Assembly (NCBI RefSeq): GCF_900258515.1
Contig: NZ_LT984884.1
Location: forward strand, 3,558,077-3,622,076
Reading direction: 5' to 3'
Length of the DNA: 64,000 bases
From: Lentibacillus sp. Marseille-P4043
GTDB taxonomy: Bacteria > Bacillota > Bacilli > Bacillales > Amphibacillaceae
Shown here: piece by piece, positions 1-64,000 of the stretch
How positions within the stretch are numbered: position 1 is the stretch's first letter
Layout: every line of letters begins with the position of its first letter
Translations under genes and position numbers: made by a program
The notes under the pieces: generated by a model
What the model was told of the DNA's origin: nothing
Seen by the model: the letters and a program-made list of their open reading frames with translations, nothing else
Database searches by the model: none

Positions 1-642
1 CAGTGACCCTTGAACAACCTGCTTTCCCTTATGAAGGATACATAAATGTTCACATAATTCCTCAACATGTTCCATTCGATGTGACGAAAAAACAATCGAT
101 GTTCCTTGTTCTTTTAGCTCCACTACAGCCTTTTTTAGCATTTCAACATTTATTGGATCAAGCCCTGAAAAAGGCTCATCCAAAATAAGCAGCTTTGGCT
201 TATGAAGTACCGCGGAGATAAATTGAATTTTTTGCTGATTCCCTTTTGATAATTCCTCAACCTTTTTGTCCATATACTCTGGTACTTTAAATCGATCCAG
301 CCATTCTGCTAATTCGGTCACTGCCTCATCTTTTGTCATCCCGCGTAATTTTCCAAGATAGATGATTTGATCCCTTACTTTTAACTTCGGGTATAAACCT
401 CTTTCTTCCGGTAAATAGCCGATTAGATGGCTTTTATTATAGCCAATTGACTCGCCGTTCCAGGAAATATCCCCTTCCGAAATGTCTAACAATCCAAGAA
501 TCATCCGGAATGTGGTTGTTTTCCCCGCACCATTTCCCCCTAGAAATCCGTACATTTCTTTTTCTGGGATTTCCAATGACAGGTGGTCAACTGCGGTGTG
601 GTTACCAAACCGTTTTGTTACATTTTTTAATGTTAATGTCAA
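1..642 (-). CDS. yhaQ: ABC transporter ATP-binding protein, YhaQ/NatA-like (3' end missing)
   Basis: ATPase subunit of an ABC exporter, probably paired with a membrane subunit (YhaP-like) outside the window. 214 residues are visible and the C-terminus runs off the left edge; the B. subtilis protein is about 298 residues. Walker A GGNGAGKT lies at 35-42, the ABC signature LSKGN at 131-135, Walker B LLILDEP at 151-157 and the switch histidine at 188 (SSHRM). The start is a TTG at 642, because a GGGAG-type ribosome site lies about 10 bases upstream and the next residues (LTLKNVTKRFG) match the usual beginning of this domain. The neighbouring yhzD, crotonase and yheA match the B. subtilis yha/yhe region, which supports YhaQ over other NatA-like ATPases. 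The substrate is not known from sequence. Confidence 0.85.
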   Translation of the reverse strand, partial: MTLTLKNVTKRFGNHTAVDHLSLEIPEKEMYGFLGGNGAGKTTTFRMILGLLDISEGDISWNGESIGYNKSHLIGYLPEERGLYPKLKVRDQIIYLGKLRGMTKDEAVTELAEWLDRFKVPEYMDKKVEELSKGNQQKIQFISAVLHKPKLLILDEPFSGLDPINVEMLKKAVVELKEQGTSIVFSSHRMEHVEELCEHLCILHKGKQVVQGSL

Positions 643-861
643 GTTACTCTCTCCCTTCCCATTACAGTGTTACGTTTCGTGCGCTTAATTGTTTCAACAT
701 TTCTTAACTTTGTTTTTTTTAAGTCAAGTTGCTTCACAAAGAGTTTACTGTATATTTGGTCCTTTGTGAAGTATTACTTTATAAATTTCTCCGTCTTAGC
801 AGGATTTTGGTGATTTGTATCGAATATTGTATGTAATGTGACTTCAGGAGGTATCAGAAAA

Positions 862-1047
862 ATGCGTACGTATAGTTTGACAGTATTTGAAAAAACCGGT
901 GAAAAGTTGCTTGATGAATCGTTCACAGCAGAAAATGATGATGAAGCAAAAAAAGTAGGCCAAGCTAGGTTGGATGATGAAGGTTATAGTGAACATACAC
1001 ATCGATGTGTCTCACCAGAAGCTAAATTAGTTTTATTTCATCGCTAA
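862..1047 (+). CDS. yhzD: YhzD-like small protein
   Basis: A 61-residue protein of the YhzD family, of unknown function. The start is the ATG at 862, which has a perfect AGGAGGT ribosome site at 846-852. A longer reading from GTG 838 would begin upstream of that site and is unlikely. The sequence is acidic and hydrophilic, with no signal peptide or membrane segment (MRTYSLTVFEKTGEK at the N-terminus, KLVLFHR at the C-terminus), so it is probably cytoplasmic. It is divergent from yhaQ and convergent with the crotonase gene, the same surroundings as in B. subtilis. Confidence 0.8.
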   Translation: MRTYSLTVFEKTGEKLLDESFTAENDDEAKKVGQARLDDEGYSEHTHRCVSPEAKLVLFHR

Positions 1048-1055
1048 AATTATCA

Positions 1056-1097
1056 AAAGAGGCTGTTTCAAAGGGATTTCACCATTGCAGCCTCTTT
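1056..1097. terminator. Bidirectional intrinsic terminator
   Basis: A perfect 10-bp stem, AAAGAGGCTG at 1056-1065 and CAGCCTCTTT at 1088-1097, lies between the convergent yhzD and crotonase genes. Confidence 0.8.
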
Positions 1098-1106
1098 CAC
1101 CTCTAC

Positions 1107-1877
1107 TTACTTTCCTGAAAATACTGGCTTTCTTTTTTCCAGAAATGCTTGTACGCCTTCTTTATGATCATCTGTGTTTCGCAGTTCCCATTGTGTCTTT
1201 TGCTCTTGTTCCAAATAATATTGTAATGTTTCCTTACTTCTAGAATGGTACATCATTTTTGTTTTAATCATTGATACTAGCGGTGTCGTTAACAGTGTTT
1301 TTCCTAGACTTGTTGCATGATCGACAACACTCTCCTCAGTAATGATATCGACAAGGCCCATTGCTTTGGCTTCTGGTCCATTCACCTGTTTCAGCCCCCA
1401 CGTAAACTGTTTCGCTTTATGAGTACCAAGTCGTTCCTGTAACCAGAAATGCCCACCCCCGTCAGGTGCAAGTCCAATTCCGATAAACAGCATACCTACC
1501 TGTGATTCACGCTGAGCAATGACATAATCGGCATTCAAAGCCAGACTCAATCCTAGCCCCACTGCGGAACCCTGCAATGCAGAAATAATTATTTTTGGCA
1601 TCATATATAATCGCAAAACAATTTCCTCAATTGTTTTCATGACATCATCAAAGAATTCCTTGTTGGCAAAGTCTTTCATCATCGAAATGTCACCACCAGC
1701 ACAGAAGGCATTTCCTTTTCCCGCTAAGATAACAATTTGATCATCGTTCTTTTCCACATCTTTTACTATCTGTAACAACTCTTCTAACATTTCCTTGTTC
1801 AATGCATTGTAGCGCTCTGGACGATTTAAATAAATATATGAAATTCGATTAACACGTTCATGGAAAACCGTACTCAC
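1107..1877 (-). CDS. yhaR: Enoyl-CoA hydratase/isomerase family protein (YhaR-like)
   Basis: 256-residue crotonase-fold enzyme that acts on acyl-CoA thioesters. The two oxyanion-hole segments are visible: FCAGGDI at 58-64 and GSAVGLG around 103-109. The N-terminus (residues 18-28, NRPERYNALNK) is typical of the family. The segment GLAPDGGG near 136-142 corresponds to the active-site loop. Its Asp resembles PaaG/phenylacetate-type isomerases more than classical hydratases, which have Glu there, so the exact reaction (hydratase or isomerase) is uncertain. The neighbours match B. subtilis yhaR. A terminator shared with yhzD follows the stop codon. Confidence 0.85.
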   Translation of the reverse strand: MSTVFHERVNRISYIYLNRPERYNALNKEMLEELLQIVKDVEKNDDQIVILAGKGNAFCAGGDISMMKDFANKEFFDDVMKTIEEIVLRLYMMPKIIISALQGSAVGLGLSLALNADYVIAQRESQVGMLFIGIGLAPDGGGHFWLQERLGTHKAKQFTWGLKQVNGPEAKAMGLVDIITEESVVDHATSLGKTLLTTPLVSMIKTKMMYHSRSKETLQYYLEQEQKTQWELRNTDDHKEGVQAFLEKRKPVFSGK

Positions 1878-1960
1878 AATAACCCCACCTTTTTATATTT
1901 CCCTATCTTTCTTCCTATTCGCCTTTTATGTGACAAATTCCTGCTTTTTTAAAGCACAAA

Positions 1961-1987
1961 AAAAGACCCGCAAATTGCGAGTCTTTC
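1961..1987 (-). terminator. Intrinsic terminator of yheA
   Basis: Stem AAAGACCCGC / GCGAGTCTTT with an A/T-rich loop immediately downstream of the yheA stop codon. On the minus strand a run of T follows. Confidence 0.75.
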
Positions 1988-1994
1988 ATATGTA

Positions 1995-2357
1995 TTATTG
2001 TTCCTCTTGTTGAGATGGATCGCCATAAAGCTCTTCAAGCGGTTTGGTGATAATCCGACTAACATCATTAATAACCATGTTTAGACGTTGTTCTTGTTCC
2101 ATTAATTTGGAAATATCCTCATGTTGTTGAACCAACTCAACAACTTGACGCGCTTTTTCAACTTCTTCTTCGGATATGTCCTGTCCTTGCATTTGTTTTT
2201 CTTGCAATTCCATTTGGGTGTCTCGGAAATTGTCAAACATTTGCTTTGCTGATTCGTCGCTCATCACGGCATCATAAGCTTCTTTCAAATTTTTGAATTC
2301 ATCACTTTCTCGAATCGCTTTTTCTAAGTCATATGCACTATCATAAATATTTGGCAT
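1995..2357 (-). CDS. yheA: YlbF/YmcA-fold protein YheA (UPF0342)
   Basis: 120-residue, highly charged, almost entirely helical protein of the YheA/UPF0342 family, related to the YlbF/YmcA fold. The N-terminus MPNIYDSAYDLEKAI is characteristic; long Glu/Gln-rich helices follow (around residues 45-95) and the C-terminus is rich in Gln and Glu. No membrane segment or catalytic motif is visible. The start has a good ribosome site (GGAGGAAAT) just upstream. YlbF/YmcA paralogues act in an RNase Y-associated complex, but a role for YheA itself is not shown by this sequence. Confidence 0.85.
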   Translation of the reverse strand: MPNIYDSAYDLEKAIRESDEFKNLKEAYDAVMSDESAKQMFDNFRDTQMELQEKQMQGQDISEEEVEKARQVVELVQQHEDISKLMEQEQRLNMVINDVSRIITKPLEELYGDPSQQEEQ

Positions 2358-2453
2358 TGTATTTCCTCCTTCAACTTTTCGCTAAAATAACTATAACAAA
2401 CGAAATCTATCATGTATACCATTTCGATAAATTGCTCTATCTTCGTAAATCTT

Positions 2454-2481
2454 TTTCAACTAACGAACAAATTGTTATAAT
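2454..2481 (+). promoter_or_regulatory. Candidate sigma-A promoter of the yxkF-like gene
   Basis: TATAAT at 2476-2481 with a weak -35 (TTTCAA at 2454-2459) and a 16-bp spacer. Transcription would start near 2488, so an ATG at 2494 would have almost no leader. This supports the downstream ATG at 2512 as the real start. Confidence 0.5.
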
Positions 2482-2511
2482 AATAGTAAATTTATGAATG
2501 AGGATATATTT

Positions 2512-3396
2512 ATGATAAAAAAATTACAAAGCATCTTCCCGTCATTGCGTACCCAAGCACCTGAAAATCAGGACGAAAAAGATTGCTACAAGTGGTTTAT
2601 AACCCCGGAAAACGAGGTTATTGGAATTAGACAAACAGAACTAACAGAAAAAGATATTACATTGCTGGCGGCCTTTTTAACACCTTACAATGTGAATTTG
2701 CCACGATTAACAAAAAAGGAACAACAATGGATGCAACAAATTAACCAAGACGAAAGTGCTATGACCTTACATAATATTGAGGCTTATCGGTTTGTTTACT
2801 TTACGTTTCCAGCTAACAAACTTGATCCTTCTGCTTTCAGAGATGCAATTCATGAAATCTTCACTAGGCAAGTGCCCATTTTATGGAAAGACGATCATAG
2901 CGGAATCATGATTGAAGAACAAATAGAGGCGATTTCCTATGACCAAATCGCCGATGTATTAATGAGTGACCTTTATGTCAAAATTAATTTTTTAGTTGGA
3001 CCTTATCTAACTCATTTAACAGATGCAAAGAAATATTACCAAACATTAATAAGTTGTGCCCAAGCAGCGATTGATTTTACCGAAAAAGTGGTACTACCAT
3101 ACAGTGATGCTATTCCACACCTATTTGTTGATCAAGTGGAAGCAAAAATGCTAACCATCATCCCTGAAATGATTTTAAAAGAAACTTTCGATGACCATGA
3201 ATTACTACAAACAATCGAAGCTTTCATCGCATGCAATTTAAATATTTCCGTCACGGCCAAGGAATTGTATATGCATCGGAACAGCCTACAATACCGACTC
3301 GATAAATTCATTGAAAAAACCGGGATCGATGTTCGGCAATTTCCACAGGCGATGACGGTACAACTTGCATTACTTTCCAAAAAACATCGGGACTAG
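2512..3396 (+). CDS. yxkF: PucR-type helix-turn-helix regulator, YxkF-like
   Basis: 294-residue putative transcription factor. The C-terminal 60 residues are a PucR-type HTH: an N-LNISVTAKELYMHRNSLQYRLDKF stretch contains the family's 'A-x-x-L-x-x-H-R-N-S-L-x-Y-R-L' motif. The N-terminal two thirds match no domain I recognise. I chose ATG 2512 because GAGGA at 2500-2504 gives a 7-base spacing; ATG 2494 lacks a ribosome site. The gene directly precedes msmX, as yxkF does in B. subtilis, so it may sense carbohydrate supply, but that is inference. A long perfect hairpin separates it from msmX. Confidence 0.75.
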   Translation: MIKKLQSIFPSLRTQAPENQDEKDCYKWFITPENEVIGIRQTELTEKDITLLAAFLTPYNVNLPRLTKKEQQWMQQINQDESAMTLHNIEAYRFVYFTFPANKLDPSAFRDAIHEIFTRQVPILWKDDHSGIMIEEQIEAISYDQIADVLMSDLYVKINFLVGPYLTHLTDAKKYYQTLISCAQAAIDFTEKVVLPYSDAIPHLFVDQVEAKMLTIIPEMILKETFDDHELLQTIEAFIACNLNISVTAKELYMHRNSLQYRLDKFIEKTGIDVRQFPQAMTVQLALLSKKHRD

Positions 3397-3397
3397 C

Positions 3398-3436
3398 AAA
3401 CATGCACAAAGGGATCGAAAATCTTTGTGCATGTTT
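3398..3436 (+). terminator. Hairpin after the yxkF-like gene
   Basis: A perfect 14-bp inverted repeat, AAACATGCACAAAG at 3398-3411 and CTTTGTGCATGTTT at 3423-3436, starts at the stop codon. The following T-run is poor, so termination may be partial. Confidence 0.65.
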
Positions 3437-3462
3437 ACCGTTTCGCCTTTTGATTATATTTT

Positions 3463-3477
3463 ATACAATTGTTGTAT
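3463..3477. promoter_or_regulatory. Small palindrome in the msmX promoter region
   Basis: ATACAA-TTG-TTGTAT is a perfect 6-bp inverted repeat 33 bases before the msmX start. It overlaps the sequence expected to hold the promoter, so it could be an operator. No regulator is recognised. Confidence 0.35.
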
Positions 3478-3510
3478 GAAAAGGCTTACACAATTTGAGG
3501 GGGAGTTACA

Positions 3511-4608
3511 ATGGCTGAATTACGTTTAGAACATATTCAAAAATCATATGACAAAAAGGCAATTGCCGTAGATAATTTTAATTTGCACATTCAGGACAAG
3601 GAATTTATTGTCTTTGTTGGCCCATCAGGATGCGGGAAATCAACTACATTGCGTATGATTGCCGGGCTTGAAGAAATCACAGATGGAGAATTATACATTG
3701 ATGCTAAAAAAATGAACGACGTCGCACCGAAAGATCGTGACATTGCAATGGTTTTCCAAAACTATGCGTTGTATCCACATATGAATGTTTATGACAACAT
3801 GGCTTTCGGTTTAAAGTTACGTAAATTTAAAAAAGATGAAATTAAGCAACGTGTCGACAATGCTGCTAAAATTTTAGGGCTTGAAGCTTATTTAGATCGA
3901 AAACCAAAAGCACTTTCTGGTGGGCAACGTCAGCGTGTCGCATTGGGTCGAGCAATTGTCCGCGATGCAAAAGTGTTTTTAATGGATGAGCCATTATCAA
4001 ACTTAGATGCTAAATTACGGGTGCAAATGCGCGCCGAAATTCAAAAATTGCACCAACGCCTGCAAACAACAACAATCTATGTTACCCATGACCAAACCGA
4101 AGCAATGACAATGGCAACGCGACTTGTTGTTATGAAAGACGGAGTTATTCAGCAAGTTGGTGCACCTAAAGATGTATATGACAGTCCCGAAAACATGTTT
4201 GTTGGCGGATTTATTGGCTCGCCTTCAATGAACTTCCTGACAGGTAAACTTAAAAATGGACAATTTATGCTTGGCGATCTGGCGATTAAAGTTCCAGAGG
4301 GAAAAATGAAGCTGTTGCGTGAACAAGGCTATGTTGATAAAGATGTTATTTTGGGTGTCCGTCCGGAAGATATCCATGATGAGCCTGTGTTTATTGAATC
4401 AACACCGGAAACAAAAATAACAGCTGAAATCGATGTTGCTGAATTAATGGGTGCTGAATCTTATCTGTATTCAAAAGTAAATGACCAGGATTTTATTGCC
4501 CGCGTTGACTCCCGGTCTGACATTAATGGTGGTGAAAAAGTCGATCTGGCATTTGATATGAACAAAGTACATTTCTTTGATCCAGAAACCGAACAACGAA
4601 TCCGCTAG
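3511..4608 (+). CDS. msmX: Multi-sugar ABC importer ATPase MsmX/UgpC
   Basis: 365-residue ATPase of the MalK/UgpC/MsmX type, which energises carbohydrate ABC importers from the cytoplasmic side. Walker A GPSGCGKST is at 37-45, the Q-loop is in VFQNYALYPH near 81-90, the signature LSGGQ is at 135-139, Walker B VFLMDEP at 155-161 and the switch histidine at 193 (YVTHDQTEA). Residues from about 235 on form the TOBE/OB regulatory region seen in MalK-like ATPases. No sugar permease or binding protein is nearby. That fits B. subtilis MsmX, which serves several importers encoded elsewhere. The ATG has a strong GAGGGGGAG ribosome site and a clear terminator follows. Confidence 0.92.
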   Translation: MAELRLEHIQKSYDKKAIAVDNFNLHIQDKEFIVFVGPSGCGKSTTLRMIAGLEEITDGELYIDAKKMNDVAPKDRDIAMVFQNYALYPHMNVYDNMAFGLKLRKFKKDEIKQRVDNAAKILGLEAYLDRKPKALSGGQRQRVALGRAIVRDAKVFLMDEPLSNLDAKLRVQMRAEIQKLHQRLQTTTIYVTHDQTEAMTMATRLVVMKDGVIQQVGAPKDVYDSPENMFVGGFIGSPSMNFLTGKLKNGQFMLGDLAIKVPEGKMKLLREQGYVDKDVILGVRPEDIHDEPVFIESTPETKITAEIDVAELMGAESYLYSKVNDQDFIARVDSRSDINGGEKVDLAFDMNKVHFFDPETEQRIR

Positions 4609-4636
4609 ATTTCGTTTTGCTTCTCGGGTTGATGTA

Positions 4637-4666
4637 AAAAACCTCCACCTGAACGGGGAGGTTTTT
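4637..4666 (+). terminator. Intrinsic terminator of msmX
   Basis: Stem AAAAACCTCC / GGAGGTTTTT closed by a 10-base loop, ending in a run of T. Confidence 0.85.
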
Positions 4667-4726
4667 CAAAATCAGCAAATTATTATGTATAAATTTAATA
4701 CCCTTGTAAATACTACCATTAAAATA

Positions 4727-4758
4727 TAGAGGGATGTCTTTACAGAGACATCCCTCTA
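4727..4758 (-). terminator. Intrinsic terminator of the SASP gene
   Basis: Long perfect stem TAGAGGGATGTCT / AGACATCCCTCTA, 40 bases past the SASP stop codon. Confidence 0.8.
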
Positions 4759-4798
4759 TGCTAATGATTAGCGAGTTTTTCACCCACTAAAGCCATCC

Positions 4799-5011
4799 TT
4801 ATTGTGGTTGTTGTCCATGCATTTGTTGTTGTGCAGTTGCTACAAGACGTTTTGTGATTTCTCCACCAACGGAACCGTTAGCACGGGAAGTTGTGTCAGC
4901 TCCTAAGTTAACACCAAACTCTTGTGCAATTTCAGTTTTCATTTGGTTAAGAGCTTGTTCAACGCCAGGTACAACTAATTGGTTTGAGTTGTTTGAGTTG
5001 TTGTTAGCCAT
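4799..5011 (-). CDS. Small acid-soluble spore protein, alpha/beta type
   Basis: 70-residue spore DNA-coating protein. It contains the germination protease cleavage site TEIA (residues 26-29). It also has the family signature in its C-terminal half: [18 protein letters not shown] spans about 40-57. These residues insert into the minor groove and protect spore DNA. The N-terminus is a Asn/Ser linker ([10 protein letters not shown]). The ATG at 5011 has an ideal ACAGGAGGTG site; the longer upstream reading is not supported. It should be expressed in the forespore under sigma-G, though I could not define the promoter with certainty. Confidence 0.95.
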
Positions 5012-5132
5012 GTCTATCACCTCCTGTAATACATATTGTCTGCACATCTACAAAACTTATCACAGTTTTTCACTGGTAAATTGTGCTTACAGGCTCAAAA
5101 CACCTTCATTACAGGAAGTTTAGAGATTAAAA

Positions 5133-5163
5133 AAAAGCTCATTCTATATGAATGAGCTTTTTT
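5133..5163. terminator. Terminator downstream of fumC
   Basis: Stem AAAAGCTCATTC / GAATGAGCTTTT with A and T runs on both sides, so it can act on either strand. It lies 38 bases past the fumC stop codon. Confidence 0.85.
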
Positions 5164-5200
5164 AGTCTGCTTTCTAAATGAATTTAATTAAAAAGATGCT

Positions 5201-6586
5201 TTATTTAGGGTGTGTCATTTCTTTTGGATTCACATATTGATCAAATTGTTCTTCGGTTAACAATCCAAGTTTCACAGCTGTTTCTTTCAATGTTGCATTA
5301 TCTTGAAATGCTTGCTTTGCAATTTTAGCAGCATTTTCGTAACCGATATGTGGATTTAATGCTGTTACAAGCATTAATGAATCTGTTAAGTATTTTTCGA
5401 TTTGTTCATGATTAGGCTCTAACCCTTTTACACAACGTTCATCGAATGAAAGCATACTATCTGCTAACAATTGGCTTGATTGTAAAAAGTTGTATGCAAT
5501 GACAGGTTTGAACACATTTAATTCAAAATTCCCTTGGCTTGCTGCAAAACCGATTGTTGCATCATTTCCCATTACTTGTGCAGATACCATTGTAACGGCT
5601 TCACATTGGGTAGGGTTTACTTTTCCTGGCATAATGGAACTTCCTGGTTCATTTGCCGGTATGGTAAGTTCACCAATTCCACAACGAGGTCCACTAGCTA
5701 ACCAGCGTACGTCATTTGCAATTTTCATTAGATCCGCTGCTAGTGCTTTTAATGCACCATGCGCATGAACGGTTTCATCATGGCTTGTTAATGCATGAAA
5801 TTTATTTGGTGCGGAAATGAAGTTCTTCTCGGTAACTTCATTAATTGCGCCACAAACTTTTTCGGAAAAATCAGGATGTGTATTTAAGCCAGTTCCAACC
5901 GCGGTTCCACCAATAGCAAGCTCTTTTAAATGATGCAAGCTTTCTGTGATCATGCTTTCCGTTTTTTCAAGCATACGATGCCAACCGCTAATTTCTTGTC
6001 CTAATGTTAATGGCGTGGCATCCTGCAAATGCGTCCGGCCAATTTTTACAATGTCTTCAAAAGCATCCATTTTTACTTTTAGTGTGTCTTTTAGTGTAGT
6101 TAATGCAGGTAATACAACATCTTCAAGTTTTAATACAGCTGCAATGTGCATCGCTGTTGGATATGTGTCATTTGAGCTTTGTGATTTGTTCACATCATCA
6201 TTTGGGTGAAGGGTTAATTCACTTCCTTGCTCATCTAACCACTTGTTCCCTACATGGGCAATGACCTCATTCACATTCATGTTTGATTGAGTACCACTTC
6301 CTGTTTGCCAGACAACTAACGGAAAATGCTCGTCCAATTTCCCAGCAACAATTTGGTCCGCTGCATAAGCAATTGCTTCCGCTTTCTTCTTGTCCATCAA
6401 TCCCAATTCACTATTTGCCTTGGCAGCACTTTTTTTCAAGATCGCAAACGCACGAACGACTTCTTGTGGCATTTTTTCGCCGCCAATAGGAAAGTTTTGT
6501 TTACTACGTTGTGTTTGTGCTCCCCAATATTTATCAGCAGGTACTTGAATTTCTCCAAGTGTATCTTTTTCAATACGATAATCCAT
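5201..6586 (-). CDS. fumC: Class II fumarate hydratase
   Basis: 461-residue iron-independent fumarase interconverting fumarate and L-malate in the TCA cycle. The superfamily signature [11 protein letters not shown] is at 315-325. The substrate-binding segments are SSNDTYPT (138-144) and the catalytic-histidine segment [10 protein letters not shown] (183-192). The length is that of bacterial FumC. The start has a GGGAGG ribosome site. The gene stands alone between its own terminator and a divergent gene. Confidence 0.96.
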
Positions 6587-6857
6587 GTTGGTGCCTCCCT
6601 ATGTAGCTATATTTTTTTACCTATTGTCTATTTTAGTATAGCATGGAAAGCAAAACAATTTATTTGTTACAAAAATGGGAACCTTCCTTTATCGACACAA
6701 AATTGTCCAAACTTTTTGTACCAATTTAGTGGTGATGTCTTTTATACTATAGTAGTAGCGAATGGAAGACCATTAGGGAAATAAGTTTAAAAACCATATA
6801 CACAATATAGAAGTCTTCTAAGATGAAAGCTTGACAATAATTTTAAGGAGGTTTCGT

Positions 6858-7772
6858 ATGCCAAATATATGGACACATATGCTGTTTTGTGAAGATGTCG
6901 TGGATTCCATTAAAAATCCAAACCCATTTTCCAGTGATGAGTCCTATATGAAATTAGGTGCACAAGGCCCTGATCCATTTTTTTATTATAATTTTTGGCC
7001 ATGGATTAAGGAAGAGCCAGTTCACGATATTGGAATGGCTTTACACACGAAACATTGCGGCACTTTTTTAATGGATTTAATTACAGCGGCAAAACACAGC
7101 AATAACCATGTAAGAGCTTATGTTTTCGGGTTTGTAACTCACCACATTTTGGATAGAAATGCACACCCATATATACATTATAGAGCTGGTTATGAAGGGA
7201 ATGACCATCAACGGCTTGAAGTGTTAATTGATACGTTGATGATGGAAAAATACCATCACATGAAAACGTGGAAAGCACCTGTTTATAAAGAAATTGATGT
7301 GGGGCATTCATTGGATAAAGACATTGTTGATCTATTATACACGGCAATAAAAGCGCATTACCCACAGATTGCTCGAGAAGATAATGCGTATATTCAAAAA
7401 TCGTATCGTGATATGAAATTGGCACTGAAATTACTAGCTGATCCACATGGCTGGAAGAATGCATTACTTAAGCCACTGATCTCAGCATATTCACATCAGC
7501 CAATTAAAGATCAGGTGGATTATTTGAATTTAAACGAAACGACATGGTATCATCCGGCAACAAATGATCCTTGTACGAAGACCTTTATTGATCTCTATGA
7601 ACAAGGACGTGCAGAGGCTTTGGAAATTATGACGTTGGTGCTTCACTATTGGCAAAATCACGATATGAAAACGGAACAAAAGATTACTGATTTAATTAGT
7701 GATATCTCCTATGATACAGGTAAACCATTATCACTGAACCTACAAAATAAGTATAGTGAACCAATCGTGTAA
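6858..7772 (+). CDS. Zinc-dependent phospholipase C-like domain protein
   Basis: 304-residue protein with the zinc-dependent phospholipase C/nuclease fold. Candidate zinc ligands are well spaced: His7 in MPNIWTH, the GPDPFF segment near 39-44, HTKHCG around 67-72 and the core FVTHHILDRNAHPY around 94-107. No signal peptide is visible, so it is probably cytoplasmic, unlike secreted PLC toxins. The start is ATG 6858, preceded by a perfect AAGGAGGT at 6845-6852; the reading extended upstream lacks support. The substrate cannot be inferred. Confidence 0.75.
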   Translation: MPNIWTHMLFCEDVVDSIKNPNPFSSDESYMKLGAQGPDPFFYYNFWPWIKEEPVHDIGMALHTKHCGTFLMDLITAAKHSNNHVRAYVFGFVTHHILDRNAHPYIHYRAGYEGNDHQRLEVLIDTLMMEKYHHMKTWKAPVYKEIDVGHSLDKDIVDLLYTAIKAHYPQIAREDNAYIQKSYRDMKLALKLLADPHGWKNALLKPLISAYSHQPIKDQVDYLNLNETTWYHPATNDPCTKTFIDLYEQGRAEALEIMTLVLHYWQNHDMKTEQKITDLISDISYDTGKPLSLNLQNKYSEPIV

Positions 7773-7809
7773 ACATACGGGCAGAACACACTTATCTGCC
7801 CGTTATGTT
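7772..7809. terminator. Convergent terminator
   Basis: AACATACGGGCAGA pairs with TCTGCCCGTTATGTT (one bulge) between two converging genes. Confidence 0.75.
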
Positions 7810-7815
7810 TAGGAG

Positions 7816-9084
7816 TTATGCTTGATTCGCCTCTTTTACACCTTTGTCGATATCAACAAATCGTAATAAAAGAATGCCGACAATAAAAAAGAAAACAAGT
7901 GAGATAATTCCTAGCCTGCTTGAACCAGTAAGTTGACCGACCAGCGCAAATAAAAACGGACCGAAAATCGCAGCGAATTTTGATGATATTCCGTAGAAAC
8001 CAAAAAATTCTGCATGTTTATTTTCCGGAACCATCCGTCCATAAATTGATCGGCTAAGTGATTGCGCCCCACCTTGAACAACCCCAACACAAATTGCTAA
8101 TAAATAAAAATGCAACGCTGACGACATGAAATAGCCTAAAACTACAATACCAATATAAACATAAAGCGTTACCAATAAAGCTTTTTTAGCAGTTATTTTT
8201 TTTGCTAACCACCCAAAGAAAAATGTGCATGGGATACCGACAAACTGTGTAATCAATAATGCGACAATTAAGGAATTTGAATCAATTCCAATATCCCGCC
8301 CATAAATCGTTGCCATTTTGATAATTGTGGAAATCCCGTCATTATACAACCAAAAAGCCACTAAAAAAATCAATAATTGCTTATACTGCTTAATTTCCCT
8401 AAATGTAGATGTCACGCGTTGAAATCCAATCGCAATATAGGAGCGATCTCGTTTAACCGCTGTTGTCTTTTTCTCCTCTTGAATATTTTTAAATAACGGT
8501 ATTGAAAAAATAAACCACCAAACGCCAACAGTAGCAAATGATACTTGGCTGGCGACCGTTACATTTGGTAATCCAAACCATTGATATTTTAAAGTCATTA
8601 AAATATTGATTGCTAGTAAAATACCTCCGCCAATATAACCAAAAGCAAAGCCGTTCGATGAAATTTTGTCAATTTCATCTTCTTCAGCTATTTCCGGCAA
8701 AAAGGCATCATAAAAAATATTCGCACTGGAGAAGCCAATTGTCCCAACGATTAATAGGATTGAAGCAAAAAGATAGTCCCCTTCACCAACAAACGCTAGT
8801 AAAATACTTGCGAGAATCCCCATGTATGCAAAAAATCGTAAAAACTTTTTCTTGGCTGCCGAGAAATCACTTATTGCCCCTAAAAAAGGAGCGAGAATCG
8901 CAACAATTAATACAGCAATTGATTGAGAATACCCCCAATAACTCGTTGCCAATGATTCATCAAGGTTGACCGCCGCGACATCATAATAAAATACCGGTAA
9001 AACAGCTGCCATGATTGTAGTAGCAAATGCTGAATTACCAAAGTCATAAAGCATCCAGCTACGTATCCTTTTCTTGTTTTTCAT
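7816..9084 (-). CDS. MFS transporter, UMF1/YxiO-like (Atg22 family)
   Basis: 422-residue membrane protein with about 12 hydrophobic segments. The N-terminal motif SWMLYDFGNSAFATTIMAA is diagnostic for the UMF1/Atg22-like branch of the major facilitator superfamily; B. subtilis YxiO is of this type. A further family segment is SRSIYGRMVPENKHAEFFGFY in the second half. Substrates of this branch are mostly unknown; amino acid efflux is known only for distant fungal relatives. It appears to be transcribed alone. Confidence 0.85.
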   Translation of the reverse strand: MKNKKRIRSWMLYDFGNSAFATTIMAAVLPVFYYDVAAVNLDESLATSYWGYSQSIAVLIVAILAPFLGAISDFSAAKKKFLRFFAYMGILASILLAFVGEGDYLFASILLIVGTIGFSSANIFYDAFLPEIAEEDEIDKISSNGFAFGYIGGGILLAINILMTLKYQWFGLPNVTVASQVSFATVGVWWFIFSIPLFKNIQEEKKTTAVKRDRSYIAIGFQRVTSTFREIKQYKQLLIFLVAFWLYNDGISTIIKMATIYGRDIGIDSNSLIVALLITQFVGIPCTFFFGWLAKKITAKKALLVTLYVYIGIVVLGYFMSSALHFYLLAICVGVVQGGAQSLSRSIYGRMVPENKHAEFFGFYGISSKFAAIFGPFLFALVGQLTGSSRLGIISLVFFFIVGILLLRFVDIDKGVKEANQA

Positions 9085-9225
9085 AATTGATCAAACACCC
9101 CCATTGTTACTCAAGCATATCAAATTGTTAGGGGGTGCGGGAGAATTTTCTTAAAATTGTAATTAACAAATTCATTTTGCTGTTGTAAAACGGATGAAAA
9201 GATTTATTTACCGCATAACGAATGC

Positions 9226-10688
9226 CTAATCAACGCTTTCAATTGCAGCTGCTACCTGATTTGTTTCTTCAATTGCTAATGATAATTTTGTCATCCGATT
9301 CACTTGTTCATCTACCATCGCTTCTAACTCCTCGATGGTCGCAGTTGTCTCCTCAATTACGGAAGCCAAATGATCCACTGAATTATCTATTGTTTCAGAA
9401 GATGTCTGAATTTCATTTGCTTGTTTTTTTAAGTAACCAAGATAACTAATAAAGTTTGCCAATTGATTTGTAATACTAGCAAAGTTCTCTTTTGCTTCTT
9501 TCGCATTGCCAACACTTTGTTGCAATTGCACTTTTTGTTCGTCCACTTCTTGGCGTGCTTCTTGGACATCAGTTTCAATTGATGCTTGGTTTTGACTTAT
9601 TTGCTTGGCTGTTTTCTGTGACACTTCAGCAAGCTTACGAACTTCACCGGCCACAACAGCAAATCCCTTGCCAAACTCTCCTGCCCTTGCCGCCTCAATG
9701 CTTGCATTTAGTGCAAGTAAATTCGTTTGTTCGGCGATATCTTGGATTTTTCCTGTATATGTATTATTTTCATCTATACGTTTCACTAATTGATCCATAT
9801 TTTTTCTTAGCAGCTCAAATGATTGCTGGAAGCCATCCAATGTTACCGTTAACTGTTCAACTGAATGCTGCCCTTTTGACGACAACATTTTCAATTCCTC
9901 ACCATCTTGGGTACTTTTTTCAAAAGATGCAATCATTTTTTCTAATCGGTTATTTGTCCCCTCTGTAGTTGTCGAAATCGTTGTTGCTGTGTCCGCTTGG
10001 GATTGACTTGCCTTCGTGATTTCCTGAAACGCCAACCGCATCTCGTCCATCGATTGAGCATTCAAATTACTATCGTGATCAATGATATTCATTTGTTTCC
10101 TTACATTTTGCGTCCCGTCCTGTATTAATTTAGCTCGGTTTGTCTTTTCCTCAGACTGTTTTTCACTTTCATCCAATGCGGTCCGAACATCAACTAACAA
10201 TCTCCTAGCTATCCTTACTTGTATTACTAACACTACAAATACTAAAATAAAAAAACGATCGTGATCGCAGTAGCGCGCAAATCAAAACCAATCATTTCGC
10301 CCTTTGCCATTACAAAGTAGGTTAGTACTGAAAGACCTAATATTCCACCTGTTACTAAAACAGTGAGAGAAAGTGAAATAGCTGCTACAGCTAGCACATA
10401 GAATGCAAACAGCATATTGGTAACATAGTCAGAGCTTAAAATGATCATAAAAGCAATACTTGACAAACTTATGATCGCTAAATATGGAATTACCATTGGA
10501 TAAACTTTTTTTAAATGTAATAAACCGATAGCTGCTATACTAATGGCCCCGCCGATTCCAAGTGCCAATAGGTTTTCCTTTGGTGCCCCAACGATAATTT
10601 CTGCACCTGTACCTAGGAAAAGTGAAAACAATAAAATGTAAAATAAAATTCGATTTTGCTGATGAATAATCCGATTATTATCCTGCAT
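9226..10688 (-). pseudogene. Methyl-accepting chemotaxis protein, frameshifted at a 7-base homopolymer
   Basis: Two reading frames together make one chemoreceptor. The first (start ATG 10688, GGAGG ribosome site) encodes about six membrane segments and ends in ITIVFLF followed by a stop codon. The second continues with [18 protein letters not shown], a HAMP-less linker and a full signalling domain with the conserved tip [21 protein letters not shown]. The frames separate in an A7 run at 10249-10255 (T7 on the coding strand). Eight T would join them into one continuous last membrane helix. This is either a recent mutation, a phase-variable switch, or a sequencing error. If intact, the product would be a membrane receptor of about 486 residues feeding CheA/CheW. 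Confidence 0.85.
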
Positions 10689-10749
10689 ACATTTATTTCC
10701 TCCATGTATATTGTCCTGATTAAAAAGTACTATTTCCACTTGTTGAAAA

Positions 10750-10773
10750 GGCTTCACCTAATATGGGTGAAGC
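10750..10773 (-). terminator. Terminator of the IDEAL-domain gene
   Basis: Stem GGCTTCACC / GGGTGAAGCC, 23 bases past the stop codon, with T-rich sequence after it on the minus strand. Confidence 0.75.
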
Positions 10774-10795
10774 CAAATTTTAAATCTAGATTAAC

Positions 10796-11029
10796 CTATT
10801 CCCAAATATAGTGCCTATATGCTTCGCTCCATTTTAAAAATGCTTCTTTGTTTCCTTCATCAATCGCATTATTTATAGCATCTTCCAGGCGTGCTTTATT
10901 CCAACTAAAACATAACTCATCTAACAACAATCGGGATGATAGCTTTAACTCGTATGGAATTTCTCGTTTTGCGTGTAGCATATCACCTTCATACCGATAA
11001 TACCGGTAAATTAATTTTTGCTTTTTCAT
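10796..11029 (-). CDS. IDEAL-domain small protein
   Basis: 77-residue protein. The C-terminal 40 residues (RLEDAINNAIDEGNKEAFL and beyond) match the short helical IDEAL domain found in Bacillus proteins such as YozD and YpiB. The N-terminal half (MKKQKLIYRYYRYEGDM) is basic and aromatic. ATG 11029 is chosen because a GGGGGT ribosome site precedes it. Function is unknown; IDEAL domains are thought to mediate protein contacts. Confidence 0.65.
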   Translation of the reverse strand: MKKQKLIYRYYRYEGDMLHAKREIPYELKLSSRLLLDELCFSWNKARLEDAINNAIDEGNKEAFLKWSEAYRHYIWE

Positions 11030-11259
11030 GGAACATACCCCCTTGTTCCTTTTTTCTATTATCCTAAATTTTGTGAATAATTTCAATGAAAAAGCACCAA
11101 TTTTTTAAAAAACTTCATATTAAATTTTACCTAACGAAACTTACTTTACGCTTGTAAATACATATAACCATACGCTTGAATGTTTCTCTAGACCCACCAT
11201 GCTCTACTTTGGTAGACTAAATAAGCTAATATGAAAAGCGTTTTGGAGGCGGCAATTCC

Positions 11260-12138
11260 ATGAATCAACCAGATAATCTAAAAAAAGGTGAAAAAGGTGC
11301 TTGGATCAGCATCTTTGCTTATATTTTTTTAGCAATCACAAAATTAGTTGTTGCCCAAATAGGTAATTCCGAAGCGTTACGCGCAGACGGATTAAATAAC
11401 TCAACAGACGTGGTTGCCTCAATTGCGGTTCTTATCGGTTTAAAAATATCAAGAAAACCTCCCGATGAAGACCATCACTATGGACATTATCGGGCTGAAA
11501 CCATTGCTTCATTATTTGCAGCTTTTATCATGATGTCAGTCGGTTTACAGGTTCTCTATGACACATGCAAAAAAATGATTACGGGGCACACTGTTCAGCC
11601 AGACATGCTGACAGCTTGGACAGCAATAGGCGCTGCAGCTGTGATGTTTTTCGTTTACCGTTACAATGCTGCGCTTGCAAAAAAGGTACAAAGCACTTCT
11701 CTTCACGCCGCTGCACAAGATAATCGATCTGATGCACTTGTTAGTATTGGAGCATTCATTGGCATCATTGGTGCACAAATCGGTTTATTCTGGTTAGACC
11801 CGCTGGCAGGGTTTATTGTTGGTGTTATCATCTGTAAAACAGCCTGGGATATTTTTAAAGACTCCACACACACGTTAACAGATGGTTTCGATGAAAAGCT
11901 GCTAACAAAAATAAAAGCAAGCATCGCCAAAGTAGACGAGGTCAAAGAGGTTTATGATGTCAAAGGCCGTATTCACGGAAATCAAACGTTTATTGAAATT
12001 ACTATTCTTGTTGACCCAACCCTTAATGTAAAAGAAAGTCATGACATAACGGAGCGTATTGAACGTTTTCTGGCTGAAACACATAACATTTCATATGCCC
12101 ATATTCATATCGAACCATATCCAAAGCAACACAAATAA
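11260..12138 (+). CDS. Cation diffusion facilitator, probable Mn2+ exporter (MneS/MneP-like)
   Basis: 292-residue CDF antiporter that moves a divalent metal out of the cytoplasm in exchange for protons. It has six membrane segments in residues 1-200 and a C-terminal cytoplasmic ferredoxin-like domain ending in YAHIHIEPYP. The metal site motifs are NxxxD in helix 2 (NNSTD) and DxxxD in helix 5 (DNRSD). That combination is the one reported for Mn-exporting CDFs, whereas Zn transporters usually show HxxxD. The histidine-rich loop DEDHHYGHYRAE is also present. B. subtilis has two such exporters (MneP, MneS) and I cannot say which is the orthologue. Confidence 0.85.
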   Translation: MNQPDNLKKGEKGAWISIFAYIFLAITKLVVAQIGNSEALRADGLNNSTDVVASIAVLIGLKISRKPPDEDHHYGHYRAETIASLFAAFIMMSVGLQVLYDTCKKMITGHTVQPDMLTAWTAIGAAAVMFFVYRYNAALAKKVQSTSLHAAAQDNRSDALVSIGAFIGIIGAQIGLFWLDPLAGFIVGVIICKTAWDIFKDSTHTLTDGFDEKLLTKIKASIAKVDEVKEVYDVKGRIHGNQTFIEITILVDPTLNVKESHDITERIERFLAETHNISYAHIHIEPYPKQHK

Positions 12139-12176
12139 CCGCGCGTTCTCTTCCTTCGAAGAAAACGCGCGGTTAT
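12135..12176. terminator. Terminator of the CDF gene
   Basis: Long GC-rich stem ATAACCGCGCGTT / AACGCGCGGTTAT starting at the stop codon, between convergent genes. Confidence 0.85.
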
Positions 12177-12201
12177 TCATATAAGTGCCAATATAACTGT
12201 T

Positions 12202-12732
12202 TTATTTCCATGTTGCCAACAATTCATCAATACTTTCCCATCCATATGCTGTCTCCTGATACGTTCCTTCCCCGATTGTCGTTTCCTCTTCTCCAACTGG
12301 CTTTGCGCGATATCGTTCATAAAACCTGCTTGACGGATTCTGAGTTAACACCCACACAAGCAGCGATTCATACCCATGTTCTTTCATTTCTTCGGCAAAA
12401 ACTCTTAACAATTTCGCACCTAACCCTTTTCGTTGATATCCTGGCAGCAAATAAATTGTATAAATCTCACTATCATATTGAAATCGTTTTGTCCGTTCGG
12501 GTCCGCCAGAAACAAAACCGATAACGTCGACATCATTCGAAATGACAAATGTACACTGCTCTTTTTTTTGCATTCGTAAAACTGTTTCCCATAACGTTTT
12601 CCGATTCTCATATGTAATATTCGATAAATCCTTCTCATCCACCAAGTCGGTGTACGTATTTTTCCAGCTGCGCACATGAATATTCGCTATTGCCTCTGCA
12701 TCAGCGAAAACAGCTCTCCTAATTGAATACAT
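12202..12732 (-). CDS. GNAT family N-acetyltransferase
   Basis: 176-residue acetyltransferase. The N-terminal strand IRRAVFADAEAIANIHVRSW and the acetyl-CoA pyrophosphate loop LPGYQRKGLGAKLL (the Q/R-x-x-G-x-G/A motif) identify the GNAT fold. The segment QNPSSRFYERYRAKPVGEE near the C-terminus is the usual GNAT end. The acceptor substrate is unknown. It is a single gene facing the CDF gene. Confidence 0.85.
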   Translation of the reverse strand: MYSIRRAVFADAEAIANIHVRSWKNTYTDLVDEKDLSNITYENRKTLWETVLRMQKKEQCTFVISNDVDVIGFVSGGPERTKRFQYDSEIYTIYLLPGYQRKGLGAKLLRVFAEEMKEHGYESLLVWVLTQNPSSRFYERYRAKPVGEEETTIGEGTYQETAYGWESIDELLATWK

Positions 12733-13019
12733 TGTACCATCCCCCTGCCATTCCCCGTAAAATCTATTTTCTTATTATAAATGATTACATGACTACTTTA
12801 CTAAGAGGCGCTTATTTAGCTATTTTTTATATAATGCTCTTTTCTAAAGGATTGTTGTTGTTTTACACAATACTCAACTTTCGCACCTTTAAAAAGGGAA
12901 TTCACTTAGTTTACGATTGTACTTACAGCCACCTAAGATAATGTTTTTGACAAAAAAATATCCTTACGAACCTACTGAAAAGATTCAATTTTTTTATAGA
13001 AGTAGGTTGTCGAAATACC
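12733..13019. other. Gene-free spacer
   Basis: AT-rich sequence with no supported gene or site. It leads into the first hairpin repeat. Confidence 0.6.
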
Positions 13020-13193
13020 GCAACTTGAATATACTTCGCTTTCCGTGGGCGAGTGTCGAGCCTCCTTGCCCCGGCGAGGGGTATGTCGACGTTGCCCGCA
13101 GAGGGCGATTTTAGTCGACCTACCTTTTCTGTCGTCCTCCGGGGTCTCCCCGATCTCTTACTTCCCACTGGAGTCTACGTATATTCAAGTTGC
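13020..13193 (+). repeat. Hairpin repeat element, copy 1 (long form)
   Basis: 174-bp GC-rich island bounded by a perfect 15-bp inverted repeat: GCAACTTGAATATAC at 13020-13034 and GTATATTCAAGTTGC at 13179-13193. The core shares with 29312-29529 the blocks CGCTTTCCG-GGGC, GCCTCCTTGCCCCGGCGAGG, GTATGTCGACGTTG and TTTTAGTCGACCT. No coding capacity is supported. Confidence 0.8.
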
Positions 13194-13363
13194 TAGCATA
13201 AGCGGTCATAATTTTTTTCAGCAACAAACTCTTTTCAGTACTATATATACCCTTCTTAATGGTACCTAAAGTATGTGCAGTTAACATATGACTTTTCTTA
13301 CTTCGTTTTAAAACTATTTACGTATGACTGATAAAGCATTCACTATTATAAAGTACTACACTA

Positions 13364-13494
13364 GTTGCCTGGAACGAAAGGTGACTGACTCCTGCGGGAA
13401 AAGCACGTGTCTGAAGACCCCGCAGGAAGTGGGTTTTTTCCGAGGAGGCTGAAGCCGTGCCCGCGGAAAGCTGTCACCTTTCGTGGAAGGCAAC
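13364..13494 (-). repeat. Hairpin repeat element, copy 2 (short form)
   Basis: 131-bp element. Its end arms pair with each other: GTTGCCT-n3-ACGAAAGGTGAC on the left, and on the right the reverse complement with three mismatched bases. The core reads ACTCCTGCGGGAAAAGC, GAAGACCCCGCAG, CGAGGAGGCTGAAGCCG and GCCCGCGGAAAGC. Its reverse complement matches the core of copies 1 and 4, without their middle insertion. Confidence 0.8.
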
Positions 13495-13571
13495 GGTGGC
13501 ATAACACTTATTACATTTATACATTTTTTTGTCTATAAAAAAGCAATAGACATTACGAAACGAAAAGGGCT

Positions 13572-13868
13572 TTATATAATAGCAAATAGAAACACCGTAA
13601 CAATTGCACCAATAACGACCAAAAAAACATTCAAACCGATATACGCTAAAATAATTGCAACAATCCCGCCAATAATACCCACATGTGGCTCTCCGGCCTT
13701 TACAGACATAATTCCGGGGAAAATTAGCGCACCTAATGCAGCATATGGAATCGCATTTAACCACCGATTAGCCCATTCCGGAAAATGGATTTTATCGACA
13801 ATATATGCTGGGACTAATCTAGGAATCATTGTTACAAGTGACATGCCGATAATAATCGCAACAATCAT
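13572..13868 (-). CDS. azlD: Branched-chain amino acid exporter small subunit AzlD
   Basis: 98-residue, very hydrophobic protein with about four membrane segments. The AzlD family features are the early MIPRLVPAYIV motif and PYAALGALIFPGIM in the middle. AzlC and AzlD together export branched-chain amino acids. The start overlaps the azlC stop by four bases (ATGA), so the two are translationally coupled. Confidence 0.88.
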   Translation of the reverse strand: MIVAIIIGMSLVTMIPRLVPAYIVDKIHFPEWANRWLNAIPYAALGALIFPGIMSVKAGEPHVGIIGGIVAIILAYIGLNVFLVVIGAIVTVFLFAII

Positions 13869-14596
13869 GATTGGTCCTCCCCCTTCAGTAAATAAATTCC
13901 ACTTAAGCCGCCTAAAACTGTTCCAAACACAATTGCCCAGCCCTCACTCATAAATAGTCCAAATAATGTATTAATAAGCATCGCAATAATAGCAATTAAT
14001 CCTACTTTTAGTTCCTTTTTTACAGATGGAATCAACAACCCGATAAACATAGCGTATAATGCAATTCCCATGCTTTGGCTAAGTTTTTCGGGAATTACTT
14101 CGCCGAGAATGCCACCTAAAAAAGAACCAAAAACCCATGAAAAATAAGCCGTTAAAATTAATGCTGTATAAAAAAGTGCTCCTTTTTCCTCTTTGGCTTC
14201 TTTCGTATGTAACGATGACACTGCAAACGTTTCATCTGTCAACCCTAATGATAAAGGAACTTTCCAGCTTCGTCCAATCCCCCGTAAGCGATTCATAAAG
14301 GACAAACTCATAACAAAATGACGAAAATTAAGGACAAAAGTTGCGACAATTATTTCAATTGCCCCTGCACCAACCGCAATCATATTAGCTCCCATAAACT
14401 GACTTGCACCAGCAAATACGAGCACACTCATTAACGTTAACTCAGTTAGAGACATTCCAGACTGTTTTGCTAAAACACCATAAGTAATCGCAATTGGTAA
14501 ATATCCCACCATAATTGGAAACCCAACCATTACACCTCTTTTAACCATTTGTATGGAAGGTGATGCTTCATTTTTCTTAAGCGCATTCGTTGCCAT
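13865..14596 (-). CDS. azlC: Branched-chain amino acid exporter large subunit AzlC
   Basis: 243-residue membrane protein of the AzlC family. Diagnostic stretches are GVMVGFPIMVGYLPIAITYGV near the N-terminus (about 20-40), FAGASQFMGANMI around 62-74, and LNFRHFVMSLS. It should form the permease with AzlD. The B. subtilis homologue is in an AzlB-controlled operon, but here azlCD stand alone. They are divergent from the T-box transcript, with their 5' ends about 90 bases apart. Confidence 0.9.
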   Translation of the reverse strand: MATNALKKNEASPSIQMVKRGVMVGFPIMVGYLPIAITYGVLAKQSGMSLTELTLMSVLVFAGASQFMGANMIAVGAGAIEIIVATFVLNFRHFVMSLSFMNRLRGIGRSWKVPLSLGLTDETFAVSSLHTKEAKEEKGALFYTALILTAYFSWVFGSFLGGILGEVIPEKLSQSMGIALYAMFIGLLIPSVKKELKVGLIAIIAMLINTLFGLFMSEGWAIVFGTVLGGLSGIYLLKGEDQS

Positions 14597-14682
14597 GTTT
14601 CGTATCCCCTTGATTTGAAAATTTAGCCTATTATAACTGATATTTTGAATTTTAAAAAGTATTTAATCTGGAGAAATACATA

Positions 14683-14712
14683 TTGACAGATTGTACAACA
14701 ACGATGTATATT
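14683..14712 (+). promoter_or_regulatory. Sigma-A promoter of the T-box transcript
   Basis: Consensus TTGACA at 14683-14688 and TATATT at 14707-14712 with an 18-bp spacer. Confidence 0.7.
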
Positions 14713-14734
14713 CAAAATTAATATTTCTAATTTG

Positions 14735-14941
14735 AATAGGATTATCCGTGAATGCGAAGTAAAATCATTCTAAGCAGCAATAGAGACTGGGTGGTGGCTG
14801 GAAACCCTGGCAGGATTGGTTTGAATTACACATTCAAGTTAAGAACGGATCTTTTTGATAGAAGAGGATGGTTTCAAATCATCAATCAGGGTGGTACCGC
14901 GGAGAAAAGCTTCGTCCCTATTTTGGGATGAAGCTTTTTTA
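14735..14941 (+). ncRNA. T-box leader, specifier codon UAC (Tyr)
   Basis: Transcription antitermination leader that binds uncharged tRNA. The T-box sequence CAGGGTGGTACCGCGG is at 14887-14902. The stem I apical part is seen as AGAGACTGGG and GGTGGCTGGAAACCC near 14782-14812. The specifier loop strand is GAATTACACATTC, which places TAC at 14827-14829 followed by the usual purine. The T-box bulge UGGU would pair with an ACCA tRNA end, that is a discriminator A, as in tRNA-Tyr. A terminator (AAGCTTCGTCCC / GGGATGAAGCTT plus T-run) ends near 14941. The leader starts about 20 bases after the -10 box. Confidence 0.9.
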
Positions 14942-15009
14942 TTTTTGTTGCTATCGGCCCCGCAAAAAACACTATATAAAAATCAACGAACAACAAGGAG
15001 GAAAAATCA

Positions 15010-16380
15010 ATGTTTCCAATCAACCCAAAGCATAATCCAAAAGTCAGCGAGTCGATTTTTTTCTTTATCGTTATCATCGGACTCATTAGTTATTTCATCA
15101 TTGGATTGGGATCTGAACCACATGTACCGATTATACTCGGAATTTTCTTGCTTGTTGCCTATGGATTGGTTAATCACATTCCATTTAAAACACTTGAAGA
15201 AGGAATGATCGCTGGAGCCAAGTCTGGAATGGCTGCCATTTTTCTATTTTTATTAATTGGTGTGTTAATTAGCAGTTGGATGATGAGTGGGACCATTCCT
15301 ACCCTAATCAATACAGGGTTTAGCTTCATCGGTGGGACATGGTTTTATGCTATTGTCTTTGCAATTACAGCGATTGTAGGAGTCTCACTTGGTAGCTCAT
15401 TAACGACAACAGCAACGATCGGAGTCGCCTTTATTGGGATGGCAAATGCCCTTGATGCTTCAATGGCAATTACTGCAGGTGCCATTGTCTCTGGTGCATT
15501 TTTCGGTGATAAAATGTCGCCATTGTCCGACACAACCAATTTGGCATCAACCATTGTCCAGGTGGATTTATTTGATCATATTAAACATATGAGCTTAACG
15601 ACGATTCCAGCATTTATAATTACATTTATTATCTTTGTATTTTTATCACCAAACGGGACGGTCCCACTTCAAAAAGTCGCAGCCTATCAAGATGCTTTGG
15701 CTGCAACTGACTTAATCCATTGGACCTCCTGGCTGCCGCTAATCGTGTTAGTTATCTGTACTATTTTTAGAACACCTGCATTCATCGCACTTGCATTAAG
15801 TAGTTCATTGGCAACATTGCTAGCAAGTTTTACAAGCCAATTATCCTGGTCAGAAATATGGACGATTTGGTTTAGTGGATATTCGGCAAATACTGATTTT
15901 CAACCGGTTAATGACTTATTGACAAGGGGCGGAATAAATAGCATGCTATTCACCGTCTCGCTCGTTATTCTGGCATTAGGTTTTGGCGGATTGCTATTTG
16001 TTACGGGAATCGTTCCATCGATTTTAAACGCATTTAAGGAAAAACTGAAGAAGGTTCGGACCGTCATTATTTCTACAGCGGCAACGGCAATAGGGGTAAA
16101 TGTTTTAATTGGTGAACAATATTTATCCATTATGTTGACAGGGGAGACATATAAAGGTATTTACCATAAAGCCGGTCTTCCTAACAAGGTGTTGTCACGA
16201 ACATTGGAGGATGCCGGAACCGTGATAAATCCGCTCGTTCCTTGGAGTGTTTGCGGTGTATTTATTGCAGATGTTTTGGGGGTTTCGGTATTAACCTATT
16301 TACCGTTTGCTTTCTTTTGTCTTATAAGCCCGATCATCACCATCCTTTTCGGAGGCAAGAAATTGAAACAAGCTGACTAG
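15010..16380 (+). CDS. NhaC-family carrier under tyrosine T-box control (candidate tyrosine transporter)
   Basis: 456-residue integral membrane protein with about 11-12 hydrophobic segments, of the NhaC Na+/H+ antiporter family. Family signatures include GVSLGSSLTTTATIGVAFIG near 118-137, GAFFGDKMSPLSDTTNLAS near 162-180, and INPLVPWSVCGVFIADVLGV near the C-terminus. The gene follows a T-box whose specifier reads Tyr. T-box-controlled NhaC homologues have been proposed in comparative studies to carry an amino acid, so tyrosine uptake with Na+ is more likely than pH homeostasis. This is inference. The ATG has an AAGGAGG site. Confidence 0.85.
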   Translation: MFPINPKHNPKVSESIFFFIVIIGLISYFIIGLGSEPHVPIILGIFLLVAYGLVNHIPFKTLEEGMIAGAKSGMAAIFLFLLIGVLISSWMMSGTIPTLINTGFSFIGGTWFYAIVFAITAIVGVSLGSSLTTTATIGVAFIGMANALDASMAITAGAIVSGAFFGDKMSPLSDTTNLASTIVQVDLFDHIKHMSLTTIPAFIITFIIFVFLSPNGTVPLQKVAAYQDALAATDLIHWTSWLPLIVLVICTIFRTPAFIALALSSSLATLLASFTSQLSWSEIWTIWFSGYSANTDFQPVNDLLTRGGINSMLFTVSLVILALGFGGLLFVTGIVPSILNAFKEKLKKVRTVIISTAATAIGVNVLIGEQYLSIMLTGETYKGIYHKAGLPNKVLSRTLEDAGTVINPLVPWSVCGVFIADVLGVSVLTYLPFAFFCLISPIITILFGGKKLKQAD

Positions 16381-16408
16381 GCCATAACGGCCCAAGTCAG
16401 CTTGTTTC
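16365..16408. terminator. Convergent terminator overlapping the NhaC-family stop codon
   Basis: Perfect 14-bp stem GAAACAAGCTGACT / AGTCAGCTTGTTTC with an inner GGCC/GGCC pairing. It covers the last codons of the carrier and the end of the next gene. Confidence 0.8.
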
Positions 16409-17168
16409 ATACGATTTCCGCTAATTTACGCAACCCCTCTAACAACCGTGGGGAAGGACGGCAATATAAGGATTCCTCTAACACATGAATATTACCAGTT
16501 TGAATAGCTTTCATATTTTCCCAGCCAGGGCGTTTTGTTACTAGCTCTGGACGCATTTTTTCCTCTTTTACACCAACCCAGACCATACAAATGTGTTCTG
16601 GATCCCGCTTTTTTACGTCCTCCCAGTTGGTTTGAACACTAGCTTCATCTTCTGTATCAAAAATATTACGAGCACCAGCAAGCTTGCTGATTTCAGTCAG
16701 CCAATTGACTCTCCCAGGTGTAAACACGGGCTTTGGCCACCATTCCCAATAAAGACGAGGATTTTCCTCCCTATATTGCGCTTTCTCTTTAAAAGCTGCA
16801 ATTTCATTACGAAAACTATCCGCCTTTTCATGGCCAAGTTTTGTACAGTTCAATGCTTCTCCGACCGTTTGAATATCATCTGCTATTTCTTCAAGGGAAT
16901 TAGGATTTAAAATAATGTAAGGAAGCTCATATTCATCAAGTGCTTCGATATTTTTTTCCATACCTGGAACACTTAATGACGCCAACACGAGGTCAGGTTT
17001 TAATTCTGCAACCTTTTTCATATCAATTGACAGGTCAGGCCCTACTTTTGGTAACTGTTGAACTTCTACCGGCCAGTCTGAAAAGTTATCTACGCCTACT
17101 AATAGATCTGTCTTTTCTAAATAGGCAACGATTTCTGTATTACTTGGACAAATCGAAACAACTCGCAT
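16407..17168 (-). CDS. BtuF/cobalamin-binding-type substrate-binding protein without a signal peptide
   Basis: 253-residue protein with the helical-backbone periplasmic binding fold (class III, BtuF/FhuD-like). The N-terminus RVVSICPSNTEIVAYL and the region VGVDNFSDWPVE are typical of this family, as is the KPDLVLAS strand. It starts directly at the fold, with no signal peptide or lipobox, and no permease or ATPase gene is nearby. It may therefore act in the cytoplasm, as for similar orphan proteins in Bacilli, rather than in uptake. The ligand is unknown; cobalamin is only a family guess. Confidence 0.7.
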   Translation of the reverse strand: MRVVSICPSNTEIVAYLEKTDLLVGVDNFSDWPVEVQQLPKVGPDLSIDMKKVAELKPDLVLASLSVPGMEKNIEALDEYELPYIILNPNSLEEIADDIQTVGEALNCTKLGHEKADSFRNEIAAFKEKAQYREENPRLYWEWWPKPVFTPGRVNWLTEISKLAGARNIFDTEDEASVQTNWEDVKKRDPEHICMVWVGVKEEKMRPELVTKRPGWENMKAIQTGNIHVLEESLYCRPSPRLLEGLRKLAEIV

Positions 17169-17242
17169 TTTAGTCCCCCTCTATTTGATTTTACATTGAG
17201 GTCTGCTCGTGGTGTTGTTCCCCTTGTTCTGTCATTTCTTTA

Positions 17243-17995
17243 TTACGCATCTTGTTCCGTCGTAATTAATGGGCCATCTTTTGTAATCACAATGGTATGT
17301 TCATATTGAGCAGAGCGACCGCCATCGACCGTTCTTGCCGTCCAACCATTATCATCCATTTTACTATGCCAATCCCCTTCATTAATCATTGGCTCGATCG
17401 TGATAACCATTCCTTCTTTTAGGCGTACTCCTTTGTTTGGCAGACCAAAATGCGGGATGTGTGGATCTTCATGAATCGTCGGTCCAATTCCATGTCCAGT
17501 AAAATCTCGTACAACAGAAAAACCTTCTCCTTCAGCGTACGTTTGAATAGCATGCCCAATATCACCGATTCGACTTCCAACTTGTGCTTGTTCAATCCCT
17601 TTATATAGGGCTGTCTTTGTTACATCTAACAGTTTCTGTCCCACTTTATCGATGTTACCTACTGGAAACGTCCAAGCTGAGTCTGCTAATCCACCATTAA
17701 GGTTAACGACAATATCAACAGTCACAATGTCCCCTTCCACTAACTTTTCATCATTCGGAAATCCGTGGCAAATTTCATCGTTTACCGATGCACAGATTGC
17801 ATATGGATAGCCTTCAAAGCCTTTTTGTTCTGGAGTTGCACCATTGTCAGCCAAAAATTTCTCGACAAATGCATCAATCTCCATCGTTGTAACACCTGGT
17901 TTAACTAATTTGGCAATTTCTTTATGACATTCAATTAATAAATCTCCTGCCTTTTGCATCATTTCGACTTCGCGTTTACTTTTTCGTGTTATCAT
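17243..17995 (-). CDS. mapB: Type I methionine aminopeptidase (MapB/YflG-like)
   Basis: 250-residue metallopeptidase that removes the initiator methionine. The metal ligands are visible: Asp in TVDIVVNLNGGLADSAWTF (two Asp about 11 apart), His in FTGHGIGPTIHEDPHIPHFG, Glu in MVITIEPMI and Glu in YEHTIVIT. The length agrees with the second B. subtilis enzyme MapB (YflG). The essential Map is normally in the ribosomal protein cluster, so this stand-alone gene is likely the paralogue. Confidence 0.88.
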   Translation of the reverse strand: MITRKSKREVEMMQKAGDLLIECHKEIAKLVKPGVTTMEIDAFVEKFLADNGATPEQKGFEGYPYAICASVNDEICHGFPNDEKLVEGDIVTVDIVVNLNGGLADSAWTFPVGNIDKVGQKLLDVTKTALYKGIEQAQVGSRIGDIGHAIQTYAEGEGFSVVRDFTGHGIGPTIHEDPHIPHFGLPNKGVRLKEGMVITIEPMINEGDWHSKMDDNGWTARTVDGGRSAQYEHTIVITKDGPLITTEQDA

Positions 17996-18282
17996 AACTT
18001 TCTTCCTTTCGATCTATAACAAGATTATTTTTACTATATTTTTATGCACCCTAAAGTTTAACACAAATTCCCGATAAAATAATCCTAGATGAATCAATTT
18101 ATATTATGCGTGTTTATTGCCTTTATGTACGAATAAAAACTGCGGGCTCAAAAAAAACAGTCCATGCTTCAAGATAATCATTTTAAAAATGCCCACATTT
18201 AATTTTCCAAGCCCAATTCTTGTTTAGCCCTTCCATGTCTTTTTTAATTACATACATTGTTAATAAAAGGGAGGTGAAGTAA

Positions 18283-18498
18283 TTGAGTGAAAATGTTGGA
18301 GGCGGCAGTGGTTTTGCACTAATTGTCGTATTGTTCATCCTCTTGATCATTGTAGGTGCTAGTGGCTTCACTACTGGCGGCTATGGTGTTGGAGGTGGCT
18401 ACGGTGGATACGGCGCTGGTTATGGCGGCGGATTCGGCGGTGGCTACGGTGGATTCGGCACAGGTTATGGTGGCGGATTCGGTGGTGGTTGGTGGTAG
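18283..18498 (+). CDS. YjcZ-family miniprotein with a long Gly/Tyr/Phe-rich tail
   Basis: 71 residues starting at TTG 18283 (ribosome site GGGAGGTGA). One hydrophobic helix (GFALIVVLFILLIIVGAS, about 10-27) is the YjcZ signature found in sporulation-associated Bacillus miniproteins. The rest (28-71) is a low-complexity tail of GGY, GGF and GYG repeats ending in WW. Most YjcZ proteins stop just after the helix, so the 40-residue glycine tail is unusual. It is likely a spore membrane or coat peptide; function is unknown. Confidence 0.75.
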   Translation: MSENVGGGSGFALIVVLFILLIIVGASGFTTGGYGVGGGYGGYGAGYGGGFGGGYGGFGTGYGGGFGGGWW

Positions 18499-18544
18499 AA
18501 CCAATCATCCATGAAAAAGTCAATCAGTAAGGAGGTGTTCGTTA

Positions 18545-18652
18545 ATGAGCTATGGCGGAGGCTACGGTGGCGGCTTTGCGTTAATCGTTGTGTTGTTCAT
18601 CCTGTTGATTATTGTTGGAGCAGGTGGATTTGTAGGAGGAGGAGTTTACTAA
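18545..18652 (+). CDS. YjcZ-family sporulation miniprotein
   Basis: 35-residue peptide (MSYGGGYGGGFALIVVLFIL, then LIIVGAGGFVGGGVY). The hydrophobic helix is almost identical to that of the upstream gene, pointing to a duplication. The ATG at 18545 has an AAGGAGGTG ribosome site. The length and layout are typical of the YjcZ/'tiny TM' family. It is 46 bases downstream of the related gene, probably one transcript. Confidence 0.85.
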   Translation: MSYGGGYGGGFALIVVLFILLIIVGAGGFVGGGVY

Positions 18653-18771
18653 AATAAAAGCATTATTTTTTAACAACCCACTTCTCCATTCAAATCCAAT
18701 CAAATTGCAAGATAACGTCCAGTTTTTTGATTAGTCCATTGCCCATTCACCATCACCATTGATGAAAAAAC

Positions 18772-18813
18772 ATGGCTTATCACGCGATTTCCTTATCTGA
18801 TAAGCCATCGTTT
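18772..18813 (+). terminator. Terminator after the YjcZ genes
   Basis: Perfect 11-bp stem ATGGCTTATCA / TGATAAGCCAT followed by CGTTTTT. Confidence 0.75.
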
Positions 18814-18839
18814 TTCTTATATAATTATTCCATTACCTG

Positions 18840-18877
18840 AAAAATCCCTGTGTCTCTCAAAAGGCATAGGGATTTTT
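18840..18877 (-). terminator. Terminator of the SDR gene
   Basis: AAAAATCCCT / AGGGATTTTT stem just beyond the stop codon. Confidence 0.7.
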
Positions 18878-18881
18878 ATTA

Positions 18882-19640
18882 CTAAATATAATCATTGACA
18901 TGATATATATTGCCGCTTTGAATATTTTCTTCATCGGTCAAAATATCAACAAGTACACCACCAACCATTTCCGTATCCTTCAATAAATTATTCCGCTTAT
19001 ACCCATTAAATTTATCAACTTCGGCAAAGTTCTCTGCTGACGTTAAGCGAATTTTCTCTTGCATTTGTGTATCCATAATTCCAGGACTAAATGCGATTAC
19101 TTTACTATCAGTTTGTAATTCGTTCTGCTCAAGCGCTACCGTTTGTGTATACATATTTATGCTGGCTTTGGTGCTGCAGTATGCACTCCAACCGTAGACT
19201 GGTCTTTCCGCTGCACCAGATGTGATGGTTGCTCCAACAAAATGTATCCCTTGTTCGTTTGCCATTTTTAAAAATGAATTCATGATTACCATTGGTGCCA
19301 ACGTATTGATTTGAATATGATACTTGAGATCAGAATTCTGAATATTTACTGATTGGTCAATTGGTTCAACGACAGCTGCATTGTTTACTAAATAGACAGT
19401 TGATGGATCATTTGCAACAATTAGGTTACCAATATTATCGATGGTTTCCTCTATTTTTTCCATGTCAGCCAAGTCACATGTATAATGGGAAAACATTACA
19501 TTCTGTTGTTTTGCATACGCTGCTAATTGTTCATTTTTACTGCGGGAAATACCAATTACATTTATTCCTAATTCTATAAATAACCTAGCAACCGCTTCAC
19601 CAAGTCCTCTTGACACGCCAGTAATTACTGCAAATTTCAT
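18882..19640 (-). CDS. Short-chain dehydrogenase/reductase, YueD (benzil reductase)-like
   Basis: 252-residue NADPH-dependent SDR. The cofactor motif TGVSRGLG is at 7-14, NNAA at 86-89, and the catalytic Ser141, Tyr154 and Lys158 lie in ITSGAAERPVYGWSAYCSTK. The overall pattern resembles B. subtilis YueD, a (S)-benzoin-forming benzil reductase of the sepiapterin-reductase branch. ATG 19640 is used because a GGGGGGAT site precedes it; an upstream extension has no ribosome site. The physiological substrate is unknown. Confidence 0.85.
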   Translation of the reverse strand: MKFAVITGVSRGLGEAVARLFIELGINVIGISRSKNEQLAAYAKQQNVMFSHYTCDLADMEKIEETIDNIGNLIVANDPSTVYLVNNAAVVEPIDQSVNIQNSDLKYHIQINTLAPMVIMNSFLKMANEQGIHFVGATITSGAAERPVYGWSAYCSTKASINMYTQTVALEQNELQTDSKVIAFSPGIMDTQMQEKIRLTSAENFAEVDKFNGYKRNNLLKDTEMVGGVLVDILTDEENIQSGNIYHVNDYI

Positions 19641-19695
19641 TCTTATCCCCCCATTTGACGATACTACCACTTTATTATGAACAGAACGGCCTGAC

Positions 19696-20454
19696 TTAGT
19701 TTTTAATCACAACGGCTTGACTCCCCATTTGCTTCCATGCCTGTTCAAAGTTTTCCCTGTTTACTTTTTGATTCTTTTGTCCGTAGGGATTGTTTATGTA
19801 TATGGACTTTTCATCATATCCCGTAATAACGACACTATGTACACTGTACGTAATGTTTATGATGCCTGAATGTGTTTCCCACGTTTTAAAATCATTGACT
19901 GGCACAAAATTTGCAGTTGTGATTGTCCAAACAGGAATACCTTGGGCTACATGATCTAGGATTGTTTCAATCGGTTCGCCTGTTAGATCGACTGCCTTTT
20001 TGCCTGCATATTCTTTTGCAATGTCAACTACTGGACCATGATATACGGATAACCCCGGGCCATTTTCCATATCGCCAACAAACCCATCATTTGGATTTCC
20101 TTTTAATCCATTTTCATAGGTTAATGGGACCCGCGCGATTTCTTTTGCAAGTTCATTTTTCGTAGTTTCATAGCCATTGTAATTTAAAATCATTGCTAGA
20201 CTACTAACTTCACAGCCATTGTATAAACGCGGTGAATCCATTTGATTGATTAATGACACGTCCAAAGGGTCCATTTTCGATATTTTCTTTGGCAGTTCAA
20301 TCTTATTCTTTTTAGCCAATTTGCTAACATTTTCGGCAAAATTGCTTGCGGGCTTCGGTTCTACAGCTTTCGCTTCACAGGACATAAGAAAAATTATGAC
20401 CAAAATAAGATAAACTGCTAACAAATTCGTGTTCTTCACAAAAAAACTCCTCAA
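19696..20454 (-). CDS. C39-like cysteine peptidase lipoprotein (YvpB-like)
   Basis: 252-residue secreted protein. Residues 1-25 form a signal peptide ending in the lipobox LMSC (Cys26), so it is probably anchored to the outer face of the membrane. The peptidase_C39_2 domain follows: catalytic Cys81 in NGCEVSSLAM, the His in SVHSVVITGYD and the Asn in INNPYG. Bacillus YvpB is of this type. The substrate is unknown; it is not linked to an ABC exporter, so a bacteriocin-leader role is unlikely. Confidence 0.8.
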   Translation of the reverse strand: MRSFFVKNTNLLAVYLILVIIFLMSCEAKAVEPKPASNFAENVSKLAKKNKIELPKKISKMDPLDVSLINQMDSPRLYNGCEVSSLAMILNYNGYETTKNELAKEIARVPLTYENGLKGNPNDGFVGDMENGPGLSVYHGPVVDIAKEYAGKKAVDLTGEPIETILDHVAQGIPVWTITTANFVPVNDFKTWETHSGIINITYSVHSVVITGYDEKSIYINNPYGQKNQKVNRENFEQAWKQMGSQAVVIKN

Positions 20455-20631
20455 AACACTGACCTTGATTCAATCTTAAAAATAGTTAGACAATCGCAAT
20501 GAATTTATCCCCCAGAATTGGCCGGGGAATAAATTATTTAATTTAAAGATATGAAAGTATAAAATTTGGCACTACTTTGAACCCGGGCGGGAAAAGCCGC
20601 GTCCGACTTCAGCGCCCAACGGCTTGCGTTT

Positions 20632-22002
20632 TTATTTTGTATGAACCTCATCCCAATAATGCGCCAATGTTTCCAGCCCTTTATCAAAGCTGTCTAATGG
20701 AAAGCTCTCATTTGGTGAATGCAAACGGTCGTCTGGTGTACCAAACCCTAAAAGTACGATTGGGATGTCATATATTGCTTCGATCCATTCGACGACTGGA
20801 ATTGATCCACCCATTCTGACATAAACGGTTTCTTTTCCAAAAGCCTTCGTATAGCTCGTTGCCGCCTTTTCAATCAGTGGATGATTTGGCTCAACTTTGT
20901 ACGCTTTAGCTGATAGTTTTTCTTTTTTCACTTCTACCGTAACGCCTGATGGTGCATTCTTTTGAATGTGCTCCTCAAGCAAGCTTTGAATTTTTTCTGG
21001 ATTTTGTCCAGGTACAAGACGGCAGGTAATTTTTGCAGTTGCTGATGACGGGATGATCGTCTTCGTTCCTTCTCCTTGATAGCCACCGTAAATTCCATTA
21101 ATTTCAAAAGTAGGGCGTGCCATTGTATGTTCTTTTGCTGTATACCCTTTTTCCGATACGGTTTGGGGTGCACCAGTTGATGCTTTGTAATCCTCCCCTT
21201 GTACCTGTTTTATTAATTCGCGTTCTTCATCTGTTAAAGGTTCAACATCATCATAAAAGCCATCGACCGTAATGACTTCCTCTTCATTTTTCATAGATGC
21301 TAAAATATGATTCAATGCCATGATCGGATTTCGTACCGCTCCACCATACATACCGGAGTGTAAGTCGTGATCAGGTCCTGATACAGTAATTTCAATACCA
21401 GTAAACCCTTTCAAACCATAAAGTATTGTCGGCTGATTCTCGGCAATCATACCTGAATCAGAAATAACAGCAAAATCGGCATTAAATAATTCTTTTTTGT
21501 CATGAAGAATTTCATATAAATTTTCACTGCCAATTTCTTCTTCACCCTCAATACAAACTTTGACATTAACAGGTAGTTTTCCCTCTGTTTTCATATATGC
21601 TTCGAACACCGCAAGATGCATAAATACCTGGCCTTTGTCATCGCTGGAACCACGCGCATAAAGTCGACCATCACGTACTTCTGGTTTAAACGGATCACTT
21701 TTCCATTGGTCAATCGGATCAACCGGCTGTACATCGTAATGGCCGTAAAACAATACCGTTGGAGCGTCAGACCCTGCCTGATTATATTCGGCAAATACTA
21801 ATGGATGCCCTCCCGTTTCCTGCTGTTCCACTTTATCAAAACCAATATCATGTAAATATGTTTCTAAAAAATTTGCTGCTTCTTTAATATCTTTTTTATG
21901 TACACTATCCGTGCTGACACTTGGAATCGACAAAAACTGATTTAACTTTTCTAATAATGAATCACGATTTTCTGTCAGGTAGTTAATTACTTTTTCGCTC
22001 AT
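20632..22002 (-). CDS. M20 family dipeptidase (CNDP/PepV-like)
   Basis: 456-residue di-zinc peptidase. Metal-site segments: LFYGHYDVQPVDP (His, with Asp two residues later) near 85-97, GSSDDKGQ near 117-124 and EGEEEIGSEN near 147-156; DHDLHSGMYGG marks the lid/dimerisation domain of the CNDP-type dipeptidases. It probably cleaves dipeptides in the cytoplasm. ATG 22002 is chosen over an upstream TTG because of the GGAGG site eight bases before it. A tandem repeat array begins 65 bases upstream. Confidence 0.9.
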   Translation of the reverse strand: MSEKVINYLTENRDSLLEKLNQFLSIPSVSTDSVHKKDIKEAANFLETYLHDIGFDKVEQQETGGHPLVFAEYNQAGSDAPTVLFYGHYDVQPVDPIDQWKSDPFKPEVRDGRLYARGSSDDKGQVFMHLAVFEAYMKTEGKLPVNVKVCIEGEEEIGSENLYEILHDKKELFNADFAVISDSGMIAENQPTILYGLKGFTGIEITVSGPDHDLHSGMYGGAVRNPIMALNHILASMKNEEEVITVDGFYDDVEPLTDEERELIKQVQGEDYKASTGAPQTVSEKGYTAKEHTMARPTFEINGIYGGYQGEGTKTIIPSSATAKITCRLVPGQNPEKIQSLLEEHIQKNAPSGVTVEVKKEKLSAKAYKVEPNHPLIEKAATSYTKAFGKETVYVRMGGSIPVVEWIEAIYDIPIVLLGFGTPDDRLHSPNESFPLDSFDKGLETLAHYWDEVHTK

Positions 22003-22066
22003 GTACAATTCCTCCTATTCGTTTATATTTATTTTAGCACACCACAAGCAGAGTAACTAGTTGAAC

Positions 22067-22489
22067 GATGTTTTGGCTCCCCGGTTGATGTTTCTGCTCT
22101 CGGGCTGATGTTTTGGCTCTCCGGTCGATATTCCTGCTCTCGCGCCGATGTTTCTGCTCTCGCGCCGATGTTTCTGCTCTCGCGCCGATGTTTCTGCTCT
22201 CGCGCCGATGTTTCTGCTCTCGGGCTGATGTTTCTGCTCTCGGGCTGATGTTTCTGCTCTCGCGCCGATGTTTCTGCTCTCGCGCCGATGTTTCTGCTCT
22301 CGGGCTGATGTTTCTGCTCTCGGGCTGATGTTTCTGCTCTCGGGCTGATGTTTCTGCTCTCGCGCGGCTGATGTTTCTGCTCTCGCGCCGATGTTTCTGC
22401 TCTCGCGCTGATGTTTCTGCTCTCGGGCTGATGTTTCTGCTCTCGGGCTGATGTTTCTGCTCTCGGGCTGATGTTTCTGCTCTCGGGCT
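22067..22489. repeat. 20-bp tandem array, 21 units
   Basis: Units read GATGTTTCTGCTCT plus one of two 6-base endings, CGGGCT or CGCGCC. By inspection the endings are mostly CGGGCT at both flanks and mostly CGCGCC in two central blocks. One unit (near 22362-22373) is a hybrid with three extra bases. The first and third units are degenerate. The array has no stop codon in any minus-strand frame, so spurious ORFs of about 150-160 codons appear. No spacers are present. Confidence 0.95.
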
Positions 22490-22520
22490 GATAGTATCAT
22501 CCCTGAGAGCATACAAAAGA

Positions 22521-22546
22521 AGGATGGCCCAATACTAGGCCATCCT
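22521..22546 (-). terminator. Terminator of the yrrT-luxS-mccA-mccB operon
   Basis: Stem AGGATGGCC / GGCCATCCT next to the mccB stop, followed on the minus strand by TCTTTT. Confidence 0.8.
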
Positions 22547-22551
22547 CTGCT

Positions 22552-23697
<1,146 letters not shown>

Positions 23698-23715
23698 TCA
23701 TATTCACATCCATCC

Positions 23716-24639
23716 CTACTCAACAGCAGGATAGATATTTTTACTTAAGTATCGGTCACTTCCATCTGGAAAAACAGTAACAATTGTTGTACCAGCCTTG
23801 GCCTTTTTGGCTTCTTGTAAAGCCGCATACATTGCCGATCCAGATGAGCTTCCAACAAGTAATCCTTCTTTTTTAGCAAGTTCCTCCACCATTTCAAATG
23901 CATTTTTATCTGAAACAGTATAAATAGCATCTATATAAGATTTATCAATAAACTCTGGTAAAAATTCCATGCCAATTCCTTCCGTCTCATGTGGTCCAGG
24001 CTCACCACCGGAAATGATCGATCCCTCTGGTTCCACAATTGCGGCTCTAACTCGGGGATTTTCTTCTTTCAAATATCTCGTCGTCCCCATAAACGTTCCA
24101 CCTGACCCAGCACCAGCAACAAACACATCCACTTCACCATTTAAATCATTCCAAATTTCCGGACCAAGTGTTTGATAATACGTTCTGGGATTTGCTGAAT
24201 TGGCGAATTGTTTAGGGGAGAAACTATTTGGAATTTCCGTCAATAATTGCTCGGTTTTTTCGATCGCCCCTACCATCCCAGCATCTCTTGGTGTATGAAC
24301 GATTTTCGCACCTAGCGCTTGCATGATCATTTGTTTTTCTTGGCTGAAGTGTTCCGGCACACAAAAAATGACCGAAAGATTTTTATCTAGTGCAGCGAGT
24401 GCCAATCCAATTCCTGTATTACCAGCAGTAGGCTCAATGATGGTACCACCTTCTGTTAGTGCACCAGTTGCCAATGCATCATGGACTAATTCTTGACCAA
24501 GTCGATCCTTAACGCTTCCACCTGGATTATAAAATTCAAGCTTTGCATATAAGCGTACCCCTTTAGGTAGCGGGAATTTCGTTAGCTCCAACAATGGTGT
24601 CTCGCCAATTAGTTCCTTGATTGAATGATATATCGCCAT
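23716..24639 (-). CDS. mccA: Cystathionine beta-synthase-type O-acetylserine lyase (MccA-like)
   Basis: 307-residue PLP enzyme of the cysteine synthase family. The PLP lysine is Lys44 in NPGGSVKDR, with EPTAGNTGIGLA and a glycine-rich phosphate loop (AGAGSGGTFMGT). In B. subtilis MccA condenses O-acetylserine with homocysteine to give cystathionine, and MccB then cleaves it. The position between luxS, which makes homocysteine, and mccB favours that role over plain CysK. The intergenic gap to luxS is 12 bases. Confidence 0.88.
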   Translation of the reverse strand: MAIYHSIKELIGETPLLELTKFPLPKGVRLYAKLEFYNPGGSVKDRLGQELVHDALATGALTEGGTIIEPTAGNTGIGLALAALDKNLSVIFCVPEHFSQEKQMIMQALGAKIVHTPRDAGMVGAIEKTEQLLTEIPNSFSPKQFANSANPRTYYQTLGPEIWNDLNGEVDVFVAGAGSGGTFMGTTRYLKEENPRVRAAIVEPEGSIISGGEPGPHETEGIGMEFLPEFIDKSYIDAIYTVSDKNAFEMVEELAKKEGLLVGSSSGSAMYAALQEAKKAKAGTTIVTVFPDGSDRYLSKNIYPAVE

Positions 24640-24651
24640 AATTCTCGCCTC

Positions 24652-25119
24652 TTATTCTGCAAAAACTTGTTGCCATTCATCGCGATGAGCTAACATTTCG
24701 TTGGCTATTTCCTTGGCACCTTCTAGGCTATGACTGGCGGCCCATCCACATTGCACCTCATTACACGCGGGTACTTCGTTTGCCTCTAGCACATCTTGAA
24801 GCGTTCTTTCCAATGTATCTAATACTTCATCATAGTTATCATTGTTTAAAATCTGTAAATAAAATCCTGTTTGGCAACCCATTGGACCAATATCCAAAAC
24901 GTTATCCATGTGATTACGAATATTTTCTGCCATTAAATGTTCAATGGAATGCAAACCGGGCATTTCCATATGTTCTTTGTTTGGCTGTTTGAAACGAATA
25001 TCATATTTATATACTTTATCGCCATTTCCGCCTTCTGTAACTCCCACTAACCTTACATATGGTGCTTTAACTTTTGTGTGATCCAAATTAAAACTTTCTA
25101 CATTCATTTTCTTTGTCAT
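24652..25119 (-). CDS. luxS: S-ribosylhomocysteine lyase LuxS
   Basis: 155-residue metalloenzyme that splits S-ribosylhomocysteine to homocysteine and the AI-2 precursor DPD. The HxxEH motif HSIEH is at 57-61, the catalytic Cys82 lies in GPMGCQTG and the third metal ligand is Cys124 in [10 protein letters not shown]. It is encoded in the cysteine-from-methionine operon, in the position mtnN has in B. subtilis. The nucleosidase (MtnN) needed to supply its substrate must be elsewhere. Confidence 0.96.
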
Positions 25120-25140
25120 ATTAAAAACGCTCCCTTTTCC

Positions 25141-25776
25141 TTATTTTTCAGCTATGATTAGCCAAACAAAATCATTCATTTGTTTACATGTTATCGCAAA
25201 ATTATTTTCTACAAAAATCTGTTTTAATACATCTATGGTTGGATAATATTCTCGTTTCAGGTCTTCCGCTAACTCATAATAGCCCTCTTTAACAGCGTCT
25301 GCTATCATCTGTTCCTTTACTGCTTCTGTCTCAAACATCGTATCGGCAAAAACAACTTTTCCATTTTTCGTAAGTATCTTATCAAATTGTTCTACAGCTG
25401 TTCTTTTTTCAGTGTCTGTCAAATGATGAAAGGCATAACTGCTGACTATTGTCTCGACATGTGCTGCTAAAGGTGGAAAATCAATGAAATCGCCATCCTG
25501 CAACTGCAGTTTTGGTAATTTTTGTTTTGCTAAATCGCGCATTGCCTGTGATGGTTCAATTCCAATAACTTGGTTACCAGCTTTCATTAACTTCTCCGAT
25601 AAGTTACCTGTCCCGACCCCAAATTCCAGCACAGTTCCATTGGAATGGGTTACAACTTCATCTAATATTGTATCATAATGGGCAAAAACTGCTTGATATT
25701 CAGGATCAAGTCCTTTCACACTATCATCATAGGTCTCTGCCCATCCTTCAAATAAATCAATAAATTCGCGTCCCAT
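25141..25776 (-). CDS. yrrT: SAM-dependent methyltransferase YrrT
   Basis: 211-residue class I methyltransferase. The N-terminus MGREFIDLFEGWAETYDD is YrrT-like and the SAM loop is VLEFGVGTGNLSEKL, followed by an acidic residue in GIEPSQ. The start is ATG 25776; GTG 25785 would overlap the AAGGG site. It heads the operon yrrT-luxS-mccA-mccB. The target methyl acceptor is unknown, but the product S-adenosylhomocysteine feeds into the following genes. Confidence 0.85.
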   Translation of the reverse strand: MGREFIDLFEGWAETYDDSVKGLDPEYQAVFAHYDTILDEVVTHSNGTVLEFGVGTGNLSEKLMKAGNQVIGIEPSQAMRDLAKQKLPKLQLQDGDFIDFPPLAAHVETIVSSYAFHHLTDTEKRTAVEQFDKILTKNGKVVFADTMFETEAVKEQMIADAVKEGYYELAEDLKREYYPTIDVLKQIFVENNFAITCKQMNDFVWLIIAEK

Positions 25777-25805
25777 TATGCACACAACCCTTATGATTAT
25801 TAAAA

Positions 25806-25822
25806 CATAGTAAATTACTATG
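25806..25822. promoter_or_regulatory. Perfect 17-bp palindrome upstream of yrrT
   Basis: CATAGTAA-A-TTACTATG, centred 38 bases before the yrrT start codon. It is a good candidate operator for the operon. I do not recognise it as a CymR box. Confidence 0.45.
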
Positions 25823-25871
25823 ATTAGTATGAATTATATGTATAACAATAGCACATGTTACAGAAAAAATA

Positions 25872-25900
25872 AAGGAGCATCTCGTTTTGAGATACCCCTT
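25872..25900 (-). terminator. Terminator of the YhcN-like gene
   Basis: Imperfect stem AAGG-G-ATCTC / GAGAT-C-CCTT after the stop codon. Confidence 0.6.
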
Positions 25901-25906
25901 CGAAAT

Positions 25907-26581
25907 TTATTTATTGTCTTGTGGAAATACGCGTTCAATCATATTGCCAATTTGATCAAAGAATCCTTCTACAGGTTCACCATTATCTGCATCATCTGCG
26001 TAATTATTTGCTAGGTCAAGGAAATCGGGGTTGGTTGAGACGTAAACATTGTCAATATCTCCATCAACGGATTTGACAATATCGGTAATTTTTCGTTTTA
26101 CATCGTCTGTCAATTCATCACCATTGTCATTATTTCCATTGTTATTAACGCCATTTTGATTAATACCATTATCGTTACCATTGTTGTCAGCACGGTTATT
26201 CATGTCGTTATCACCGTTATTGTCTAACCCTGCAGCAACATATGCATTGTTATCTGTCGTCAAAACATATGCATTGTCAATTACATCAATCTGGTCTGTT
26301 ATTTTGTCAGCTGCTTTATCAGCTACTTCATACCGATTGTTATTATTGTCACGGTTATTATCGCGATTGCGGTCCATATCCCCACGGTCTCGATCAGCAT
26401 TTTCCGCATTTCGTAACGTTTGCCCGTTATCTTGATTGTCTGCTGTATTATTATAACGGGTATTTTCTACATTATTATCTCCATTGTCATTTGGCTGATT
26501 ATCATCATTCGTGTCATTTCCTTGACAGCCAACAAGAGTAAACACGGTAGCCAAGCCAACACTCAATAGTTTCCATTTCAT
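25907..26581 (-). CDS. YhcN/YlaJ-family sporulation lipoprotein
   Basis: 224-residue lipoprotein. The signal peptide MKWKLLSVGLATVFTLVGC ends in the lipobox LVGC (Cys19). Two Asp/Asn-rich low-complexity segments surround a YhcN-like core (VADKAADKITDQIDVIDNAYVL, about 87-108, then NAYVAAGL). A second conserved segment is DDVKRKITDIVKSVDGDIDNVYVSTNPDF. YhcN-family proteins are found in spore inner membranes and take part in germination or spore structure. ATG 26581 has an AAGGAGG site. The asparagine-rich inserts are longer than usual. Confidence 0.8.
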   Translation of the reverse strand: MKWKLLSVGLATVFTLVGCQGNDTNDDNQPNDNGDNNVENTRYNNTADNQDNGQTLRNAENADRDRGDMDRNRDNNRDNNNNRYEVADKAADKITDQIDVIDNAYVLTTDNNAYVAAGLDNNGDNDMNNRADNNGNDNGINQNGVNNNGNNDNGDELTDDVKRKITDIVKSVDGDIDNVYVSTNPDFLDLANNYADDADNGEPVEGFFDQIGNMIERVFPQDNK

Positions 26582-26741
26582 TACTATCTTCCTCCTTACC
26601 AATTTGCTTTTAGTATGTATCAGTACATCTAATTTATTCTGCAAACCGGAATTTGGAAAACACACCATTTTTCTTTTAGACAATATAAATAAAAGTCGGA
26701 GAAGCTATAAATAATCCTTTAATTTTAAGGAGGGCAAATGA

Positions 26742-26978
26742 ATGGATATTCCAGATTATGATAAAGCATTATTTTACTCATTGTGGGGCCAATGGGATGA
26801 TTTATTAGTGTTGATGGTACGAACAAACGATGATATGCTCTCGAAAAAAATCCAAAACTTTTTGTATGCTTACCATTATTCACTTGACCAAACAAAAATT
26901 CTAGAGTTGCATGATGAATTGCTTTACTACATTGATCATGCCATGAACCATATACCAGCTGCCGTAATGGAAGTTTAA
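26742..26978 (+). CDS. yhdB: YhdB-like small protein
   Basis: 78-residue hydrophilic protein of the YhdB family, unknown function. Aromatic and acidic, with MDIPDYDKALFYSLWGQWDD at the N-terminus and an ending in AVMEV. A strong AAGGAGGG site precedes ATG 26742. It converges on rsgI through a shared terminator. I am moderately sure of the family; no enzymatic motif is seen. Confidence 0.65.
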   Translation: MDIPDYDKALFYSLWGQWDDLLVLMVRTNDDMLSKKIQNFLYAYHYSLDQTKILELHDELLYYIDHAMNHIPAAVMEV

Positions 26979-26983
26979 CAATC

Positions 26984-27011
26984 GGGAATACACCTAATAA
27001 GGTGTATTCCC
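26984..27011. terminator. Convergent terminator between yhdB-like gene and rsgI
   Basis: Perfect 11-bp stem GGGAATACACC / GGTGTATTCCC. Confidence 0.85.
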
Positions 27012-28229
27012 TTACTTTTGATGGCCTCTTCCATTTTCATTTCCATGGTTATGGTTTGGTCGATGACCTTCGTTATGTTTTTGCTTTCTGTGATTGTCCC
27101 GATTGTGATTGTTATTATGTTTGTGTTTATTTCCCTGGTTATCATTTCCTTTGTGTTTACTATTATTGCTATGATTTTCATTATTTCCGCGATTTCCGTG
27201 ATTTCCGTTGTTCCCATGATCTCCGTTGTTTCTGTGATTTCCACGATTTCCGCTATTCCCATGATTTCCATTATTTCCGTTATGTGGTTTATGTTTTGGT
27301 TCAGCTCGATGATTAGATGACTTACCTTTATTGCGGTGTTGATTCGTTTTTATTTTTTGCTCATTGTGCGAATGTACATTGCCATTTTTAGTTTTTGAGT
27401 CATTGGGATGCTGAATTTTTTGACTACCTTCATTCGTTGTCTTTGGTTCATTCGCTTCCGTTTTTTGTTCTAGGTCATGCTGCTTTTGCTCTTTATTATT
27501 ATAAAAGGAATTAATCATTGCTCTTTCCGTATTGTTTAACTTTTCATCTGTTTCGGGATGTTGGGAATCTTCTTCGTCTAGTTCTTTAGCCATTAATTCA
27601 TTCATCGACTTATTTTGCTCTTCAGCTGTTTTTCTTACTGCTTTCGGCACTAAAAAAGTGGCAATATTCCAGTCCGCTTTATGACTCGTAAAGTAACGAT
27701 CTAATGTATCCAAAATGGAAATGTCGCTGTTGTTAACGTAGCTAACCCCAACAATCGCGTTTTTTCCATTTTTAATTAATCCAGACTTTTCACTGTTGTC
27801 GATAATAGACGTTACTACTTTTTCCAGTGGTTGATTTTTATATTTCGGTAACTTATCAATAATTAACGACGCATCGTCATTGAGTGGTTTAATTGCTTGA
27901 ACATGCAACCGATCATCAATTTCCAATTCCACATTTGGATTGATATCAATATTTACATAGGCATATGTTTTATTGCTGCCTGAAATAAAATAAAATGGCA
28001 ATACAAATAGCAACAATAAACAAGCCATCGCAACCACACGAAGAGAATTTTTCACTTTCTGTTTAGGACGAAAAATAAATAAATAGCGTTTGTTCTCATT
28101 CATTAATTCACACGAAACCTCTGCTCCTATAACAGCATCTCTTACTGGTTTCACCTTTGAAAACAGACCATTTTCCGTCATGACAATTGTATATTTACGA
28201 TGTTTTTCCATCACTATCCCTTTTTTCAA
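27012..28229 (-). CDS. rsgI: Anti-sigma-I factor RsgI
   Basis: 405-residue membrane regulator of SigI. The N-terminal 55 residues (GIVMEKHRKYTIVMTENGLF) are the cytoplasmic sigma-binding domain. One membrane helix covers about 63-83, followed by the conserved YVNIDINPNVELEID (91-105) that starts the extracellular domain. From about 225 the tail is low-complexity, rich in His, Asn, Gly and Lys (NHGN-type repeats), unlike carbohydrate-binding tails in clostridial RsgI. The TTG start at 28229 overlaps the sigI stop by four bases and has an AAGGGGGTG site; it matches the usual beginning of RsgI. Confidence 0.92.
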   Translation of the reverse strand: MKKGIVMEKHRKYTIVMTENGLFSKVKPVRDAVIGAEVSCELMNENKRYLFIFRPKQKVKNSLRVVAMACLLLLFVLPFYFISGSNKTYAYVNIDINPNVELEIDDRLHVQAIKPLNDDASLIIDKLPKYKNQPLEKVVTSIIDNSEKSGLIKNGKNAIVGVSYVNNSDISILDTLDRYFTSHKADWNIATFLVPKAVRKTAEEQNKSMNELMAKELDEEDSQHPETDEKLNNTERAMINSFYNNKEQKQHDLEQKTEANEPKTTNEGSQKIQHPNDSKTKNGNVHSHNEQKIKTNQHRNKGKSSNHRAEPKHKPHNGNNGNHGNSGNRGNHRNNGDHGNNGNHGNRGNNENHSNNSKHKGNDNQGNKHKHNNNHNRDNHRKQKHNEGHRPNHNHGNENGRGHQK

Positions 28230-28957
28230 TTACCCACCCCCTTCAAATAATCCTTTAGATAAATGAAATCTTCATTCAATACGATGAAAATTGCTAAAAT
28301 GTATTTTCGATTTCGTTCCAGTGTTTTTTTACTAACATCAACTTTTTTCATTAGATCTTTGATTGGGAGTTTTTTCTTTCGTTCAACAAAAGCTTTCAAT
28401 TCGGGATCATGGTATAGGATTCTTGCCGTACGAACTGCAGAATCCCTGGCGTCTCTATGTTTTGGAGAGACCTCTGTTAATTCTGTTAGGGTTAATTTAT
28501 ACTCCGACAACTTTTCTTTGAACTCAGCAATTTCCTCGCGACGAAACCAGGCTTCCTGTTGTTGTTGATATATTTCTTTTACTGCAACAATTTCGCTTGC
28601 GTTCTCCATCTGCTCCTCATCATAGTTTTCATCTAAAGAAGCGGACACTGGCGTTTTTTGCATAAAACGAATATAATCAATTACTTTACGCTTGACGACA
28701 AGTTTAGCAAACGATAAGAAAGAACTTCCCCTGTCTGCCGAATACGTCATAATAGCTTCATTAAACGCTGCAAGACCAATACTAAATTCATCATCCTTTT
28801 TCGGATCAATATACCGTTTACAAACTTCCGAAACACATTTAGCTATAAAAGGCTGGTACGTTTTTAAAAGATAATTTTGCGCGACTTTGTCCCCTTGCTG
28901 AATGGAAACGATCATTTCTTCAAGGGATTTTTCTTTTAATGACTGGTTTTGAATCAA
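28226..28957 (-). CDS. sigI: RNA polymerase sigma factor SigI
   Basis: 243-residue alternative sigma factor linked to heat and envelope stress in Bacillus. The N-terminus LEEMIVSIQQGDKVAQNYLL and the region DDEFSIGLAAFNEAI, FLSFAKLVVKRKVIDYIR match sigma-70 region 2. The C-terminal half with VSKKTLERNRKYILAI is the SigI-specific DNA-binding domain. The start is a TTG at 28957, preceded by GGGGGTG. It is co-transcribed with rsgI and should be autoregulated. Confidence 0.92.
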   Translation of the reverse strand: MIQNQSLKEKSLEEMIVSIQQGDKVAQNYLLKTYQPFIAKCVSEVCKRYIDPKKDDEFSIGLAAFNEAIMTYSADRGSSFLSFAKLVVKRKVIDYIRFMQKTPVSASLDENYDEEQMENASEIVAVKEIYQQQQEAWFRREEIAEFKEKLSEYKLTLTELTEVSPKHRDARDSAVRTARILYHDPELKAFVERKKKLPIKDLMKKVDVSKKTLERNRKYILAIFIVLNEDFIYLKDYLKGVGN

Positions 28958-28984
28958 CCAAAAACACCCCCAGCCACTATAAAA

Positions 28985-29012
28985 TACGATTTATTTGTCA
29001 ACTTTTTGGGTG
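28985..29012 (-). promoter_or_regulatory. Candidate sigma-I-type promoter of sigI-rsgI
   Basis: On the minus strand a CCCAAAAA element (29010-29003) is followed 14 bases later by CGTA (28988-28985). This fits the reported sigma-I pattern of an A-tract -35 element and a CGWA -10 element. A TTGACA lies inside the spacer, but no well-placed sigma-A -10 follows it. Confidence 0.4.
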
Positions 29013-29311
29013 TATCTGTAACGTATTTCGCATTTATTTTTCTTCTATTTAACATGATGTATCCACCATCTCTATTATTTTTTATTACACAACTTTCGCA
29101 CCAATAAAATAAGATCATATAGTTTACTAAGGCAAACTTGGAACGTTTCTAATAATTGCCTTGACAACCTTGGTAAACATAAAGGCTGTTTACTAAAAGA
29201 TTGGGACTGCGATTACTCGTCCCATCGAAAACATTTGTTGTTTTTATACAATAGAAATAAAATGCGACGTAACTGCTGGGCTCTTTTCTATAAGTACGTA
29301 CATTTCCCGCC
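29013..29311. other. Gene-free spacer
   Basis: No supported gene. AT-rich sequence upstream of sigI passing into GC-rich repeat sequence. Confidence 0.6.
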
Positions 29312-29529
29312 GTCCGGGGTCGCTCCGGGTGGATGCTTTCCGCGGGCACGGCCTCAGCCTCCTTGCCCCGGCGAGGGGTATGTCGACGTTGTCCGCAAAG
29401 GACGGTTTTAGTCGACCTTCCTTTTCAAACCACTCTGCGGGGTCTTCGGACACGTGCTGGGGCTGCGCTAACTCGCCCCACCGAAAACCATTGTTCCCGC
29501 AGGAGTCACCACCCTCCACTCACCCGGAC
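29312..29529 (+). repeat. Hairpin repeat element, copy 4 (long form)
   Basis: 218-bp GC-rich element with paired ends: GTCCGGG-n8-GGGTGG on the left and the reverse complement of GTCCGGG-n8-GGGTGG on the right (near 29506-29529). The core carries GCTTTCCGCGGGCACGG, CCTCAGCCTCCTTGCCCCG, GTATGTCGACGTTG and TTTTAGTCGACCTT, shared with 13020-13193. It also has GCGGGGTCTTCGGACACGTG and CCCGCAGGAGTC, shared in reverse complement with 13364-13494. Confidence 0.8.
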
Positions 29530-29604
29530 TAGTAAAGTGGTAGAATGCGACTTTATGGAACACATACTACTACAGTTAATTGTAGTAAATGTAATACCAG
29601 CGAA

Positions 29605-29716
29605 GGAAAAACACGAAGACTCCTGCGGGAAAGCGAAGACGATGAGACCCCGCAGTGAGCGTTCTTTGCTAGCGAGGAGGCTCAGCGCGAGCCCGCGGAA
29701 AGCGTAGTGTTTTTCC
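29605..29716 (-). repeat. Hairpin repeat element, copy 3 (short form)
   Basis: 112-bp element bounded by a perfect 10-bp inverted repeat, GGAAAAACAC at 29605-29614 and GTGTTTTTCC at 29707-29716. The core has GACTCCTGCGGGAAAGCG, GAGACCCCGCAG, GCGAGGAGGCT and GCCCGCGGAAAGCG, shared with the copy at 13364-13494. Confidence 0.8.
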
Positions 29717-30135
29717 AGAGCGGCCGAAGAGAACCGAACAAGATTTTAAGTTATGTCACATTTTATATCAAATGCGATTAATCTAAAGTCAACTTGAGCA
29801 GTGAATCTCCATCCTTCCTCATTCTATCAAGGCTTATTTATCCATTTCACGCTGCAAAAGTTGAATTTATTATTTATTATTATCATTCTTTTTCTGATTA
29901 GCTTACTCATCAATTTGAATTGACTTTTAGCATTGACTGTTATAAGTGTGTCTTCAAAAAGTCCGGTAATTTTATCCTCCTTTTTGAACAACCTCTATAA
30001 GCCAATATAATTAATCCTAACGCAAGCGTGTAAACCTTGCTATCACAGAATATTTACAGTTTGTTTAAATATTGATTGCAGTGGTATAGCGCTTAACATT
30101 GCTGTCCTAAATTTACATATTGTTCTCCAAAACAA
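29717..30135. other. Gene-free spacer
   Basis: About 420 bp of AT-rich DNA with no supported gene, promoter or RNA. Confidence 0.6.
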
Positions 30136-30162
30136 AATGAGATGGACATTATCCATCTCATT
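30136..30162 (-). terminator. Terminator of the bmrC-bmrD-protease operon
   Basis: Perfect 11-bp stem AATGAGATGGA / TCCATCTCATT overlapping the protease stop codon, followed by TTTTGTTTTG on the minus strand. Confidence 0.8.
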
Positions 30163-30973
30163 CGTCGGCTTCATAAAAATAATCAATCGGGATAAATAAT
30201 CCGACTTTTCCGTGTGTTTTGTCGTCAAGCGTAGCAAACACAACTCCGATTACGTTGCCCTGTTCATTTATAACTGGACTGCCACTGTTCCCGCGATAAA
30301 CCGGTGCCTTCATCATCACTACTTGCTCATCCCAATCATCTAGTTGCGTATAACCAATAATTGTACCCTTGTTGGCGATGCCATGAAAGCGAAGCGGATT
30401 CCCAATAAAATAGATGGATTCATTCGGCTTAAAGGTTGTCTCTTGAGCAAGGTCTAGATGCGGCAAATCTTTTCCATCTGTTTGTAAAACTGCTAAATCA
30501 ACATCTGGGTAATCAGCTACAACTTCTGCTTTAAAAAAGCCATCGTCCGGAAATGTTACCGTAACAGACTCTTCGCCTTCAATAACATGATGATTTGTCA
30601 GTATGGTTCCATCAGCAGAAATGGCAAAACCTGTTCCTTTGCTCTCACCTGTTTCCACCACAACAATTGACTGTTTGTAGTCACTTATATTGTCTTGGGT
30701 TGATAGTTTAGCTGATGTCAGCAAAAAGTCAATGGCTGGGATAGAAAATGTTTTTGGTAGTAAGGCTACAACATTGAAGACCATAACAAACGCAATCAAC
30801 CAAAACGCCCACTTTGGAAATGGGTGTTTTGGTTTCGCGTTCTTTTCTTCCTGTGCGCGTTTCAAAGCCTTTACCCGCTCTTTTTCAACTAGCTCGAGTA
30901 GCTCATCTTCCTCTATTTCTTCATACAAATCATCGTCAAGCCCATCACGGTCATTCTGTTCCCTATGATTCAT
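30158..30973 (-). CDS. Membrane-anchored trypsin-like serine protease without PDZ domain
   Basis: 271-residue protease. Residues 10-45 are a highly acidic, helical cytoplasmic segment (DDDLYEEIEEDELLELVE), 54-73 a membrane helix, and 100-271 an S1/HtrA-like domain outside the membrane. The catalytic triad is His129 (TNHHV), Asp159 (DVDLAVL) and Ser230 (GNSGSP). Unlike HtrA, HtrB and HtrC it has no C-terminal PDZ domain. The start (GAGGTGACGT ATG) is only 13 bases past the bmrD stop codon, so it is probably in the same transcript. A role in exporter or envelope quality control is only a guess. Confidence 0.85.
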   Translation of the reverse strand: MNHREQNDRDGLDDDLYEEIEEDELLELVEKERVKALKRAQEEKNAKPKHPFPKWAFWLIAFVMVFNVVALLPKTFSIPAIDFLLTSAKLSTQDNISDYKQSIVVVETGESKGTGFAISADGTILTNHHVIEGEESVTVTFPDDGFFKAEVVADYPDVDLAVLQTDGKDLPHLDLAQETTFKPNESIYFIGNPLRFHGIANKGTIIGYTQLDDWDEQVVMMKAPVYRGNSGSPVINEQGNVIGVVFATLDDKTHGKVGLFIPIDYFYEADE

Positions 30974-30986
30974 ACGTCACCTCGTA

Positions 30987-33014
30987 TTACACAGCCTCTC
31001 GTGCTTTCCCCTGCTGCATTTGATACATTTGATGGTATAAGCCGTTCTGTCTGATTAGTTCATCATGATTTCCCTCTTCTACTATTTTACCATGTTCCAG
31101 CACGAAAATCGCATCCGCTTGCTGGATTGTTGACAAACGGTGGGCAATAACGAGTGTTGTACGACCTTTTTTTAATACCTCCAGCGCTTGTTGAATGATG
31201 TTCTCTGTTTCCGTATCGATATTCGCTGTTGCTTCATCGAGAATTAAAATAGCTGGATCAAATGCCAATGCCCGTGCAAACGAAAGCAACTGTCTTTCAC
31301 CTAATGAAAATGTCGTACCACCCTCTGTCACCTTTTCATCATATTTTCCAGGTAGCTTTTCAATAAATCGATCCGCACCTACAGCACGTAACGCATCAAT
31401 CGCCATTTCCCGGGTAATATTCGGATCATTCATCGTTACATTTGAAATGATTGTACCGGAAAATAAGAACGGATCCTGCAGTACAATTCCCATATAGCTT
31501 CTAACCTGCTGGCGTGACCATTCGCTTGTTTTCTGACCATCTATGGTAATTTCCCCTTTTTGAGGATCATAGAAGCGAAATAATAAATTCATAATCGAGC
31601 TTTTTCCTGATCCCGTATGACCTACAAAGGCCGCTGTTTGACCTGCATCAACCTGAAAGGACATATCATGAATGACATAATCCACATCATTATAAGCAAA
31701 TGAGACGTGATCAAAACGAATGTTGCCGCGATATTTCTTAATTTTATTATTCTTTACCTCTTCACCATCATGATCGATTAACTCAAAGACACGCCCCCCA
31801 GCTACTCGCGCCTGTTCAATCAATGGTAGCTGGTTGATAATATCCTCAATTGGTTCAAATAGACGGTTTAAATAATCGACAAACGCATATAAAACACCAA
31901 TCGAGATGATGCTACCTGGTTCTAATGAAGCTGATCCGAAGTACCAAATGAATCCAACAAACGCTAAATTACGAAATACGGTTACAAGGTTATACGATGT
32001 AAGCGCACTTAGTTTAACAAGTTTACGATGGTACTTGAAATTACGTTCGTTTAACACCTCGAATTCTTCCTTTGTTTTTTTCTCGCGACGAAAGGCTTGA
32101 ATAATCGGCATGCCTTGAATTGCTTCATTAATATTGCCGTTTATTTCACTCACTGTAGAACGGATTACTTTATTATATTTCGTTCCAAAATGCTTATATA
32201 CCTTCATCCAGCCAATAATCAGTGGGATAAGCAGCAAACTAATAGCTGCTAGTTTCACATCTAAAATAAACAGGGCAATAAAAATACCCGCCATGTAAAT
32301 AATACTCGTTACAACAATCGATAACACCCGTTCATACAAGTCACGGATTGCTTCTGTATCATTCGTAATACGAGCCACGATTTTTCCTGCTGGTTGATCA
32401 ACATAGTAATCAATCGGAATTCGTTGCGTGTGTGCAAAAATATCGTTGCGCATTTTTTTCACAATTTGGTTGGACGCCTTTTGTAATAAAAAGGTCTGAA
32501 AAAATTGAAAAAAACCTGCGATAACGAGTAGCACCATATACAACCCAAGCAAGAAAATAATCGGTCCTTGTTCAGGCTTGAAAAATGGATATATTTCTGA
32601 TAACGAAAGCTTTTTTCCTGTAAACGATAATGTCTCGTTCGCCTGCTCAATCGAGATGGTGTCTCCACTGACACTTCGCTTACCAGATAGCGGAACTTCT
32701 TCCGTGACAAAATAATAATCATGCCCAACTTGCAAAACGGTTGCCATACCTTCTGTTTGATCTTTTTCCGTCGTGCGATCTGCCCGTTTGTAAAAATGAT
32801 CCCCATAGGAAACGGTATATTTATCATTATCCGACTCAACTTCCTGCCAATTGCCTTCTACCCCAAGAATGTGGTCGTCAATAACGGTTTTTGCAATTAA
32901 AGGACCCGCTAATTCAAGTGCAGTAGCAACGACCAGACAAACCAAACCAATCAAAATGCCCTTCTTAAACTGTAATGCATAATTTACTAATCGTTTTTCT
33001 GTCGATTGCTTCAT
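30987..33014 (-). CDS. bmrD: Heterodimeric multidrug ABC exporter subunit BmrD (YheH)
   Basis: 675-residue half-transporter, with six membrane helices and a C-terminal ATPase. An insertion of about 100 residues between the first two helices (around 45-130, with SYGDHFYKRAD) is the extracellular domain typical of BmrD. Walker A is GHTGSGKSS, Walker B ILILDEA with the catalytic Glu. The signature is degenerate, SLGERQ in place of LSGGQ. That complements BmrC and gives one active and one degenerate ATP site. Its ATG overlaps the bmrC stop codon (TAATG). Confidence 0.92.
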   Translation of the reverse strand: MKQSTEKRLVNYALQFKKGILIGLVCLVVATALELAGPLIAKTVIDDHILGVEGNWQEVESDNDKYTVSYGDHFYKRADRTTEKDQTEGMATVLQVGHDYYFVTEEVPLSGKRSVSGDTISIEQANETLSFTGKKLSLSEIYPFFKPEQGPIIFLLGLYMVLLVIAGFFQFFQTFLLQKASNQIVKKMRNDIFAHTQRIPIDYYVDQPAGKIVARITNDTEAIRDLYERVLSIVVTSIIYMAGIFIALFILDVKLAAISLLLIPLIIGWMKVYKHFGTKYNKVIRSTVSEINGNINEAIQGMPIIQAFRREKKTKEEFEVLNERNFKYHRKLVKLSALTSYNLVTVFRNLAFVGFIWYFGSASLEPGSIISIGVLYAFVDYLNRLFEPIEDIINQLPLIEQARVAGGRVFELIDHDGEEVKNNKIKKYRGNIRFDHVSFAYNDVDYVIHDMSFQVDAGQTAAFVGHTGSGKSSIMNLLFRFYDPQKGEITIDGQKTSEWSRQQVRSYMGIVLQDPFLFSGTIISNVTMNDPNITREMAIDALRAVGADRFIEKLPGKYDEKVTEGGTTFSLGERQLLSFARALAFDPAILILDEATANIDTETENIIQQALEVLKKGRTTLVIAHRLSTIQQADAIFVLEHGKIVEEGNHDELIRQNGLYHQMYQMQQGKAREAV

Positions 33015-34759
33015 TAGGAGACCTCCTCATCTGCTAACTGCTGTAATTGATATTGTTGTTTATACCAACCATCACGCAGCATTAATTCCTCATGTGTACC
33101 TTCTTCAACAATTTGCCCATTCTCGAGCACAATAATGTGATCCGCATGTGTAACTGCTGACATTCTGTGTGCCGCGATAAAGGTTGTTTTTCCGCTGCGC
33201 TCATTTCGCAAATGCTCCATAATTTTTGCCTCGGTTTTTCCATCAACTGCTGACATGGAATCATCCAAGATCAAAATTTGTGGATTTTTAATAAATGCTC
33301 TTGCTAATGCAACACGCTGCTTCTGTCCTCCAGATAAGGTCACACCACTTTCTCCTACCTCTGTATCAAGTCCGTTTGGCAGTTGTTTTATATCATCCAG
33401 AAAATGCGCTAAATCTAACACACGGTATATTTCTTCATCTGTTGCATCTGATTTACCAAACTGAATATTTTCTCGAATTGTTTTGGAAAACATCATTTGA
33501 TCCTGTGGTACATAGCCAATCCAGGAACGAATCTGTTCCAAACTAATGGCTTGCAAATCAGAATTTGATACGTTGATTTTGCCAATTAGACCTGGATATT
33601 GGCGGAGCATGAGTTTAAATAAAGTCGTCTTTCCTGCCCCGGTCTTTCCCACAATCCCAATTGTTTGCCCTTGCTTCACTTCCAGATTGATGTTCTGTAG
33701 CTGCCTTGTTTCTGTGAAAGGATAGGAAAAGGAAACATCCACAAACGAAATTGACTCAACCGTTGAGACCTGTTTCGGATTTTCTGTATTTTTTACGTCT
33801 GCTTCATAATCCAATGTTTCGTTAACGCGATCCAACGACGCATTCCCACGCTGTAAAATATTAATTAATTCCCCAACAGCAAACATCGGCCAAATTAACA
33901 TTCCAAGGTAAACATTGAATGTAACCAAATCGCCAAGTGTTATCCAATTTTGAAAGACTAATAATGCCCCATATCCAAGTCCAATTGTATAAGATAGACC
34001 AACAAGAATTTTCATCGTTGGTTCAAACAATGCATCAATTTTCGCTACGTCAATATTTTTTTGATAGACATCTTCTGTCATCGCCTGAAAGCGCCCTTCT
34101 TCCTGTCTTTCTTGAACAAAGGCACGAATAACTCGAACACCACGAATGGACTCTAATACGTCATTGTTCATTTCACCAAAAGCCGCTTGTGCCTTCATGA
34201 AACGAGCATGGATAGCTGAACCATATTTATTCATAACTGCTGCCATAATTGGCAATGGGATCAAGGCAGCAAGTGTTAATTTCCAACTAATGGTAAACCC
34301 CATCATTGCGACAATCATCAGCATGAAGATGCTTGAATCAACAAGTGTTAGAACACCAAAACCAGCCGTTAGTTGAATCGACCGCAGATCATTGGTAGCT
34401 CGGGCCATCAAATCACCTGTTCGATATTTCCCAAAAAAAGTTGGCGTCATCGTTAAAAAATGATCCATTAATTTGCTCCTGGTCCAACGTTCCAAAATTG
34501 CAGCACCACTAAACAAGGTGAAGTCCCATAAAAATGAAATCGCATAATGAACAAATGTTAATAAAAGATATCCCGCTACAATCATCACCAATAATTTTGC
34601 AGTCAATGTTTCAATCTGGATTTTATCAATAGCAAACCCAACTAATTTAGGTGGAATCAATCCAATAGCACTAGCAATAATTAAAGCAACAATCGCAAAT
34701 ACATACCGCTTCCAATAATGTTTAAAAAACCAATCTAACTTCTTAAAAACCTGAAACAA
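33014..34759 (-). CDS. bmrC: Heterodimeric multidrug ABC exporter subunit BmrC (YheI)
   Basis: About 581-residue half-transporter with six membrane helices and an ATPase. Walker A is GKTGAGKTT, the signature LSGGQKQR is canonical, and Walker B ends in LDDS, so the catalytic Glu is replaced by Asp. This is the known degenerate half of the BmrC/BmrD pair. The start is uncertain. TTG 34759 (MFQVFKKLDWFF) has AGGTGA five bases upstream and matches the expected beginning; GTG 34768 lies inside that ribosome site. Transcription comes through a long leader with two terminators. Confidence 0.9.
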   Translation of the reverse strand: MFQVFKKLDWFFKHYWKRYVFAIVALIIASAIGLIPPKLVGFAIDKIQIETLTAKLLVMIVAGYLLLTFVHYAISFLWDFTLFSGAAILERWTRSKLMDHFLTMTPTFFGKYRTGDLMARATNDLRSIQLTAGFGVLTLVDSSIFMLMIVAMMGFTISWKLTLAALIPLPIMAAVMNKYGSAIHARFMKAQAAFGEMNNDVLESIRGVRVIRAFVQERQEEGRFQAMTEDVYQKNIDVAKIDALFEPTMKILVGLSYTIGLGYGALLVFQNWITLGDLVTFNVYLGMLIWPMFAVGELINILQRGNASLDRVNETLDYEADVKNTENPKQVSTVESISFVDVSFSYPFTETRQLQNINLEVKQGQTIGIVGKTGAGKTTLFKLMLRQYPGLIGKINVSNSDLQAISLEQIRSWIGYVPQDQMMFSKTIRENIQFGKSDATDEEIYRVLDLAHFLDDIKQLPNGLDTEVGESGVTLSGGQKQRVALARAFIKNPQILILDDSMSAVDGKTEAKIMEHLRNERSGKTTFIAAHRMSAVTHADHIIVLENGQIVEEGTHEELMLRDGWYKQQYQLQQLADEEVS

Positions 34760-34798
34760 TTCCCTCACCTGCTTTGTTTAAAAATCCAATACTTATTT

Positions 34799-34888
34799 TC
34801 ACTTAATTGTTGACCTTTTACATTTTTCTCCCTCTCCCATACGTTTTTGTTCAATAAAAAAGCACACGCCTATGACGTATGCTTTCAT
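34799..34888 (-). CDS. Possible second leader peptide before bmrC (29 codons)
   Basis: Short ORF beginning MKAYVIGVCFFIEQKR, with ATG at 34888 and an AAAGGTG ribosome-site candidate nine bases upstream inside a GGGG/CCCC hairpin. Codons 2-11 are exactly the terminator stem at 34856-34885. Translation through it would melt the terminator and let RNA polymerase reach bmrC. It has no recognised homologue. It ends 39 bases before the bmrC start. Confidence 0.4.
   Translation of the reverse strand: MKAYVIGVCFFIEQKRMGEGEKCKRSTIK
34856..34885 (-). terminator. Second attenuator terminator upstream of bmrC
   Basis: AAAGCATACG pairs with CGTGTGCTTT (10 bp, one G-U) closing a 7-base loop, followed by T-rich sequence. 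It lies inside the second short ORF. Confidence 0.7.
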
Positions 34889-34920
34889 AATTAGGGGCAC
34901 CTTTCCCCCTTAAATAACAA

Positions 34921-34947
34921 AAAGGCCACAGACATATGTGACCTTTC
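34921..34947 (-). terminator. First attenuator terminator upstream of bmrC
   Basis: AAAGGTCACA / TGTGGCCTTT plus TTGTTATTT. Its 5' arm (AAGGTCACA) is fully complementary to TGTGACCTT within leader peptide codons 20-24, so an antiterminator can form instead. Confidence 0.75.
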
Positions 34948-34974
34948 GCAAAACAAGATAAAGAATATGTATAA

Positions 34975-35070
34975 CTACAATTCGTTTCTGTTATTTGTGA
35001 AGGTCACACAACATATGAAATTTTGGTTCGTTTGTTGACGTTGACGTAGTAGTTGCAGTTTGTTTTCCAT
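34975..35070 (-). CDS. Leader peptide (BmrB-type) controlling bmrCD
   Basis: 31-residue ORF (MENKLQLLRQRQQTNQNF, then ICCVTFTNNRNEL) with a perfect GGAAGGAGGT ribosome site and a consensus promoter 30 bases upstream. Near its end the RNA can fold as TGTGA-CCT-TCACA, or pair with the 5' arm of the terminator at 34921-34947. Such a layout is the hallmark of ribosome-mediated attenuation, as reported for B. subtilis bmrB ahead of bmrC-bmrD. Ribosome stalling by translation inhibitors would then control exporter expression. I cannot check homology with BmrB. Confidence 0.75.
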   Translation of the reverse strand: MENKLQLLRQRQQTNQNFICCVTFTNNRNEL

Positions 35071-35105
35071 TGTCGTGACCTCCTTCCATTTTTTGATTCC
35101 TAATA

Positions 35106-35134
35106 ATTATAGTATTAGCAAAATTTAAAGTCAA
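35106..35134 (-). promoter_or_regulatory. Sigma-A promoter of the bmrCD leader
   Basis: On the minus strand TTGACT (35134-35129), 17-bp spacer, TATAAT (35111-35106). The transcript would start near 35099. Confidence 0.8.
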
Positions 35135-35249
35135 TCTTTTTTTCGGTTTTTTCTTCAAATATAGGCCTATTTAACCGAAAATAAAGATAGATAACATAAT
35201 GGAGCAGGCACAATCATATCGATTGTCCTAGTTAACAGGAGGAATGAAT

Positions 35250-36209
35250 TTGTTAGGCACGAAGAATAAACCATCCCAATTACAAGAACAATTAAACGAG
35301 GCTAATGAACAAATTAACCAATTAAAGCAGGAAAAGGCAGTGATCATCGAAGAAAACAATCGATTCTTACAGCAATTTGAGGAAAATTTAACAAGTACAA
35401 TTCAGCAACATGAGCATGTTAACGCACAGCACCATGATTTAGAAGATCTTATTGTACAAATCAAACAGCATTTTGAGGAAATTCAATCACTTGGGAAAAA
35501 ATCAAGTGAACATTCAAACCAATTAGTTGATAAGGGACAGACATTGGTACAATCCTCCGATTCACTAGCAAAGCAAACAGAAGAATACCAAGATATTATG
35601 GGGAATAACAAGCGCTTAATGGACAGCCTGGAAACACAAATGACAAAAACAGCAGGAAGTATGCAAGAATTAGGCGAACACTCCAATACCATTAAAGAAA
35701 TTGTGCAAGTTATAAGTGATATTGCCAATCAAACAAACTTGTTGGCATTAAATGCCTCAATCGAAGCAGCACGTGCTGGTGAACATGGCAAGGGATTCGC
35801 CGTAGTTGCGGCTGAAGTTCGTAAACTTGCCGAAAATACGGCTGAGAGCACGTCACACATTGACGAAGTAACCACAACTATTCAGCAAAAGATTCAAGAA
35901 GCGGAACAAGATACATATGAAAACCAGAAAACGTTGCAATCTTCCACGGAGATGAACAAGAAAACAGTTGATAGGTTAAAAGAAATGGCCACCATTGTCG
36001 AAACAGTAAAATCAAATACCCAAGATGTACTAGCAAACATGAACAACCAAAATGAACTAACAATGGAAATGGTTCATTATATTGACGAAACAAATGAATC
36101 ATTCGAGACAATCAAACAAGCGATTACCCAGCACATTGATGATGCTAAAATTGTCGATAACCAACTTGCTTCAGGTGTAGAAGGGGTTAATGAATTAGCG
36201 AAAAAGTAA
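35250..36209 (+). CDS. Soluble methyl-accepting chemotaxis protein (YfmS-like)
   Basis: 319-residue cytoplasmic chemoreceptor without membrane helices or a known sensory domain. The first 90 residues are a Gln/Glu-rich coiled coil ([18 protein letters not shown]), and the rest is a signalling domain with the conserved tip [20 protein letters not shown] (around 165-185). The apparent ATG at 35244 lies one base after AGGAGG, too close; the in-frame TTG at 35250 has the correct 7-base spacing. B. subtilis YfmS has the same layout. Confidence 0.88.
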
Positions 36210-36217
36210 TTAAAGAA

Positions 36218-36248
36218 GCAGTTCCAAGGGATCGACCAATGGAACTGC
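36218..36248. terminator. Convergent terminator
   Basis: GCAGTTCC / GGAACTGC stem with CTCTTTTTATTT after it. Confidence 0.75.
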
Positions 36249-36254
36249 CTCTTT

Positions 36255-36485
36255 TTATTTGACTGTTTTCACATCTTTTTTATTAAGCCCTAACTTCACC
36301 ATGTTGTTCACTTTAGCAAATGATACTTGTGTTTCCTGGGCAATCTCTTCTACTGAAACATATGGGTGTTTGACACTGAAATTTCTGACTTTGTCGCTAT
36401 CTTTTAGGCATGTAGCACACATCATAAACGGGCTGGATTCCATTGGCCTCTGACACAATCGACAATTTCTCAAAAATTTCCCCAT
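36255..36485 (-). CDS. Zinc-ribbon / HTH small protein, YvyF-like
   Basis: 76 residues with four cysteines in two CxxC pairs (CRLCQRP and CATCLKD), a probable zinc ribbon, followed by an HTH-like stretch VSVEEIAQETQVSFAKVNNMV. The layout is like the flagellar-operon protein YvyF, but it lies alone, not in the flagellar cluster. ATG 36485 is preceded by AAGGGGTGA. It could be a small regulator; the target is unknown. Confidence 0.6.
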   Translation of the reverse strand: MGKFLRNCRLCQRPMESSPFMMCATCLKDSDKVRNFSVKHPYVSVEEIAQETQVSFAKVNNMVKLGLNKKDVKTVK

Positions 36486-36784
36486 TCCATCACCCCTTAT
36501 GCCTTTGTTACGTATAGTATACATCTTTCGGAAAAATTTAACAATACGGTTGTGTGAATTTTTAAAAAATAGTACTATTGACAGTTAAACATAAGCTTTA
36601 CCCTTAAAAGCATGTGCAAAAAGAACCAATCGATTGGAAGGCAAGGTGCAATCTTTTATTTACTTTGAAAGGTCGATCCAACCTTCTAGCCTACACAGTA
36701 ATTACAGTTTCTTCTTCAAAATTAATCCATAAATGTGTCCAAAATGGTATAATTCATATAGCTATTTTCTGATGAGTGTTTTAA
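36486..36784. other. Gene-free spacer
   Basis: No supported gene. A TATAAT-like box is at 36748-36753, without a convincing -35. Confidence 0.5.
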
Positions 36785-36800
36785 TGTGATTTTTTTCACA
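36785..36800. promoter_or_regulatory. Fnr/CRP-type palindrome
   Basis: TGTGA-N6-TCACA, a perfect match to the Fnr/CRP half-site pattern, 50 bases upstream of the TDT-like gene. In Bacillus, Fnr recognises TGTGA-N6-TCACT/A, mainly in genes of anaerobic metabolism. Confidence 0.5.
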
Positions 36801-36849
36801 GCTAGTAATGGTTTCCCATGCTATTTTTTAAGTAATAGAGGGAAATAGA

Positions 36850-37914
36850 TTGGACGTGGTATATATGCTTTTAAATGGACCTTACAAAAAAATTGAGCCT
36901 GCTAGCGGGGCAATCATTATGGCAAATGGGATTTTTCTGATTGGTGCAGTAGAGGCGTTTCCACTGTTAGATGTGCAATTGGGTAAATATTTAGCATTTA
37001 TTTTACTTGTGGTATGGATTTTTATTTATAAATCGCTATCTGTACAATTCTTTCATCGTGACTTTTTAATTTCGTTTATCAAACATCCAGTAAATTCATT
37101 TGTGATAGGAACATGGATTGCAGGGGTTTCCGTTTTGTGTAATGTATTTGTCCGTTACTTCCCTGATATTCGGCTAATTACACAGGCAATGGGGATTCTT
37201 AATACGTTTTTATTTCTATTTTTTCTATTGAATTGCTTTTACAATTTCAAACAATTATTAGGTGAACATAAAAACTATCCTGTACATGGGGCTATTTTAC
37301 TGTCTACTGTTGGTACACAATCCATTATTATTTTGTTAAACAATGTTTTTTTTCAGTTTCCAGTTTATTTTTCAGAAGCAATTATTATTTTAGGTTTTAC
37401 ATTTTATTTAGCTGGCATCATTTTAATTGGTAACCGTTATATTAGACAAAACGACTGGACAATAGCTGACGATTGGGCAAATACAAATTGCATTATTCAT
37501 GGTGCGCTTTCCATTACTGGTCTGGCAATTGTGACAACCAATACGTTTACACCTGTTTTCATAACTGTTTTCTGGCTTGTTGTTTTCGCCTTACTAATTA
37601 TTGTTGAAATTGTCGAGGTCATACGAGCCGTTATCAGGGTCAAATTATATGGGTGGAACAAAGGAATTTTCACCTATAATGTTACCCAATGGTCACGGAA
37701 CTTTACATTCGGTATGTTCTATACTTTTTCATTGGTCATGCACAAAAATCCGTTTTATCCAATCAATGAAAAACTTTATCAGTTCCAAGAAGTGTTTATG
37801 TCATTTTGGGCGTGGGTTGTCTTAATTGCACTCGTTGGACAAATTGCTATTTACTTTAAATCACGTATTGAATCGACCCGTTTCTGGAAAAGCCGTGACC
37901 TTTCACATCAATAG
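36850..37914 (+). CDS. TDT/SLAC1-like polytopic membrane protein
   Basis: 354-residue membrane protein with about 10 hydrophobic segments, as in the TDT (tellurite-resistance/dicarboxylate, voltage-dependent anion channel) family. It has aromatic motifs such as SRNFTFGMFYTFSLVMHKN near 280-300. The start is a TTG with GAGGG seven bases before it. The assignment rests on length and topology, so it is tentative. Transported substrates in this family include anions such as malate, sulfite or chloride; none is indicated here. Confidence 0.5.
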   Translation: MDVVYMLLNGPYKKIEPASGAIIMANGIFLIGAVEAFPLLDVQLGKYLAFILLVVWIFIYKSLSVQFFHRDFLISFIKHPVNSFVIGTWIAGVSVLCNVFVRYFPDIRLITQAMGILNTFLFLFFLLNCFYNFKQLLGEHKNYPVHGAILLSTVGTQSIIILLNNVFFQFPVYFSEAIIILGFTFYLAGIILIGNRYIRQNDWTIADDWANTNCIIHGALSITGLAIVTTNTFTPVFITVFWLVVFALLIIVEIVEVIRAVIRVKLYGWNKGIFTYNVTQWSRNFTFGMFYTFSLVMHKNPFYPINEKLYQFQEVFMSFWAWVVLIALVGQIAIYFKSRIESTRFWKSRDLSHQ

Positions 37915-37989
37915 GCTGGGCACTGGTTCTGGACGTAACTATTCCTCCATGGGAACAATTAGAGCTAAAATTTATACTTCTTTACTATT

Positions 37990-38023
37990 AAAAAACCTGC
38001 TATTATTGAATAGTAGGTTTTTT
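37990..38023 (+). terminator. Terminator of the TDT-like gene
   Basis: AAAAAACCTGCTATT / AATAGTAGGTTTTTT, long stem with terminal T-run. Confidence 0.85.
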
Positions 38024-38050
38024 ACATACTGGATGAGGAGATGAGTAGAC

Positions 38051-38602
38051 TTGCAATTAGAAGAAATGTTGACGTACAACAAACAATTTGTCGAAGGAAA
38101 GGAATACGAAGCCTTCCAAACGGATAATCTTCCAAATAAACGGATGGTTATCTTAACTTGCATGGATACACGCCTGGTAGAGTTACTTCCAAGAGCATTA
38201 AATATTCAAAATGGCGATGTCAAAATGCTTAAAAACGCTGGAGCTATTATTCGCGATCCATTCGATAGCATTATGAAGGGTATTCTAGTCGCTATCTATG
38301 AACTGCAGGCGGAAGAAGTAACCGTAATTGGGCACCGTGATTGTGGGATGTCACATGTCGATACGGATGTTTTAACTAACAAAATGATCGAGCATGGTAT
38401 AGAAAAAGAAACATTACAAACGCTTGAGCATGCTGGAATCGACTTACATGATGAATTCCGTGGATTTGATTCCGTAGAAGAATCCGTTCAACACAGTGTA
38501 ACCATTGTACGAAACCATCCACTTCTCCCTAAACACATAAAAGTACACGGATTAGTAATTGATCCCGGAACCGGGAAACTAGACGTTGTAACAAAAGGCT
38601 AA
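38051..38602 (+). CDS. ytiB: Beta-class carbonic anhydrase (YtiB-like)
   Basis: 183-residue zinc enzyme catalysing hydration of CO2 to bicarbonate. Zinc ligands are Cys37 (TCMDTR, with Asp39 and Arg41 as the dyad), His95 and Cys98 (IGHRDCGM). The length and the N-terminus MLTYNKQFVEGKEYEAFQT match B. subtilis YtiB. The TTG start at 38051 aligns the protein correctly and has a GAGGAG site; ATG 38066 would lose the N-terminal helix. It is downstream of the anion channel-like gene, separated by a terminator. Confidence 0.9.
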   Translation: MQLEEMLTYNKQFVEGKEYEAFQTDNLPNKRMVILTCMDTRLVELLPRALNIQNGDVKMLKNAGAIIRDPFDSIMKGILVAIYELQAEEVTVIGHRDCGMSHVDTDVLTNKMIEHGIEKETLQTLEHAGIDLHDEFRGFDSVEESVQHSVTIVRNHPLLPKHIKVHGLVIDPGTGKLDVVTKG

Positions 38603-38617
38603 TTTATCATATATTAC

Positions 38618-38653
38618 AAACTGTCACCAGATTAAATTGGTGGCAGTTTTTTT
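38618..38653 (+). terminator. Terminator of the carbonic anhydrase gene
   Basis: AAACTGTCACCA / TGGTGGCAGTTT stem (one mismatch) with a run of seven T. Confidence 0.85.
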
Positions 38654-38738
38654 GCTTAGACTGTTTTATATAAGATTGTTGTTTTTGGGTATGAATAAAA
38701 ACTGAACTGTTCGATGCTGTGAATTTCGTGTTCGAGGT

Positions 38739-38822
38739 GCGCGACTTTTCGGCCGGGATGCGCGACTTTTCGGCCGGGGTGCGCGACTTTTCGGCCGGGA
38801 TGCGCGACTTTTCGATTGAGGT
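38739..38822. repeat. 21-bp tandem array, 4 units
   Basis: GCGCGACTTTTCGGCCGGG followed by AT or GT, at 38739, 38760, 38781 and 38802, with the last unit degenerate and one further degenerate unit before 38739. It is 75 bases upstream of the gerA start codon, upstream of the likely promoter. In style (GC-rich, short, tandem, no stop codon on the minus strand) it resembles the 20-bp arrays, but the sequence differs. Confidence 0.9.
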
Positions 38823-38834
38823 ACATTGTTTTTA

Positions 38835-38863
38835 TTATAATTTATCGAATTTCTCACATACTA
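38835..38863 (+). promoter_or_regulatory. Candidate sigma-G promoter of the gerABC operon
   Basis: CATACTA at 38857-38863 matches the sigma-G -10 consensus, with TTATA (one mismatch to GHATR) at 38835-38839 and a 17-bp spacer. Germinant receptor operons are transcribed by sigma-G. Confidence 0.45.
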
Positions 38864-38896
38864 ATACATAGTAAGTAGTTTCACCAGGAGGAACGT

Positions 38897-40405
38897 ATGA
38901 AAATAAATCGTCGGCGCAAAAAACAGCCTAATAGCATTTTCCCTTTAAAAGTAGATAAATTAAAACAAATTATGCAGAGTAAGTTTGAAAATAATGAGGA
39001 CCTAATTTTTTCGATTTACGAACATCAAGGCAAAAAAATTGCAGTGTTCTTTATTTCATATCAAGCCGATTCGGACAAAGTCGAGGATTTTTTATTGGAC
39101 CCTCTCCTAAGCAGCAAGCATGAATGGACAAGTTCATCCATCTTGAATGAAATTCCTTTAGGTACTGGTAAAACCACCGTTGCACTCGAAGATATCCTAG
39201 AAAAACTTTTGATTGGTGAAGTTTTTATTTATGTAGAGAATGAAGAAGAGATTGTTTCATATATATTGCTTAAAAAACAGCATCGGCAACTGTCAAAGGC
39301 GGAAAATGAAACTGTAGTACTCGGACCGCAAATAGCGTTTACCGAATCACTTATTACCAATTTAAATGTCGTCCGGTGGAGTATTCGGTCAACCGATCTT
39401 GTTTTAGAAAAAATAATGGTTGGCAAGCGGTATCCACGTGAAGTTCGAATTGTTTATGTCAAGTCCGTGGCGAATGAGGTAGACGTTAATACAATGCGAC
39501 AACGGCTTCAAGATTTGGATATCGATGAACTTGAGGATAGTACGGTATTACAACAATACTTAGATGATTCATCAACTAGTATTTTTCCGCAATATTATTC
39601 GACGGAATTGCCCGATCGCTTCAGTTATGCAGTCAGGCAAGGACGAATTGGTGTGTTAACGGAAAATAGTCCAACAGGATTCATCGCACCAACTACATTT
39701 TTTAGTTTCTTTGAATCAACAGAAGATATGTATATGCGCTGGCAAGCAGGTTCATTTTTACGGATTATGCGTTTTATTTCTATGTTTCTTGCGGTCATTT
39801 TAACGCCATTATATGTTGCAGCAGCTACCTATCATTACGAGATTATCCCGACAGCCGAATTAATTACACTTGGCCAATCCAGGGCTATCGTGCCTTTTCC
39901 ACCAATAATTGAAGCTTTAATTCTAGAATTTTTAATTGAATTACTTCGAGAAGCAGGAGCACGGCTGCCGACAAAAATCGGCCAAACAATTGGTATCGTT
40001 GGCGGGGTTATCATCGGGCAAGCAGTTGTTGAAGCAGGATTAACAAGTAGTATTTTAATCATAGTTGTCGCATTAAGTGCTTTATCTTCGTTTACCGTTC
40101 CAGGATACTTGATGGGGACATCGATTCGTGTTATTCGCTTTCCAATGATGCTTTTAGCGGGAGTGCTGGGACTGATCGGGATTATGTTTGGACTCATTTT
40201 TCTCATCATTCACTTATTACGAATTAACTCGTTAGGTAGACCCTATCTTTCCCCTGTGTATCCGTTTCGCTGGGCTGATTTAAATAAAGCTTTGTTTCGC
40301 GCACCATTGCAATATGAAAATAAGCGCTTTTTCTCATTTAGACCGAAAGATTTACTCCGTTATAGAAGGGGTGAAGCAAAACGAAGACATGATATTGACG
40401 AGTAG
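38897..40405 (+). CDS. Spore germinant receptor subunit A (GerA/GerK type)
   Basis: 502-residue protein of the spore germination GerA/SpoVAF family, in the spore inner membrane. A hydrophilic N-terminal domain (1-280) is followed by about four or five membrane helices (280-430). Family motifs are visible: LPDRFSYAVRQGRIGVLTENSP (around 234-255), PTFFSFFESTEDMYMRW, and REAGARLPTKIGQTIGIVGGVIIGQAVVEAGL. It starts at ATG 38897 (AGGAGG site). It is the first gene of an A-B-C operon that responds to a nutrient germinant of unknown identity. Confidence 0.92.
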   Translation: MKINRRRKKQPNSIFPLKVDKLKQIMQSKFENNEDLIFSIYEHQGKKIAVFFISYQADSDKVEDFLLDPLLSSKHEWTSSSILNEIPLGTGKTTVALEDILEKLLIGEVFIYVENEEEIVSYILLKKQHRQLSKAENETVVLGPQIAFTESLITNLNVVRWSIRSTDLVLEKIMVGKRYPREVRIVYVKSVANEVDVNTMRQRLQDLDIDELEDSTVLQQYLDDSSTSIFPQYYSTELPDRFSYAVRQGRIGVLTENSPTGFIAPTTFFSFFESTEDMYMRWQAGSFLRIMRFISMFLAVILTPLYVAAATYHYEIIPTAELITLGQSRAIVPFPPIIEALILEFLIELLREAGARLPTKIGQTIGIVGGVIIGQAVVEAGLTSSILIIVVALSALSSFTVPGYLMGTSIRVIRFPMMLLAGVLGLIGIMFGLIFLIIHLLRINSLGRPYLSPVYPFRWADLNKALFRAPLQYENKRFFSFRPKDLLRYRRGEAKRRHDIDE

Positions 40406-40413
40406 GTGACAGG

Positions 40414-41532
40414 ATGGATATTAATGTTAACGTAAAATCAAACCTGCGCATTCGGGCCTTCTATTTGTTTTTTGTAATCGTATCAATTCAAGTAGGTGTC
40501 GGGATTATGGGGGCTCCAATGTATATTTTTAAGGAAGCACGCCAAGATTCCTGGATTTCTATTCTGCTTGCTTTTATTTTTATCTGCGCCGTCTTATTTG
40601 TCATGTTTCGTATCCTGAACAGTTATGAAAATGCAGATATTTTGGGTATCCAGGTAGATGTATTCGGAAAATGGCTTGGCAAAACACTTGGTACCATCTA
40701 TATTCTTTATTTTGCGGTTGCATTATTTTCCATATTAGTTACCTATATTGAAGTAATCCAAATATTTATTTTTCCAGATATTAGTCCATTAATTTTGGGT
40801 TTCCTTCTACTATTATTGGCCATTTATAGTGTACTTGGAGGCATACGCACCATTATCGGGGTTGCGTTTCTATTCTTTTTTCTCGCTCATTGGCTAACAT
40901 TCCTGATCTATGAACCAGCAACACATATGGATTTCACCCATTTTCAGCCTTTATTTGATGCATCCATTGTTGAATTATTAAATGGATCCAAGACTACATC
41001 TTATACATTTGCCGGTTTTGAAATACTCTTTTTCATCTATCCATTTGTTCAAAACAAGAAGCAAGCTAAATTACCTGTTTATCTAGGTGCCTCATGGTCA
41101 GCAGCATTGGTTTTTATTTATACGGTAGTCGCAATCGGCTTTTACAGTCCACAACAATTAGAAGACTTGGAATGGTCGTCTTTATCTCTATACAAGATCG
41201 TCACCTTTCCATTTATCAAACGGATGGATTATATTGTGATTGCTGAATGGATGATGGTAACATTGCCAAATATGATTTTATTAATGTGGGGTATAACATA
41301 TGGATTGAAACGATTGTACAAAATTCCCCAGAAAGTCACTTTATACATAACATCCTTTATTCTATTCGTTTTAACCGGATTCATTTCGTATCACTATTGG
41401 ATAATTGAGTTAACAGATAGAATTTCAAAAATTGGTTTCTGGATTGTTTATATTTACCCATTTTTCCTTCTTCCGCTCGTGATCATTAAGAAACGTTGGC
41501 GTACTAGACAGAAAGGAAAGGAGGAAAAGTGA
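40414..41532 (+). CDS. Spore germinant receptor subunit B (GerB/APC type)
   Basis: 372-residue polytopic protein of the spore germination permease family (APC fold, about 10 membrane segments). The early segment VSIQVGVGIMGAPMYIFKEARQDSWIS is the family signature. It lies nine bases after subunit A and overlaps subunit C. It is thought to bind the germinant. Confidence 0.92.
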   Translation: MDINVNVKSNLRIRAFYLFFVIVSIQVGVGIMGAPMYIFKEARQDSWISILLAFIFICAVLFVMFRILNSYENADILGIQVDVFGKWLGKTLGTIYILYFAVALFSILVTYIEVIQIFIFPDISPLILGFLLLLLAIYSVLGGIRTIIGVAFLFFFLAHWLTFLIYEPATHMDFTHFQPLFDASIVELLNGSKTTSYTFAGFEILFFIYPFVQNKKQAKLPVYLGASWSAALVFIYTVVAIGFYSPQQLEDLEWSSLSLYKIVTFPFIKRMDYIVIAEWMMVTLPNMILLMWGITYGLKRLYKIPQKVTLYITSFILFVLTGFISYHYWIIELTDRISKIGFWIVYIYPFFLLPLVIIKKRWRTRQKGKEEK

Positions 41533-42668
41533 TGCAAAGAAAAGGAGGAATCCTTCTCTTGTTGGCGATTTTGCTCACAGGGTGTGTCCAAACGAAAACA
41601 ATTGAGGATCTTGGAATTATTAATACACGTGGAGTCGATCTCATCGAGGATAACCAATTGGACACAACCATAGTTATTTTTAAATTTGATTCCAAGAAAC
41701 AGGAAGTCTCTAAGATCGTTTTCGGAAAAGGGAATACAATTAAAAATGCCCGTCAACACGCTAGTTACCATACAAGATTCCAACTGACACCGGGAGCAAT
41801 TGATTTGGAAATATACGGAACAGAAGCCGCGAAAAAAGGAATAATGCCCTATTTAGATACATTAAACCGAGATGCTAGAGTATCAGACACTATGAGCTTA
41901 GCTGTAAGTGATACGACAGCAAAAGAAGTTATTATGTCAGGGGAAAAAAGTGGCATTCCAAATACTGGTCGTTATTTACATGACCTGGTCCAAAAAAATA
42001 TTAAAGTGAATGTTATTCCAAGAATTAACTTACATGATTTTGTGCACTTCTATTTTGATAGAGGAAGGGATCCTGTCTTGCCAAGTCTAGGGGTAAAAGA
42101 TGGCAAGCCCGTTTTATCATCCCTGGCAATCTTTCGAGATGATAAGCAAGTTGGAAACATACCGATGAAAAAAGCCTTTTACATTACGATGTATAATCAA
42201 ACCATCAAAGATCTTTTTATTGAGATCCCCCTTCCGTTAAAACCATTTGCAAAATATGCCTACAATATGAACAAAGACGAACTGGATAATCGTCAATTTT
42301 ATACGTTGTTGACTGTTCTTAATGGCAAAAACAAAACAAAAATGACCGATGTACAAAACTTGAAATTCCAAACAGAAGTCAAATTAGAAGTAAGCTTAAT
42401 GGAAATGACAGAATCAATCAGTGTGAAAAGTCAGGAAGCTATAAAGCAGATGGAAAAGGAAATTGAAAAGGTGGTCAAACATGAGTATGAAAAACTCTTG
42501 AAAGAATTACAAACACTAAATGCCGATCCTTTTGGCTATGGTACCATTTATAAAGCAAACAAATCGGATGGAAAGCTAAAAAGATCAGAATGGCGCGATA
42601 AATTTCCTACCATTGATGTAGACTTTAAGGTCAATGTAAAAATTCTCCGCCATGGGATGGTACCGTAA
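41532..42668 (+). CDS. Spore germinant receptor subunit C lipoprotein (GerC type)
   Basis: 378-residue lipoprotein. The signal peptide ends in LLTGC (lipobox, about residue 18). The Ger(x)C family order is present: VQTKTIEDLGIINTRGVDL follows the lipobox, then SGIPNTGRYLHDLVQ near the middle, and MTESISVKSQEAIKQMEKEIEKVV near the end. ATG 41532 overlaps the subunit B stop codon (ATG/TGA) and has AGGAGG seven bases upstream. A convergent terminator follows. Confidence 0.92.
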   Translation: MQRKGGILLLLAILLTGCVQTKTIEDLGIINTRGVDLIEDNQLDTTIVIFKFDSKKQEVSKIVFGKGNTIKNARQHASYHTRFQLTPGAIDLEIYGTEAAKKGIMPYLDTLNRDARVSDTMSLAVSDTTAKEVIMSGEKSGIPNTGRYLHDLVQKNIKVNVIPRINLHDFVHFYFDRGRDPVLPSLGVKDGKPVLSSLAIFRDDKQVGNIPMKKAFYITMYNQTIKDLFIEIPLPLKPFAKYAYNMNKDELDNRQFYTLLTVLNGKNKTKMTDVQNLKFQTEVKLEVSLMEMTESISVKSQEAIKQMEKEIEKVVKHEYEKLLKELQTLNADPFGYGTIYKANKSDGKLKRSEWRDKFPTIDVDFKVNVKILRHGMVP

Positions 42669-42697
42669 GATTGCGGGCTTGTTACGGCATATGGAAA

Positions 42698-42722
42698 GGA
42701 AATTGGGTGATTGCCAATTTCC
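42698..42722. terminator. Convergent terminator of the ger operon
   Basis: AGGAAATTGG / CCAATTTCCT, then TTCATTTTTG. Confidence 0.75.
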
Positions 42723-42723
42723 T

Positions 42724-43551
42724 TCATTTTTGTATAGAAACATTGTTAGGATGTGAACCAACACGCATCCCCTCATCCATTTGATCCAATAATTTCATAT
42801 CCCGCTCATCAAGGTGAAAGTCAAATACTGTTATGTTTTCTCTTTGCCGTTCACTATTTGTGGATTTTGGAATAACCACAAAATCACGCTGCAAGTGCCA
42901 ACGAATGATAATCTGTGCTGGCGACTTTTTATATTTTTCACCGAGTTTAACGAGTAGTGGATCATCCAAGTACGTTGCTCTTCCCAAAGGGGACCATGAT
43001 TCAATAGCGATTCCCTTTTCGTGACAATAGTTGATTGTACGTGTCTCAACTAATTTCGGGTGTAATTCAATTTGGTCGACTGCTGGTTGCACTTCTTGGG
43101 TGCGGGCTAGTTCTTGTAAATGGTGATCGAGAAAATTGCTCACACCAATTGCTTTTGCCGCTCCATCTTTGTATACCTTTTCTAACGCTTTCCATGTCTC
43201 CGGAAAAATAGTAGGAACCGGCCAATGAATGAGGTAAAGGTCAACATATTCTAATCCAAGTCTGTTCAAACTTTTTGCAAACGCCTCTTGGGCACGCTCA
43301 AATCCATGGTCATCATTCCAAACCTTCGTGGTCACAAAAATTTCTTCTCTCGGTATCCCTGAATCCTTGATGGCCTTGCCTACACCTTCTTCATTGCCGT
43401 AAAAACTAGCTGTGTCGATGTGCCGATAGCCAAGCTCAAGGGCATTTTTAACCGTTTCATATACCTGTTCAGCTGGTACTTTATAAACCCCTAGACCTAA
43501 TTGCGGGATTTGCTTTCCATTATTTAGCCTCTTTGTAGTGTTAGGATTCAT
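42724..43551 (-). CDS. Aldo/keto reductase (YtbE/YvgN-like)
   Basis: 275-residue NADPH-dependent oxidoreductase. The catalytic tetrad is Asp46, Tyr51, Lys76 and His109 (RHIDTASFYGNEEGVG, FVTTKVWND, YLIHWP). The C-terminal NADP-binding motif VVIPKSTNSERQRENI is present. Such enzymes reduce aldehydes such as methylglyoxal. Standalone gene. Confidence 0.92.
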   Translation of the reverse strand: MNPNTTKRLNNGKQIPQLGLGVYKVPAEQVYETVKNALELGYRHIDTASFYGNEEGVGKAIKDSGIPREEIFVTTKVWNDDHGFERAQEAFAKSLNRLGLEYVDLYLIHWPVPTIFPETWKALEKVYKDGAAKAIGVSNFLDHHLQELARTQEVQPAVDQIELHPKLVETRTINYCHEKGIAIESWSPLGRATYLDDPLLVKLGEKYKKSPAQIIIRWHLQRDFVVIPKSTNSERQRENITVFDFHLDERDMKLLDQMDEGMRVGSHPNNVSIQK

Positions 43552-43610
43552 CTTTTACAACTCCTTTGATTCCAAGTTTAACGTATACAGGACTACTCTT
43601 CCATTATAAA

Positions 43611-43640
43611 AAGCGCGGGCTCCTAATTAGGAAGCCCACG
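43611..43640 (-). terminator. Terminator of the opuA operon
   Basis: CGTGGGCTTCC / GGAGCCCGCG stem on the minus strand, then CTTTTTATAA. Confidence 0.8.
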
Positions 43641-43648
43641 TTAAACTT

Positions 43649-44857
43649 TTATCCAATATACTCGTCACTTTCATCGACATCATCAGCCACAAGCCCTGAT
43701 AATACATGCACACGTAAAATAAAACCAATTAATTTGTTATCTTCATTCACAACTGCTAAGGGAAATTTAGATTCTAATGTTTTTGCGATCAGATCATTTA
43801 CATATTCATCTTTCTGAACAATTGTAATATCCGTAAGCATGACATCTTGTAATGATTTCTTTTCCTTGATACCGGTAATTGCATCATCAATCGTGACAAT
43901 TCCTTTGACATGTCGCTGCCTATCTACAACAAAGACACTCGATATGTTATGTTTCTCCATTTCTTTAACCGCTACATTTAGGCCATCTTTCATGGACACT
44001 AAAGCATTCGGTTTTATCATGACATGTTCTGCTTGAAATACTTTTGAACGATCAATATCTTTAATAAAATCGGAAATATAATCGTTTGCTGGTCTTTCAA
44101 TAATTTCCTCAGGCGTGCCAGTTTGAATAACACGGCCATCTTTCATTACTGCTACTCGATCACCGAGTTTGAAAGCTTCATTTACATCGTGCGTAATAAA
44201 AATAATTGTCTTTTGTAAACGCTCTTGAATATCAAGTAGTTCTAACTGCATTTCCCGACGAATTAATGGATCTAAGGCACTGAAAGGCTCATCCATTAAT
44301 AGAATATCTGGATCATTCGCTAAAGCTCTGGCCAATCCAACTCGTTGCTGCATTCCACCAGATAATTGGTCTGGATATTTATCCTCATATCCTTTTAAAC
44401 CAACATTTTCAATATTTTTTCTAGCAATTTCCCGACGTTCTTCTTTTGATACGTTGCGAATTTCTAATCCATATTCTACATTTGCCAAGATTGTTCGATG
44501 ATTAAATAGGCCGAAATGTTGGAACACCATTGCTATTTTTTCTTGACGAACTTTTTTAAGCTTTGAACTGTTATGTTTAACAATATCTTCACCATCAATG
44601 AGGATGGATCCATCAGTCGGTTTGTTTAACAAATTAAAGCAACGGATAAGGGTAGATTTGCCACTACCCGACAAACCCATGATGACGAAAATTTCCCCTT
44701 GTTTAATTTCCAATGATGCATCATATACACCAACTGTATGTCCTGTATTTGCAAGAATTTCCTGTTTCGACATACCTTCTTTAACTTTTGGCAGAACCGA
44801 TTTCGGTTTTGGCCCAAAAATTTTTGAAACGTGTTCTATTTTTATTTTCGCTGTCAT
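43649..44857 (-). CDS. opuAA: Glycine betaine ABC transporter ATPase OpuAA
   Basis: 402-residue ATPase. Walker A GLSGSGKST at 61-69, signature LSGGMQQR near the middle, Walker B ILLMDEP. Two CBS domains follow from about 275, which in this family sense ionic strength. The KTFGPKPK-like N-terminus SKIFGPKPKSVLP is typical of ProV/OpuAA. It is translationally coupled to opuAB (ATGA overlap). Osmoprotectant uptake under salt stress. Confidence 0.94.
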   Translation of the reverse strand: MTAKIKIEHVSKIFGPKPKSVLPKVKEGMSKQEILANTGHTVGVYDASLEIKQGEIFVIMGLSGSGKSTLIRCFNLLNKPTDGSILIDGEDIVKHNSSKLKKVRQEKIAMVFQHFGLFNHRTILANVEYGLEIRNVSKEERREIARKNIENVGLKGYEDKYPDQLSGGMQQRVGLARALANDPDILLMDEPFSALDPLIRREMQLELLDIQERLQKTIIFITHDVNEAFKLGDRVAVMKDGRVIQTGTPEEIIERPANDYISDFIKDIDRSKVFQAEHVMIKPNALVSMKDGLNVAVKEMEKHNISSVFVVDRQRHVKGIVTIDDAITGIKEKKSLQDVMLTDITIVQKDEYVNDLIAKTLESKFPLAVVNEDNKLIGFILRVHVLSGLVADDVDESDEYIG

Positions 44858-45714
44858 TCGTTTACCCTCCTATGCCTTTGGAGTTTATCAGCAATCCCAC
44901 TAGATACACGGTCAATAATGATTGCTAAAAATACAATACTAATACCAGCTTCAAAACCTAGGGAGATATCAATTCGGTTAATCGAGACTAAGACCTGCTC
45001 CCCTAACCCTTGGGCACCAACCATTGAAGCAATTACAACCATTGCAAGTGCCATCATTGTTGTTTGATTCACTCCGGCCATAATCGTTGGCAGCGCTTGT
45101 GGTAATTGAATTTTACGCAGCATCTGCCATTTTGATGATCCAAATGATTCCGCTGATTCAATCACTTCTTTATCCACGCCACGAATAGCCAGTTCAGTTA
45201 GTCTAATAACAGGTGGCAATGCATATATTAATGTTGCGAAAATAGCGGAAATGTTTCCTAAACCAAAGAAGAAAATTGCTGGAATTAAATAAACAAAACT
45301 TGGCATTGTCTGCATGGCATCCAGAATTGGTCGCATGACTGTTGAAAATCCTTTACTAAATGCCATCCACACACCAGCAGGAATCCCAATCAAGAGAGAG
45401 ATAATTACCGCTGTCATCACGATCGCAATGGTGGTCATCATATCTCCCCATAAACTAAATGTCCCAATTAAAAACACAAACAGACCATATAAGACACCTG
45501 AAAATAATGATTTAAAATACCAACCTAGTAAAAAGATTACTAGAATGAATGTCCACCAAGGCATCCATAGTAAAAATGCTTCAATTCCATTAATAAATTG
45601 TGAAGATATGATATAAATAAAATCAAATACACTTTCTAAAGTTGTATCTAAAAAGTCTACTATTCCCTCTACGTAATCTCCTAATTTCGTTGTTATATCC
45701 GGAAAGTTTCCCAT
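44854..45714 (-). CDS. opuAB: Glycine betaine ABC transporter permease OpuAB
   Basis: 286-residue permease with about seven membrane segments. The family's FNFW-like region and the EAA loop are present: ELAIRGVDKEVIESAESFGSSKWQMLRKIQLPQALPTI lies near 190-230. It sits between opuAC and opuAA. No strong ribosome site directly precedes the ATG; GAGGTGA is about 30 bases upstream, across a CTGTttta-type inverted repeat, so translation may depend on coupling. Confidence 0.92.
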   Translation of the reverse strand: MGNFPDITTKLGDYVEGIVDFLDTTLESVFDFIYIISSQFINGIEAFLLWMPWWTFILVIFLLGWYFKSLFSGVLYGLFVFLIGTFSLWGDMMTTIAIVMTAVIISLLIGIPAGVWMAFSKGFSTVMRPILDAMQTMPSFVYLIPAIFFFGLGNISAIFATLIYALPPVIRLTELAIRGVDKEVIESAESFGSSKWQMLRKIQLPQALPTIMAGVNQTTMMALAMVVIASMVGAQGLGEQVLVSINRIDISLGFEAGISIVFLAIIIDRVSSGIADKLQRHRRVNE

Positions 45715-45767
45715 AGGCAGACTGTCCGTTAAAACAGCCCTGTCACCTCACTTTATAATTAATTAGA

Positions 45768-45797
45768 AAAGCAGCCAACCATTAAGACCGGCTGCTT
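45768..45797 (-). terminator. Intercistronic hairpin between opuAC and opuAB
   Basis: AAGCAGCC / GGCTGCTTTTCT on the minus strand, directly after the opuAC stop codon and before opuAB. It probably terminates part of the transcription, giving more binding protein than transporter. Confidence 0.7.
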
Positions 45798-45804
45798 GAT
45801 TTGA

Positions 45805-46800
45805 TTACATGGATTCCTTCACTTTTTTTGCTATATCCTCAGGAACCCAACCTGTCCAAATATCCTCATGCTTTTCCATCCACCACATTGCTGCTTCTTC
45901 TGGTGATGCACCGTTTTCTTCCATGTAGTTAAGTGCCTCTTCTGTTAATGCACTACTAGTTTCATAATTACTTAGAAAGTCGACCAATTCAGGTGCTTTA
46001 TCAGGCAAATCTTTATAAACGGCCACAACAACATCATTCGGTGGAAATGCAGTTGCTTTTGTTTCATCATAAATCTCTTTATCGTATTCTGGTTCTTCCA
46101 ATAATGTCAGGTCATATTTTGCTGTTACTGCAGTAGGTGACCAGTAATATCCCACCCATGCATCTCCTGCATTAATTGCATCCGTTAACGATGTTACAAT
46201 TGCTGCATCTGAACCTGGCTTAAAGTTTACAAATGTATCATTTAAACCATAGGCATCCATTTTTTCGGTAATTGCTTTCTCAACAGCCCAACCACTTGGC
46301 GCATTAATTAAACGACCTTTATCCGGTTCAGCTGGATCGGCAAACAATTCTGGATATTTTTTTAAATCCTCAACTGTCTTTAAGTCAGGTGCCATTGGTT
46401 CAATACCACGCTCGTCATCCCCTTCGATAACATATGTCGGTACGTATAAACCTTGCACGTTATCATCAAAGTTTACGGATACCTTTTCAATATCCCCTTC
46501 ATCAAGTGCTTCATTGTATATTTCTTTAATATTGTCAGTCCATACCTCCATGTAGACATTGATATCCCCTTCTGTTAATCCTTGAAAGGTTGCTGCTGTA
46601 GATCCACTTGTTACCTCAGTATCAATGCCATAACCCTCTTCAATAATTTTTTGGGCAATGCTATTATGAACTCGAATACTATCCCAGCCAGCATCAGCTA
46701 GAACTATTTTATCAATTTCCCCATCTGCTTCTGTCTCACCACAGGCAGAAAGTACCACTATTAACATAGCAGTAAACAATAACAAGACAAATTTCTTCAT
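45805..46800 (-). CDS. opuAC: Glycine betaine-binding lipoprotein OpuAC
   Basis: 331-residue lipoprotein with lipobox LSAC (Cys20). The substrate-binding domain has the segments LADAGWDSIRVHN, TFQGLTEGDINVYMEVW, and YYWSPTAVTAKYDL; conserved tryptophans are present for a trimethylammonium cage. It is longer than B. subtilis OpuAC (about 293), and encoded first in the operon, not last. Betaine is the likely ligand, although proline betaine or choline cannot be excluded. Confidence 0.9.
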   Translation of the reverse strand: MKKFVLLLFTAMLIVVLSACGETEADGEIDKIVLADAGWDSIRVHNSIAQKIIEEGYGIDTEVTSGSTAATFQGLTEGDINVYMEVWTDNIKEIYNEALDEGDIEKVSVNFDDNVQGLYVPTYVIEGDDERGIEPMAPDLKTVEDLKKYPELFADPAEPDKGRLINAPSGWAVEKAITEKMDAYGLNDTFVNFKPGSDAAIVTSLTDAINAGDAWVGYYWSPTAVTAKYDLTLLEEPEYDKEIYDETKATAFPPNDVVVAVYKDLPDKAPELVDFLSNYETSSALTEEALNYMEENGASPEEAAMWWMEKHEDIWTGWVPEDIAKKVKESM

Positions 46801-46842
46801 TTTCTTTCCCCTTTCTTTTTTTTTCTAATAAAAAATGAATAA

Positions 46843-46866
46843 TTCCAATAGAATCAGTTATTGGAA
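46843..46866. promoter_or_regulatory. Inverted repeat upstream of opuAC
   Basis: TTCCAATA-n8-TATTGGAA, perfect 8-bp arms, 43 bases upstream of the opuAC start. Candidate operator for an osmoregulatory repressor (GbsR/OpcR-like); I see no such gene in the window. Confidence 0.45.
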
Positions 46867-47282
46867 AATTAATGATGTTAATAGACAATATTTTACCTAT
46901 TTAATGGAAAATAAACTTTTCTGTACTTGGCTCAAAAAGGAGGATCCTATGTAGCATTTAACATTTAACGAAAAGATGGTAGCAAAATCAATTAAAGGTA
47001 ATTAGCTTGACAACATTATTAATGGTATCGCAAATATTTTTTTTGGACAAATGCGTTAAATACCGAAAATATGGAATTATTGTCGATAAAACAAGCTTAA
47101 ATATGGATAGCATTGTTTATTAGCTATATTACTACAAATACTCAATATAACTTCCATTATGTAACTTTAAAGATATGTATGTGCTTTTTATTTGAAGGCT
47201 ATTATCCTTAACACGAAACAAATCCGTCATTTTTGTGACACAAGTTTTAACGGCTTGCGTTACTAAACTAAAGTTGGTAAAC
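46867..47282. other. Gene-free spacer
   Basis: AT-rich sequence between opuAC and marR with no gene supported. A GTCA-n6-TGAC inverted repeat is at about 47226-47239. Confidence 0.5.
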
Positions 47283-47305
47283 TATAATGGTTCATTAAGT
47301 GAACT
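47283..47305 (+). promoter_or_regulatory. marR promoter -10 box and likely operator
   Basis: TATAAT at 47283-47288 (weak -35 TTACTA at 47260-47265) runs into the inverted repeat GTTCA-n5-TGAAC at 47291-47305, at the expected transcription start. It is well placed for autorepression by the MarR protein encoded next. Confidence 0.5.
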
Positions 47306-47344
47306 ATTCACCTTTTGAACTTTTTTCAAACGGAGGTGAACGTT

Positions 47345-47782
47345 TTGCACATGGAATTAAAAGACCTAATAAATCGGCATCAAAATGCAATGAACACGAT
47401 TTATCGGAATATCAACATTATTATAAAAGAAAAAGTTCATTCTGATATTACAACAGATCAATTTTCTACGCTGCAGTACATACAAAACCATGAGAAATGT
47501 ACATCAACCGAAATTGCTCATAGTTTTGGTATCGGAAAAAGTGCTGTTACCGCCCAAATTAACCGGTTGTTTGATAAAGGATTAATTGAACGGGTTCGGG
47601 ATGAGAAAGACCGTAGAAATGTTTATTTGCATGTAACATCAAAAGGGGCGGGTCTTGTAGACTATACAGAAAATGAGGTATATGACGCAATTGGTGCTCA
47701 TTTAGCACATTTTGATGATCAAGAAATACTAACATTTATCCATTCCCTGGAAAAGTTAGCAAACGTGATGGACAATGAATAG
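47345..47782 (+). CDS. MarR-family regulator (YdgG-like)
   Basis: 145-residue winged-helix repressor. The HTH is CTSTEIAHSFGIGKSAVTAQINRLFDKGLI and the wing is DRRNVYLHVTSKG. TTG 47345 is preferred, as GGAGG lies eight bases before it; the ATG at 47351 is 14 bases away. It is followed 15 bases later by an MMPL-type exporter, like B. subtilis ydgG-ydgH, so it probably represses that exporter. Confidence 0.88.
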   Translation: MHMELKDLINRHQNAMNTIYRNINIIIKEKVHSDITTDQFSTLQYIQNHEKCTSTEIAHSFGIGKSAVTAQINRLFDKGLIERVRDEKDRRNVYLHVTSKGAGLVDYTENEVYDAIGAHLAHFDDQEILTFIHSLEKLANVMDNE

Positions 47783-47797
47783 AAAGGGGTTCACAGA

Positions 47798-50700
47798 TTG
47801 AAACACATTATAAAATTTCGCTGGCTCATTGCTGTACTTTGGCTAGCAGTGGCAGCATCATTATTTATTTTTGCACCAAATCTCCAGGATTTAGTGCAGG
47901 AAAAAGGACAAATAACTGTCCCTGAGGGCTACACCTCTCAGGAAGCACAAGCATTAATTGAAGATATGTCAGCTGATGAAGGAAAAAACACAGCAAGTTC
48001 TGTACTTGTTTTTCATGATGACGATGGATTGGATAAGGCTGATAAAAAGCAAGTTTCACAAGCCATCAATGAATTAAAGGAAAATAAAGAAGAGCTTGGT
48101 ATTTCCGATATTCTTGATTTCACGGAAGATCCGGCAATTGAAGATCAAACCGTAGCGGAAGACGGAAAAACGATCATGGTTCCATTTGAGCTTTCTCTAG
48201 AAAATGAGGAAATTAACACATCTCGCGAAAAGATCTATGACACAGTAGAAAATATTGACGTTGAGCACTATTTAACCGGTGAACAACTCATTCAACAAGA
48301 CATCTTGGATAACTCAGAAGAAGGTTTGAAAAAGACAGAGTTTATCACTGTTGGGTTAATCCTAATTATTTTATTTGTCGTGTTCAAATCATTTGTTGCA
48401 CCATTCATTCCATTACTAACTGTCGGTATCAGTTATCTTGCAGCACAAGGGATTGTCTCCATTTTAGCTGACACAGCTGGTTTTCCATTATCGACCTTCA
48501 CACAGATTTTCATGGTCGCGGTCATGTTTGGTATTGGAACAGACTACTGTATATTATTAATTAGCAGATTTAAAGAAGAAATTGCAAATCATGATTCCAT
48601 TAAAGAAGCCGTCGCGAAAACCTACAAATCAGGTGGAAAAACAATCTTCTTTGCTGGTATTGCTGTATTGATTGGTTTCTCAACAATTGGGTTATCGACA
48701 TTTTCCCTTTATCAATCAGCCGTTGCGGTTGCGGTTGGTGTAGCAGTCGTACTGATTGCGTTAGCAACATTAGTTCCATTTTTCTTAGTTGTTTTAGGGA
48801 AAAAATTGTTTTGGCCATTTGATAAAAATGTTGCCCATAAGGAAAGCCGCATTTGGGGAACCGCTGGAAAGTTTGCTTGGGGCAGACCTGTCGTAGCTTT
48901 AGTTATTGTGGCCGTCATTACTTTGCCATTTTTACTAACCTATGATGGTAATAAATCCTATAACTCCCTTGAAGAAATTGGCGATGAGTACGGATCTGTA
49001 AAAGGGTTTAACTGGGTTGCTGACAGTTTTGGACCAGGTCAAACAATGCCTACATCTGTCGTACTTGAAACAGATGAACCGGTTGAATCTACGGAAGATT
49101 ACCAGGCAATTGAAGATATTTCTGAGGAACTTGCCAAAATGGACGGCGTTGAACAAGTTCGTAGTGCAACACGACCAGCTGGTACAGTTATTGATGACTT
49201 TTTAGCTAAAAACCAAACAGGTATGCTAGCAGATGGTATCGACCAAAGCACGGAAGGTATTACAAAAATTCAGGAAGGATTGCAGGAAGCCGCTTCAGAA
49301 TTAAAAAAATCAGCACCACAACTTAAGGAAGCCCAAACCGGCGTTGACCAATTAATGCAAGGCACACAAGATGCCAATAATGGTATTGGCGACATTAGCA
49401 ATGCCTTGACGAAAATTCAAAATGGGATTCAGTCTGGCTCTCAAGGTGCAGGTGAAATAAAATCCAACCTACAAACCATTAAAGATAACTTGGATCAGAC
49501 CATTACAGGAAATAAAAAGTTATTGAAAGGTTATCAGGCAATTGCTGATGGACTATCAGGTGTAGGCGGGCAAGAAGTGGACGCTCAAGGTATTGACGAG
49601 CTTAAAAGTGCAATGCAAGGTTCATTACAGCAACTAACAGCATTGCAAAAATCGCAGCCAGACCTAAATAAAGAGCAGCAGACACAATTAGGTACCGCAA
49701 TTAAATATACAGAAGGCGCCATTGATGGAATTACCCAATTACAAAATAAATTAAAAGATTTGCAAGGCGCGCAAACACAACTACAAACGGTTAACGAACA
49801 GTTCAATACGTTAAACCAAGGATTGAGTGACTCGATTGCAGGTCAGGAAAAATTATCATCTGGAATTGGCGAGTTAATAGCTGGTGTTGAGCAACTTCAA
49901 TCCGGATTAAACCAAGCTGCTAATGGGCAAGGTGAAGTTGTAAACAACATACCAAGCTTACAAGATGGTTTGTCACAAATTTATGGCGGGCAGGAAGAAT
50001 TAAAAACTGCTTTTGCCGATATGCAAGATCAGTTAGATCAACTTTCAGGTGGACTAGATGATAGTTCAGATGGATTGAAACAAATCAATGATGGACTAAC
50101 TGAGGTACAGAATCATCTAGATCAATTTGATACCGACTCAAGTAATCCTGTTGTCATTATTCCAGAAGAAGCACTGGAAAATGAAGACTTTATGGCAGGA
50201 ACAGAACCATATCTTTCTGACGACAAAACAATTACTAAATTTGATGTCGTATTATCGCATAACCCATACTCAACCGAAGCAATCAATATGGTTGATAAAA
50301 TAAAAGATACGACAGACAAAGCAAAACAGGATACCATCTTCGCAGACAGTGATCCTAAACTAGGCGGTATAAGCAGCACGAACAATGATTTACAAAACAT
50401 TTCTGATGCTGATTACTCCCGTACAGTATTTCTTATGATTGCCGGGATCTTCATTGTCTTGGTCATTTTGTTACGCTCATTAGTGATGCCACTCTATTTA
50501 ATTGGGTCACTAATCCTGACTTACTTCACGTCGATGGGTGTTGCTGAACTTATTTTCGTGCAACTACTTGGCTATGACGGGCTAACATGGGCCATTCCAT
50601 TCTTCTCCTTTGTCATGCTCATGGCACTGGGAATCGACTATAGTATCTTCTTAATGGACCGCTTCAACGAATATAAAAATGGTAACATTAAAGAAGCACT

Positions 50701-50923
50701 ATTATCGGCGATGAAAAACATGGGAACCGTTATTATTTCGGCCGCAGTTATTTTAGGCGGTACATTTGGCGCAATGCTTCCTTCAGGTGTTTTATCACTC
50801 TTGCAAATTGCAACAGTTGTACTGACGGGATTGTTTCTATACGCATTCGTCATGCTACCATTATTCGTTCCGGTTATGGTACGAATCTTTGGTAAGGCAA
50901 ATTGGTGGCCATTTAAAAAATAA
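47798..50923 (+). CDS. MMPL/RND-type exporter with coiled-coil insertion (YdgH-like)
   Basis: 1041-residue membrane protein. Two blocks of membrane helices (around 170-370 and 860-1035) with MMPL signatures (FGIGTDYCILLISRFKEE and LGIDYSIFLMDRFNEYKNG) flank a large extracellular region. About 330 residues of this region (480-810) are repetitive coiled coil with the pattern G-[ILT]-x-[EDQ]-[GAI], as in YhgE/Pip-type proteins. The usual length is about 885, so this insertion is longer. Starts at TTG with AAAGGGG. Its substrate, perhaps a lipid or drug, is unknown. Confidence 0.88.
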   Translation: MKHIIKFRWLIAVLWLAVAASLFIFAPNLQDLVQEKGQITVPEGYTSQEAQALIEDMSADEGKNTASSVLVFHDDDGLDKADKKQVSQAINELKENKEELGISDILDFTEDPAIEDQTVAEDGKTIMVPFELSLENEEINTSREKIYDTVENIDVEHYLTGEQLIQQDILDNSEEGLKKTEFITVGLILIILFVVFKSFVAPFIPLLTVGISYLAAQGIVSILADTAGFPLSTFTQIFMVAVMFGIGTDYCILLISRFKEEIANHDSIKEAVAKTYKSGGKTIFFAGIAVLIGFSTIGLSTFSLYQSAVAVAVGVAVVLIALATLVPFFLVVLGKKLFWPFDKNVAHKESRIWGTAGKFAWGRPVVALVIVAVITLPFLLTYDGNKSYNSLEEIGDEYGSVKGFNWVADSFGPGQTMPTSVVLETDEPVESTEDYQAIEDISEELAKMDGVEQVRSATRPAGTVIDDFLAKNQTGMLADGIDQSTEGITKIQEGLQEAASELKKSAPQLKEAQTGVDQLMQGTQDANNGIGDISNALTKIQNGIQSGSQGAGEIKSNLQTIKDNLDQTITGNKKLLKGYQAIADGLSGVGGQEVDAQGIDELKSAMQGSLQQLTALQKSQPDLNKEQQTQLGTAIKYTEGAIDGITQLQNKLKDLQGAQTQLQTVNEQFNTLNQGLSDSIAGQEKLSSGIGELIAGVEQLQSGLNQAANGQGEVVNNIPSLQDGLSQIYGGQEELKTAFADMQDQLDQLSGGLDDSSDGLKQINDGLTEVQNHLDQFDTDSSNPVVIIPEEALENEDFMAGTEPYLSDDKTITKFDVVLSHNPYSTEAINMVDKIKDTTDKAKQDTIFADSDPKLGGISSTNNDLQNISDADYSRTVFLMIAGIFIVLVILLRSLVMPLYLIGSLILTYFTSMGVAELIFVQLLGYDGLTWAIPFFSFVMLMALGIDYSIFLMDRFNEYKNGNIKEALLSAMKNMGTVIISAAVILGGTFGAMLPSGVLSLLQIATVVLTGLFLYAFVMLPLFVPVMVRIFGKANWWPFKK

Positions 50924-50942
50924 TAATTCTGTTATATAGAAA

Positions 50943-50975
50943 ACTCCCCTTTGCTTGGATCTAGCAAAGGGGAGT
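50943..50975. terminator. Convergent terminator
   Basis: ACTCCCCTTTGC / GCAAAGGGGAGT stem followed by ATTTATTTTC. Confidence 0.85.
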
Positions 50976-50977
50976 AT

Positions 50978-52048
50978 TTATTTTCCTGTTTCTTTAATGA
51001 TTTCTATAACGCGTTCTTTCGCCTTTTCACTTTGATACTTTTTCATATGATCGATCATGATTGGTGCTTGTTCTTTCAATTGGTTAATTTCCTGCACTAA
51101 CCGTTCTTCCGTTACATTTTCTTCTTCTAGCACGCGGGCATACTGTTTTTCTTTAAAGGAATTGGCGTTGATAATCTGATCGCCTCTGCTTGCTTGTCTG
51201 GATAACGGGATGAGCAGCATTGGTTTCTGTAATGCCAAAAACTCATAAATGGCATTGGAACCTGCTCGTGACAAAACAAAATCAGTCGCAGCAAAGAGAT
51301 CTTTTAATTCCTCATTCACATATTCGAATTGTTTATAGCCTTCACGATCAATTGTCGTATCTATTTTTCCATTTCCGCAAATATGAGCAATTTGGAACGC
51401 TGGTAACAAATCATCTAAACTAGTGCGAACGGTTGCGTTTATTTTTTCCGAGCCACCGCTTCCACCCATGATTAATAATACCGGTTTTTCCCGAGTGAAT
51501 CCGCATAACGTCAAGCCCTTTCCTCGTTCGCCTTGAAATAGTTCATCACGGATCACAGCTCCAACATATTCCGCTTTTTGTTCAGGTAAAAACTTCATTG
51601 TTTCCGGAAAAGTTGCCAGGACCTTTTTCGCAAACGGAATGGCCAGCTTATTCGCAAGTCCTGGGGTGAAATCTGATTCATGTATAACTGCCGGAACACG
51701 TCTTAGTTTTGCCGCCATAATAACAGGAACCGAAACAAATCCCCCCTTTGAAAAAATGATCGAAGGTTTACGTTTTCCAATAATCCGCCAAGCCTGCATG
51801 GTTCCTTTTATAACTTTAAATGGATCCTTGATATTTTCCTTTGATATATACCGGCGTAGTTTCCCGGTTGATATTGGGTAATAGGTTACATGATCCAACT
51901 GCTCAATTAGTTTTCGTTCAATCCCACGCTTAGATCCGATATAATCAATTTCCCATCCTTCTTCCTGAAATGCCGGAATCAATGCTAGGTTTACGATAAC
52001 GTGTCCTGCAGTTCCGCCACCAGTAAAAAGGATTCGTTTCTTTTTCAT
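50978..52048 (-). CDS. MurG-like glycosyltransferase (second MurG)
   Basis: 356-residue GT-B family transferase of MurG type, adding GlcNAc to lipid I in peptidoglycan synthesis. Loops TGGGTAGHV (9-17), MGGSGGSEKIN and the C-terminal SRAGSNAIYEFLALQKPMLLIP support this; the family's GGxGGH loop is TAGH here. It is alone, not in the mur/dcw cluster, so it may be a paralogue like MurG2 of B. cereus. ATG 52048 is chosen over upstream readings because AAGGAAG precedes it. Confidence 0.88.
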   Translation of the reverse strand: MKKKRILFTGGGTAGHVIVNLALIPAFQEEGWEIDYIGSKRGIERKLIEQLDHVTYYPISTGKLRRYISKENIKDPFKVIKGTMQAWRIIGKRKPSIIFSKGGFVSVPVIMAAKLRRVPAVIHESDFTPGLANKLAIPFAKKVLATFPETMKFLPEQKAEYVGAVIRDELFQGERGKGLTLCGFTREKPVLLIMGGSGGSEKINATVRTSLDDLLPAFQIAHICGNGKIDTTIDREGYKQFEYVNEELKDLFAATDFVLSRAGSNAIYEFLALQKPMLLIPLSRQASRGDQIINANSFKEKQYARVLEEENVTEERLVQEINQLKEQAPIMIDHMKKYQSEKAKERVIEIIKETGK

Positions 52049-52173
52049 AAATTGTACTTCCTTTCTATCTTTAAAAAGGTATAATTGCTTTTGGAGCATT
52101 GTTTGAGATAACGGATGATAAATTAAAATCCATCTCTATCCTAATGGAAAACGACAAAAAAAGGAAGAGTATT

Positions 52174-53541
52174 ATGCATGAAACAACAACATTAAAAGAA
52201 AAATTAAAGCTTTTCACCATCATTTTGGTGCCTATTCTTATTACACAGGTTAGTATGTATTTGATGAACTTTTTCGATACCGTTATGTCCGGCCAAGCTG
52301 GTGCAGAGGATTTGGCCGGTGTTGCTATCGGTTCGAGCCTTTGGGTACCTATTTTCACTGGGATCAACGGCATCTTACTGGCTATCACGCCGATCATCGC
52401 GCAATTAGTTGGTGCAAAGGCTGACAATGAAGTACCAAAAAAAGTGCAACAGGGAATTTATTTGGCGACAGCGTTAGCAGTATTAGTCGTAGCTGTTGGT
52501 GCATTACTGCTTAACCCCATTTTACAAATGATGGACCTTGAAACAGAAGTCAGACACGTTGCAAAATATTATCTTATTTTCCTTGCCGCTGGTATTATTC
52601 CATTATTCATCTTTAACACATTACGCTGTTTTATTGATGCACTAGGACAGACACGCATGTCGATGTTGATCATTTTAACATCGTTGCCATTAAATATTTT
52701 GTTCAACTATATGTTTATCTTTGGAAAATTTGGTATGCCGGCGTTTGGCGGGATCGGCGCCGGGATTGCCACAGCGATTACCTATTGGTTGGTTTGCTTG
52801 TTTGCTTTAATCGTCATCTACAAAATTCAACCATTCCGTGGCTTTCAAATATTTTCAAACTGGGTTGGTCCTTCATTAAAAGCGTGGTGGGAACAACTGA
52901 AAATCGGCATTCCCATCGGTTTTTCAATCTTTTTTGAAACGAGTATATTTTCTGCGGTAACGTTATTGATGAGTGTCTATAACACTAGTACGATTGCCGC
53001 TCACCAAGCTGCAATGAATTTTGCTTCCTTATTATATATGATTCCGTTAAGTGTCGGGATGGCATTGACGATCGCAATCGGCTTTGAGGTCGGTGGCAAG
53101 CGATTTGCTGAGGCACGAACGTATGGCTATATTGGAATTAGTGGTGGATTGTTTATCGCAACATTTTCCGGTCTAGTATTATATATTTTCAATGACACGG
53201 TTGCGGCCATGTATAATTCCGATCCTAAAGTGATTGAGTTGACGACACATTTCATTTACTATGCGATTTTTTACCAACTTGCAGATGCCTTTGGGGCGCC
53301 CATCCAAGGTGCATTAAGAGGATACAAAGATGTTAATATTACACTAGTTATTTCTTTAGTCTCGTACTGGGTGATTGGTTTACCTAGCGGCTGGCTACTT
53401 GCCAATTATACTGCATTGGAACCATTTGGATATTGGGTCGGTATTATTATCGGATTAAGCTGTGGAGCAATTGCCCTAGTTGGCAGGCTTATGTATATCC
53501 AGAAAAAGCATATGCGTAATGCAAAGAGAAGGCTCGCATAA
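52174..53541 (+). CDS. MATE-family multidrug efflux protein (NorM/YojI-like)
   Basis: 455-residue protein with 12 membrane helices in two bundles. The N-terminal helix motif LVPILITQVSMYLMNFFDTVMSG is typical of NorM. ATG 52174 (AGGAAGAG site) is preferred to the in-frame ATG upstream. Exports cationic drugs using Na+ or H+. Likely monocistronic, with a terminator shared with nupC. Confidence 0.88.
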   Translation: MHETTTLKEKLKLFTIILVPILITQVSMYLMNFFDTVMSGQAGAEDLAGVAIGSSLWVPIFTGINGILLAITPIIAQLVGAKADNEVPKKVQQGIYLATALAVLVVAVGALLLNPILQMMDLETEVRHVAKYYLIFLAAGIIPLFIFNTLRCFIDALGQTRMSMLIILTSLPLNILFNYMFIFGKFGMPAFGGIGAGIATAITYWLVCLFALIVIYKIQPFRGFQIFSNWVGPSLKAWWEQLKIGIPIGFSIFFETSIFSAVTLLMSVYNTSTIAAHQAAMNFASLLYMIPLSVGMALTIAIGFEVGGKRFAEARTYGYIGISGGLFIATFSGLVLYIFNDTVAAMYNSDPKVIELTTHFIYYAIFYQLADAFGAPIQGALRGYKDVNITLVISLVSYWVIGLPSGWLLANYTALEPFGYWVGIIIGLSCGAIALVGRLMYIQKKHMRNAKRRLA

Positions 53542-53565
53542 AGCATACTTTACACTATTAAACAT

Positions 53566-53596
53566 AAAAGACCGCCATGGAAACGTGGCGGTCTTT
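53566..53596. terminator. Convergent terminator
   Basis: AAAGACCGCCA / TGGCGGTCTTT perfect stem. Confidence 0.85.
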
Positions 53597-53601
53597 ATTA
53601 A

Positions 53602-54792
53602 TCATATAAAAATTCCAGCTACTGTAGCAGATAGGATTGATGCAAGTGTTGCACCGACAAGCAATTTCATGCCAAATCCGGATACTTGTACGGCCTTTTT
53701 ACTATCAATTGCTTGTACCGTTCCGGCGATAATTCCGATTGATGAAAAGTTGGCAAAACTCGTTAAGAATACCGATACAATCCCAACTGTTTTTTCTGAC
53801 ATACCTCCAAGGATATTTTGGAATTCAAGCATGGCAACGAACTCGTTTGTGACAATTTTTGTCCCCATAATCCCACCAGCTTCGATTACTTCACCAGGTG
53901 ATATTCCCATCAAGATACCAATTGGTGCAATGATATATCCGAGGATTTGTTGTAATGTTACACCTGCGAACACGGACTGAATGATCCAGTTTACCAGCTC
54001 GAGTGATGCAATGAACGCAACAAGCATGGCAGCAACAGTCAAGGCAATTTTCCCACCATCAAGTGCACCATTTCCCATTGCTTCAAAAATACTTTTATCC
54101 TGTGATACATCTTTTACATCTACATGATCTTCTGCCTTTGGTACATTGACAGGTGCAATCACAGAGGAAATCATCACTGCACTAAACATGTTCAACGGCA
54201 ATGCGACTAAAACATATTCAGGCGGCAAAATTTGTAGGTATGAGCCTACAATCGAAGCAGAAACAGATCCCATCGCAGAAGCGCTGACAATGTATAAGCG
54301 ATTTTTTTCCAAGTGGTGAAACTGTGTCTTAATTGCAAGCAATGCTTCGGATTGACCGAAAAAGATACTATTTACGGCATTGAAAGATTCCACTTTTGGT
54401 AGACCAGTAAGTTTTGATAAAAATCCGCCAAGATATTTGATGATAAACGGCAAAATTTTTAAATACGTCAATACAGATAAAAGCGTTGAGAAAAAGATAA
54501 TAAGTAATAGCACATTAAAGAAGAAGACGCTGCCACCTTCATTAACGGCAATTCCCCCGACAACGAAGTTAACACCTTCTGTACCGAATTCAATTAATTT
54601 ATTGAAAACAGACGAGATACCATTAATAATTTTTTGTCCGATTTCGGTTGTAAACATGAACCAGGTTATTAAAAATTGTGCAACCAACATAACAACGATG
54701 CCCTTGTAATTGATATTTTTTTTATCATTAGACATCAAAAATGCTAGTCCGAGGACAATAATGATTGCAACAAACCCTAGAAGAATATCCAC
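53602..54792 (-). CDS. nupC: Concentrative nucleoside transporter NupC
   Basis: 396-residue CNT-family permease importing nucleosides with a cation. The segments GQSEALLAIK, SASAMGSVSASIVGSY, and FVAMLEFQNILG, plus LTSFANFSSIGIIAGTVQA near the C-terminus, are characteristic. Length as in B. subtilis NupC (393). It has no partner gene. Confidence 0.92.
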   Translation of the reverse strand: MDILLGFVAIIIVLGLAFLMSNDKKNINYKGIVVMLVAQFLITWFMFTTEIGQKIINGISSVFNKLIEFGTEGVNFVVGGIAVNEGGSVFFFNVLLLIIFFSTLLSVLTYLKILPFIIKYLGGFLSKLTGLPKVESFNAVNSIFFGQSEALLAIKTQFHHLEKNRLYIVSASAMGSVSASIVGSYLQILPPEYVLVALPLNMFSAVMISSVIAPVNVPKAEDHVDVKDVSQDKSIFEAMGNGALDGGKIALTVAAMLVAFIASLELVNWIIQSVFAGVTLQQILGYIIAPIGILMGISPGEVIEAGGIMGTKIVTNEFVAMLEFQNILGGMSEKTVGIVSVFLTSFANFSSIGIIAGTVQAIDSKKAVQVSGFGMKLLVGATLASILSATVAGIFI

Positions 54793-54969
54793 GGATGAAG
54801 CCTCCCTTTTTATTTTTACGACAAGTAATTGTAAATGCTTACAATTTTCGCGAATCCAATAACGATTTTAACAGGTTGTCAGACGTCTTGCAAGGTAATT
54901 ATCGAACCAATTTTTTCTCTTCTATTTATTTGTTCCCAATCTAATAACGTTTTAATAGTGAGAATACAA

Positions 54970-54999
54970 AAAGCCCCAGCAACCGTTTGCCGAGACTTT
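54970..54999 (-). terminator. Terminator of the purine permease gene
   Basis: 13-bp stem with G-U pairs, AAAGTCTCGGCAA / TTGCTGGGGCTTT, then TTTG on the minus strand. Confidence 0.7.
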
Positions 55000-55016
55000 T
55001 GATCATTACTTGTATA

Positions 55017-56309
55017 TTAATGTGCTGGAAAGAAAATCATTTGCAGGACAAATATTACTCCGAATACATATAAAATCCAGTGAACATCTTTCCCTTTTCC
55101 TGTTACCAATTTAAGTAACGGATATGTGATAAAGCCAATTGAAATCCCAGTTGCAATACTTGACGTTAACGGCATAGTTAAAATAATCGCGAAGGCTGGG
55201 AAGGCATCATCAAATGTTTTCCAATCGATACGTGCAAGCCCCTCCATCATGAAGCAGCCAACTATAATCAATACCGGTGCGGTAATCGCTGGTAAGTCTG
55301 AGATCGCGCCAATAATTGGTGTGAAGAAAATAGAAATAATAAATAAGATTGCTACGACAACAGATGTTAATCCGGTTCTCCCACCAGCGGCTACACCAGA
55401 TGTTGATTCTACATATGCAGTTGAAGGACTCGTCCCAAACAAAGAACCGACTGTTGTAGCCGTTGCATCAGCCATAAGTGCTGATTTTGCACGAGGTAGC
55501 TTACCATTTTTCATATACCCTGCCTGCTCGGCAACGCCAATTAATGTACCTGTTGTATCAAAAATCGTCACCAATAAAAAGGCAAACACAACCGTGTAAA
55601 GACCATTACTGAATACACCAGTTATGTCCATGTCAAAAAACACCGGGGTTGGTGGTGCCGAAGTAAATCCATCAAACTCTAATTGTCCGGTAAAAAAACC
55701 AATCACGCCAGTTATGATCATTCCAATAAACAATGCACCTTTCACATTCCACACCATCAAAATTAATGTAATAAACAAACCGACAATCGTCAATAACGTT
55801 ACCGGTGCATGTAAATCACCAATGCCAACCATATTCACATCATTTGGAACAACAATTCCAGACATCTTTAAGCCTAAAAATGCAATAAACAAACCAATTC
55901 CAGACGTTATACCGAATTTTAAAGATGCAGGAATTGCTTCAATCAATGTTTCCCGCAACGTTGTAAAACTTAATAACATAAAGATAATACCTGCCAAAAA
56001 TACAGTTCCAAAAACCGTTTGATAAGACAATCCTTGCATACCGACTACACTGGCAAAATAGGCATTTAATCCCATTCCTGGTGCAATTGCAATCGGATAA
56101 TTAGCAAATAAGGCCATACACAATGTACCAACAACTGCTGAGATGATTGTTGCCATAAACACTTGATCAAATGGAACCCCTGCTGCAGAAAGAATTGCCG
56201 GATTGACAATAATAATATAAACCATCGTCAGAAAAGTAGTTACCCCACCTACTATTTCTGTTCGGATATTTGTATTGTTTTGTTTTAACTTAAATAGTTT
56301 TTCCATCAT
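55017..56309 (-). CDS. Purine permease, AzgA family (PbuG/PbuO-like)
   Basis: 430-residue permease with about 12-14 membrane segments, NCS2/AzgA type. The diagnostic stretches are EIVGGVTTFLTMVYIIIVNP (17-36), GMGLNAYFAS, TIFDTTGTL and FGTSPSTAYVES. Members move guanine, hypoxanthine and adenine; PbuG and PbuO cannot be separated on sequence alone. Unlike B. subtilis pbuG, no purine riboswitch is present in the leader, but degenerate PurR boxes are. Confidence 0.9.
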   Translation of the reverse strand: MMEKLFKLKQNNTNIRTEIVGGVTTFLTMVYIIIVNPAILSAAGVPFDQVFMATIISAVVGTLCMALFANYPIAIAPGMGLNAYFASVVGMQGLSYQTVFGTVFLAGIIFMLLSFTTLRETLIEAIPASLKFGITSGIGLFIAFLGLKMSGIVVPNDVNMVGIGDLHAPVTLLTIVGLFITLILMVWNVKGALFIGMIITGVIGFFTGQLEFDGFTSAPPTPVFFDMDITGVFSNGLYTVVFAFLLVTIFDTTGTLIGVAEQAGYMKNGKLPRAKSALMADATATTVGSLFGTSPSTAYVESTSGVAAGGRTGLTSVVVAILFIISIFFTPIIGAISDLPAITAPVLIIVGCFMMEGLARIDWKTFDDAFPAFAIILTMPLTSSIATGISIGFITYPLLKLVTGKGKDVHWILYVFGVIFVLQMIFFPAH

Positions 56310-56348
56310 ACCACCTTGCTTTCCGAATAATATTAATCAACATTTAAT

Positions 56349-56377
56349 ATAATATTCGTTTTTAGTTTGTTTTGCAA
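56349..56377 (-). promoter_or_regulatory. Promoter of the purine permease, with PurR-like boxes
   Basis: Minus strand TTGCAA, 17-bp spacer, TATTAT. Two inverted PurBox-like sites (AAAAACGAATATT near 56363-56351 and, opposed, CTTTCCGAATAAT at 56319-56331) flank the start region; each has two mismatches to AWWWCCGAACWWT, and the spacing is 19 rather than 16-17. Confidence 0.4.
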
Positions 56378-56565
56378 TAGAATGCCGGAATTTTTATAGT
56401 AAATTCCTGTTTTCCATGGAACACATATGATTAAATCGCCATTTTTACTAGAAGATAATTTGATGTTAAGAAGTGTGCCTTTAGGAAAAATTGAAATTTA
56501 CCTTCGTGACAAATTTTGCGAACATGCTATAATTAAATAAATCTCAAAAAAGGAGGTGCAAATAA

Positions 56566-57201
56566 ATGAACGGAGACTTAAAAATAGTATTGACCGAAAT
56601 CAATAAATTAAATAAAAGATTTGATGTTCTTGAGGGGAGATTTGATACGTTTGAAGAAAGGTTTAATACGCTTGGGGGAAGATTTGATACGCTAGAAAGC
56701 AATTTTAATTCATTCAAGGACACGGTAAAGAGCGAATTCGACAAGGTTCATAACGAATTTGGTAATGTTTATAATAAATTCGATAATATTCATGAAGAAT
56801 TTGATAATGTTTATAATAAATTCGATAATATTCATGAAGAATTTGATAATGTTTATAATAAATTCGATAATATTCATGAAGAATTTGGTAGTGTTTATAA
56901 TAAATTCGATAATATTCATGAAGAATTTGACAAGGTTCATAAAGAAATCAAAGATCATTATGAATTCAGTGAAATGAATCATAAATTTATTAAAACAAAT
57001 TATGAAATGGCCTTCAAAAATATAAAGTCAGTACACGATGATATCCAATCAATTAAAGAGCAGACAGTAAAAAATACAGAAATTAAACCTAAGGTAGAAA
57101 CCCTCAAAGAAACAGTTTCTGAAATGCAAGCGGATATAAAGTTATTATTAACAAAAGCGGAAGCGCCCGTTAAGCGACGTACGGACTGGACTGAGCCGTA
57201 G
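56566..57201 (+). CDS. Coiled-coil protein with 14-residue tandem repeats
   Basis: 211-residue hydrophilic protein predicted to be almost all coiled coil. The N-terminus has 'RFD-x-LEGRF' repeats. Residues about 64-119 hold four copies of a 14-residue repeat (FDNVYNKFDNIHEE), coded by near-identical 42-bp DNA. The last 14 residues (VKRRTDWTEP) are encoded by GC-rich sequence that reads on into the non-coding spacer and differs in composition from the rest. There is no signal peptide or enzyme motif. The start is ATG 56566 with AAAGGAGG. Function unknown. Confidence 0.75.
   Translation: MNGDLKIVLTEINKLNKRFDVLEGRFDTFEERFNTLGGRFDTLESNFNSFKDTVKSEFDKVHNEFGNVYNKFDNIHEEFDNVYNKFDNIHEEFDNVYNKFDNIHEEFGSVYNKFDNIHEEFDKVHKEIKDHYEFSEMNHKFIKTNYEMAFKNIKSVHDDIQSIKEQTVKNTEIKPKVETLKETVSEMQADIKLLLTKAEAPVKRRTDWTEP
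56755..56922 (+). repeat. Four 42-bp direct repeats
   Basis: Units at 56755, 56797, 56839 and 56881, differing at few bases. 42 bp is 14 codons, so the repeat can change copy number without a frameshift. Confidence 0.9.
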
Positions 57202-57425
57202 GAGATAAAGGAAACACGGTGAGAGTAAGCGAACCGATGTTGACTTATCGTACGGAGGTGAGGGAAGTCTCGCTAACGCTTTAGTGCTGGAGCTGGACGT
57301 GGCTCATCATGTCCAAGCACAAAATAGAACCCCAATTTTATACACCTTGTCTCCTAAAAAAAGTTGCATCTAAGTAACATCCTTCCATAAGTCCACGTAA
57401 AACCAGCCAGAAATTATCCCAAAAT
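57202..57425. other. GC-rich spacer, possible repeat element
   Basis: Sequence such as CGGAGGTGAGGGAAGTCTCG and GCGCTGGAGCTGGACGTGG-like segments has no coding capacity and a composition unlike the AT-rich neighbours. It may be an intergenic repeat; I cannot verify this. Confidence 0.35.
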
Positions 57426-57465
57426 AAAAAGCCTTGCCATGATCGATTTCCATCAAGGCAAGGCT
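57426..57465 (-). terminator. Terminator of odhAB
   Basis: AGCCTTGCC / GGCAAGGCT stem next to the odhB stop codon, followed by TTTTTATTTT on the minus strand. Confidence 0.8.
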
Positions 57466-57479
57466 AATATATTTTTTCA

Positions 57480-58754
57480 TTATCCTTCTAACAATAAATC
57501 ATATGGATCTTCTAGCAATTGTTTAATACGTACTAAGAATTGAACCGCTTCTTTTCCGTCAACAATACGGTGGTCATATGATACTGCTAGATACATCATT
57601 GGGCGAACTTCAATTGTATCATCCGGCATTACCATTGGGCGCTTAACAATGTTATGCATACCAAGGATACCGACTTGTGGTGCGTTTAAGATAGGTGTAG
57701 ACATCATGGATCCAAATGTACCACCATTTGTAATTGTGAACGTACCGCCTTGAAGATCTTTCAATGCCAGCTCTTTATTCTGTGCTTTTTGACCTAAGTT
57801 GCCAATTTCACGCTCGATGCCAGCAAAGTCTAAGCGGTCTGCATCACGAACAACTGGTACGACTAATCCATCATCCGTTGAAACAGCAATTCCAATGTCA
57901 TAGAATTTTTTCACGACAAGTTCATTGCCTTGAATTTCAGCATTTAATAATGGAAATTCTTTTAGAGCGCCAACTACTGCTTTTGTAAAGAATGACATGA
58001 ATCCAAGCTTTACATCATGTTTCTTAATGAAATTTTCTTTACGTTGACTACGTAGATTCATAACAGCTGTCATGTCTACTTCATTAAACGTTGTTAACAT
58101 TGCTGATTCTTGTTGTACATTAACAAGATTTTTCGCGATTGTTTGGCGACGACGAGTCATTTTTACGCGCTCAACAGGCTTGTCGAATTCAGTTTTCTCG
58201 GAGTTCTTTGGTGCTTCTTTTTTAGCCTGTTTTGTTTGTTTTTGGTCGTTACCACCTTTTGCTGCAGCTTCTACATCTTCTGGGCGTACACGTCCTAATG
58301 GGTCGCGCGTGCTAACTTGACTTAGATCAATGTTTAATTCACGTGCGCGTTTTCTAGCTGCAGGAGAAGCGATAACATCCGTTTTATTGTCTTCTTTTGG
58401 TGCTTCTTGTGGTTCTTCTTTCGCTGCTTCTTTTTTCGGTTCCTCTTTTGGTGCTTCTTTTTCTTCTGCTTTTGGCTCTTCTTTTTCAGCTGATGCTGAT
58501 GCATCGCCGCCAGCTTCCCCATTCTCGTCTAGTTTTGCGATGACATCGCCAACTTCAACGTCAGTATCTTCTTCAGCGACAATCTCAACAAGAACACCAG
58601 CATAATCAGAGTTTACCTCAACGTTTACTTTGTCTGTTTCCAGTTCAACGACAGGGTCACCTTTTTCGATTTTGTCACCTTTTTTTACTAACCATTCAGC
58701 GATAGTACCTTCTGTGATTGATTCAGCAAGTTCTGGAATCTTTATTTCTTTCAC
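57480..58754 (-). CDS. odhB: 2-oxoglutarate dehydrogenase E2, dihydrolipoyl succinyltransferase
   Basis: 424-residue E2 enzyme. The lipoyl domain is at 1-80 with the lipoylated Lys42 in ETDKVNV; an Ala/Glu/Lys-rich linker covers about 80-125. The E3-binding domain is at 128-162 ([17 protein letters not shown]), and the catalytic domain includes [11 protein letters not shown] near the C-terminus (His-Asp). Transfers succinyl groups to CoA in the TCA cycle. It is 14 bases downstream of odhA. Confidence 0.95.
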
Positions 58755-58768
58755 TGGAATCTCCTCCT

Positions 58769-61606
58769 TTATTCGTTTATTGCTTCACGGATGATTTGAT
58801 TTTGTTCTGTTTTATGCACATTCGGCTCACCAACTGCAGGGGCTGAACGATTAGGACGACCAATATAACGAAGTGTTTGACCTTCTTTTAACAAATCACG
58901 TAAATAATCATCAACAAAGTTCCATGCTCCCATATTTTTCGGCTCTTCTTGAACCCAAACAATTTCCTCAAGATTTGGCAAGTCTTTAAGTTCTTTTGCC
59001 AGTTGATCCTTAGGGAATGGATAAATTTGTTCCAGTCTTAATGCACGTAACCAGTCAAGGTTTTCTTCTGATTTATCGATTGCCTCTTCTATATCAACCA
59101 TTACTTTTCCGCTTCCAATTAGTAAACGTTTTGCATTCTTTTTGCTTACTTTTAGGTTCGGTTGTGAACGTAATGGTAAGAATTTTCCTTCTGTAAATTC
59201 TTTTGCCTCTGATGCTACGCGTTGATTACGTAACAAGCTTTTTGGTGTCATTAACACAAGTGGTCTAGCTTCCTCACGTCCACGCATTGCTGCTTGACGG
59301 CGCAGCAAATGGAAGAATTGTGCAGATGACGTTACATTTGCTACAATCCAGTTATTTTCTGCAGCCAATTGTAAATAACGTTCCAGTCTTGCACTCGAGT
59401 GCTCTGGACCTTGGCCTTCATAGCCATGAGGTAATAGCATAACCATATTTGATTTCTCGCCCCATTTAGCTCGGGCAGCAGCAATAAACTGGTCAAAAAT
59501 TACCTGTGCAGCATTAGCAAAGTCACCAAATTGTGCTTCCCATATAACTAATGTGTTTGGTGATTGTACACTATACCCGTATTCATATCCTAATACACCT
59601 GCTTCAGAAAGTGGGCTGTTACGAATATCAAAAGAAGCATCAGCCTCATCTAATCCATGCATTAGGCAATAAGAATCACGTGTTTTTACATCATGTAATA
59701 CAACATGACGGTGTGCAAATGTTCCACGCTCTGAATCCTGACCAGTTAAGCGAATTGGAATACCATCTTGTAAAATGGAGGCATATGTCAACGCCTCTCC
59801 AGCACCCCAGTCGGCTTTGTTACCTTCTTCTAAAACATTTTCACGACGTTTCAAGATTTTTTCCAGCTTTTTAAATCCAGTGAATCCTTCTGGCCGTTTT
59901 AACAATCCTTTGTTTAATGTTTTTAATTGATCTAAAGGTACAGCTGTTTCAAATTGATCAATGTTATTTGTTAATGCTTTTGGCATCCCTTTTGCCTCAG
60001 CCTCGCCAGTATCATTTTCCTTCATACTGTCGTAAATATCACGTAAGCCTTTTTCGACTTGCTCGGTAATTTTCGTAAGGCCGTCCTCTTCAATGACACC
60101 TTTTTCCTTTAATACATCAGCGAAAACATGTGCTGCTGTTGGATGGTTATCAATGTCCTGATATAACTGTGGTTGTGTTGTTCTTGGTTCATCCATTTCA
60201 TTATGACCATAACGACGGTAACCAACTAAATCGATTAAGAAATCTTTATGGAACGTTTTACGATATTCATACGCTAGATTCATTGCTGAAACACATGCAA
60301 TTGGGTCATCCGCATTAACGTGAATGATTGGAATTTCAAACCCTTTCGCTAAATCACTAGCATATCGTGTGGAACGACCATCTTTTTGATCTGTTGTATA
60401 TCCAACAAGGTTGTTTGCTATTAAATGAAGTGTTCCACCCGTTTGATAACCAGGTAATCCACTTAAGTTTAATGATTCAGAAACAACACCTTCACCAATA
60501 AATGCAGCATCGCCATGAATCAAAACACTAAACGCTTTGTTTATATCTTGTTCTGGATAGCCTTTTTCCGAACGATTATCTTGTGCTGCTCGAGTAAAAC
60601 CTTGGACAACTGGATTAACAAACTCCAAATGTGATGGATTGTGTGCAAGCGTAATATGTGTAGACGCTTCATCGCTATCCTTGACTTCTGTTGATGCCCC
60701 AAAGTGATACTTCACATCCCCAGTCCAACCATAATTAATTCCCGTTGAACCTTCTGATGGTATTAATTCTTTATCCGGTGAATGGTGAAATTCAGAAAAG
60801 ATTTTATCGTATGGTTTTCCAAGAATATGTGACAATACACTCAACCTGCCGCGATGAGCCATTCCCATCATAATATGTTCAATTTTTTCAGCTGTAGCAT
60901 GTTTCACAATTTGGTCCAACATTGGAACCATTACTTCTAAGCCTTCAATTGAAAAACGTTTCTGTCCGACAAATGTTTTTTGTAAAAATCCTTCAAAACC
61001 TTCTACATGGGCAAGACGTTCCAGTAATTGTTTCTTTTCTTCGTCAGTTAATGATAAATAAACATTTCCTGATTCAATTCGCTCTAGCAACCATTTACGT
61101 TCATCATCATTGTTCACATGATCATATTCAAACGTAATTGTTCCAGAGTAATATTTTTTCAATTGTTCAATCACATCATACCCGTTATCCACACCATTTG
61201 GCGCTTCTTCCCACAGCCATGATGCAGGGATACTTTTCAAATCTTCAGTTGTTAATCCATATGATTTTGGATCAACGAGTTCTGATTTACGGTTTTTATC
61301 TCGTCCAACTGGATAAATATCAGCTTCCAAATGCCCATAACGACGAATAGCCTCAACAAGTTTCATCGCTGAGGTTAGTTTTTTTACATCATTTATAGAA
61401 GTTGATGGTGCCACTGACTCCATTGCTGCACCATTAGTTTGGTGCTTCCAGTTGGGGGCTCCATATTGATCAAAAAGTTCTTTTAAAGATGAATCAATTG
61501 CATCTGGATCCTCTTTGTATAAGTCATATTGTTCTTCAATATACCCCATGTTAGGACCATAAAATTCTTCCCAGAAGCTAACACTCGATTCTTCATTCTG
61601 TGCCAC
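58769..61606 (-). CDS. odhA: 2-oxoglutarate dehydrogenase E1
   Basis: 945-residue thiamine-diphosphate-dependent enzyme. The N-terminal motif [24 protein letters not shown] is OdhA-like. The ThDP-binding domain has [12 protein letters not shown] and [32 protein letters not shown] and [12 protein letters not shown] mark further E1 conserved segments. C-terminal [13 protein letters not shown] and [15 protein letters not shown] complete the active site. It has a promoter at 61704-61732 and a long leader. Confidence 0.96.
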
Positions 61607-61703
61607 GTCTTATACCCCCATTAGCAGTTAACTTTCTCCGTTTTTATAACGGTAGTTTCACATTCCGTATCCATTATAGAACTGACGAATGACTTCATCA
61701 ACT

Positions 61704-61732
61704 AATATACCCTATTTTATAACGATAAACAA
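61704..61732 (-). promoter_or_regulatory. Promoter of odhAB
   Basis: On the minus strand TTGTTT, 17-bp spacer, TATATT, about 100 bases before the odhA start codon. Confidence 0.6.
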
Positions 61733-61909
61733 CATAATAAGTGCCCTTTTTGACAGGAAAAGAGCTAGGTTTTTGAATTCGTAAAATACAGAAAATACGC
61801 ACCCTTATTTTAGCAGAGAAGGGGGTGTGAAAATTAACTTTAAATGGGAGGTTTTCACAATCTGCTGCACTTGACAATGTGACGCCTTTTCAACTTTATT
61901 AACTTATAG

Positions 61910-61938
61910 TTCACATTCGGATTTTTTTTCGGTATAAT
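61910..61938 (+). promoter_or_regulatory. Promoter of the 32-residue membrane peptide
   Basis: TTCACA at 61910-61915, 17-bp spacer, TATAAT at 61933-61938. Confidence 0.75.
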
Positions 61939-61994
61939 GAGGACATACTAAATGATATATTCTTGTTACATAGCTATAAAAGGAGGCAACACAC

Positions 61995-62093
61995 ATGAAA
62001 ATGGCATTATTAATGGGTGTTATCGTTACATTCATCGTATCTTTCTTCACATCCGGTTACGAAGCAAAACCAGGAAAACCAACGAAACAATAA
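61995..62093 (+). CDS. 32-residue single-pass membrane peptide
   Basis: MKMALLMGVIVTFIVSFF forms a membrane helix, followed by a short tail TSGYEAKPGKPTKQ. It has a perfect AAGGAGG ribosome site (61979-61986 region), a good sigma-A promoter and its own terminator, so I consider it a real gene despite its length. Function is unknown; the tail is basic and probably cytoplasmic or extracellular depending on orientation. Confidence 0.7.
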   Translation: MKMALLMGVIVTFIVSFFTSGYEAKPGKPTKQ

Positions 62094-62101
62094 ATTTAAA
62101 A

Positions 62102-62139
62102 GAAGTTGCTCCGCCTTTAAGTTAAACGGAGCAACTTTT
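62102..62139. terminator. Convergent terminator
   Basis: AGTTGCTCCG / CGGAGCAACT stem followed by TTTTTATTTT, between the miniprotein and trmL. Confidence 0.85.
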
Positions 62140-62612
62140 TATTTTAGATTGGCAAATCCTTGCTGTCTTAATGCTTCATACACAATAATTGCTGCTGTAT
62201 TGGATAAATTCAGCGATCTTACCTTATCTGTCATATGAATGCGTAAACACCTATCTTCTTTTCCTTCTAACAAACTTTTCGGAATCCCATTCGTTTCCCT
62301 GCCAAACACAAAGAATAATTCCTCTTCCGTATTGCTATAATCATAATCCGTGTAATACTTGGTTCCAAAGTTTTCTATATAGTAGAAATTACCATTCGGA
62401 TATGTTGCGTATAATTCTTCAATTGAATCGTATTCCCGAATGTCAACATGCTTCCAATAATCGAGCCCTGCCCGACGTACCATTTTATCATCAGTAGAGA
62501 ACCCTAGTGGATGAATCAAATGAAGCGTCGCACCTGTAGCTAAGCATGTTCGTGCAATATTTCCCGTATTTGCCGGAATTTCTGGTTGATATAAAACAAC
62601 ATGTAAACTCAC
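62139..62612 (-). CDS. trmL: tRNA (cytidine(34)-2'-O)-methyltransferase TrmL
   Basis: 157-residue SPOUT-class methyltransferase that 2'-O-methylates position 34 of leucine tRNAs. The trefoil-knot motifs are PEIPANTGNIARTC (10-23), FVFGRETNGIPKSLL (about 100-114) and RSLNLSNTAAIIVYEAL near the C-terminus. Length as for B. subtilis CspR/TrmL. Single gene next to the 32-residue peptide. Confidence 0.95.
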   Translation of the reverse strand: MSLHVVLYQPEIPANTGNIARTCLATGATLHLIHPLGFSTDDKMVRRAGLDYWKHVDIREYDSIEELYATYPNGNFYYIENFGTKYYTDYDYSNTEEELFFVFGRETNGIPKSLLEGKEDRCLRIHMTDKVRSLNLSNTAAIIVYEALRQQGFANLK

Positions 62613-62656
62613 CTATCATTCTCCTTACCTAGTTAAATACGAAGATTATTATACCA

Positions 62657-63511
62657 CTACTCGCCAATTCGAAAAAATTTATAGTTTATCTTCGGTGTCC
62701 ATGCGGTCGAATCCTCGTATGACCAATAGCGATTGCGGCTGTTGGATGTATGTGCATTGACAAGTGGCATTCCATTGGCATCCTTAGCGACAACAATCGT
62801 ATTATGATTCCATCTACCATCTCCCTCAAAATCATAGCAAATCACGTCACCTGGCATAAGTTCATCTGCTGTTTGCAATTCCTTTCCTTTTAAACCTTGT
62901 GTTGAACCACTTAAATACCAACGCAAGGAATGTGCTACCGACCAGCTATAACTCCAATTATCATTTCCGTTTTGATACCACCAACCACGTCCCCGATCAG
63001 GCGCCCCCCACATTGGAGCCCCACCTGCATAAAGACATTGAGACACATAATTCGTACAATCAACATTAAACGTACGATAGGCAGGATTATAACTGTTCCA
63101 CCAACGCTCCGCATACTTTACCACAGCAAGTCTGTCATATGAAAACCGGTATTCCTCCAAATTCCGCTCGTCTTCTGTTGGCATTGAAACACTTTTTTCA
63201 GCTGATTCCGGCTGCCGTTCCATCTGCAAATGTTCGATTTCATAATCGTGGTTTAAACGAAATTGGAGCGGTAGTACTTGCTCCTCTCGATAAAAGAAAT
63301 CATCTTGTTTCATTAAAAAGGATAAATGGAGTAAATACTGATAAGTCGATCTGTGATCATAACGCAATTTTTGGAAAATATGCCCTTTCCCCTGAATCCT
63401 GCTTATCTCTACACCACGTTCCTTACATAATAATTTCTTTTGTTCCCACCACTTCTCGTTATTCCGATCTGATTGAAGAAAATCCAGCCACCACTCTGCC
63501 AATTTTTCCAT
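62657..63511 (-). CDS. Amidase-domain (amidase_6) protein
   Basis: 284-residue protein. The C-terminal 160 residues are the amidase_6 (putative NlpC-like cysteine amidase) domain: Cys152 in FNVDCTNYVSQCL, then GDVICYDFEGDGRWNHNTIVVA with the catalytic His and HTSNSRNRYWSY. The N-terminal 125 residues are hydrophilic and helical. No signal peptide is seen, as for other sporulation-linked family members (YhbB-like). A cell-wall peptide substrate is likely but unproven. A 20-bp array begins 90 bases upstream. Confidence 0.8.
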   Translation of the reverse strand: MEKLAEWWLDFLQSDRNNEKWWEQKKLLCKERGVEISRIQGKGHIFQKLRYDHRSTYQYLLHLSFLMKQDDFFYREEQVLPLQFRLNHDYEIEHLQMERQPESAEKSVSMPTEDERNLEEYRFSYDRLAVVKYAERWWNSYNPAYRTFNVDCTNYVSQCLYAGGAPMWGAPDRGRGWWYQNGNDNWSYSWSVAHSLRWYLSGSTQGLKGKELQTADELMPGDVICYDFEGDGRWNHNTIVVAKDANGMPLVNAHTSNSRNRYWSYEDSTAWTPKINYKFFRIGE

Positions 63512-63600
63512 AAAAAATCCCCTCCATTACATTTATATGGAAAGGAGGCTTGTCCAAATTATAAATTTTCTGTGCGGTGGGATGAATTTGGATTTGGGAC

Positions 63601-64000
63601 GATGTTTCTGTTCTCGGGCTGATGTTTCTCGTTTCGCGCCGATGTTTCCGTTCTCGGGCTGATGTTTCCGCCCTCGCGCCGATGTTTCTGTTCTCGGGCT
63701 GATGTTTCTCGTTTCGGGACGATGTTTCTGCTCTCGCGCCGATGTTTCTCATTTCGCGCCGATGTTTCCGTTCTCGGGCTGATGTTTCCGCTCTCGCGCC
63801 GATGTTTCTCGTTTCGCGCCGATGTTTCTCATTTCGCGCCGATGTTTCCGTTCTCGGGCTGATGTTTCCTCTCTCGCGCCGATGTTTCTCATCTCGCGCC
63901 GATGTTTCCGCCTTCGCGCTGGTGTTTCTGTTCTCGTGCCGGTGGTTCTTGTTTCTCTCTGCTGCTGTTGCTCTCGTGACGCTGGTTCTCTCCTCGTGCG
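63601..64000. repeat. 20-bp tandem array, at least 20 units, cut by the window end
   Basis: Same unit as at 22067-22489: GATGTTTC-n6 followed by CGGGCT or CGCGCC, with more internal variation (TGTTCT, TCGTTT, CGCTCT, TCATTT). Units become degenerate from about 63905 to the window end. Like the first array it has no stop codon over long stretches of the minus strand. Confidence 0.93.

Follow-up and report, generated by a model that had tools for sequence, protein, structure and literature searches.

A probable BmrB-type attenuator and a conserved second terminator-like hairpin upstream of bmrCD in Lentibacillus

We consider it likely that the leader of the bmrC-bmrD operon in Lentibacillus sp. 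Marseille-P4043 consists of a transcription attenuator of the ribosome-mediated BmrB type and, after it, a second intrinsic terminator, T2, which is conserved, and that ORF2, an open frame running over T2, is there by chance. When the leader was compared computationally with those of relatives, its mutually exclusive pairings proved to be conserved, T2 was conserved and covarying, and ORF2 was not conserved. An earlier note on this DNA had proposed a second, translated gate at T2; its observation is partly confirmed and its interpretation partly supported, and the unexpected result lies in the relatives, where a different small ORF, uORF2, was found 3′ of T2.

The window analysed here is a stretch of 64,000 nucleotides, and all features of the locus lie on its minus strand. 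The promoter, ORF1 (31 codons), T1, T2 and the open ORF2 (29 codons) are all where the earlier note had placed them:

35106..35134 (-), sigma-A-type promoter TTGACT-17-TATAAT, matching 11 of 12 consensus positions
35074..35083 (-), element 1 (GGAGGTCACG), the SD region of ORF1 and the complement of element 2
34975..35070 (-), ORF1, a leader peptide of 31 codons, MENKLQLLRQRQQTNQNFICCVTFTNNRNEL
35014..35016 (-), conserved AUA codon (I19), 9 nt 5′ of GTGAC in element 2
34999..35008 (-), element 2 (TGTGACCTTC) within ORF1, whose partner is element 1 or the 5′ arm of T1
34921..34946 (-), terminator T1, with element 3 as 5′ arm and element 4 as 3′ arm, -13.9 kcal/mol
34859..34885 (-), terminator T2, AAAGCATACGTCATAGGCGTGTGCTTT plus U-tract, -16.3 kcal/mol
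34799..34888 (-), ORF2 of the earlier note (MKAYVIGVCFFIEQKRMGEGEKCKRSTIK), 29 codons, in our judgement open by chance
34818..34823 (-), start-stop pair AUG-UAA preceded by an SD-like stretch; two congeners have one similarly placed
33014..34768 (-), bmrC orthologue
30987..33014 (-), bmrD, the second half-transporter, whose ATG shares one base with the bmrC stop

For the first transporter gene, B. subtilis YheI/BmrC is the orthologue (754 bits, E 6.6e-226), and the bmrC and bmrD products each carry ABC membrane and ATPase domains. The bmrC start is probably the TTG at 34759 rather than the GTG at 34768, because relatives begin at ATG-TTT-CAG (MFQVFKK) there. The same type of promoter was seen by eye 5′ of ORF1 in many relatives; promoter-like sites in the region (two, versus 4.8 in shuffles) are not above chance. 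A standard terminator scan reported T1 only, T2 coming from a separate hairpin scan and folding. None of 4227 Rfam families matches the window at gathering score, and the nine sub-threshold matches are all to unrelated families.

For comparison, 110 bmrC loci (the best 80 of 185 matches, and 30 loci from 61 genomes) yielded 98 distinct upstream regions, to which 30 further loci, taken from 145 matching among 398 genomes, were added to give 128. A script assigned ORF1 and at least one terminator in 86 of the 98 leaders and two terminators in 75; these assignments include four leaders in which T2 was called T1 (L097, L100, L105 and L106), the Terribacillus group without T1, and two doubtful cases (L016 and L038), and all of these rows were kept in the pairing and ORF2 tests.

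Pairings of ORF1 with its own SD region and with T1

The TGTGACCTTC segment of ORF1 is predicted to form a duplex with its own SD region at -19.1 kcal/mol and with the 5′ arm of T1 at -17.3 kcal/mol. Both pairings are conserved among relatives. That between the SD region and ORF1 had a mean z of -3.75, and 56 of 75 leaders beat all 40 shuffles (1.8 expected); that between the T1 5′ arm and ORF1 had a mean z of -2.83, with 40 of 75 leaders beating all 40 shuffles. A control pairing of the T1 3′ arm with ORF1 gave a z of -0.07 (3 of 75). When partners were swapped across species, the own partner was better than foreign ones in 56 of 75 leaders for the SD region and in 55 of 75 for T1. The pairing of the 3′ part of ORF1 with the 5′ arm of T1, proposed in the earlier note, is supported against both shuffles and foreign partners. 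The paired bases drift jointly between leaders, for example GGTCACG/CGTGACC, GGCCACG/CGTGGCC and GGGTTACG/CGTAACCC/GGGTTGCG; in these examples ORF1 was chosen by best pairing, which was not the case in the shuffle and foreign-partner tests.

By this anatomy, ORF1 and T1 are predicted to constitute a three-state, BmrB-type ribosome-mediated attenuator. A leader ORF with a ribosome-binding site and mutually exclusive anti-antiterminator, antiterminator and terminator structures were all found computationally, and the leader lies directly 5′ of bmrC-bmrD orthologues, as expected of a member of this type. The terminator does not lie inside the leader ORF, as it does in the B. subtilis annotation, a property that is probably not defining: T1 starts 28 nt past the ORF1 stop, and where the script assigned both terminators (75 leaders) the hairpin taken as T1 starts at least 14 nt past it. 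ORF1 has no match in Pfam.

An NFI-type motif occurs in 53 of 86 ORF1s and is absent from the other 33. AUA encodes the Ile of this motif in 47 of 53 cases, compared with 16 of 90 other Ile codons in ORF1s and 617 of 4395 in bmrC, and the motif's Asn and Phe codons vary synonymously. Of the 47 in which a GTGAC-type element was found, 35 have it at a spacing of exactly 9 nt from the AUA. We infer that the AUA could be a built-in hesitation that times when element 2 becomes covered. When rare codons of the B. subtilis leader were replaced, basal read-through fell and lincomycin induction stayed intact, according to the mutants described in PMC4191407.

The switch would operate as follows. If ORF1 is not translated, or is translated fast, the SD region would hold element 2 or the ribosome would cover it, allowing T1 to form and stop transcription. 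A ribosome stalled by a 50S drug at the start of ORF1, or close to it, would cover the SD region and leave element 2 free to pair with the 5′ arm of T1, which would then be blocked. By analogy with B. subtilis, translation-dependent induction by 50S antibiotics is expected for this leader. The drug response, the ribosome positions and termination in vivo at T1 and T2 are what we infer from this arrangement.

T2 and the frame across it

The second terminator reported in the earlier note held up as a conserved, terminator-like hairpin with a covarying stem. A motif removed 13 of the 75 two-terminator leaders, and the remaining 62 hairpins align with the consensus GCATACGTC..GACGTATGC. In this alignment 99.1% of cells are paired, a figure that is partly by construction because the rows were picked as hairpins, and both sides have changed in 10 of 12 pairs; the covariation score was 0.450, versus 0.227 when shuffled and at most 0.151 when slid. 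Among the loci listed, T2 is present in 85 of 98 leaders, 62 by the motif and 23 of the other 36 by a covariance model (E 0.01). It was not found by either in 13 (L073, L075, L080, L117, L028, L031, L034, L074, L069, L071, L070, L030 and L038), and the model at E 0.01 matched 0 of the extra 30 loci. Scanned against whole genomes with stricter filters and at most 150 candidates per genome, so that matches can be missed, it gave at least 28 matches in 25 of 41 genomes, 20 of them situated 29–451 nt 5′ of bmrC and one more in an orphan leader, L168. From the leader counts, the covariation and these bmrC-centred genome matches, T2 is both widely conserved and fairly specific to this leader. Matches away from bmrC in three genomes (G042, G005 and G040) were set aside as ordinary terminators, with no leader ORF seen 5′ of them by eye; G022:C34, G038 and, at a single site on both strands, G003:C29 hold further ones.

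In seven leaders of the Terribacillus group (L027, L087, L092, L095, L102, L108 and L109), T2 is kept and the script detected no T1; reading L102 by eye did not reveal one either. The SD region and ORF1 of this group are complementary over 9–11 bases of changed sequence (AAAGGAGGAGC/GCTCCTCCTTT in L102). Because T2 is found there without T1, it may serve alone as the regulated terminator in this group.

The earlier note had proposed ORF2 as a possible translated antibiotic-sensing gate, with codons 2–11 as the stem of T2 (we place the stem at codons 2–10). A ribosome on this frame would open or close T2. The frame is indeed open over 29 codons, and an SD-like GAAAGG lies 11 nt 5′ of it. This stretch (GAAAGG/AGGTG) occupies the loop, rather than the stem, of a small hairpin of -9.2 kcal/mol, and structure alone therefore does not exclude initiation. 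In the congener L012, T2 is 24 nt long compared with 21 nt in the window, which would preserve the frame. Against this, SD-led ATG ORFs (match of at least 5) running through T2 occur at chance frequency: 2 of 32 close leaders (at least 74% identity) versus 2.97 with shuffled spacers, and 8 of 75 leaders overall versus 7.24. Looser settings gave 9 versus 10.5, 18 versus 18.4, 11 versus 9.3 and 20 versus 18.0, all within one SD. The start codon is missing in both congeners read, being ACG in L012 and TGG in L039, and the 23-nt T2 of L039 disrupts the frame. ORF2 has no match in Pfam. On the shuffled-spacer comparison we reject ORF2 as a conserved coding frame, and we give a sensing function for it next to no credence. 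The comparison of relatives' leaders that the earlier note had called for upheld the ORF1 pairings, T1 and T2, all conserved and covarying, and left ORF2 at chance level; that note had staked its reading on conservation of ORF2 where ORF1 is kept, and such conservation was not found.

In nine tests over 75 leaders, the T2 arms formed no clear conserved helix with ORF1, the ORF1–T1 spacer, the T1–T2 spacer or the 65 nt downstream (where the T2 3′ arm beat all shuffles in 4 of 75). One of the nine, the T2 3′ arm with T1, showed an excess (mean z -0.99; all shuffles were beaten in 11 of 75 leaders, 1.8 expected), and this pairing was rejected, as the own partner beat foreign ones in 38 of 75 leaders only. 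Nothing in the sequence points to T2 being switched by a ribosome. A polymerase past T1 would still have to clear T2, which, without a conserved antiterminator partner, would act as a fixed second brake or as one set by an unseen factor. T2 may be regulated after all, because a fixed strong terminator following a regulated one would cap induction. Regulation might then act in trans, with a protein or RNA that recognises GCAYRCGTC..GRYGTRTGC and lets polymerase through. In keeping with this, the T2 sequence is preserved beyond the needs of pairing, with one invariant stem base per arm and several at 90% or more, and the genome matches of its model fall mostly at bmrC (20 of at least 28); the compensated changes in the stem pairs, on the other hand, are those of a plain hairpin. 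We know of no factor that acts on T2, and think trans regulation rather unlikely. Far less probable still is that the leader serves chiefly as a short RNA of its own, with 3′ ends at T1 or T2. This would suit L168 (G018:C30:44500-49000), a leader without bmrCD in a genome where no close BmrC was found, which keeps ORF1, a T1-like hairpin, T2 and a later upstream ORF ending GDGG-stop. The gene that follows it looks, by eye, like the window's serine protease gene downstream of bmrD, and L168 is probably, and more simply, a deletion scar in which the leader was retained; the position of T2 5′ of bmrC in 85 of the 98 distinct loci among those listed also argues against a stand-alone RNA.

uORF2, a different small ORF in relatives

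An SD-led ORF of 17–27 residues, ending 11–44 nt 5′ of bmrC and lying 3′ of T2, was found at 58 of 128 loci (45 of the 98 and 13 of the additional 30). Its C-termini (DWKESG, DWNDDG, EMEGG and DPESG, for example; L088, L096, L102 and L128 are example loci) end in [DE][SG]G in 47 of the 58, DDG in seven and another xxG in four. In shuffled segments, which preserve base composition only, the pattern occurred 0.1 times (maximum 1 in 30 rounds). The stop codon is UAG in 50 cases, UAA in four and UGA in four, compared with 46 UAA, 22 UAG and 18 UGA among 86 ORF1 stops. Differences by codon position numbered 959, 576 and 3044 in the last three codons. Single-base differences were synonymous versus not in a ratio of 1750/915, compared with 152/2159 and 189/1855 in shifted frames; as the sequences are related and were counted pair by pair, the differences do not stand for independent events. 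uORF2 has a strong coding signature. One of the loci carrying it has a BmrC fragment 94% identical to that of B. subtilis.

On a BmrC tree of 128 rows, a quick tree with 42 of its 125 inner branches drawn open, the uORF2 label requires 8 changes, versus a shuffled mean of about 42. uORF2 is present in 0 of the 49 rows of the window's clade. This clade nests among lineages that have uORF2, which suggests that it lost the ORF. Some related leaders contain an AUG-UAA before bmrC, in many of them about 55 nt from it, with an SD-like stretch alongside in the window's genus. ATGTAA was found in 14 of 47 related leaders versus 1.9 ± 1.4 in dinucleotide shuffles, an excess that does not amount to that many independent events because the rows are related. 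The AUG-UAA is possibly a remnant of a lost upstream ORF.

No sign was found that uORF2 is a translation attenuator working through RNA structure: four pairings had mean z values of 0.14, -0.06, -0.07 and -0.49 (for the fourth, 3 of 58 beat all shuffles versus 1.4 expected), the fold z was 0.26, and no RNA structure hiding the bmrC start was found at the uORF2 loci. We hypothesise that uORF2 works through slow termination at UAG, on messages that are already beyond the terminators. At the DNA level, a pattern for the WK..SG-UAG end occurred away from bmrC at 7 places in 6 of 398 genomes of the class; in the 14 genomes with a copy at bmrC it was present once in 13 and twice in one. In L033 and L035, a terminator-like hairpin with a poor T-tract lies over the uORF2 stop codon (GGTTAGCT..AGCTAACC in L033).

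Combining these elements, bmrCD of Bacillales might be under three serial RNA gates: the ORF1/T1 switch; T2, recognised by its sequence; and, 3′ of both, a conserved peptide of 17–27 residues, mostly ending [DE][SG]G-UAG. By slowing or arresting RF1-dependent termination, this peptide would tune how well the bmrC message is translated or how stable it is. The third gate would have been lost in the window's clade, with the SD-led AUG-UAA perhaps its remnant in the genus. We put this scheme forward tentatively, with well under even confidence.

Comparison with known systems

Neither T2 nor uORF2 was described in the titles and opening lines of the papers listed by the literature searches; the Term-seq data of Dar et al. 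2016 may contain either. The bmrCD attenuator of B. subtilis has so far comprised one terminator and one leader frame, in the account given by PMC4191407. The comparison adds a conserved second terminator in halophilic Bacillaceae and, for Bacillus-like and Halobacillus-like lineages, a further leader peptide that is conserved.

That attenuation by BmrB is known in B. subtilis, as the earlier note stated, is supported by the experiments of Reilman et al. 2014 (PMC4191407), which demonstrated a translation-dependent, lincomycin-inducible attenuator at bmrCD whose inducible read-through needs leader translation and lincomycin-sensitive ribosomes. The window has the same transporter operon as that system, again with a leader ORF, three structures that exclude one another and a stop to transcription before bmrC, and induction by 50S drugs is the expected response here too. 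It differs in having two terminators, with T1 beyond the ORF1 stop, instead of the single one inside the annotated bmrB frame of PMC4191407, and, unlike bmrB as presented there, ORF1 is short and SD-led, with its own SD as one pairing partner.

Our comparison raises the question of whether bmrB, as annotated, is the true leader frame in the B. subtilis group. Three loci whose BmrC is a close relative of the B. subtilis protein (L125, L126 and L127) have an SD-led leader ORF of 23–24 codons (MPRNLCVYQTVSYWRGKPYVLFD and kin) in a frame that differs from the GTG-started bmrB-like frame. The latter passes through the terminator in L125 and L127 and stops before it in L126; because of this early end, the frame comparison is suggestive, not decisive. 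The genome of L123 has a second GGAGGTCAC-N-ATG site (G000:C1:193402-193417).

The vmlR leader of B. subtilis, as described in PMC9226507, is similar to that of the window in its upstream ORF, an anti-antiterminator holding the ORF, a terminator and antibiotic-specific read-through. It differs in its three-codon ORF, single attenuation terminator, SD-sequestering hairpin and ABC-F gene (PMC9226507). The mefA/msrD operon, with mefAL and msrDL, likewise combines two leader peptides with two attenuators within a single antibiotic-resistance operon, and differs in that each attenuator lies 5′ of a different gene, on the description in PMC10314930. Stalling of MsrDL at termination may offer a model for the stop-codon end of uORF2 in the relatives; MsrDL prefers UAA in that report (PMC10314930), whereas uORF2 has UAG in 50 of 58 cases.
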